Source: an uncultured Gammaproteobacteria bacterium
GTDB lineage: Bacteria > Pseudomonadota > Gammaproteobacteria > Pseudomonadales > Azotimanducaceae
NCBI GenBank assembly: GCA_913049815.1
Contig: CAJWYI010000010.1
Span: forward strand, 1-35,122
Length of the DNA: 35,122 nucleotides
Direction of reading: 5' to 3'
Shown piece by piece: positions 1 through 35,122 of this stretch (its first letter is position 1; every line of letters starts with the position of its first letter). The translations under genes and the position numbers were made by a program. The notes under the pieces are model-generated. The model was not told the origin of the DNA, did no database searches, and saw only the letters and a list, made by a program, of their open reading frames with translations.

Positions 1-21
1 CAACCAGACCCGCAGGTTCAT
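1..21 (-). CDS. Possible start of a divergent gene, perhaps lolB (partial)
   Basis: Only seven codons remain before the window edge, reading MNLRVWL on the reverse strand from an ATG. A short positively charged start followed by hydrophobic residues would suit a signal peptide. In many gammaproteobacteria the gene divergent from hemA is lolB, the outer-membrane lipoprotein receptor, so lolB is the contextual guess. Nothing in seven residues proves it, and the ribosome binding site (AAGAG about 12 bases upstream) is poor. Confidence 0.3.
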
Positions 22-65
22 TGTACTTTTCAGCTCTTTAAGAGTCATCCAGCCTCGTCCGATTC

Positions 66-1358
66 ATGGGTCTGTTCGTCATTGGGATCAACCACACCAC
101 TGCGCCCGTAAAACTGCGCGAACAGGTCGCATTTTCCGCGGAAACGTTGCCGCCTGCACTGGCATCACTACAGAAACTTGAAGACCTTTCAGCGGCCATG
201 ATCCTATCCACCTGTAATCGCACAGAGATCTACGCACTGCACACAGATTCAAAGACTCGATCCACGGAGAAAGGTTCCGCTTCGCAAGCAGCCCGCGACG
301 CCGTCGTCATGTGGCTCGCAGAGCACCACGATACCGAAGTCGCCGAGCTCACCTCTAGCCTCTACTGGCATGAAGACGGTGAGGCTATTCACCATCTGGT
401 CCGCGTCTCAGCCGGTCTTGACTCCATGGTCCTTGGCGAGGCTCAGATCTTTGGCCAGGTCAAGGATGCGTTTGAAGCCGCCGAGACCGCTCGCACGCTT
501 GATCGTGAGCTATCGCAGATACAACAGTCAGTCTATCGAGTCGTCAAGAAAGTCAGATCAGAGACTGATGTTGGCCAGAGCTCTCTCTCAATGGCATCCA
601 TTGCCGTGGATCTCGCCGGTCGGCTGTTCGCAGATTTATCATTATGCCGAGTAATGTTGATCGGCGCGGGCGAAACGATTGAACTGGTGGGTCAACATCT
701 GATGGCTACGGGTATCAATAGCCCTATCATTGCTAACCGCACGCTGGCCAATGCCCGGCGTCTGTCTGACGAATTGGATGGCACTGCCATTTCCCTGCCG
801 GAAATCCCACAATATCTCAGTCAATGCGATATTGTCGTCTCCTCCACTGGTAGCGAGCTTCCAATCCTAGGCAAAGGGTCTGTGGAGAGCGCGCTTCGTG
901 AGCGCCGCAGAAAACCCATCTTCATGGTCGACCTGGCAGTACCCAGAGACATCGAACCGGAGGTAGATATCCTCCGGGACGTCTACCTCTACAGCATTGA
1001 TGATCTCGAGCAGATTGCTGCAGAGAATCTGCACCAACGGAAAGGCGCGGCCGAAGAGGCGGAACAGATCATCGATGCTGCCGTTAGCGACATTCAGAAC
1101 GCACTGCGTGAACGCGGTGCGTCAGAGACGATCACAAAATTTCGGCAACATCATAACGACATTAAGAATGGAGAGCTGGAAAAGGCGTTGGCACGCCTCC
1201 AAAAAGGCGACGAACCAGAATCCGTACTGACCACCTTGGCCAATCAGCTGATGAACAAGATGATCCACGCACCTAGTGTCTCAATGAAACAAGCGTCCAG
1301 TGAGGGACAGCAGGAACTTCTGGATATCATACACCGGCTCTACGATCTGGACAGGTAA
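66..1358 (+). CDS. hemA: Glutamyl-tRNA reductase
   Basis: This is the NADPH-dependent reductase that converts glutamyl-tRNA(Glu) to glutamate-1-semialdehyde, the first committed step of C5-pathway tetrapyrrole synthesis in the cytoplasm. The N-terminus [13 protein letters not shown] is family-typical. The catalytic cysteine is Cys50 in STCNRTE, the [17 protein letters not shown] segment lies at 117-133, and the nucleotide-binding GAGETIEL at 200-207. A C-terminal dimerisation helix region follows. At 430 residues it is slightly longer than the E. coli protein. The start is set by the conserved N-terminus; I see no clear Shine-Dalgarno sequence. Its TAA stop shares one base with the prfA ATG, so the two are translationally coupled. 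Confidence 0.97.
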
Positions 1359-2443
1359 TGCAAGAATCATTGCGAGCCAAACTCGAGCAGTTGCTTGAAC
1401 GCTTCGATGAGCTGGCAGCACTCCTAAGCGACAGTGATGTGATCTCGAATCAGAGTCAGTTCACAGCACTCTCGAAAGAGTATGCAGAAATAGAACCTGT
1501 GGTGAAGTGTTACCAGGAACTCACGAAAAAGACGGAAGAGATGAACGGCGCCCGCTCGTTACTGGACGATGCCGATGAAGAGCTGCGCGATCTCGCCGAG
1601 CTCGAAGCGAATGAGCTTGAAGAACAGGTCACCCATCTGGACTCTACCCTCCAGATGTTGCTTATCCCTAAAGACCCCAATGATTCTCACAACGTTTTTC
1701 TCGAAATTCGTGCGGGTACAGGTGGGGACGAAGCGGCACTATTCGCAGGGGATCTCTTCCGTATGTACAGTAGATATGCAGAAGCCTGCGGATGGCAGAT
1801 TGAAGTCTTGAACGAACGTGAAGGTGAGCACGGCGGCTATAAGGAAGTCATCGCACGGATCGCAGGCAAAGATGTCTATGGCATCATGAAGTTCGAATCA
1901 GGGGCACATCGCGTACAACGCGTTCCGGAAACAGAATCACAGGGACGGATCCATACATCGGCTTGCACTGTGGCGATCATGCCCGAAGTTGATGACATTG
2001 ATGAAATCGAAATCGATAAGAACGATCTAAGGGTGGACACATTCCGAGCATCTGGTGCCGGAGGGCAACACGTGAACAAAACGGATTCCGCCGTGCGCCT
2101 GACACATCTACCTACCGGTATCGTCGTGGAATGCCAGGATGAACGCAGCCAACACAAGAACAAGGCACGCGCAATGAGCCTGCTGCAATCAAAACTTATG
2201 GACCAGGCACGACAACAGCAAGCAGATGACCAGGCAGAAACACGACGCAACCTGGTGGGGAGTGGTGACCGATCGGAGAAAATTCGGACCTACAACTATC
2301 CTGACGGGCGCGTCACTGATCACCGCATCAATCTGACCCTCCATCGTCTGCCTCAGACGATTGCAGGCGACCTGGCACCCATCATCGAGCAGCTCATCAA
2401 GGAGCACCAGGCAGATATGCTCCGGTTTATGGGCGACGGATGA
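1358..2443 (+). CDS. prfA: Peptide chain release factor 1
   Basis: RF1 recognises UAA and UAG in the ribosomal A site and triggers peptide release. The catalytic GGQ is at about residues 235-237 within [15 protein letters not shown]. The codon-reading PxT tripeptide is PET at 190-192, followed by [13 protein letters not shown]. This marks the protein as RF1 rather than RF2, which carries SPF there. Its 361 residues match the family length. The ATG overlaps the hemA stop (TAATG), and prmC, whose product methylates the GGQ glutamine, begins seven bases after the stop. The hemA-prfA-prmC order is conserved in gammaproteobacteria. Confidence 0.97.
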
Positions 2444-2450
2444 AAGTCTA

Positions 2451-3299
2451 GTGTCCGGAGTCTCCATACAATCTGCATTGAAAGAAGCCACTACCCGGCT
2501 CTTCCGTTCTAATTGCAGCCAGGTTGATGTCGACGATTATGAGGCGCGCCTGCTGCTCAAATTCGTACTCAATGTATCCGGTGCACATCTGATCACAGAC
2601 CCAAACCAGAACTTGACCTTCAATCAACTCTCCCGATATCGATCATTGATTGAACGCCGGCTTGATCATGAGCCGCTGGCCTACCTGACAGGTCAACGCG
2701 GATTCTGGAGGCGTGATCTCAAAATAACGTCATACGTCTTGGACCCCAGGCCTGATACAGAAACCCTCGTTCAGGCTTGTCTTGATCATATCGACGATGC
2801 ACCAAGGATGGTCCTTGATGCTGGCACCGGATCAGGTGCGATCGCAGGCGCTCTCATTGATGAGAGGCCCGCATGGAAAATCTTTGCAAGCGATCTAAGC
2901 GGTGACGCACTAAAGGTCGCTCGTGAAAACCTGAGTGCATCACAAATACCTCTGGTTCGGACAGACTGGACAGTGGCCTTTGCGTCTCAATCGCTGGATG
3001 CGATCGTGAGCAACCCACCTTACCTCGCAAACAATGACCCTCATCTGGGTACTCTCCGACATGAGCCCCGTATGGCACTGGTAGCGGACCAACACGGACT
3101 TGGTGCTTTTGTGCAGATTATCAAAGACGCTCGACGAGTGCTCAGGCCCATGGGCTGGCTCATTGTCGAGCACGGCCATACACAGCGTGATGCTGTCGGC
3201 CAACTGCTTCGAGAAGCCAACTTCCAAGTCATCCATTGCATTGATGATCTGGCTGGCAATCCGCGCGTTGTCGTCGCTAGATGCGGGAGCCAAATATGA
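2451..3299 (+). CDS. prmC: Release factor glutamine N5-methyltransferase
   Basis: PrmC (HemK) uses S-adenosylmethionine to methylate the GGQ glutamine of release factors. It has a helical N-terminal domain of about 90 residues followed by a Rossmann methyltransferase domain, with motif I VLDAGTGSGAI at about 121-131 and the diagnostic NPPY at 188-191 that holds the glutamine side chain. I chose the GTG start seven bases after the prfA stop: it has GGATGAAA upstream and gives a usual length (282 residues). The reading frame stays open upstream within prfA, but that part is low-complexity serine-rich and unlike the family. The TGA stop overlaps the moeB ATG. Confidence 0.94.
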   Translation: MSGVSIQSALKEATTRLFRSNCSQVDVDDYEARLLLKFVLNVSGAHLITDPNQNLTFNQLSRYRSLIERRLDHEPLAYLTGQRGFWRRDLKITSYVLDPRPDTETLVQACLDHIDDAPRMVLDAGTGSGAIAGALIDERPAWKIFASDLSGDALKVARENLSASQIPLVRTDWTVAFASQSLDAIVSNPPYLANNDPHLGTLRHEPRMALVADQHGLGAFVQIIKDARRVLRPMGWLIVEHGHTQRDAVGQLLREANFQVIHCIDDLAGNPRVVVARCGSQI

Positions 3300-4057
3300 C
3301 TGCAATGAGTGACGAAGAACTACTTAGATACAACCGGCACATCATGATGCCGGAATTGGATATTACCGGTCAGCAGCGACTTCGCGATGCACATGCACTG
3401 GTGATGGGACTTGGTGGACTTGGCAGTCCGGTAGCACTCTATCTGGCCGCTGCCGGTTTGGGGCAACTTACGCTGGTCGATTTCGATGCAGTTGATCTCA
3501 GCAACCTGCAACGACAAATCGCCCACGGTACACACGATATCGGGACGCTGAAAGTGACTTCAGCGAAAGCGTCTATCGAGGAAATCAATCCACTCATCAA
3601 TGTCAACGAGATATCAACTGATCTTGATGAAGCTGCTTTGACGTCTTTAATCAGCGATATCGATGTGGTCGTCGACGGTACAGATAATTTCAAGACCCGG
3701 CTCATGGTCAACGATGCGTGTGTGAACACACGGACGGCACTGGTTTCCGGTGCTGCCATCAAACTCGAAGGCCAAATCATGGCCTATGACCCAACACTGG
3801 AAGACGGTCCGTGCTATCGATGCCTTTACGGCGACGCCAGCGATGGTGATTTCAACTGTGCAGAAAACGGTGTGCTCGCGACAGTCGTTGGGGTCGTAGG
3901 CACGATCATGGCGACCGAAGCCATCAAAATGATCACAGGTCTAGGTAAGAACCTCGCGGGCTTTCTACTCGTTTTCGATGCAGCGAGCATGGAATTTCGA
4001 AAGTTGAGACTTCCCCGCAATCCTGACTGCAGAGCCTGCGGCTCCCGATCGGACTGA
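3296..4057 (+). CDS. moeB: Molybdopterin-synthase adenylyltransferase
   Basis: This is an E1-like enzyme that adenylates the C-terminal glycine of a ubiquitin-like sulfur carrier, MoaD in molybdopterin synthesis. Visible marks are the ATP-binding GLGGLGSP at 38-45, the VDLSNLQRQ segment near 66-74 and zinc-ligand pairs CYRC (173/176) and CRAC (245/248). Cys188 in FNCAENGVL is at the position of the family's conserved cysteine. The 253-residue length means there is no C-terminal rhodanese domain. The ATG at the ATGA overlap with prmC has GGGAG about seven bases upstream; the second ATG nine bases on is possible. ThiF or HesA paralogues are similar, but no thiamine gene is nearby. Confidence 0.9.
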   Translation: MTAMSDEELLRYNRHIMMPELDITGQQRLRDAHALVMGLGGLGSPVALYLAAAGLGQLTLVDFDAVDLSNLQRQIAHGTHDIGTLKVTSAKASIEEINPLINVNEISTDLDEAALTSLISDIDVVVDGTDNFKTRLMVNDACVNTRTALVSGAAIKLEGQIMAYDPTLEDGPCYRCLYGDASDGDFNCAENGVLATVVGVVGTIMATEAIKMITGLGKNLAGFLLVFDAASMEFRKLRLPRNPDCRACGSRSD

Positions 4058-4081
4058 TCGACGCCTATGACAGGGTCAATT

Positions 4082-5038
4082 TCAGAACTCGCCGCTGGCC
4101 TGTAAATCTGCATGGTAAGAAGACCGTACCATCGGCCCGCTCGCAACGTGCGTGAAGCCCAGCGATTCCCCATAGTGTCGTAGTTCTTCAAACTCTGATG
4201 GATGAACAAACCGATGCACAGCAAGGTGGTCTCTACTGGGCTGCAGATACTGGCCAATCGTCAGCATATCCACTTCATGATGTCTCAGATCCTGCATCAC
4301 GGCTTGAACCTCCTCGATGGTCTCACCCAGGCCTACCATCAATCCACTCTTCGTAGGCACCGATGGTTGTTTGCGCTTATAGGCTGCGAGCAGGTCAAGC
4401 GATATCTGATAGTCCGCACCCGGTCTTGCCTGACGATAGAGTCGAGGCACGGTTTCGAGGTTGTGGTTAAAAACATCCGGAGGGGTTTCGGCAAGGATAT
4501 CAATCGCAATATCTGCACGTCCTCTAAAGTCAGGGACCAGTACTTCGATCGTGATGTCTTCACACTGATCACGCACCGTACTGATACAACGGGCAAAGTG
4601 CCTGGCACCGCTGTCTTTCAGATCATCCCGATCGACAGACGTAATCACTATGTAGCGAAGCCCTAACTCTCGAGCAGCGCTGGCAAGCTGCGCTGGCTCG
4701 TTATCATCCAGTGCATTCGGTTTTCCATGCGCAACATCGCAGAAAGGGCACCGACGTGTGCAGATATCGCCCATGATCATGAAGGTCGCGGTGCCGTGAT
4801 TAAAACACTCAGGCAGGTTTGGACAGCTTGCTTCCTCACAGACCGACGCAAGCTTGTGCTCTCTCAGAATTCCCTTGACTCGAGTGACCTCAGCGCTTGC
4901 AGGAATACGGACGCGAATCCAATCAGGTTTTCTCGGCAGTGTCTCTGACGGAACTACCTTGACCGGTATTCTGCGGACCTTGTCCTCACCTCTCAATTTC
5001 ACGCCCTGAACAAGCTTGTTTCGAGGGTCACGAGACAT
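4082..5038 (-). CDS. lipA: Lipoyl synthase (radical SAM)
   Basis: LipA inserts two sulfurs into protein-bound octanoyl groups to make lipoyl cofactors on E2 subunits and the glycine cleavage H protein. The auxiliary iron-sulfur cluster ligands are Cys67, Cys72 and Cys78 ([12 protein letters not shown]). The radical SAM cluster ligands are Cys93, Cys97 and Cys100 (CTRRCPFC). The conserved RSSYHA motif is near the C-terminus. Length (318) is normal. It overlaps the end of lipB by 11 bases and is the last gene of the long leftward cluster, so it is expressed behind the octanoyltransferase that supplies its substrate. It converges on moeB with only 24 bases between. Confidence 0.97.
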
Positions 5039-5723
5039 GGATCACCTGCAGTTCTTTGATATCATATACCTTCCGCGCCTTCACAATATTGTTGTATCCA
5101 AGAGATTGTTGAAGACAATACAACAGACCTTTCGCCACCTCATCAATGCCCTCGTCGATTCCGAGATCTTTCAGTTGTGTTACTTCAAGCCCGGCATAGC
5201 CACAGGGATTAATATGACTAAAGGGCGACAAATCCATGTCAACATTCAGGCTAAGTCCGTGATAACTGCAACCTTTGCGGACACGCAGACCCAAAGCGGC
5301 AATTTTCTTTCCGTCGACGTACACTCCTGGGGCACCTTCACGCCGGATCCCTTCAACGCCAGACTGCTTTAGTCGCTGAATAATCGCTTGCTCAATACCA
5401 CAGACAAGCTGCTTGATATTCAGACCATGACGACGAATATCAAGCAGCAAATACATAACAAGCTGCCCTGGACCATGGTACGTCACCTGGCCACCACGAT
5501 CAGACTGTGCCACTTCAGTGTCCGTAGGTGCCAGAATGTGCGCGGGATCAGCTGCCTGTCCGAGCGTATAGACAGGCGCATGTTGTACAAGCCAGATTTC
5601 ATCCGAGCTATCACTATGACGCGAGTTCGTGTAGTCACGCATCAAAGCCTGGCACCAATTATACGGAATGGCATCTCCGAAATCCCGCACTCGTAATGTG
5701 GATTTTGAAAGGTCCATCGTCAC
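5028..5723 (-). CDS. lipB: Octanoyl-ACP:protein N-octanoyltransferase
   Basis: LipB moves octanoyl from acyl carrier protein to the target lysine of lipoyl domains, preparing the LipA substrate. The [12 protein letters not shown] signature is at 76-87. The catalytic lysine is about Lys140 ([13 protein letters not shown]) and the catalytic cysteine Cys174 ([12 protein letters not shown]). The 231-residue length is normal. The ATG at the ATGA overlap with the ybeD stop gives a coupled start; a second ATG two codons on is also possible. Confidence 0.96.
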
Positions 5724-5983
5724 AACACCATCCGGATCACATCCTGCTTTTTTAGAGCCGAGAACAACAAAGCCAGTTGATCTTCACCTGTTGCGCGAAA
5801 TCTAATGGTGATCGAGCGATAGTTTCCCTCGCGACTTTGCCTTTCACTGAGCTTGTCAGCCGTCAGTGTATCGTCATATTCACTGGCAATACTGAGGACC
5901 AGATCAGATAAACCCACGACACCGTCCCCAATCACCTTGATCGGATAGTCACACGGAAACGTGATTTTGGGTCCATCATTCAC
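5720..5983 (-). CDS. ybeD: YbeD family protein (DUF493)
   Basis: This 87-residue protein matches the YbeD/DUF493 family in length, sequence flavour (ITFPCDYPIKVIG near the start, repeated RFRATGEDQLALLFSALK near the end) and place between dacA and lipB. Members are small alpha-beta proteins resembling regulatory ligand-binding domains. A link to lipoate metabolism has been suggested from gene order, but the biochemical role is unsettled. The start is GTG, because the first ATG nearby is out of frame; AGAGG lies about 12 bases upstream. Confidence 0.88.
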   Translation of the reverse strand: MNDGPKITFPCDYPIKVIGDGVVGLSDLVLSIASEYDDTLTADKLSERQSREGNYRSITIRFRATGEDQLALLFSALKKQDVIRMVL

Positions 5984-6016
5984 CCTCAGAACACCTCTTT
6001 CTGCTTGAATATATCT

Positions 6017-7252
6017 TCACTCAACAACTGCCAACGGGTCACCACCGAATAATTGAAGAAAAAACAGGCTGATTGAATCCCACAGGCTACCGAAGAATCC
6101 AGCAGCCTGGATCGTATTTCCCGCCTTCAAATCACCAGTAAAAATGGTCTCACCTTCCAACCCAACCCGAAGGGAACCCAGCACATCTCCCTCTGACAAA
6201 GGCGCTTCGACAATGCTGTTGATGTCCAGTGTCGCGGTCAGTGATTCACGGACACCCCGCGGTAACGTGAGTACGACGGGAGAATCGATGACCAGCTCTA
6301 GTATTTCTATCTCACCATGCCAGACCTTCACCGACGTCAGGGACTCTCCCGCCGCATAGAGAGGTACCGTTTCGAAGTTGCGGAAGCCATAAGTCAGCAG
6401 TTTCTGGCTTTCACGAGAGCGAGCATCCTCGGATCCAGCCCCCATCACAACAGACAACAATCGCATGTCATCGCGGACGGCTGAGGCCACCAAACAATAG
6501 CCCGCAGCTTCGGTGTGGCCTGTTTTGACACCATCCACAGTTGAATCGCGCCAGAGCAAAGTGTTGCGGTTCGCCTGGCGGATATTGTTAAACGTATAGT
6601 ACCTTTCCTTGTACGTTGCGTAATGTTCAGGGTGATGAGTGATCAATGCTGTCGCTAGCTTCGCAAGATCCGCGGCGGTGGTGTAATGATCATCATCAGG
6701 AAGACCATGCGAGTTTCGGAAACGCGTGTTTATCATTCCCAGTCGTTCTGCGTACTGATTCATGAGCTCGGCAAAAGCCTCTTCATCTCCAGAAATATGT
6801 TCGGCGATGGCGACGCTTGCATCATTACCTGACTGGATCACAATGCCGCGCAGCAAATCCTCAACAAGCACGTCCTCGTCAACTTCGATGAACATTCTCG
6901 ATCCACAGCGTCGACCGCAACCTGGATGCTCCATCAGCCAGGCCTTCTTGCTGATTTTGACTTTATCGGATAACGACATTCGTCCATCCGCGATTTCGCT
7001 GGCTGCAATATAGCTGGTCATCATCTTGGTGAGACTTGCCGGTGGCAGGCGTAATGCGCTGTTTTCTTCAGCCAGAATTTCCCCGGATGCCGTGTCCATT
7101 AGCAGAAAGCTACTCGCATTGATCTGCGGCGGCGCAGGGACAATAGCTGAGGCACCAGCACCGGCGCATGCAAGGAGCGCCAGCAGCGTCCCCCTCAGAT
7201 TGATGGCCAACCGGCATGCCGCCAACTTGCTGATCGCTTCTCTCAATGTCAT
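6017..7252 (-). CDS. dacA: D-alanyl-D-alanine carboxypeptidase (PBP5/6 type)
   Basis: This periplasmic DD-carboxypeptidase trims the terminal D-alanine from peptidoglycan pentapeptides. After a signal peptide (hydrophobic stretch at about 21-36, probable cleavage near ASA), the active-site motifs are SLTK (Ser73, Lys76), SGN (141-143) and KTG (243-245). A beta-sandwich domain follows, and the C-terminal SLWDSISLFFLQLFGG is an amphipathic membrane anchor of PBP5 type. Compared by eye with relatives, residues 107-117 carry an insertion with two cysteines (PGCGRRCG). The ATG has AGGA six bases upstream. Confidence 0.95.
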   Translation of the reverse strand: MTLREAISKLAACRLAINLRGTLLALLACAGAGASAIVPAPPQINASSFLLMDTASGEILAEENSALRLPPASLTKMMTSYIAASEIADGRMSLSDKVKISKKAWLMEHPGCGRRCGSRMFIEVDEDVLVEDLLRGIVIQSGNDASVAIAEHISGDEEAFAELMNQYAERLGMINTRFRNSHGLPDDDHYTTAADLAKLATALITHHPEHYATYKERYYTFNNIRQANRNTLLWRDSTVDGVKTGHTEAAGYCLVASAVRDDMRLLSVVMGAGSEDARSRESQKLLTYGFRNFETVPLYAAGESLTSVKVWHGEIEILELVIDSPVVLTLPRGVRESLTATLDINSIVEAPLSEGDVLGSLRVGLEGETIFTGDLKAGNTIQAAGFFGSLWDSISLFFLQLFGGDPLAVVE

Positions 7253-7321
7253 GGTGATTCCTGAATTCTCGAAGAGCCGTTCCCCGAACCCTTTCCTATG
7301 GTCATCCTTGCTCGCTGTTCA

Positions 7322-8209
7322 TCACCTGGTGAGCTGAACAGCGATCGGTTTCCCTATTTGACCCTGTTCGAACACTCGGGACAACTCGTCCCGATCAGCT
7401 GTAGATCCAATCGGTCCTACCCAGACTTTATAGAACGCGGCTTCTTGGGGACCGCGGTCACTCTCAAGAATATCAACGCGGATATCCCCTAGACCCGCAC
7501 CATGCATCAGTCTACCGACGGCACCAATCATCCGTTCCGCACTCTCCCTGTTCGAAAAAGCACCCGTCTGTAGGTAAATAGGCGGTTCGGTTTCCTCGAC
7601 AATCATCCGATCCGGATGATTGATTTCATCGATCGCCTCAACGACAACAGGTGCAGTGCCACGACTGGCAAAACCCAACGCCTGCGCCGCTGCGAACGAC
7701 AGATCAATAAGACGATCATCATGAAATGGCCCTCGGTCATTGACGCGTACCTCTACCTTCGCGCCATTATCGAGGTTGGTGACCCTGACTAAAGTCGGCA
7801 AAGGAAGCTCCTTGTGCGCAGCACTCATCGCATACATATCGTAGTCTTCTCCGTTCGCCGTCAACCGGCCATGGAATTTTTCACCGTACCAAGACGCGAT
7901 ACCTATTTCCCTGTATTGGAAACTGTCGTCCAGAATCTGGTAACGCTTACCCATCACCAAATAAGAGTCTCGCGGTTCTCGTTCGAGAGGCTGCGATATC
8001 CTCGGAGCCTGCGGCGGGGGAGTGTCCTTAATTTCACTTCCAGGGACCAGTCCCAACGGCGCCGAGCTTTCCATCAATGGGTCAGCCAGTGGAGTGCTTC
8101 TCTGAACCGCACTGCACGACATCAGTGCCATTTGGAGCACCAACCACGGGAAGATTCGCAGCATCTTGACAACAATAACTATAAAGCCGCGGCTCTGGCA
8201 TCGCTTCAC
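7322..8209 (-). CDS. rlpA: RlpA: septal ring lytic transglycosylase / rare lipoprotein A
   Basis: This is an outer-membrane lipoprotein with an N-terminal hydrophobic signal and lipobox LMSC (Cys32). A double-psi beta-barrel domain follows at about 103-193 (GIASWYGEKFHGRLTANGE, VNDRGPFHDDRLIDLS). The SPOR domain at about 210-293 (IYLQTGAFSNRESAERM) binds denuded septal peptidoglycan. In Pseudomonas aeruginosa RlpA cleaves stem-free glycan strands. The GTG start overlaps the mltB stop (GTGA) and has GGAG five bases upstream. An internal ATG at codon 16 would give a shorter conventional lipoprotein signal, but has no visible ribosome binding site. Confidence 0.93.
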   Translation of the reverse strand: MKRCQSRGFIVIVVKMLRIFPWLVLQMALMSCSAVQRSTPLADPLMESSAPLGLVPGSEIKDTPPPQAPRISQPLEREPRDSYLVMGKRYQILDDSFQYREIGIASWYGEKFHGRLTANGEDYDMYAMSAAHKELPLPTLVRVTNLDNGAKVEVRVNDRGPFHDDRLIDLSFAAAQALGFASRGTAPVVVEAIDEINHPDRMIVEETEPPIYLQTGAFSNRESAERMIGAVGRLMHGAGLGDIRVDILESDRGPQEAAFYKVWVGPIGSTADRDELSRVFEQGQIGKPIAVQLTR

Positions 8210-9219
8210 AATGACTCCATTGCCTCTGCAATCGCTTCGGACAACTGCAACACTGCCATCGCATAAAGTCTGCTGTGGTTATAACGTGTGATGACATAGA
8301 AATTGGGTAATCCAAGCCAGTATTCGTCGCCGGTCTCGCCAGCAAGTCTTATGGGCGTAACTGGTATTTTGACGTCGAGCCCACCTGGAACCATAACCCC
8401 GGTCTTCTCTGCAAACTCCCCGATGGTCGAACTAGCTTTCAGGCTCTGGTTGAAGAGAGCTTCTTTGCCTTCACCCGGACCACTCAGTCTTACAATGATC
8501 CCTTCGCCCTTTCGCCATCCGTGAAGCGCCAGGTAATTCGCCACACTACCGATCGCATCAGTCTTGTTGGTCCAGATATCACGAATGCCGTCGCCATCAA
8601 AGTCCACGGCATAATTTCTGTAGGACGACGAGATAAACTGACCAAAGCCCATCGCACCCGCATAGGATCCCACTGGAGTCGCCGGGTCCTGTCTTTCGTC
8701 ACGCGTCAGAAGCAAAAAGTGCCTCAACTCTGACTTAAAGAACCGGTTCCGAGGCGGATAGTCGAAACCAAGCGTCATGAGTGCATCCAACACCCGATAA
8801 CGTCCAAGGTAACGACCGTACAGAGTCTCCACGCCAATGACCGCAGTAATGATCTCCGCGGGTACCCCATACTCAGCCGACGCACGTTTCAGTACGTCGC
8901 GGTGTTCCATCATAAATTTCTGACCACCTGAGATGCGCGAAGAAGTTATGAAAATGCGGCGATACTCCGCCCAAGTTAATGTTCTTTCAGCAGGCTTTGA
9001 GATGGATTCGATGATTCTCGGTTGGTACCTGGCCGCGCCGAGGACATCTTGAATTGATTGCCGATTGAATCCTTCGGTCGCCACAAGATCATCAATAAAA
9101 GCGGCAATCTCTGGACGCGCCAGGTCAAAAGCGTGCTGCTCATCGTCATGCTCACCCATAACGGTCCCTGACAGCACCGATAACAGAGAAAGAAAAGCCA
9201 ACCGTCTCAATGAAATCAA
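8206..9219 (-). CDS. mltB: Lytic murein transglycosylase B
   Basis: MltB cleaves the MurNAc-GlcNAc bond to form 1,6-anhydro ends. The catalytic glutamate is Glu131 in GVETLYGRYLG. The family block SYAGAMGFGQF...YAVDFDGDGIRDIW sits around residues 190-220. The C-terminal half includes the LPNFYVITRYN motif. The N-terminus is a plain signal peptide with no lipobox cysteine, so the mature protein is probably soluble in the periplasm, unlike E. coli MltB. The TTG start at the TTGA overlap with the rodA stop is supported by AAGGA seven bases upstream. Confidence 0.93.
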   Translation of the reverse strand: MISLRRLAFLSLLSVLSGTVMGEHDDEQHAFDLARPEIAAFIDDLVATEGFNRQSIQDVLGAARYQPRIIESISKPAERTLTWAEYRRIFITSSRISGGQKFMMEHRDVLKRASAEYGVPAEIITAVIGVETLYGRYLGRYRVLDALMTLGFDYPPRNRFFKSELRHFLLLTRDERQDPATPVGSYAGAMGFGQFISSSYRNYAVDFDGDGIRDIWTNKTDAIGSVANYLALHGWRKGEGIIVRLSGPGEGKEALFNQSLKASSTIGEFAEKTGVMVPGGLDVKIPVTPIRLAGETGDEYWLGLPNFYVITRYNHSRLYAMAVLQLSEAIAEAMESL

Positions 9220-10358
9220 AGCGCAATCCTTCGGTGTGTATGAATAGACATCAGAATGCCGAACCCCGCGAACAAGGTCAGCATTGATGTGCCACCGTAG
9301 CTGACCAGCGGAAGCGGCACGCCCACCACCGGCAATAATGCACTGACCATTCCGATATTGACAAACACGTAGACAAAAAAGGTGAATGTGATGCTGGCCG
9401 CCAGCAGACGTCCAAACGTATCCTGTGCCTGAACTGCGATCACGACGCCCCGGCCAATCAGACAGATGTAGAGGCTGAGCAATGCTAGGACGCCAATCAG
9501 CCCGAGTTCCTCAGCCAGTACTGCGATAATAAAGTCAGTTCGACTTTCAGGTAGAAAATCGAGCTGGGATTGAGTGCCATTGAAGAGCCCCTTCCCGAAT
9601 AGGCCACCCGAGCCGATGGCTGTCATTGATTGGATAATATTCCACCCGCTGCCTAGTGGATCTCTTTCAGGATCAATCAGGGTTAGTATTCGACCACGCT
9701 GATAATCGGTCATGACAAACCATAGTCCTGGTGCGGACACCAACAACAACCCCATCAACGAGAATATGTATCGCCAACTAATCCCTGCCAGAAACAGTAC
9801 TAGCAGCCCTGATGCGGCAACCAGGATCGAAGTACCGAGGTCCGGTTGCGGATAGATCATGAGCACGGGGACCGCAATGATCAGGGTCGCAATCCCGACA
9901 TGGCGAGGTCGGGGCGGCAGGCGCCGGTCATGGAAGTACCAGGCAAGCACCATCGGCAACGCCAGCTTCATCAATTCAGAAGGTTGAAAGCCAATCGGCC
10001 CAATCCGTAGCCAGCGTGTTGCGCCTTTCGATTCAGTGCCCACCAGAAGTACGAGAAACAGCAGCAAAAGCCCCAACAGGTAGAGCGCAGGAGCGAGTCG
10101 CAGGAACAACCTAGGTGGAATCTGCGCCATCACGACCATGACGCTAAACGCGACAACTATACGTATAACCTGCGCCTGGACCCTCGCCATGTTTTGGTCA
10201 ACTGCACTCATCAGTATGACCAGCCCATAGGTTGCGATCAGCGAGATCAAGAACAGCGACAGCAGATCGACGCGTACCCACTCGGAGACCCGTTTGCGCT
10301 GACCAAACTGATGTGGCGGCAGCTGACGGACATAGTCAGTCAAGATAGGCCCCCGCAC
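9216..10358 (-). CDS. rodA: Rod shape-determining peptidoglycan glycosyltransferase
   Basis: RodA is the SEDS glycosyltransferase that polymerises lipid II during cell elongation, paired with PBP2. The protein is strongly hydrophobic with about ten membrane segments. Family motifs include GIGFQPSE-like GPIGFQPSELMK, PQPDLGTS, and the C-terminal GVPLPLVSYGGTSML. The GTG used here lies 23 bases inside mrdA; a TTG five codons downstream has a better-placed GGGGG and is an equally good start. It follows its partner mrdA and precedes mltB with a stop/start overlap. Confidence 0.96.
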   Translation of the reverse strand: MRGPILTDYVRQLPPHQFGQRKRVSEWVRVDLLSLFLISLIATYGLVILMSAVDQNMARVQAQVIRIVVAFSVMVVMAQIPPRLFLRLAPALYLLGLLLLFLVLLVGTESKGATRWLRIGPIGFQPSELMKLALPMVLAWYFHDRRLPPRPRHVGIATLIIAVPVLMIYPQPDLGTSILVAASGLLVLFLAGISWRYIFSLMGLLLVSAPGLWFVMTDYQRGRILTLIDPERDPLGSGWNIIQSMTAIGSGGLFGKGLFNGTQSQLDFLPESRTDFIIAVLAEELGLIGVLALLSLYICLIGRGVVIAVQAQDTFGRLLAASITFTFFVYVFVNIGMVSALLPVVGVPLPLVSYGGTSMLTLFAGFGILMSIHTHRRIAL

Positions 10359-12249
10359 GCGCGAATGTTGGTTCTTGATGTTCTGACCGCTGGGCTATCG
10401 CGCTGTTCCCAATCATCTGATAGTCGAGCACCTTGCGGGCGACAGGTGCAGCCACTTCACTGCCCCCGCCACCGTTTTCGACAAGTACGGCGACCGCAAT
10501 CTGGGGTTCTTCGGCTGGCGCATAGGCCACAAACCAGGCGTGTTTTCGCAGGCGCTCATCCAATTCCGCATCGTCGTATTCTTCACCCTGCGCGATGCCA
10601 ACCACCTGGGCGGTTCCCGATTTACCTGCCGCGCGATAGGGGATATCCATCCCGATGTAGGCCCATGCCGTACCGTTTTCACCCAGACCACGGCGACCTC
10701 GGTGGATCACGTCCTGCATCGCGTCAGAAATGACACGCCACGCATCGTCAGGAATATCAACGTTCGGCCTCAGGGATAGTTCTGCATCTCTAAGAAGATG
10801 AGGGGTTACCATGCGACCACGATTGGCGAGGATGGCAACTGCCGTCGCAAGCTGTAATGGCGTTACTAGGACGTCCCCCTGACCGATCCCAATGTTGACG
10901 CTGTCACCCGGATACCAGGGGAGGTTTCGCACACTCCGTTTCCATTCCCTGGACGGCAACAGTCCGCTGCCGGCTTCCGGTAGATCGTGGGCCAAGTTGC
11001 GACCGAAACCAAAAAGGTCCAGATGAGTGTGGATCCGGTCGATTCCAAGCTCAACTGCGAGTCCATAGAAGTAAACGTTGCAGGATCGGTAGATCGCACG
11101 GTTCATATCGACTTTTCCGTGTCCACCTTCGCCTTCTCGCGTCCAGTTCCAGTCGCGATACAGTCGCTCGCTGTCAGGCAGCTGGAACGAGCCTGGATCG
11201 TCAATGACGTGCTCAGCGGTCGTCACGCCCATCATAAGCCCCGCCAAGCCAATAAACGGTTTAAGCGTCGAACCAGGTTCATATTGACCTTGAATAGCTC
11301 GGTTGAATAAAGGCACATCAATAGAATCACGCAACAGTGCATAGGATGCGTGATCGATCCCCGTCACAAAGGGATTCGGGTCGTACCCAGGTTTACTGAC
11401 CATGGCCAGAATGCCGCCCGTCCGAGTATCCAGGGCAACAATGGCCCCACGCTGCTCGCCCAGCGCCTCGCTCGCCACTCTTTGCAGACCAGCATCCAGC
11501 GTCAGCTCCAGGTTTTCGCCGGGCACAGGATCCGTCCGCGACAACACTTGCATGATGCGGCCGCGCGCATCTGTTTCAACCCGTTGGTAACCGACTCGAC
11601 CCAGCAGTCGGGATTCATAGTAGCGCTCGATACCGGTTTTGCCCACGTGGTCTGTACCGGAGTACGCGACTTTGCCCAGAACGCGGGCGTCGTCCTCATT
11701 GATTCGCCTGACGGAGCCGACCGCATGGGTGACCAAATCCGATAAGGGGTAGTGGCGTACAAGCGACGCCTCGATATGGACACCCGGCATAGCGTACTGA
11801 TCGACACTGATACGAGCGATGTCTTCCTGAGAAAGACGATGCAGAAGGGGTATCGATTCATAGGGGCGCTGTTTCCGCCTCAGTCGTCGTTCAAAGCGAC
11901 TGCGTTGCTCTGTCGTAAGACCAATCCGGTTTTCGACTCGATCCAGCGTTTCGTCTAGCGAGCTGATTTGCTCTGTGACCAGATTCAGACTGAAAGAAGG
12001 CGCGTTGTCTGCCAATAGTTCACCGTGTCGATCGACGATAAGGCCGCGCACAGGTGGTATAGACTGCACCTGGATTCTGTTCGACTCAGAGATTGTCGCG
12101 TAGCGATCGTGCTGTATAACCTGCAGATACAACATTCGCCCAGCCAGCAATAGGGTCAGTAGCAACGCGCATGCAAACGCCATGACCACACGGTCAATGA
12201 ACACCCGACTTTCATCATGGTGGTCCTTTAAGACGATCGGTTCCGACAT
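10336..12249 (-). CDS. mrdA: Penicillin-binding protein 2, peptidoglycan transpeptidase
   Basis: PBP2 cross-links new glycan made by RodA in the elongasome. It has one N-terminal membrane anchor (about residues 20-42), a pedestal domain with RGLIVDRHGELLADN, and a transpeptidase domain with STLK (Ser327, Lys330), SCN (389-391) and KSGTAQ (from Lys543). The C-terminal tail after the domain is hydrophilic. I favour the ATG shown, with GAG five bases upstream. A TTG three codons earlier overlaps the rlmH stop (TTGA), as at other junctions of this cluster, and cannot be excluded. Length about 637. Confidence 0.96.
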   Translation of the reverse strand: MSEPIVLKDHHDESRVFIDRVVMAFACALLLTLLLAGRMLYLQVIQHDRYATISESNRIQVQSIPPVRGLIVDRHGELLADNAPSFSLNLVTEQISSLDETLDRVENRIGLTTEQRSRFERRLRRKQRPYESIPLLHRLSQEDIARISVDQYAMPGVHIEASLVRHYPLSDLVTHAVGSVRRINEDDARVLGKVAYSGTDHVGKTGIERYYESRLLGRVGYQRVETDARGRIMQVLSRTDPVPGENLELTLDAGLQRVASEALGEQRGAIVALDTRTGGILAMVSKPGYDPNPFVTGIDHASYALLRDSIDVPLFNRAIQGQYEPGSTLKPFIGLAGLMMGVTTAEHVIDDPGSFQLPDSERLYRDWNWTREGEGGHGKVDMNRAIYRSCNVYFYGLAVELGIDRIHTHLDLFGFGRNLAHDLPEAGSGLLPSREWKRSVRNLPWYPGDSVNIGIGQGDVLVTPLQLATAVAILANRGRMVTPHLLRDAELSLRPNVDIPDDAWRVISDAMQDVIHRGRRGLGENGTAWAYIGMDIPYRAAGKSGTAQVVGIAQGEEYDDAELDERLRKHAWFVAYAPAEEPQIAVAVLVENGGGGSEVAAPVARKVLDYQMIGNSAIAQRSEHQEPTFARAGAYLD

Positions 12250-12254
12250 CTGAC

Positions 12255-12722
12255 TCAACGATGGTAGGGATGGTGGTTCAGGATAGTCCAGGCTCTATAT
12301 ATCTGTTCAGCAATGATAACCCGCACCAGGAAATGCGGGAATGTCAGCGACGAGAGACACCACCGTTCATCCGCTCGTTCGAGACAACTTTCGTCCAGGC
12401 CATCGGCACCGCCAATCATCAGCTGAAGCCCCGAGAGATCGTGACGGACCCCATCCAGGCTGCTCGCCAGCTGTGCAGTCGACAGAGCCCGCCCTTTCAG
12501 ATCCAACGCGATCAAACGATGGCCAGGTTTAACCGATGCGATCAGCGCCTCTGCTTCATGGCGCCGAAACACATCAATATTGCCACTCTTACCCCGTATG
12601 GCCGGTTGAATCTCCTTCAGCGCCAATGTCCAGGATGAGGGTAGCCGGGTCGCATATTCATCAAACCCTGCCTGAACCCATCGGGGGGCACGGACTCCCA
12701 CCGACAGCAGTTCAATTTTCAT
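12255..12722 (-). CDS. rlmH: 23S rRNA pseudouridine-1915 N3-methyltransferase
   Basis: RlmH is a small SPOUT methyltransferase acting on pseudouridine 1915 in helix 69 of 23S rRNA in assembled ribosomes. Visible marks are the start MKIELLSVGVRAPRWVQ, the SAM-binding LMIGGADGL and the C-terminal ILNHHPYHR, which carries the conserved HPYHR end. The ATG preceded directly by an in-frame GTG gives the family's usual 155 residues. It sits between rsfS and mrdA, its usual place in gammaproteobacteria. Confidence 0.96.
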   Translation of the reverse strand: MKIELLSVGVRAPRWVQAGFDEYATRLPSSWTLALKEIQPAIRGKSGNIDVFRRHEAEALIASVKPGHRLIALDLKGRALSTAQLASSLDGVRHDLSGLQLMIGGADGLDESCLERADERWCLSSLTFPHFLVRVIIAEQIYRAWTILNHHPYHR

Positions 12723-12797
12723 CACGCACGAAGGGAGATATCGGGATTAAACGCAAAACGAGGGGTGTCCTGCACATACTGAGGACCGATCAGAACG

Positions 12798-13145
12798 TCA
12801 GCCAATGGACGTTGTTGACGAAGGCGAGAGACTCCATAAGCGCTCAAGGTCGTAGAACACACGCGTATCCGGCAACATCACGTGAACAACAACATCCACT
12901 AGATCAATCAACACCCAATCCCCGCTCTCCATACCTTCAACACCGAGCGGAACAACACCTTCTTGCTTGGCATTTTCGATAACAGATTGTGCCACGGCAC
13001 GGACATGACGATTGGAGGATCCGCCGGCAACTAACATGAAGTCCGCAAAGTCCGATTGTGCACTTACATCCAGACATTGAACCTCGATTGCCTTCATATC
13101 CTCTAATGAATCAACGACAAGGTCTCTAAGTTCAATGTTCTGCAT
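12798..13145 (-). CDS. rsfS: Ribosomal silencing factor RsfS
   Basis: RsfS (YbeB, DUF143) binds ribosomal protein L14 and blocks subunit joining when nutrients are scarce. The 115-residue protein shows the family core: DVSAQSDFADFMLVAGGSSNRHVRA, GVEGMESGDWVLIDLVDVVVHVM and FYDLERLW at the end. Its target, L14, is encoded in this same window. The gene lies 72 bases before rlmH and 132 bases after nadD, in the usual order but with looser spacing than the rest of the cluster. Confidence 0.95.
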   Translation of the reverse strand: MQNIELRDLVVDSLEDMKAIEVQCLDVSAQSDFADFMLVAGGSSNRHVRAVAQSVIENAKQEGVVPLGVEGMESGDWVLIDLVDVVVHVMLPDTRVFYDLERLWSLSPSSTTSIG

Positions 13146-13225
13146 ACAGGGACTGCTCTCCTAGTCACGTATGGGTTTGACGTCTTGATCGACTGCGACC
13201 GCACGTAACCTTAATTTTGGATGAC

Positions 13226-13247
13226 AGGACTGCGATTTACCAGTCCT
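13226..13247 (-). other. Hairpin between nadD and rsfS
   Basis: A seven-base-pair inverted repeat, AGGACTG and CAGTCCT, with an eight-base loop sits in the 132-base gap between nadD and rsfS. There is no T-run on the transcribed strand, so it is not a clear terminator; it could be a processing or partial attenuation signal in the nadD-rsfS transcript. Nothing else is recognisable in this gap. Confidence 0.35.
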
Positions 13248-13277
13248 TTAAACCTGGCACAAACGATGAGTGGCATA

Positions 13278-13913
13278 TCAGACGTAGAGGTGATGTTCGC
13301 GGATGTAGGCAATCACCGCCGTCGGGAGTGATCCATAGACGCTAAGGCCGGCCTCCAGGTCGGTGCGAATAAGCGTGGAAGAAATCGGCAACTGTGTGGT
13401 CTGAACCCGTGTCAACGCACCACTTGGAATGTCTCTCAATGCGCTAGGGGGTTGATGACGCTCTGCGATAAGATCGACCAGTTCACCGGAAAGGTCTTCA
13501 GCTCCGGGGCGTGCAAGCACAACCACATTCACCAGCCGGAGAACATCCTGCCATCGGTACCAGGATGGCAGAAGAGCAAAAGCATCTAGACCAAGCATCA
13601 TGGATACGGATACGTTACAACCTACTTCTTTACGTAACGACTCGAGAGTATCCACTGTGAAAGATGGGCCTGCACGGTGCAGCTCCCGATCATCAATTGT
13701 CAAACGGCTATCGCCTGCAACGGCCAATTTCAACATCGCCAAACGCTGTTCCGGTAATCGACCCGGTGAGGCTCTATGGGGAGGTTGGCGGGAAGGCAAC
13801 AGCAGAACCTTGTCAACGCCAAGCTGCGCCGCGGCTTCACGCGCGGTTTGCAGATGGCCATTGTGAACAGGGTCAAACGTCCCACCCATCACTGCAAACG
13901 CCCTCACGACCAA
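13278..13913 (-). CDS. nadD: Nicotinate-nucleotide adenylyltransferase
   Basis: NadD adenylates nicotinate mononucleotide to deamido-NAD, the penultimate step of NAD synthesis. The nucleotidyltransferase motif GGTFDPVHNGH is at about 10-20 and the second motif ISSTLIRTDL near residue 177. Length (211) is normal. Several non-ATG starts compete: the TTG shown has GGAG five bases upstream, and a GTG two codons later would also fit. It is the first gene of the leftward cluster. holA and proA, which flank nadD in some relatives, are not here; instead a divergent glycosylase gene begins about 50 bases away. Confidence 0.93.
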   Translation of the reverse strand: MVVRAFAVMGGTFDPVHNGHLQTAREAAAQLGVDKVLLLPSRQPPHRASPGRLPEQRLAMLKLAVAGDSRLTIDDRELHRAGPSFTVDTLESLRKEVGCNVSVSMMLGLDAFALLPSWYRWQDVLRLVNVVVLARPGAEDLSGELVDLIAERHQPPSALRDIPSGALTRVQTTQLPISSTLIRTDLEAGLSVYGSLPTAVIAYIREHHLYV

Positions 13914-13964
13914 CTATTCTCCGTACATCGATTAAACCCCACTTACTCTAAGGCATCTCAAACA

Positions 13965-14666
13965 TTGCGCATAGACACAGCGCCGCCAGGACGCAAAGAA
14001 ATACAATTACTCACGACCGCAGACTTCGATGTGGATGCACAACAACTGGCACGTCGCCTGATCGGTACAATCATTAGACATCGTGTCAATCGTGTATGGC
14101 TCGCTGCACAGGTCATCGAAACAGAAGCCTACTATCTCAGCGACAAAGGCAGCCATGCGTCATTGGGTCGTACACGTTCTCGCGAGCCGCTCTTTATGCC
14201 TGCTGGAACGATTTATATGTACTATGCCCGGGGTGGCGACTCACTGAATTTTTCAGCGCAAGGGGACGGCAACGCAGTCCTCATCAAATCTGCCATCCCC
14301 GCGATCGATTACATGTCTTCTGTCGCACTCGAGACGATGATTGCGAACAATCCAACCGGTGATGGCGGTGCCCGTCCGCTGAACCGGCTCTGTGCGGGCC
14401 AAACCCTACTTTGTCGTGCGTTAGCCCTCACTGTTCCAAAATGGACGGGACGTCTTCTGGTCTCCGGAAGCCTTGAAGTGCTGGATGTGTGCGATACGCC
14501 CGAAGAAATCGTACAGGCAAAACGTCTAGGCATTCCAGAGGGCCGCGACCAACATCTCCCTTATCGATTTGTCGATCGACGGCACCTCCAAAGCGCGACG
14601 CAAAATCCGGTCCGCAGAAGCCAACTGGAGGGGAGAGACTACGAAATTCTCCGCAGGCGCGATTGA
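13965..14666 (+). CDS. DNA-3-methyladenine glycosylase, AAG/MPG type
   Basis: This protein belongs to the alkyladenine DNA glycosylase family, which excises alkylated purines in base excision repair. The core ETEAYYLSDKGSHASLGRTR holds the catalytic glutamate, and GTIYMYYARGGDSLNFS is the base-pocket strand region. RPLNRLCAGQTLLCRALAL corresponds to the family's GPGKLCQALGI block. The open frame extends back across nadD, but that part is antisense to nadD and unlike any glycosylase, so I place the start at a TTG just after the divergent nadD start, giving 233 residues. AAGG lies about 11 bases upstream; a later GTG at the VDAQQLARR position is possible. Confidence 0.85.
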   Translation: MRIDTAPPGRKEIQLLTTADFDVDAQQLARRLIGTIIRHRVNRVWLAAQVIETEAYYLSDKGSHASLGRTRSREPLFMPAGTIYMYYARGGDSLNFSAQGDGNAVLIKSAIPAIDYMSSVALETMIANNPTGDGGARPLNRLCAGQTLLCRALALTVPKWTGRLLVSGSLEVLDVCDTPEEIVQAKRLGIPEGRDQHLPYRFVDRRHLQSATQNPVRRSQLEGRDYEILRRRD

Positions 14667-14696
14667 CACGTGCCCGTCCCAGTCTTGCCATGGGGG

Positions 14697-15317
14697 TCAG
14701 TACGCAGGTAAACCGCCCCCTCGCTCTTGCAACTCCGAGACGATTCTATCTAGTTGCACCAATCGCTCGATGGGATCTGTCATCTCGAGCAACCCCTGCT
14801 TGACCAGTTCGGAACAAGGCAGAAACTCGGTGAGTCGACCACTGACGCCGCAGGCGCTTGTATAATCGAAGCTCTCGAACAGACTGGCAATCGCCGGATA
14901 TTGCATGAGATGACCTAATAGATCGGCAAGATGCTCAAATTCAGGTGTCACCGCCTGATCTTCCTCGGGCGTCAGAAACTCTACCTGCCCCATCATCAAT
15001 CTGTCAGAGTCGCTCCATTTTCGTGCTACTTTCAGTTTAACCTCGGCTTCGATGGTGATCAGCAACATGCCCGCCTGACCTTCTGAAAAATCAAGGACTT
15101 TGATGAATGACCCTACTGGTTCAACGTTGGGTTGCTGATCTGACTCCCGATCTTCGAGCACCTCATATCCAGACGAGATCATGACCATCCCGAATCCGGT
15201 CTCTTCCCGCATAACATTCGTTATCATACTGAGATACCGTTGCTCAAAAATTTTAAGCTGCATACGGCCACCAGGTAATAACACTGTACCTAGCGGAAAT
15301 AGTGGAATTTCGGCCAT
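14697..15317 (-). CDS. Lon N-terminal (substrate-binding) domain protein
   Basis: The whole 206-residue protein resembles the LON substrate-binding domain without the ATPase or protease parts. It starts IPLFPLGTVLLPGGRMQLKIFEQRY, and the middle part has GSFIKVLDF and ITIEAEVKLKV. The C-terminal third is helical. Stand-alone proteins of this type are common in proteobacteria, and their function is not established; they may bind peptides or regulate turnover. The ATG has AGAGAGG about seven bases upstream. It converges on the glycosylase gene with 30 bases between and is divergent from uppP. Confidence 0.87.
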   Translation of the reverse strand: MAEIPLFPLGTVLLPGGRMQLKIFEQRYLSMITNVMREETGFGMVMISSGYEVLEDRESDQQPNVEPVGSFIKVLDFSEGQAGMLLITIEAEVKLKVARKWSDSDRLMMGQVEFLTPEEDQAVTPEFEHLADLLGHLMQYPAIASLFESFDYTSACGVSGRLTEFLPCSELVKQGLLEMTDPIERLVQLDRIVSELQERGGGLPAY

Positions 15318-15419
15318 CTTTAGTCCTCTCTGATAGGTGCAGCTGATCCTCCCAGTTTCCGGAGACTGGCCCCAACCAGCCTGCTAGAATCCAGCCGCAC
15401 AAAAAAACAGACCAATACC

Positions 15420-16217
15420 ATGGACGTCACGCAAACGGTGATCCTTGCAATGATTCAGGGTATCACTGAGTACCTCCCTATCTCCAGCTCAGCCCACCTG
15501 ATTCTCCCATTTGAGGTATTGGGCTGGCCTGATCAGGGTCTTGCGTTCGATGTCGCTGTGCATGTTGGGTCACTATCTGCTGTACTGGTCTACTTCCATC
15601 GCACCCTTCTACGATTGTTGGTCGGAACCTGGCGCGCGTTGATACGACGCAAACACAACAAAGACAGTCGCTTCGCGGGTCTCTTGATAATTGCCAGTTT
15701 GCCCATTATTCCCATAGGTTTCATGCTGAACGACCTCGTCGAGACATCGCTCCGCACTGTACTGGTGGTTGCGATGACCACGATTCTCTTTGGTATTGCT
15801 CTCTGGGTGGCAGACCGTTACTTCCGGACTGCGACACCCAAGTCCCTAAACTGGCAGTCTGCACTTGTCATTGGAATCGCGCAGTGTCTCGCCCTGGTTC
15901 CTGGGGTCTCCCGCTCCGGTATTACGATGACCGCCGCGCTGATGATGGGCCTCGGTCGAGAAGCTGCGGCGCGAATTTCCTTCCTGCTCGCGATTCCAAC
16001 AATCCTGGGAGCCGGCGCCCTCAAAACTTCAGAACTCCTGACAGCAACACAACCTGTTCCCTGGAATCTGCTCGCGCTTGGGACCTTGGTCTCCGCCGTA
16101 TCCGCATTCACCTGTATTTATCTATTTCTTACCACCATCAACCGTATCGGGTTCTTGCCGTTCGTGATCTACCGGCTCATGCTCGGGTCGGCACTGTTAA
16201 TGTGGCTCATGTTATGA
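15420..16217 (+). CDS. uppP: Undecaprenyl-diphosphate phosphatase (BacA/UppP)
   Basis: UppP dephosphorylates undecaprenyl pyrophosphate to recycle the lipid carrier for cell-wall precursors; extra dosage gives bacitracin resistance. The two signature motifs are present: QGITEYLPISSSAHL near residues 14-28 and PGVSRSGITMT near 161-171. The 265-residue protein is very hydrophobic with about eight membrane segments. The ATG is fixed by the conserved N-terminus, though no clear ribosome binding site is visible in the A-rich upstream stretch. It stands alone on its strand, 52 bases before the convergent ssb end. Confidence 0.95.
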   Translation: MDVTQTVILAMIQGITEYLPISSSAHLILPFEVLGWPDQGLAFDVAVHVGSLSAVLVYFHRTLLRLLVGTWRALIRRKHNKDSRFAGLLIIASLPIIPIGFMLNDLVETSLRTVLVVAMTTILFGIALWVADRYFRTATPKSLNWQSALVIGIAQCLALVPGVSRSGITMTAALMMGLGREAAARISFLLAIPTILGAGALKTSELLTATQPVPWNLLALGTLVSAVSAFTCIYLFLTTINRIGFLPFVIYRLMLGSALLMWLML

Positions 16218-16269
16218 CCGAGGTGCCTTGGGCACTCTGCCCGGTTTGGGCTAACCGCACTTTCATGCG

Positions 16270-16752
16270 TTAGAACGGGATGTCGTCGTCAAAATCAGCC
16301 GGTGGTGGTTCCGAGAATCCACTATTGTTCGACGCAGATGCATCTCCTGACGCATTGCCTCCGCCATAGGACGATTGACCACCACCCTGGCTGCTATAGT
16401 TGTTGCTACCACCTTCACCACGGCTGTCGAGCATTTGCATTTCATTGGCCACAATCTCTGTCGTGTAGTGTTTCTGGCCTTCGCGTTCCCACTGTCGCGT
16501 GCGTAGCTGCCCCTCGATATAGACCTTCGATCCCTTCTTCAGATATTCACCCGCGATTTCAGCGAGGCGTCGGAAGAACACGACGCGATGCCATTCTGTT
16601 CTGTCACGTTGCTCGCCACTTTCACGATCTCGCCATGACTCTGTCGTCGCGAGGCTGACATTGGTCACCGCACCACCACTCGGCAGATATCGCGTTTCTG
16701 GATCCTGCCCGAGATTGCCTATGAGAATTACCTTATTTATACCGCGGGCCAT
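16270..16752 (-). CDS. ssb: Single-stranded DNA-binding protein
   Basis: SSB coats single-stranded DNA during replication, recombination and repair. The OB fold spans about residues 1-112 ([43 protein letters not shown]). A glycine- and serine-rich linker ([17 protein letters not shown]) follows, then the acidic tip DDDIPF that docks partner proteins. Length 160. AGGAGAGGG lies just upstream of the ATG. It follows the MFS gene on the same strand, while uvrA is divergent beyond that; in E. coli ssb and uvrA are directly divergent. Confidence 0.97.
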
Positions 16753-16813
16753 AACCCTCTCCTATCTGATCAGCCCTGCTTCGGACTGATGTCTCGTTGG
16801 TACTGTCAATGGA

Positions 16814-18028
16814 TCATACCGTCTCTGATGAATGGCGGGTACCTAATGAATCCAACGATTGTCTCTTAGATGACGTATCGACTGGCGGCGTCATCCAAAG
16901 CACGATAAACAGCCAGCCAAGAGCGATGCCAGCATTCGCCCATAGAAGCGCCGTATCGCCTGAGAACGCGATTAGCCATCCTCCTACAGCACCACCAGCA
17001 AACGCACCGAAAAACTGCGCGCTGGTATGGAGACCCATGGCGGTCCCACGCATGCTATCAGGACTAAAGTGCGCAACGAGATTTGGCAACATCATTTCCA
17101 GCAGATTAAACGCCATGAAAAAGCATCCAAGCATAAGCAGTAACCACCAGGAAGACCATGCCGCCGACATGCCAGCAAGACTCAGACCCATCACTCCAAT
17201 CATAAAGACCAGCAAATTTTTTCTCTGGCCTGGCCAACGATCAGTCGCAATCATCAACGGCAGAGCTGCAATAAACGCCCCCCCAAGGATCAACAATAAT
17301 GTCAGCGGATACGCGTCAACATCAATTCTCAATTGTTTCACCATCATCGTCGGAAATACGAGGAAGCCCGACATCAGTTGAAAGTGTAGAAAAAACGACG
17401 ATAGCGTTGTTCGCTGGAGATCTGTTTGGGCAATGATCGTCTTCCATGTACGTTGTTCTAGCTTTACCTGCGGTGATACATCCTGAGGCAACAGAAACAC
17501 GACCATCGCAATACCAAAAACGGCCAGACACGCGGTGACGGAGAAAACGCCAGATAAACCCAGGCTCGCATGAATCCAAGGTCCCGCAACCAACGCCAGG
17601 CCGAACGATCCACCAATACAGCTTCCTACAATCGCCATCGCCTTACCACGGTGCTCGGGTCTGACGTGATCCGATACCAATGCAAGCAATGTACTTGCGA
17701 TCGCGCCGCAACCCTGCAGCAGTCGGCCCAACACAACGCCCCAGGCAGACTCTGCGAGGGCCGCGATAACGCTGCCAATCAGGAGGACACATAGACCTGC
17801 AAGAACCACTGGTTTTCGCCCCAAGCGATCTGATAATCGCCCAAGAGGAATCTGAAGTATTCCCTGACTCAGCCCATAAATACCCAAAGCCAATCCCAGC
17901 AAGACAGGCGTCATCCCAGGTACGTCGACCACTAGGGGCAACACGGGGATGACCATGAACAGACCAAGCATTCGGATGATATATAAGGTGCCGATAGAGA
18001 CGGCGGTACTGACTTCCTGGCGGTTCAT
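16814..18028 (-). CDS. Major facilitator superfamily transporter
   Basis: This is a 12-segment MFS protein of about 404 residues. The cytoplasmic loop 2-3 motif GRLSDRLGRKPVVLAG is near residues 69-84, and a central hydrophilic loop separates the two six-helix halves. Drug/proton antiporters have this layout, but the substrate cannot be read from the sequence. The ATG shown has GAG four bases upstream; a GTG three codons earlier is possible. An MFS gene between ssb and uvrA is a recurring arrangement in Pseudomonas-like gammaproteobacteria, but a DNA-repair role is unproven. Confidence 0.87.
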   Translation of the reverse strand: MNRQEVSTAVSIGTLYIIRMLGLFMVIPVLPLVVDVPGMTPVLLGLALGIYGLSQGILQIPLGRLSDRLGRKPVVLAGLCVLLIGSVIAALAESAWGVVLGRLLQGCGAIASTLLALVSDHVRPEHRGKAMAIVGSCIGGSFGLALVAGPWIHASLGLSGVFSVTACLAVFGIAMVVFLLPQDVSPQVKLEQRTWKTIIAQTDLQRTTLSSFFLHFQLMSGFLVFPTMMVKQLRIDVDAYPLTLLLILGGAFIAALPLMIATDRWPGQRKNLLVFMIGVMGLSLAGMSAAWSSWWLLLMLGCFFMAFNLLEMMLPNLVAHFSPDSMRGTAMGLHTSAQFFGAFAGGAVGGWLIAFSGDTALLWANAGIALGWLFIVLWMTPPVDTSSKRQSLDSLGTRHSSETV

Positions 18029-18037
18029 CTGGCTCAC

Positions 18038-18320
18038 AGTTTTAGCTTCATTTCGGGTGTAGACGCCAGAAATGATCGTGGCTTTTTGTTGTCGAGTCGC
18101 TATGATCTAGCTCTCTCGAATGCCCATCCTGCAGATCCAACAGAGAACGACTCAATAGGTCGGAGCTGTCAGTCATCTCCCCCCAGGAAGAGACACCGGA
18201 TCATATCAGAAGGCGCGAAGTGACTCACAGGAATCGCACCACAATGCCTACTTCGCATGTCGGTTCGTACGGAACCGACAAATAGACATCGTCGATAACG
18301 CCAACAACGTGAAAAATCCC
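18038..18320. promoter_or_regulatory. Divergent MFS/uvrA intergenic region
   Basis: About 280 bases separate the divergent MFS and uvrA starts, so promoters in both directions are expected. I see no open frame worth calling and no canonical gammaproteobacterial LexA box (CTGT-N8-ACAG). The nearest match has a nine-base instead of ten-base spacer. The one clear structure is the dyad listed separately near uvrA. Core promoter elements are not convincing. Confidence 0.5.
18258..18280. promoter_or_regulatory. 23-bp inverted repeat upstream of uvrA, candidate operator
   Basis: Arms of nine bases, TGTCGGTTC and GAACCGACA, pair perfectly around GTACG. The element ends about 40 bases before the uvrA ATG, where a repressor would cover the promoter. 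No T-run follows on either side, so a terminator is unlikely. It does not match the E. coli LexA consensus. It could be an operator for a different repressor, or a LexA of divergent specificity. Confidence 0.45.
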
Positions 18321-21155
18321 ATGAATCCGATTTCCATCCGCGGTGCGCGGACACACAACCTTCGGAATATCGATCTCGATATTCCCAGAGACAAGCTTGT
18401 CGTTATCACTGGTCTCTCTGGGTCGGGTAAGTCTTCCTTGGCTTTCGATACCCTTTACGCTGAAGGCCAGCGTCGATATGTTGAATCACTTTCGGCCTAT
18501 GCGAGACAGTTCCTATCTCTCATGGAGAAGCCAGACGTCGATCATATCGAAGGCCTGTCTCCTGCTATCTCCATCGAACAGAAGTCCACGAGCCACAATC
18601 CACGTTCGACGGTCGGGACCATTACCGAGATCTACGATTATCTCAGGCTTCTCTATGCCCGAATTGGGATACCGCATTGCCCAGATCACGGTCACCCCCT
18701 GGAAGCCCAATCGATCAGCCAAATGGTGGATCAGATCATATCCCTACCTGATGGTGAGCGAGTATCTCTGCTGGCGCCGATGATCAAGGGTCGCAAAGGT
18801 GAGCACCACCACCTGTTTGATCAATTGAGAGCACAGGGGTTTGTGCGTGTACGCGTTGATGGCATCGTAGTCGAATTGGACGATCTACCAGAGCTCGACA
18901 AGAACAAACAACACTACATCGATGTGGTGGTCGATCGATTCCGGGTCCGAGAAGATCTGAGAACAAGGCTCGCAGATTCATTGGAGACGGCAACCCGTAT
19001 TTCTGATGGTCTCGCTTGCCTGACATTTCACGACCACGATGCTGACGACCTTATTTTCTCGGCGCGTTACGCCTGTCCTGAGTGCGGCCATGCGATTCCC
19101 GATCTTGAACCACGGATGTTCTCTTTTAACAACCCCGCAGGTGCCTGCCCGGTGTGCGATGGTATTGGTCTGCAGCAGTTTTTCGATCCATCAGAGGTCG
19201 TTCACGACGAGGAACTATCACTGTCTGAGGGAGCCATCCATGGTTGGGACCGACGAAATGTTTACTACTTCCAGATGCTCACTTCCATCGCTGATCACTA
19301 TAGTTTCGATACCGACACCCCACTCAACAAGCTCACATCCGAACACAAACAGATATTGCTGTACGGAAGCGGCAAAGACGCTATCAAGTTTCGTTACGTG
19401 AATGATCGTGGTGACGAGTACACAAGGGCTCACACCTTCGAGGGCATTATCCCGAACATGGAAAGACGATTTCGAGATACCGATTCCGAGATGGTCAGAG
19501 AAAACCTGTCGCGCTTCATGAGTGTACAGCCATGTCCGGCGTGTCATGGCACCAGGCTGAACCGTGACGCGTGTGCCGTAACGATTGCTGAACGATCCCT
19601 GCCGGATATTTCGAGCTTGTCTGTCACGGACGCTTATGCCTACTTCAAAGGTTTGTCACTAGAGGGCCAAAGGGCCAAGATCGCTGAGAAAATACTAAAG
19701 GAGATCTCAGCCAGACTCCGCTTTCTCATGGATGTCGGGCTTAACTACCTTAGCTTGTCACGCAGTGCTGACACGCTGTCGGGTGGCGAGGCGCAGAGGA
19801 TCCGTCTCGCCAGCCAGATCGGCGCCGGTCTGGTTGGCGTCATGTACATCCTTGATGAACCCTCTATCGGACTGCATCAACGGGACAACCACCGTCTCCT
19901 CGACACACTCATCAGCCTTCGCGATCTCGGCAATACTGTCATTGTGGTCGAACATGATGAAGATGCGATTCGATCCGCTGACCACGTGGTCGACGTTGGA
20001 CCAGGTGCAGGCGTTCATGGCGGAGAAGTCATTGCTTCTGGCCAGGTCAAGGACATCGAAGCCTGTCACCGGTCTATTACCGGTCAGTTCCTCTCTGGTC
20101 AGCGTTCAATTCCCGTTCCCGTAACACGGCAACAGCCAGACACAGAGCGCGTGTTACGACTTCGTGGCGCGACTGGTAACAACCTTAAGAACATCACTAT
20201 TGATCTACCGCTAGGACTAATGACAGCCATCACCGGCGTCTCAGGTTCAGGAAAATCTACCCTGATCAACGGTACGCTCTATCCGATCGTGGCAAGAGAA
20301 CTGAACGGAGCTCAGAACGTCCAACCTGCGGACCACGAATCGATTGAGGGCTTGGATCAACTGGACAAAGTGGTTGATATCGACCAAAGCCCAATCGGGA
20401 GGACCCCTCGTTCCAATCCGGCGACCTACACCAATATCTTTACGCCCATTCGTGATCTATTTGCGGCAACGCCTGAAGCCCGGTCACGGGGTTACAAGCC
20501 AGGTCGATTCAGCTTCAACGTCAAAGGTGGGCGATGTGAAGCCTGCCAGGGGGACGGTCTGATCAAGGTCGAAATGCACTTCCTGCCAGACATCTACGTC
20601 ACATGTGACGAATGCAAGGGAAAACGCTACAACCGAGAGACGCTGGAAATCCTTTACAAAGGTAAGAACATCCATGAGGTGCTTGAACTGACGGTTGAGG
20701 ACGCCCATGAGTTCTTCAACGCGGTTCCGATGATCGCGAGGAGGCTGAAGACCCTCATCGATGTCGGTCTGGGCTATATACGCCTCGGGCAATCCGCTAT
20801 CACGCTATCGGGCGGCGAAGCACAGCGAGTCAAACTCTCACGCGAACTGTCAAAACGTGATACGGGCAAGACGCTCTACATTCTCGATGAACCCACCACC
20901 GGTCTTCACTTCCACGACATCGAGCAATTGTTGGCGGTACTCCATCACCTCAGAGATCAGGGCAACACTATCGTGATCATTGAACACAACCTTGATGTCA
21001 TCAAGACAGCGGACTGGATTGTGGATCTTGGACCGGAAGGTGGGGATGGGGGTGGTGAGGTCCTGGTGGCCGGCAACCCTGAGCAGGTCGCAAATTTTGA
21101 AGGATCATTTACGGGGCAGTTTTTGAAACCTCTCCTTGGTACACATCAAGAGTAG
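18321..21155 (+). CDS. uvrA: Excinuclease ABC subunit A
   Basis: UvrA is the damage-sensing ATPase of nucleotide excision repair; it loads UvrB on lesions. It carries two ABC modules. The first has Walker [11 protein letters not shown] and signature [11 protein letters not shown], the second [10 protein letters not shown] and [11 protein letters not shown], each followed by ILDEP Walker B. Zinc-finger cysteine pairs are CPEC/CPVC and CEAC/CDEC. At 944 residues it is full length. The ATG shown gives [14 protein letters not shown], matching the family start; an in-frame GTG four codons upstream is less likely. No strong ribosome binding site is visible. Confidence 0.97.
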
Positions 21156-21177
21156 ATATTTCGTTAGGAGGATTCGA

Positions 21178-21210
21178 GAGAGCCGGGGCAAGCCCGGCTC
21201 TCGATCTTCA
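21178..21210. terminator. Hairpin between convergent uvrA and rplQ
   Basis: A perfect ten-base-pair GC-rich stem, GAGAGCCGGG and CCCGGCTCTC, closes a GCAAG loop 22 bases after the uvrA stop and about 70 bases after the rplQ stop on the other strand. The T-run is weak in both directions, so this would be an imperfect intrinsic terminator. Its placement between two convergent units suggests a bidirectional one. Confidence 0.7.
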
Positions 21211-21275
21211 AGCGTACGCCAGGGCCAGAACCAGTCTAGCCGCGAACTATCTATTCTTCGGCCTCGGTCTTAGTC

Positions 21276-21686
21276 TTAGTCTTCGTCCTCATCAAAGTCA
21301 TCGTCATCAAAGTCGTCCTCATCCGGCACTGGGCGGTCTACGAGTTCAACAAATGCCATCGGCGCCGCGTCACCTGCGCGGTAGCCGCACTTCAGAATAC
21401 GGGTATAACCACCGGGACGCTCCGCGTACCGAGGACCGATTTCGGCAAACAGCTTGCCCACGACACTCTTATCCCCAGTGCGAGCAAAAGCTAATCGTCG
21501 ATTAGCTACTGAATCTGACTTCGCGAGTGTGATCAATGGCTCAGCGACACGACGGAGCTCCTTGGCCTTTGGAAGGGTTGTCTTGATCATTTCATGTTCA
21601 ATCAGAGAACACGCCATGTTGCGAAACATCGCTTGTCGATGTGAGCTTGTTCTGTTGAGATGTCGACCACTTTTTCTATGGCGCAT
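21276..21686 (-). CDS. rplQ: 50S ribosomal protein L17
   Basis: L17 lies near the peptide exit tunnel of the large subunit. The body ([20 protein letters not shown] at the start, [20 protein letters not shown] in the middle) is highly conserved. The last 16 or so residues are almost all aspartate and glutamate, extending the protein to 136 compared with about 127 in E. coli. The coding end and the bases beyond are a hexamer-like repeat giving two in-frame TAA codons two codons apart. It is the last gene of the alpha operon, 37 bases after rpoA. Confidence 0.97.
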
Positions 21687-21723
21687 ATCGTTTCCTCAGT
21701 GTTTCCGTCAGCCCAATGGCTGT

Positions 21724-22725
21724 CTAGCCCAAAAGCCGATCATCGCCGCGCAGGCTAGCAGGTGGCCAATTCTCGAGTCGCATCCCAAGTGCCAGTCCAC
21801 GAGACGCGAGGACATCCTTAATTTCGGTTAATGATTTCTTACCAAGATTCGGCGTTTTCAACAGCTCGACCTCAGTACGACGAATCAGGTCACCGATGTA
21901 GTAGATATTCTCAGCCTTCAGACAGTTCGCCGAACGGACCGTCAACTCGAGATCGTCGACGGGGCGTAGCAGAATTGGATCAATCTCCTCAATAAACTCT
22001 TCCGGCTCAGGCTCTTTCTCACCCTGCAGGTCAACAAAAACCGCCACCTGCTGCTGCAGAATGGTTGCAGCACGTCGTATCGCTTCTTCGGGATCAATAG
22101 TGCCGTTCGTCTCAAGATCGATGATCAGTTTATCGAGGTCCGTCCGTTGTTCGACCCGAGCACTGTCTACTTTGTAAGCCACTCGTTGAACCGGACTGTA
22201 GGTTGCATCCAGCAACAGGCTGCCTATGACACGGTTCGTCTCCTCATCACCAGCTCGGATATCCGCCGGTTCATAGCCACGACCTCGACCAACCATGGCG
22301 CGGAGTTTCAGGCTACCTCTTTCATTCAAGGTAGCGATGACATGTTCTGGATTCGCGATTTCAACATCATGGTCTACCTGGAAGTCTCCAGCCGTGACAA
22401 CACCGGGTCCCTTTTTGTCCAGGGTGAGCTCCGCCTCGTCAGTGGCATTCAGCCGAACGGCAACGCCTTTCAGGTTCAACAGGATCTCGATAACGTCCTC
22501 CTGGACCCCTTCGATGGTGCTGTACTCATGAAGTACACCGTCGATTTCCGCCTCGACAATGGCACACCCTGGCATTGATGACAGGAGAATCCGCCGCAGA
22601 GCGTTACCAAGCGTATGACCAAAGCCTCGCTCGAGCGGTTCCAGGGTCACGGTGGCCAGAGTCGAAGACTGCTGCTCGACCTGAATCGATTTCGGTGTCA
22701 GAAATTCGAGTGACGAATGAACCAT
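21724..22725 (-). CDS. rpoA: RNA polymerase alpha subunit
   Basis: Alpha dimerises to start RNA polymerase assembly, and its C-terminal domain contacts UP elements and activators. The N-terminal domain has [21 protein letters not shown] and [11 protein letters not shown] linker rich in glutamate and proline ([12 protein letters not shown]) leads to the C-terminal domain with [18 protein letters not shown] and [16 protein letters not shown]. The ATG shown has AAAGG seven bases upstream and gives 333 residues; an upstream TTG in frame is less likely. Confidence 0.97.
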
Positions 22726-22772
22726 AAATATACCTTTACCCAATAAACTCGTTAGTTGGAATCAATTGCCGA

Positions 22773-23393
22773 TTACTTGGAGTAGAGCTCCACAATCAGG
22801 TTTTCATTGATTTCCTGCGGAAGGTCCTCTCGCTCCGGGTAAGACCGAAACACTCCTTCCAATCGATCAGCATCTACATCAACCCATTCTACCGCTGCCC
22901 TGTTCGCAGCCAATGCTAGGGCGCCCTGGATGCGTAACTGACCTCGTGCTTTTTCTCGAATCGTCACGGTATCACCCGCTTCGATTTGATAAGACGCGAT
23001 GTTGACGACATTGCCGTTCACCAGTACCGCCTTATGCGATACCAGCTGTCTCGATTCAGCACGGGTGGAACCAAAACCCATTCGGTACACGACATTGTCC
23101 AGGCGACGCTCCAGAAGGCGCAGCAGATTCATGCCGGTCGCACCTTTCTGCCGATCGGCCTTCTTGTAGTAGTTCCGGAATTGCTTCTCTAGCACACCGT
23201 AGAGTCGACGTACTTTCTGTTTCTCACGCAACTGAATCGCGTAGTCAGAATTTCTCGGACGCCGACCACCATGCATACCAGGCGGATTATCCAGCTTGCA
23301 CTTGGACTCCAGGGGACGCACACCGCTTTTCAGGAACAGGTCAGTCCCCTCGCGTCGTGCCAGTTTACAGGTAGGACCAATATATCGGGCCAT
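22773..23393 (-). CDS. rpsD: 30S ribosomal protein S4
   Basis: S4 is a primary 16S rRNA binder that nucleates 5'-domain assembly, and in E. coli it represses the alpha operon. The 206-residue length equals E. coli S4. Visible blocks are [40 protein letters not shown], the S4 RNA-binding domain [20 protein letters not shown], and the C-terminal [12 protein letters not shown]. It lies between rpsK and rpoA as usual. Confidence 0.98.
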
Positions 23394-23422
23394 TCTAATT
23401 CGTCTCCTTTTTCAACGAGCCG

Positions 23423-23860
23423 CTATACGCGCCGACGCTTCGGCGGGCGACAACCGTTGTGAGGTATCGGTGTCACATCGGTGATGTTGGTGATTCGGAA
23501 GCCCACCCCAGACAGCGCACGCACGGCAGCTTCACGCCCAGGACCCGGACCCTTCACAAACACCTCAAGATTCTGCAGACCATAGTCCAAGGCTGCATTA
23601 CCTGCCCGCTCGGCAGCAACCTGCGCTGCGAACGGCGTACTCTTTCGAGCGCCTCTGAACCCTGAACCACCCGCAGTTGCCCAGGACAGCGTACCGCCCT
23701 GTCGATCTGTGAGAGTAATAATTGTGTTATTGAACGAAGCGTGGATATGCGCCAATCCGTCAACGACCTGGCGTTTCCCACGGCGACGAGTCGTCATCGT
23801 GACGGTAGACGCCTCGCCTTCCTCTTCTACAACTTCGCTTGTGTTCTCTTCTTCAGACAT
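23423..23860 (-). CDS. rpsK: 30S ribosomal protein S11 with acidic N-terminal extension
   Basis: S11 binds the 16S platform next to the Shine-Dalgarno cleft. The conserved body ([59 protein letters not shown]) is full length. In front of it are about 21 residues rich in glutamate ([20 protein letters not shown]) that the 129-residue E. coli protein lacks. The first ATG has AGAG about ten bases upstream. A second ATG at codon 22 would restore a conventional S11 but has a poorer upstream signal, so the extension is probable, not certain. Confidence 0.95.
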
Positions 23861-23917
23861 AGTTACGTTTCTCTTGTCGATTCACGTCGACGTCGTGATC
23901 ACTGTTTGAACCGGTTG

Positions 23918-24274
23918 TTACTTACGAATAGGTTTCGGTGGACCTTTACGCTGACGAGCGTTGGTTTTGGTGCGCTGCCCACGGACTGGCAGACCACGCC
24001 GATGACGCATGCCACGATAGCAACCCAGGTCAAGAAGCCTCTTGATATTCAGCTGCTGAGTCCGACGAAGGTCACCTTCAACTTCAATCTTTGCAATTTC
24101 GTTTCGAAGCTTATCCAGTTCTGCTTCTGTCAGATCCCGAACATTGACCGATGGTTCTACACCGGTGAGCTCACATAGATCACGAGCGGTCTTACGACCG
24201 ATACCGAAAATATAGGTCAGGGAGACCTCAGTGTGCTTATTGTCAGGAATGTTGATTCCAGCTAAACGAGCCAT
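23918..24274 (-). CDS. rpsM: 30S ribosomal protein S13
   Basis: S13 sits in the head of the small subunit and contacts the large subunit and P-site tRNA. Conserved segments are [30 protein letters not shown], and the basic C-terminus [20 protein letters not shown]. Length 118 matches E. coli. AGGAG lies six bases before the ATG. It opens the alpha operon set (rpsM-rpsK-rpsD-rpoA-rplQ), 12 bases after rpmJ, so readthrough from the spc operon is likely. Confidence 0.98.
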
Positions 24275-24286
24275 ATGATTCTCCTA

Positions 24287-24400
24287 TTAACCCTGGCGCT
24301 GCTTGTGTCGCGGTTCTTTGCAGATCACGCGCACGGAGCCTTTTCGTCGAATAATCCGGCAATCCCGGCACATCTTCTTGACTGACGCTCTGACTTTCAT
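24287..24400 (-). CDS. rpmJ: 50S ribosomal protein L36
   Basis: This 37-residue reading frame encodes L36, starting [20 protein letters not shown] and ending in HKQRQG. Cys11, Cys14, Cys27 and His32 form the zinc site, so this is the zinc-binding (C+) form. It lies between secY and rpsM, its standard position at the end of the spc operon. Confidence 0.96.
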
Positions 24401-24434
24401 CGTCTTACCTATTCACTCTCTCTTTTGCAGCGAA

Positions 24435-25769
24435 CTAACGCTTAAAATTCTGTAAGTTGGCTTTCTTCATCAAGGCATCGTATTGATGTGACATCAGGTG
24501 CGTGTTTACCTGCGCCATGAAATCCATCACTACGACCACAACAATCAGCAACGCGGTACCACCCAGCTGAAATGTAATACCGAACTGAGTGACCAGAAAC
24601 TGTGGCAATAGACACACGCCGGTCATATATATCGATCCAAACAGGGTCAGTCGTGTGAGAATCGTGTCGATATGTCGCGCTGTTTGCTCACCTGGACGAT
24701 AGCCAGGAACAAAAGCTGACTGCCGCTTAAGGTTGTCCGCCACTTCCTTCGGGTTAAACATGATCGCGGTGTACCAGAAACAGAAGAAGATGATGCCAGC
24801 GGAGAACAGGATCATGTTGAGCGGCTGTCCTGGCGCGATCTGCAAGCTAATTTCCTGTAGCCATTCCATGTTGGGAGATTGACCAAACCACTGTCCAAGT
24901 GAAGCAGGGAATAGCAACAGACTGCTGGCGAAAATGGCGGGAATTACGCCCGCCATGTTCACTTTCAGTGGCAGATGGCTGCTTTGCTGCTGATACATTT
25001 GCCGACCTTGCTGGCGCCTCGCATAGTTGATGGTTATACGACGCTGCCCCCTTTCGACAAACACAACTCCCGCGACAATGAGCACCGCGACAACACCCAC
25101 GACCATCATGACGATTGGGTGTATTTCACCCTGACGTCCCTGTTCAAACAGTTGACCTATCGCACCTGGGAAACCAGCCACAATGCCTGCAAAAATGAGG
25201 ATTGATATACCGTTACCAACACCTCTTTCAGTGACCTGTTCACCCAGCCACATCAAAAACATCGCACCTGTCACGAGCGTCGTCACCGCAACAAAGTGGA
25301 AGCTGATGGTTGCGGTATAGGATAACCCCTGCGATGCCAGTCCACTGCTCATAGCAAAGCCCTGCACGAGCGCCAGAGCCAGCGTGCCGTAACGGGTGTA
25401 TTGCGTAATTTTACGGCGGCCAGCTTCCCCTTCTTTCCGCAGCTGCTGCAGCGAGGGTGTCGTTGCGACCAGCAGCTGGGTGATGATCGAAGCGGAAATA
25501 TACGGCATGATCCCAAGCGCGAAGATGCTCATACGTTCGAGGGCACCACCCGAGAACATGTTGAACAAATCGATTATGCCGCCCTGATTCTGGTCAAAGA
25601 GTGCGCTCAGCCTCTCGGGGTTTATCCCCGGCACCGGAATATGACTGCCAACGCGATACACAACAATGGCGACCAGCACATACCAAAGCCGCGAGCGAAG
25701 CTCCGAGAGCCCACCTCCGGATGAAGTCGCCGAGCCTGCCGCGCCTCGCTGTGTTAGTAGTGATGCCAT
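24435..25769 (-). CDS. secY: Protein translocase channel subunit SecY
   Basis: SecY forms the protein-conducting channel of the inner membrane with SecE and SecG. The 444-residue protein has ten membrane segments. It shows the early motif [12 protein letters not shown], the plug and pore region [21 protein letters not shown], and the cytoplasmic loop with [12 protein letters not shown] glycine- and serine-rich N-terminus (GSATSSGGG) precedes the first helix. It follows rplO after 62 bases and precedes rpmJ. Confidence 0.98.
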
Positions 25770-25831
25770 ATCGTTTGTCTATTCCTGGCTAATGCAGAAA
25801 CTCCTGGTTCAGAATCTCTGCAATCAGCGAC

Positions 25832-26266
25832 CTATTCGGAAATGGAACCTCCAGCAGCTTCGATGGCGGCTCGCGCACCTTTGGTAACACCGATACCTTT
25901 CAGGTTCACAGCTTTAGTAATCTCACCTGACAACATGACTTTGGCGCGTTGTTGCGTGCCTGAAATAATGTTCGCATCCTGCAGCGTCTTCACATCAATG
26001 ACTTCTGCATCAACTCGGTTAAGTTCAGATAAGGTCACTTCTGCAGTGATCCGTGACTTTCTGGAGCTGAAGCCAAACTTAGGCAGGCGCATCTGCAGTG
26101 GCATCTGGCCACCCTCAAAGCCAATACGTATGCGTCCACCTGATCGCGACTTCTGACCCTTGTGACCACGGCCACTGGTTTTACCCAGGCCGCTACCAAT
26201 CCCACGACCAACGCGCTTGGCCTGCTTGCGGCTGCCGTGGGCACCTTTCAATGTATTTAGTCGCAT
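25832..26266 (-). CDS. rplO: 50S ribosomal protein L15
   Basis: L15 is a late assembly protein of the large subunit, contacting several 23S domains. [20 protein letters not shown] and the glycine-rich [20 protein letters not shown] are typical, and the length is 144 as in E. coli. I chose the second ATG: GGAG lies nine bases before it but directly abuts the first ATG three codons upstream. It follows rpmD after 47 bases. Confidence 0.97.
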
Positions 26267-26313
26267 ATTCTTCATCTCCTGAAATCCACGTCGTTTCTAG
26301 ACACCGCGTTGAT

Positions 26314-26502
26314 TCAGCTCTCCTCAACCGCAAGCAGATAGGCTACTTTATTAATCATGCCTCTGTTCGCAGGGGTATCGATAACCTCGACTGTCTGGTG
26401 CATCTTCCGAAGCCCCAGACCTGCCACACAAGCCTTGTGATTTCTGAGTCGCCCGATCACGCTCTTCTTCAGCGTTACTTTGATCTTTTTGTCCGTGCTC
26501 AT
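26314..26502 (-). CDS. rpmD: 50S ribosomal protein L30
   Basis: L30 is a small large-subunit protein. The 62-residue product runs [20 protein letters not shown], then [20 protein letters not shown]. The frame is open upstream into the rplR end, but the added residues ([16 protein letters not shown]) do not resemble L30, so the ATG shown is preferred. Only a weak GGA lies about ten bases upstream. rpsE should lie directly upstream and does not; see the junction entry. Confidence 0.95.
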
Positions 26503-26542
26503 GACCGTATCCAGTATTTGTTGTCTTTTTGCGTTACCGCAA
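26503..26542 (-). other. rplR-rpmD junction lacking rpsE
   Basis: Only 40 bases separate the rplR stop from the rpmD ATG. In almost all bacteria about 500 bases encoding ribosomal protein S5 (rpsE) occupy this place. Both flanking proteins are intact. Directly after the rplR stop is a five-base-pair stem, TTGCG and CGCAA, with a GTAA loop. None of the three frames gives a recognisable S5 end. It is either a genuine relocation or loss, or an assembly gap. Confidence 0.9.
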
Positions 26543-26893
26543 TCAGAACTGTAGACCACCCTCACGGGCCGCATCGGCAAGCGCCTTCACACGACCATGG
26601 TATTTGTACCCTGATCGATCAAAAGCAACCTTCTCAATACCTTTTGCTTTCGCGCGTTCTGCGATCAACCGACCAATCTCGGCTGCACCGGCCTGATTAC
26701 TTCTGAACTGGCCTCGCAGATCTTTCTCTACCGTTGATGCTGATGCCTGAATTTCATTACCTGCAGCGGAGATGACCTGTGCATAGATATGTTGCGGTGA
26801 TCGATAGACACACAAGCGCGGTGTTTCCAACTCACGGATGTGCATCCGCCCCCTTCGGGCCCGGCGCAGTCGTGCATCGTTCTTCTTACTCAT
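26543..26893 (-). CDS. rplR: 50S ribosomal protein L18
   Basis: L18 binds 5S rRNA with L5 and L25. The 116-residue protein starts [20 protein letters not shown] and has the family pattern [35 protein letters not shown] and the conserved C-terminus [11 protein letters not shown]. It is complete at both ends, which matters because the gene that should follow, rpsE, is absent. It lies 61 bases after rplF. Confidence 0.97.
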
Positions 26894-26954
26894 GTTTCGT
26901 CTTCTTTCTGCAGATCTTGCTGTATAAAAAACGCTGCAAACAGCAGCACATCAA

Positions 26955-27485
26955 TTACTTCTTCTTGGCTTCCTTACGACGGACTTGTTCGTTCACATAG
27001 CGAACACCTTTGCCCTTGTAAGGCTCGGGTGGTCGATACGCTCGAATCTCAGCCGACACCTGCCCGACCAGTTGCTTATCGATTCCCTTAACGATCACCT
27101 GCGTCTGGCTCGGTGTCTCAATCTCAATCCCCTCGGGCACCTGGTATTCCACAGGGTGAGAGAAGCCAAGCGACAAGGTCAACTTCTTACCCTGAGCCTG
27201 CGCCCGGTAGCCAACTCCTTGAAGCTCAAGTTCTTTCGTGAACCCTTCAGACACACCTGTCACCATGTTCTGGACCAGCGCACGATAGGTCCCGGCCAGT
27301 GCTTGTGCTTTGCGATCACCCGACGTGGATTTGAATCGCAGCACATTGTCTTCCTGCAACACTTCGACCAATTCGGTGTGTGCCAGACTGAGGCTACCTT
27401 TTCCGCCTTTGACGTTGATTTCATCACCCACGGTGATCTCAACGCCGCTTGGCAACTGCACCGGAGCATTCGCGATACGTGACAT
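26955..27485 (-). CDS. rplF: 50S ribosomal protein L6
   Basis: L6 has two similar RNA-binding folds and contacts the sarcin-ricin loop region near the factor-binding site. Length 176 is standard. Visible signatures are [39 protein letters not shown], and the C-terminal [20 protein letters not shown] with its lysine-rich end. It lies between rpsH and rplR in the spc operon. Confidence 0.98.
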
Positions 27486-27540
27486 GTTGCTTTCCCTAAA
27501 TCTCTAATCTTGACGGACTATCCGTTTAACGCTTCTCTAA

Positions 27541-27933
27541 TCAGAATACTGAGCAGAGTATTTCACCACCGACGCCAGCCGAACGTGCTGCCCGATCCGT
27601 CATGACCCCTTTGTTGGTCGACAGGATGTAGACACCCAGACCTCCATTCAGCTGCGGGATATCATCCTTGCCACGGTACAGCCTCAATCCAGGGCGGCTC
27701 TCTCGCTGCAGATGCTCAATCACCGGCTTGCCTTCGAGGTACTTCAGCTCAATGGTCAGCGTTTTCTTCACTTCACCGTCCACTTCAAAAGACTCGACAA
27801 AACCTTCATCTCTCAACACCTTGGCAATTTCAGCCTTGGTCTTGGAGACGTTCATGGATATTTGCTCGATCCCAGCCATCTGTGCATTTCTGATTCGCGT
27901 CAACATGTCCGCGAGTGGATCCTGCATCGACAT
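27541..27933 (-). CDS. rpsH: 30S ribosomal protein S8
   Basis: S8 binds helix 21 of 16S rRNA and in E. coli represses the spc operon by binding near the rplE start. The 130-residue protein begins [20 protein letters not shown] and ends [20 protein letters not shown] plus VF. The first ATG is chosen because AAGGAGG is seven bases upstream; the second lies two codons later. Confidence 0.98.
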
Positions 27934-27948
27934 ATGATTTCCTCCTTG

Positions 27949-28254
27949 CTACCAGCTCGACTTCACAAGGCCTGGCACATCACCGCGCATGGCCGCCTCA
28001 CGTAGCTTCGTTCTCGACAATCCGAACCGTCGATAGACCGCATGCGGTCGACCCGTCAGACTGCAGCGACGCACCCCTCGTACAGGGCTCGCGTTACGGG
28101 GCTGCTTCTGTAATTTGACCTGCGCTTCCCAGCGCTCGTCATCACCTGTTTCCGGGTTACGCAGGATTTCTTTCAGCGCGGCTCTTTTTGCAGCGTATTT
28201 TTCGACTGTTTTTTTCCGCTTCAACTCGCGGTTAATCATCGACTTCTTGGCCAT
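27949..28254 (-). CDS. rpsN: 30S ribosomal protein S14, long zinc-free type
   Basis: S14 sits in the 30S head. The 101-residue length and the absence of CxxC pairs identify the longer, zinc-independent form. Visible marks are [20 protein letters not shown] at the start and [20 protein letters not shown] near the end, finishing PGLVKSSW. It lies ten bases after rplE and 15 before rpsH. Confidence 0.98.
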
Positions 28255-28264
28255 TGATCCCTCT

Positions 28265-28810
28265 CTAACCTGCTTCCCGGAACGGGAAGTTGAATGCTCT
28301 CAGCAACGCTCGTCCATGATCATCGTTGGCAGCGGTAGTCACAATATTGATATCCAAACCTCGCACCCGGTCGGTCTTGTCGTAGTCGACCTCGGGAAAC
28401 ACAATCTGCTCGCTGAGACCCATTGAGAAATTGCCACGGCCGTCAAGCGATCTTGGGTTCACACCTCGAAAATCGCGCTGACGGGGAATGGCGATATTGA
28501 TCAGACGGTCTAGGAACTCGTACATCCGTCCACGCCGAAGCGTCACCATACAACCGATCGGCATTCCGGTCCGGATTTTAAAACCGGCTTCAGATTTTCG
28601 GGCCTTCGTACTCACACACTTCTGTCCGGCGATCAGCTCGAGGTCACCTTGAGCAGCTTCCAGTAATTTACGGTCAGTTAATGCCTCACCCACACCCATA
28701 TTCAGGGTGATCTTGGTCAGTCTCGGTACCTGCATCATGTTGGCCAGACCCAGCTGCTCCATGAGCGCCGGCCTGATCTCATTTTCGTATTGCGTCTTTA
28801 GATCTGTCAT
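28265..28810 (-). CDS. rplE: 50S ribosomal protein L5
   Basis: L5 binds 5S rRNA and forms an intersubunit bridge with S13. The 181-residue protein shows [51 protein letters not shown] and the C-terminal [14 protein letters not shown]. It is preceded by rplX after 33 bases. In E. coli the S8 operator lies at this start; I did not identify an equivalent structure. Confidence 0.98.
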
Positions 28811-28843
28811 TGATTCATTAGCCCTAGGGGTACTTAAACCCTG

Positions 28844-29158
28844 CTAGTCGATCTCCTCACCACTTGAACGGAAGATGCGTACCTTCTTGCCATCTTCCAG
28901 CGACTTGAAACCAATCCGATCCCCTTTATTGGTCTCTGCGTTATAGATCGCCACATTGGAAATATGGATCGGTGCTTCCTTCTCCTGGATACCTCCAGGT
29001 TCATTCATCTGCGGATTGCCTTTCTGATGCTTCTTCACCAGGTTGACACCCGATACATAGAGACGCTTATCGTCGATGATGCGTGTCACCACACCCCGAC
29101 GCCCCTTGTCGCGACCTGCGAGCACGATCACTTCGTCGTCTTTTTTGATCTTTTGCAT
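28844..29158 (-). CDS. rplX: 50S ribosomal protein L24
   Basis: L24 is an assembly-initiating large-subunit protein with a KOW fold near the tunnel exit. The 104-residue sequence begins [20 protein letters not shown] with the KOW motif ([13 protein letters not shown]), then [15 protein letters not shown] and [10 protein letters not shown]. It follows rplN after 33 bases. Confidence 0.98.
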
Positions 29159-29191
29159 GCTGTTATCTACCTAATGGCTCTCATCGCCGTC

Positions 29192-29560
29192 TCAAAGCAC
29201 TTCCGGTGCAAGCGAAATGATGCGCATGAAATTATCGTTTCGCAGTTCCCGCGTCACCGGCCCAAAGATCCGTGTACCAATAGGCTGCTTCTGTGCGTTC
29301 AGCAAGACAGCAGCGTTACCATCAAAACGAATCACGCTGCCATCTGACCGACGCACCCCCCGCTTCGTGCGGACCACGACGGCATCCAGGACCTGACCCT
29401 TGCGGACTCGACCCCTTGGAATCGCTTCCTTAACGGTGACCTTGATGACATCACCAATTCCCGCATAGCGGCGTTTGGATCCACCCAGCACCTTGATGCA
29501 CATCACGCGACGTGCACCGCTGTTGTCGGCGATATCCAGATAGGTCTGTGCCTGAATCAT
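29192..29560 (-). CDS. rplN: 50S ribosomal protein L14
   Basis: L14 lies on the subunit interface and is the docking site of RsfS, whose gene is also in this window. The 122-residue length is standard. [40 protein letters not shown] and [13 protein letters not shown] are all conserved. It is the first gene of the spc set and begins 49 bases after rpsQ; I do not see a clear separate promoter there. Confidence 0.98.
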
Positions 29561-29609
29561 GTTGCCCTCAATACACTCTTGTAGCTAGAAACGATTAATC
29601 TCAATCGTC

Positions 29610-29870
29610 TCAGATGACCGTCGCCTTACGGTCAATTGATTTAAGCGCCCACGACTTTGTCTTGGACATCTTCTTTGCTTCCTCGATGGTCACCTCGTCA
29701 CCTTCCTGACACTGGTTTTCCGGATCGTGGACATGAAACTTCTTGGACTGTTTGATGTACTTGCCATAGACCGGGTGCTTGACCCGACGCTCCACCAGCA
29801 CAGTGGCCGTCTTGTCCATTTTGGCGCTGAACACCGTGCCACTCATTGTACGTGTGACCGTTTCGCTCAT
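29610..29870 (-). CDS. rpsQ: 30S ribosomal protein S17
   Basis: S17 is an OB-fold primary binder of 16S rRNA. The 86-residue protein shows [38 protein letters not shown] and the C-terminal [15 protein letters not shown]. Its ATG overlaps the rpmC stop by four bases, giving coupled translation. It ends the S10 operon set. Confidence 0.98.
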
Positions 29871-30079
29871 GCTGACTCTGTCTCGCTCGTCTCGTTCGCT
29901 TTCTGACGTAGCACCGTCTTCACACGGGCAATGTCCTTTTTGTTTTCGCGCAGAAGATGGGGCTGACTAAGCTGTCCGGTCGATCGCTCCATGCGCAACG
30001 AAAATCGGTCCCGGGACAACTCAAGCAGCGTCTGCTCCAGTTCTTCTGTACTCTTGTCTCTCAGCTCTGCCGCGTTCAT
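29867..30079 (-). CDS. rpmC: 50S ribosomal protein L29
   Basis: L29 is a small helical protein at the tunnel exit that helps dock signal recognition particle and trigger factor. The sequence [20 protein letters not shown] followed by [19 protein letters not shown] is typical. It is 70 residues, slightly longer than E. coli L29 because of a polar tail (NETSETESA). The ATG shares one base with the rplP stop (TAATG). Confidence 0.97.
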
Positions 30080-30492
30080 TACATCGCCACCCGTTTAACA
30101 AACTGGGTTGTGAAAGGCAGCTTACGCCCCGCAAGTCGAAACGCCTCTCGCGCCACTTCTTCAGTTACACCTTCCATTTCATAAAGCACCTTGCCCGGCT
30201 TGATCTGCGCAACCCAGTATTCAACGTTACCTTTACCTTTACCCTGCCTGACTTCGAGTGGCTTTTTGGTAATCGGCTTATCCGGGAACACACGGATCCA
30301 GATCTTTCCACCGCGCTTCACATGGCGCGTCATCGCTCGTCGGCCGGCCTCTATCTGGCGTGCGGTTAGGCGACCCCGTCCGGTCGATTTCAGTCCGTAT
30401 TCACCAAAGCTGACAGAACTGCCGCGATGGGCCAGACCGCGATTGCGACCTTTCTGCTGCTTGCGAAACTTCGTTCTTTTAGGCTGTAACAT
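30079..30492 (-). CDS. rplP: 50S ribosomal protein L16
   Basis: L16 organises the A-tRNA site and peptidyl transferase surroundings. The 137-residue protein begins [20 protein letters not shown] and contains [40 protein letters not shown] and [14 protein letters not shown]. It is spaced 18 bases from rpsC and overlaps rpmC by one base. Confidence 0.98.
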
Positions 30493-30510
30493 CGCTCAAT
30501 TCCAACCGAT

Positions 30511-31182
30511 CTACTGTGCAAGGCCTGCGGCAGCAGGATCTGCCTCTTCACGCTCACCCAGGATCTCACCTTTGAAGATCCAGACCTTGATACCAATCAC
30601 GCCATACGTGGTTTGGGCTTCAGTCAGCGCGTAATCGATGTCCGCACGCAGTGTGTGCAACGGCACTCGACCCTCGAGGTAACTTTCCGATCGTGCGATT
30701 TCCGCACCACCCAATCGCCCGGCAACGCGTACTTTGATACCTTCAGCACCGAGGCGCATGGCATTCTGCATGACACGTTTCATTGCGCGGCGAAACTGAA
30801 CACGACGCTCAAGTTGCTGTGCCACATTCTGTGCCACGAGGAATGCATCAATCTCAGGCTTACGGATCTCTTCAATGTTGATATGAACCGGAACACCCAT
30901 CATACGAGCGACAACCTGACGAAGACGTTCAACATCCTCACCTTTTTTACCAATCACAATCCCAGGACGCGCAGTGTGAATGGTAATGCGCGCAGTGTTC
31001 GCAGGTCTCTGAATTTCGATGCGACTGACTGACGCCTGTGCCAAACGCTTCCGCAGGAATTCTCTGACCTCAAGATCCTCCAAAAGCTTATCGCGATAGG
31101 CAGGGCCATCGGCGTACCACACGGAGGTGTGATCCTTTACGATCCCCAGTCTTAGTCCTGTTGGGTGTACTTTCTGACCCAT
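30511..31182 (-). CDS. rpsC: 30S ribosomal protein S3
   Basis: S3 lines the mRNA entry channel. The 223-residue protein begins [20 protein letters not shown]. It has the KH-domain core [20 protein letters not shown] and the second-domain stretch [20 protein letters not shown], followed by [12 protein letters not shown]. The C-terminus is short and acidic-polar, and the length is close to the E. coli protein. It follows rplV after 24 bases. Confidence 0.98.
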
Positions 31183-31206
31183 GTGTTCTCCTGATCCCTC
31201 GCCCGC

Positions 31207-31542
31207 CTAGTGCTCGTCCGCTACTGCCAGCGTGATATGGCAGGTTCGCTTGAAAATTCTGTCCGCTCGACCCTTTGCTCTCGGTCGCAGTCGTTTCATC
31301 GTGAGTGACTCGTCCACGAACGCTCGCGACACAGTCAACTCGTCTACGTCTGCACCTTCGTTGTGTTCCGCATTGGCAATCGCTGACTCAAGCAGCTTTT
31401 TGACCATGTGAGCACCTTTCTTGGTACTGAACGACAGGATGTTCAGCGCTTCTTCGACACGTTTGCCACGAATCTGGTCTGCGACCAATCGTGCCTTCTG
31501 TGCGGAGATGCGTGCCCTTGATAGTTTTGCTGCAACTTCCAT
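31207..31542 (-). CDS. rplV: 50S ribosomal protein L22
   Basis: L22 sends a beta hairpin into the nascent peptide tunnel, and changes there affect macrolide sensitivity. The protein is 111 residues: [20 protein letters not shown], then [20 protein letters not shown], and the tunnel loop area [20 protein letters not shown]. The 78 bases between it and rpsS repeat the GTAC motif several times and hold no gene. Confidence 0.98.
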
Positions 31543-31620
31543 CGTTCTCTTTGTCCGTACTCTCTAAATGTACTTTCTGTACTTTTTCTACTCGTACCTG
31601 CCTACTTGCAATTAATATCT

Positions 31621-31896
31621 CTAGCGACGCGCCTTTCGATCTGCAGCATGCCCCCTGAATGTTCTCGTTGGGGCAAACTCACCGAGCTTGTGGCCCACCA
31701 TATCTTCACTGACGAACACAGGCACGTGTTGACGGCCGTTGTAAACCTGTATTGTTAGACCCACAAAATCCGGTGCAATCATAGAACGCCGCGACCAGGT
31801 CCTGATCGGACGCTTGTCGTTAGTATCCGCTGCACTCTGCACCTTTTTCATCAGATGCAGGTCGATAAAAGGTCCTTTCTTCAGACTACGAGGCAC
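31621..31896 (-). CDS. rpsS: 30S ribosomal protein S19
   Basis: S19 forms a complex with S13 in the 30S head near A-site tRNA. The 91-residue protein starts [20 protein letters not shown] and carries [20 protein letters not shown] and [16 protein letters not shown]. It lies 28 bases after rplB. Confidence 0.98.
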
Positions 31897-31924
31897 TTGA
31901 TCTTCTCCCGTTTACCCGCCGCAA

Positions 31925-32761
31925 CTATCTGCCACGACCTGTGCGACGCTTGCGCACAATCATCTTGTCAGTCCGCTTGTTCTTTCGGGTCTTATATCCT
32001 TTCGTTGGCATTCCCCACGGTGAGACAGGATGCCGCCCACCAGAGGTTTTACCTTCACCACCACCATGAGGATGGTCTACCGGATTCATGACCACACCAC
32101 GTACCGTTGGCCTAACGCCACGCCATCGTCTGGCACCAGCCTTACCCAGTGATCGCAGGTTATGCTCCCAGTTACCAACGCCACCGATTGTTGCGCGACA
32201 CTCCGCCAGAACCTTTCGCATCTCACCAGAACGCATACGGAGGGTGACGTACTGACCTTCCTTTGCAACCAACTGACACGAAGCACCCGCGCTCCGCGCC
32301 ATCTGCGCACCTTTACCAGGCTTCAGCTCTACAGCATGAATGACCGTACCCATAGGAATATTACGCATCGGCAGGCAATTCCCGGGTCGGATTGGAGCGT
32401 CGTTTCCTGATCTGAGGGTATCGCCGGCGGCAACGTCACGAGGGGCTAGGATGTATCGGCGTTCGCCGTCGGTATACTTGAGGAGAGCTATATGGGCAGT
32501 GCGGTTAGGGTCGTATTCTAGTCGTTCTACTGTGGCATCAATGCCGTCTTTGTTTCGTCGGAAGTCAATAACACGATATTTCTGTTTGTGACCGCCACCA
32601 ATATGACGGGTGGTAATCCGACCCGCATTATTACGACCACCTGTCTTGGCTTTCTTCTCGAGCAGGGGCTTGTAAGGCTCGCCGCGGTAAAGGTCAGGAT
32701 TGGTGACCTTTACTAAAAACCGGCGACCCGGTGATGTTGGTTTGGCTTTAACTACTGGCAT
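31925..32761 (-). CDS. rplB: 50S ribosomal protein L2
   Basis: L2 is required for subunit joining and peptidyl transferase activity. The 278-residue protein starts [19 protein letters not shown] and has [40 protein letters not shown] and the hallmark [20 protein letters not shown] containing the conserved histidine loop. It follows rplW after 17 bases. Confidence 0.98.
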
Positions 32762-32778
32762 GTTGCTACTCGCTCGTT

Positions 32779-33081
32779 CTAGCCGTTCGAAAGGGACGTG
32801 AAATCGATATCCTGGCCTTCAGCCAGCGTCACATACGCCTTTTTCCAATTGGGTTTTCGTGATGCGCCGGTAAAGCGACGCTTCACCTTGCCCTTCATGT
32901 TCAATACAGTGACGCCACGAACTTCCACGTCATACAGTTTCTGGACCGCTTCCTTGATCTCGGTGCGGGTCGCATCTCGTGCCACCTTAAAGGTGATCTG
33001 ATTGGCAGCGTCAGCAACGTTGGTCGCCTTCTCAGAGATGTGCGCGCCTAACAGTACCTGGTAGAGACGTTCTTCGTTCAT
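32779..33081 (-). CDS. rplW: 50S ribosomal protein L23
   Basis: L23 is the docking site for trigger factor and signal recognition particle at the tunnel exit. The 100-residue protein has [40 protein letters not shown] and [20 protein letters not shown]. The ATG overlaps the rplD stop (ATGA). Confidence 0.98.
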
Positions 33082-33695
33082 CCCAGCATCTCCTCAGCCT
33101 GCTTCAAGGAACCAACCGTAAAGAGCACCTTGTCAAAACGAAGCAGATCAACCGGATTAATACCCTTCACATCAATGACTTCGACACCTTTCAGGTTGCG
33201 GGCGCCGAGGTAGAGGTTCTCATCGAATGACTCGACGACAATCAGCACACTCGAAAGGTCCAGATCATTGAGTAAACTCACGACGGCTTTCGTGCGCGGT
33301 TCTGCAACTTCAAAGGTCTCAGCGACAACCAAGCGCTCTTGCCTGATCAGCTCGGAAAGAATGGACTGCATGGCTCCGCGGTACATTTTTCTGTTGACCT
33401 TTTGGCTGAAGTCCTGAGTCTGACTAGGGAAAGTCACACCACCACTACGCCAGATCGGGCTTCTAATCGTTCCTGCACGTGCTCGGCCGGTACCTTTTTG
33501 ACGGTATGGTTTGCGACCGCCGCCGCGGACATCCGAACGGGATTTCTGTGCTCGGGTACCCTGGCGGCCGCCGGCCATATAGGCCACGACAACCTGATGC
33601 ACGAGCGCCTCATTGAACTGGCGTGCAAAGGTTGCTTCTGAAATCTCAACGGCCGCACCTGATCCGCCGCCTGCTTGTGTGATCGTCAGGTTCAC
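33078..33695 (-). CDS. rplD: 50S ribosomal protein L4
   Basis: L4 reaches into the exit tunnel and, in E. coli, represses the S10 operon by acting on its leader RNA. The 205-residue protein shows [40 protein letters not shown] and the C-terminal GLR-like [20 protein letters not shown]. The start is a GTG with AAGGA about nine bases upstream, unlike its ATG-starting neighbours. An attenuator-like leader lies before rpsJ, so L4 feedback is plausible here too. Confidence 0.97.
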
Positions 33696-33706
33696 TGGCT
33701 CGTTCC

Positions 33707-34339
33707 TTATCCTTTCACCGCTGGCCGCACAATGACATCTGCTCCTGGAGCACCGGGTACGGCACCTTTCACCAACAGGAGATGGTTCTCCGTATCAACC
33801 TGCACCAGCTCGAGGTTTTGGGTGGTGGTTCTGACATTGCCGAGGTGACCGGCCATTTTCTTGCCTTTGAATACCCGACCCGGCGTCTGGCATTGACCAA
33901 TCGATCCCGGTGCGCGGTGTGAAATCGAGTTTCCGTGAGACATATCCTGAGTCTTGAAGTTGTGTCGTTTAACGACACCTGCAAACCCCTTACCTTTAGA
34001 GACACCGGTGACATCAATTTTCTGTCCGGCTTCGAACCCCTCGAGCGTAATGTCATCACCGACCGCCAGTTCGAGCTCTTCATCCAATCGGAACTCGACA
34101 AGACCACGACCGGCTTCCACGTTTGCTTTCGCAAACTGACCAGCCGCAGGTTTACGAACGCGCGAAGGCTTACGAGCGCCATGAGTGACCTGTACCGCAC
34201 TGTAACCATCGGATTCCGAGGTCTTCAGTTGGGTCACACGATTTGGCTGAGCCTCTATCACTGTTACGGGTACAGATTCGCCATCTTCAGTGAAGACTCG
34301 CGTCATACCTCTTTTAATACCTACAATACCCAGTGCCAT
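33707..34339 (-). CDS. rplC: 50S ribosomal protein L3
   Basis: L3 starts large-subunit assembly and its central extension reaches the peptidyl transferase centre. The 210-residue protein starts [20 protein letters not shown]. It has [20 protein letters not shown], and [20 protein letters not shown] contains the glutamine that PrmB methylates in relatives. It lies 37 bases after rpsJ. Confidence 0.98.
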
Positions 34340-34376
34340 CTCGGCTCCCCGTTCTCTCGATCAATCAACCACTTAA

Positions 34377-34688
34377 TCAACCAAGGTTGATCTGAACTTC
34401 CACACCGGCAGCCAGATCCAGTTTTGTCAGCGCGTCCACTGTGCGCTCCGTCGGCTCAACAATATCCAACATCCGCTTGTGCGTACGGATCTCGTACTGA
34501 TCTCGTGCGTCTTTATTCACATGCGGCGAAATCAGTACCGTGAACTTCTCTTTTCGCGTTGGCAGCGGAATCGGACCGCGCACCTGCGCGCCTGTTCGCT
34601 TCGCTGTATCAACGATTTCCTGCGTTGAGGCATCAATTAGGCGATGATCGAACGCCTTCAATCGAATCCTGATCCTCTGATTTTGCAT
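34377..34688 (-). CDS. rpsJ: 30S ribosomal protein S10
   Basis: S10 (NusE) functions in the 30S head and in NusB/NusE antitermination complexes. The 103-residue protein has [40 protein letters not shown] and [24 protein letters not shown] lies nine bases before the ATG. It is the first gene of the S10 operon and is preceded by a promoter and a leader of about 210 bases. Confidence 0.98.
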
Positions 34689-34899
34689 TGAGTTATCCTC
34701 AGTACAGGCAAACTTCTACGGTCAGAAAAAGTAATCCTGTGCGCTTTTTCCCATTGCACTTTTCCACTTTGAAAAGCGCGCTCGATACCACAACAAACGC
34801 ATTTGTCCGTTAATTGGTGCGAAAAGCCCCCCATGCAGCCGGTAAGCACCGTAACTACTTGAAAAATAAGGGCGAAAGACTCCCGCCCTCAGAAAGGGA
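34689..34899 (-). promoter_or_regulatory. S10 operon leader RNA with competing hairpins
   Basis: From the inferred start point to the rpsJ ATG there are about 210 transcribed bases with no gene, similar in size to the E. coli S10 leader (about 170). Near the 5' end, CTCCC can pair with GGGAG, or AGGGCG with CGCCCT followed by TATTTTT (positions 34861-34900). Further on, GCGCTTTTC can pair with either GAAAAGTGC or GAAAAAGCGC. The latter can instead pair with CTTTTTC (positions 34726-34779). This suggests attenuation, perhaps by L4; it is inference. Confidence 0.55.
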
Positions 34900-34905
34900 G
34901 CCGGA

Positions 34906-34934
34906 ATCTTAAAGATACCCCCGCATCAAGTCAA
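34906..34934 (-). promoter_or_regulatory. Promoter of the S10 operon
   Basis: Reading on the reverse strand, TTGACT is separated by exactly 17 bases from TAAGAT. A GC-rich discriminator, TCCGGCTC, follows. The -35 matches five of six consensus bases and the -10 four of six. GC-rich discriminators are typical of growth-rate and stringently controlled ribosomal promoters. The likely start point is near 34899. Confidence 0.75.
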
Positions 34935-34985
34935 GCGGCTAGCGGTCTGCTGTTGAGACCCTGTCTGTTATTATTTTTCTATCCC

Positions 34986-34994
34986 TTATCCACA
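34986..34994 (+). promoter_or_regulatory. Perfect DnaA box between tuf and rpsJ
   Basis: TTATCCACA matches the strong E. coli DnaA box exactly. It lies about 50 bases upstream of the -35 of the rpsJ promoter. It is a single copy and there is no origin-like cluster, so it could be chance or a DnaA-binding regulatory site. Confidence 0.35.
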
Positions 34995-35019
34995 AAGTCT
35001 AAGACCAGCGTCCAAGACT
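34989..35019 (-). terminator. Possible tuf terminator
   Basis: On the reverse strand, AGTCTTGGAC and GTCTTAGACT pair around a GCTG loop with one mismatch and one G-T pair, about 50 bases after the tuf stop, followed by TTTGTGG. The T-run is short, so an intrinsic terminator is only moderately supported. The rest of the 379-base tuf-rpsJ gap holds the promoter and leader described separately. Confidence 0.4.
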
Positions 35020-35067
35020 GCAAACAAAATGGGCCAAAGATTAGACTCCAACCCCCCTGTTAAAGTC

Positions 35068-35122
35068 TAGTTTTCGATAGCGGTGACGACACCAGCGCCC
35101 ACTGTACGACCGCCTTCACGGA
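35068..35122 (-). CDS. tuf: Elongation factor Tu, C-terminal end (partial)
   Basis: The last 18 codons before a TAG stop run off the window edge and read REGGRTVGAGVVTAIEN at the end. EF-Tu proteins end in REGGRTVGAGVV plus a short tail, so recognition is firm despite the short length. EF-Tu delivers aminoacyl-tRNA to the ribosome. Its position just upstream of rpsJ matches the str operon (rpsL-rpsG-fusA-tufA) preceding the S10 operon. Confidence 0.93.

Follow-up and report, generated by a model that had tools for sequence, protein, structure and literature searches.

Absence of rpsE from the spc operon and a divergent stand-alone gene for ribosomal protein S5 in a gammaproteobacterial assembly

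S5 is an essential ribosomal protein, and its gene, rpsE, is expected between rplR and rpmD in the spc operon. In the 35,122-nucleotide stretch of DNA analyzed here, referred to as the window, that place is taken by a few tens of bases, which raises the question of where this uncultured member of the Azotimanducaceae encodes its S5 and how the gene came to be there. A preliminary description of the window proposed that the gene had moved, that S5 had been replaced, or that about 0.5 kb had been lost in assembly.

The rplR-rpmD junction in this genome and in its relatives

The window contains the S10-spc-alpha cluster from rpsJ to rplQ on the minus strand in standard order (positions 21276–34688), and rpsE is the only gene found missing. 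The 27 other cluster genes comprise 26 whose proteins were translated (S10 to L17, including SecY and RpoA) and rpmJ, for ribosomal protein L36 (24287–24400, minus strand, 37 aa), which was named from sequence reading alone; seven of the cluster proteins (L18, L30, S8, S4, S3, L2, and S10) pass curated models. The order rplF (L6, 26955–27485), rplR (L18, 26543–26893), rpmD (L30, 26314–26502), rplO (L15, 25832–26275), secY (24435–25769), and rpmJ, all on the minus strand, is as the preliminary description had it. Both genes flanking the junction are intact, with L18 scoring 136.7 bits on TIGR00060 (cut-off 87.85) and L30 scoring 74.5 bits on TIGR01308 (cut-off 44.65). From the rplR stop to the rpmD start there are exactly 40 bases (26503–26542, minus strand), without an S5 frame where about 500 bases would be expected; the absence of rpsE is confirmed and the junction coordinates given earlier are exact. 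The gene is gone from its place and its neighbors are intact, as in a single-gene translocation. The earlier reading that no S5 frame lies elsewhere in the window also holds, the S5 domain profiles PF00333 and PF03719 matching only another contig, described below.

A perfect inverted repeat, TTGCG-GTAA-CGCAA (26529–26542, minus strand), lies directly 3′ of the rplR stop and could fold into a small hairpin in the junction, with a GTAA loop that we take to be of the GNRA type. The repeat may be due to chance.

Among the relatives checked, the order rplR-rpsE-rpmD is highly stable. The high conservation attributed earlier to this place is borne out by 162 of 165 loci, that is, by every locus with both flanks, the other three being cut by contig ends. 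These comprise 28 of 30 loci from relatives, 29 of 29 class-level loci, 79 of 80 loci from named genomes, and 26 of 26 loci from the phylum search; all are the best matches of their searches rather than a random sample, and some may represent the same species twice. Comparison of the junction with that of related genomes, a check put forward in the preliminary description, gives a span from rplR stop to rpmD start of 502–576 bases in the 15 relatives measured, versus 40 here. Within the family, S5 and L18 are adjacent by coordinates in 132 of the 135 genomes with pairable rows, the exceptions being this genome and two at contig ends; S5 was matched in 183 and L18 in 184 of 206 family genomes, a set that the pairable rows cover in part. 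In the only same-genus genome compared (G001), L18 and S5 are both absent from the assembly, so this genome neither supports nor refutes relocation.

Several genomes considered as further cases were rejected. S5 and L18 lie on different contigs in G016 and G044, and L18 occurs without an S5 match in G087 and G195; because the contigs of these four genomes end 75–339 bases after L18, the arrangements are interpreted as assembly breaks. A genome carrying two different S5 genes (G432) was likewise rejected as a second stand-alone case: its better copy, on contig C164 (L046), belongs to a normal spc operon and groups in the S5 tree with the family of the window, so that the bin is probably mixed. 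The second copy in that genome is on contig C218 (L096). The four family loci at which a contig ends shortly after L18 are L263, L265, L266, and L267, and at this site assemblies may tend to break or strains to vary. Among the 15 best named matches listed for SecY, all are from Pseudomonas or Stutzerimonas, at 69–72% identity.

A stand-alone rpsE and the contig that carries it

The preliminary description suggested searching the rest of the genome with the Pfam S5 domains, and this search returned one S5, outside the operon. PF00333 and PF03719 each match a single place in the whole assembly, on a contig of 13,470 bases (C69), in which the sole S5 gene found in the assembly occupies positions 7459–7962 on the minus strand (G000:C69, L033). 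A copy elsewhere in the genome, another mark of a single-gene translocation, is provided by this gene, its same-genome status being supported by binning and composition. The gene is flanked on the left by a PhyH-family gene on the same (minus) strand (C69 6099–7295) and on the right by another PhyH-family gene on the opposite strand (C69 8144–9067). Farther out on the contig are a glyoxalase-family gene, a gene resembling PPDK/PEP-utilizing enzymes, a peptide-type ABC transporter, and a CoA-transferase, and among the nine C69 proteins scanned there is no ribosomal protein besides S5.

The sequence upstream of the rpsE ATG on C69 is TGAGGAATCT, and TGAGGA precedes the start codon. The rpsE stop is followed by AGCCCGG-CTTGT-CCGGGCT and then a T-run, together a GC-rich hairpin with 10 base pairs, of which the outermost involve the T-run; its fold has a z-score of −1.94, and 3 of 200 shuffles fold equally well. 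A promoter scan around rpsE gave nothing over threshold, the best relaxed match upstream being 8/12, and a terminator scan of the region did not report the 3′ hairpin. With neither element picked up by the scans, the rpsE transcription unit is one that we infer. Rfam models give no match on C69 at gathering thresholds. The codon score of rpsE (−0.010) is low for a ribosomal gene (24 genes, −0.019 to 0.029) and falls inside the background range (mean −0.021, sd 0.015), codon usage being a weak test of the expression or origin of this gene. Border repeats, and similarity to the spc junction, do not exceed chance level, and they do not reveal the mode of the move.

Whether C69 belongs to this genome bears directly on the interpretation. 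The assembly comprises 2.78 Mb in 218 contigs and is estimated to be 85.8% complete and 0.64% contaminated. Tetranucleotide composition was compared for C69 and 17 of the genome's own segments of 10–13 kb, leaving out 5 of 20 sampled contigs (<10 kb) and two contigs of relatives. The mean distance of C69, 0.053, is the second smallest (own range 0.053–0.099), family members outside the genus lie at a distance of at least 0.12, and C69 matches the genome in composition. Same-genus segments, at 0.063–0.082, overlap the genome's own range, and hence a very close relative would be indistinguishable from this genome by composition.

Elsewhere in this genome there are three homologues of the left PhyH gene, which also matches in 7 of 57 other genomes, in several of them more than once; for the right PhyH gene, the 58 genomes searched gave no match at E 1e-60 other than in this genome itself. 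With both PhyH neighbors used as queries in 58 genomes, no orthologous empty site was found for C69 in relatives. Contig C41 of the same-genus genome G001 was considered for DNA-level synteny with C69 and rejected, the matching proteins being 35–64% identical and the S5 and PhyH genes absent from the matches. A 16S rRNA search gave no match in the assembly, and the same search missed 5 of 14 control genomes.

Divergence of the S5 protein

By profile the product of the C69 gene belongs with the bacterial uS5 proteins. It scores 183.7 bits on the TIGR01021 equivalog model (cut-off 164.05) over profile positions 3–156 of 156, and PF00333 and PF03719 both exceed their cut-offs. The protein is predicted to keep the normal uS5 fold: the model has a mean pLDDT of 90.1, which is partly expected given that an alignment of relatives served as input, and its best PDB matches are bacterial ribosomal uS5 chains (TM 0.90, rmsd 1.0–1.1). 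The protein resembles the bacterial uS5 family (TIGR01021, PF00333, PF03719) in having both domains at full length and over cut-off with the fold predicted, and differs from it in that the gene stands alone and the protein carries 16 residues unseen in 168 other proteobacterial S5s.

The most unusual feature of this S5 is its divergence. Its mean distance to 18 family members is 0.420, versus 0.211 among the members themselves, a ratio of 1.99 with a z of 11.7, and the largest row mean of any member is 0.243. Against its five nearest relatives the distance is 0.415, and those five differ among themselves by 0.145. For 26 other proteins of the cluster, each compared with 16–18 members, ratios are 0.93–1.18 and z values −1.0 to 2.6, indicating that the sharp divergence is specific to S5 among the cluster proteins compared. 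The partner proteins of S5 coded in the window are ordinary, with ratios of 1.02 for S4, 1.01 for S3, and 1.10 for S8. Measured on the assembled sequence, the divergence is solid.

Positions of strong conservation were defined on a panel of 168 other proteobacterial S5s, obtained from 183 by removing duplicates, with pieces under 140 aa (2 of 185) left out. Of the 50 positions at which 95% or more of the panel agree, 7 are changed in the C69 protein (panel mean 0.46, maximum 5; family maximum 1), namely V26T, F34M, L37V, K53T, V57F, N133L, and P134K. At 98% conservation 5 of 42 are changed (panel maximum 4), and at 90% conservation 10 of 65, which is inside the panel range (maximum 13). The 16 residues private to this S5 relative to the panel (panel mean 0.83, maximum 6) include nine that fall in residues 20–37 and 51–57.

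In the available portions of two reports, loop 2 of uS5 is the region to which spectinomycin resistance and changes in decoding map, and K23 and K26 of E. coli uS5 are named as 16S rRNA contacts (PMC12713390, PMC13361928). By our reading of the numbering these two lysines correspond to K24 and K27 here, and K24, K27, G28, and G29 of the C69 protein are kept. The same loop is changed as in the spectinomycin-selected uS5 variants of Pseudomonas putida, as far as the accessible text of that study describes them, V22, T33, and F34-T35 there corresponding to T22, S33, and M34-R35 here by equal numbering of conserved residues; unlike those drug-selected variants, the present protein has many natural changes at once, known from sequence only (PMC12713390).

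Origin of the stand-alone gene

A tree of concatenated L6, L18, L30, L15, and SecY (58 rows, L023 and L027 omitted) groups the genome with five family members at an SH-aLRT of 99. In the S5 tree (59 rows, L027 omitted) the C69 protein has a branch of 1.7 changes per site, versus a median of 0.19, and lies outside the family with low support. Topologies in which S5 is held with the five nearest relatives or with the whole family have p-AU values of 0.298 and 0.352, respectively, and the value for the family closed without the C69 S5 is 0.29, and the trees do not choose between descent from the family's S5 and replacement. The best pairwise matches are at most 64% identical and come from the same class or order (samples of 369 genomes for the class and 398 for the phylum), and identity to 16 family rows is 56–60%.

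Absence of rpsE from the operon and its presence as a stand-alone gene are probably real, on the evidence of one fragmented assembly. Of the possibilities raised at the outset, a simple deletion in assembly is inadequate as an explanation given a stand-alone, very divergent S5 elsewhere; a gene elsewhere was indeed found, and the trees leave moved versus replaced undecided. We favor, with moderate confidence, the reading that rpsE left the spc operon and that S5 in this genome now comes from a stand-alone, divergent gene descended from the S5 of the family. A copy of rpsE would have arisen at a new site, with the operon copy deleted afterwards. The relocated gene would be transcribed from a promoter of its own, outside spc co-transcription and outside the feedback that S8 exerts on the spc operon, known from E. 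coli. Its product would still function as the S5 of the cell and would have changed fast after leaving the operon, chiefly in loop 2, in residues 51–57, and at 133–134.

In the alternative account the genome took up a foreign rpsE that already stood alone, probably from a gammaproteobacterium not yet sampled, and subsequently lost its own copy in the operon; this appears to us unlikely though worth weighing. It is in keeping with an S5 no nearer to its own family than to other members of the class, with the position of the gene outside the family in the S5 tree, and with a codon score closer to background than that of most ribosomal genes. It also has a precedent in S4, for which the consulted part of the report describes transfer followed by loss of the operon copy, for example in M. 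flagellatus and F. magna (PMC3087516), and for this reason descent is given less weight, and replacement more. Against it, scans of GTDB r220 contigs and of viral contigs, one each, gave no close relative of the C69 S5, and plasmid and phage collections gave only S5 matches under 60%. Moreover, changes at 7 of 50 near-universal positions are not expected of the S5 of an ordinary donor and speak for fast change on the spot, as far as sequence comparison can indicate.

Two other accounts were weighed. The C69 gene might be a divergent second paralogue, with a conventional S5 in an unassembled part of the genome; incompleteness and the strong divergence of the protein are compatible with this, and rpmJ and rpsN are known to occur in a second copy away from the cluster, according to the accessible part of a survey (PMC8046335). 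The conventional place is assembled and empty, however, which would require a move of the conventional copy as well, and two S5s are seen in only G019 and G119 among the 183 family genomes with an S5 match, making this account most improbable. We regard as very improbable a combined artefact, in which a precise 0.5-kb deletion occurred in the contig of the window (C10) and C69 entered the bin from another organism. The division of the assembly into 218 contigs, the breaks after L18 in four family genomes, which indicate that the site can be hard to assemble, and the overlap of same-genus composition all leave room for it. Against it are the small tetranucleotide distance of C69 compared with family members outside the genus and the low contamination estimate; the other organism would, besides, itself need a stand-alone S5, which is seen in no relative checked.

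Exit from the operon might have released S5 from constraints or made room for a specialized ribosome. In this rather speculative proposal loop 2 and residues 51–57 would have been rebuilt, which may alter decoding accuracy or give natural spectinomycin tolerance and perhaps be matched by changes in 16S helix 34. Because the S5 partners coded in the window are ordinary, any partner changes would concern rRNA or proteins whose genes lie outside the window. A lineage with a lone, fast-changing rpsE is a natural experiment on whether operon membership restrains the evolution of a ribosomal protein, and it raises the question of how S5 balance is kept without co-transcription. S5 is also a usual marker in concatenated phylogenies, into which such a protein can bring a misleading long branch.

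The present case fits known single-gene departures from the ribosomal cluster, the new part being rpsE itself and the sharp divergence of its protein. The available portion of a survey of 204 species reports 48 deletions and 115 rearrangements of the cluster, with single-gene cases involving rplJL in Haemophilus influenzae, rpmJ in six Gammaproteobacteria, rpsN in Leuconostocaceae, and secY in Bacillus selenitireducens; it accounts for these by loss of the gene from the cluster once a duplicate or a pre-existing homologue was available, and also names rpsD deletions in Bacilli (PMC8046335). As described in that portion, those losses share with the present case the departure of one gene, intact neighbors, and a copy elsewhere; the case here differs in that the gene is rpsE and the moved gene is uniquely divergent. 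In the main text of the survey, as far as it was available, rpsE occurs 0 times (PMC8046335). Stand-alone S4 outside the alpha operon offers a second parallel, again from a partial text, in that it too is a small-subunit decoding-accuracy protein encoded by a sole, sequence-divergent copy; Chen and colleagues attribute it to horizontal transfer, with the gene in the operon being lost, and exclude an origin by duplication of the operon form (PMC3087516). That case, as set out there, involves transfer of a known second form, in contrast to the S5 described here, for which neither a second form nor a donor was found (PMC3087516). Titles and abstract openings searched, with most subscription journals outside coverage, contained nothing on an rpsE located away from the spc operon. 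In the consulted parts of two further papers rpsE appears only in tables (PMC3578206, PMC2846917), and an spc footnote in the accessible part of another refers to a doubled rplX (PMC1924603).
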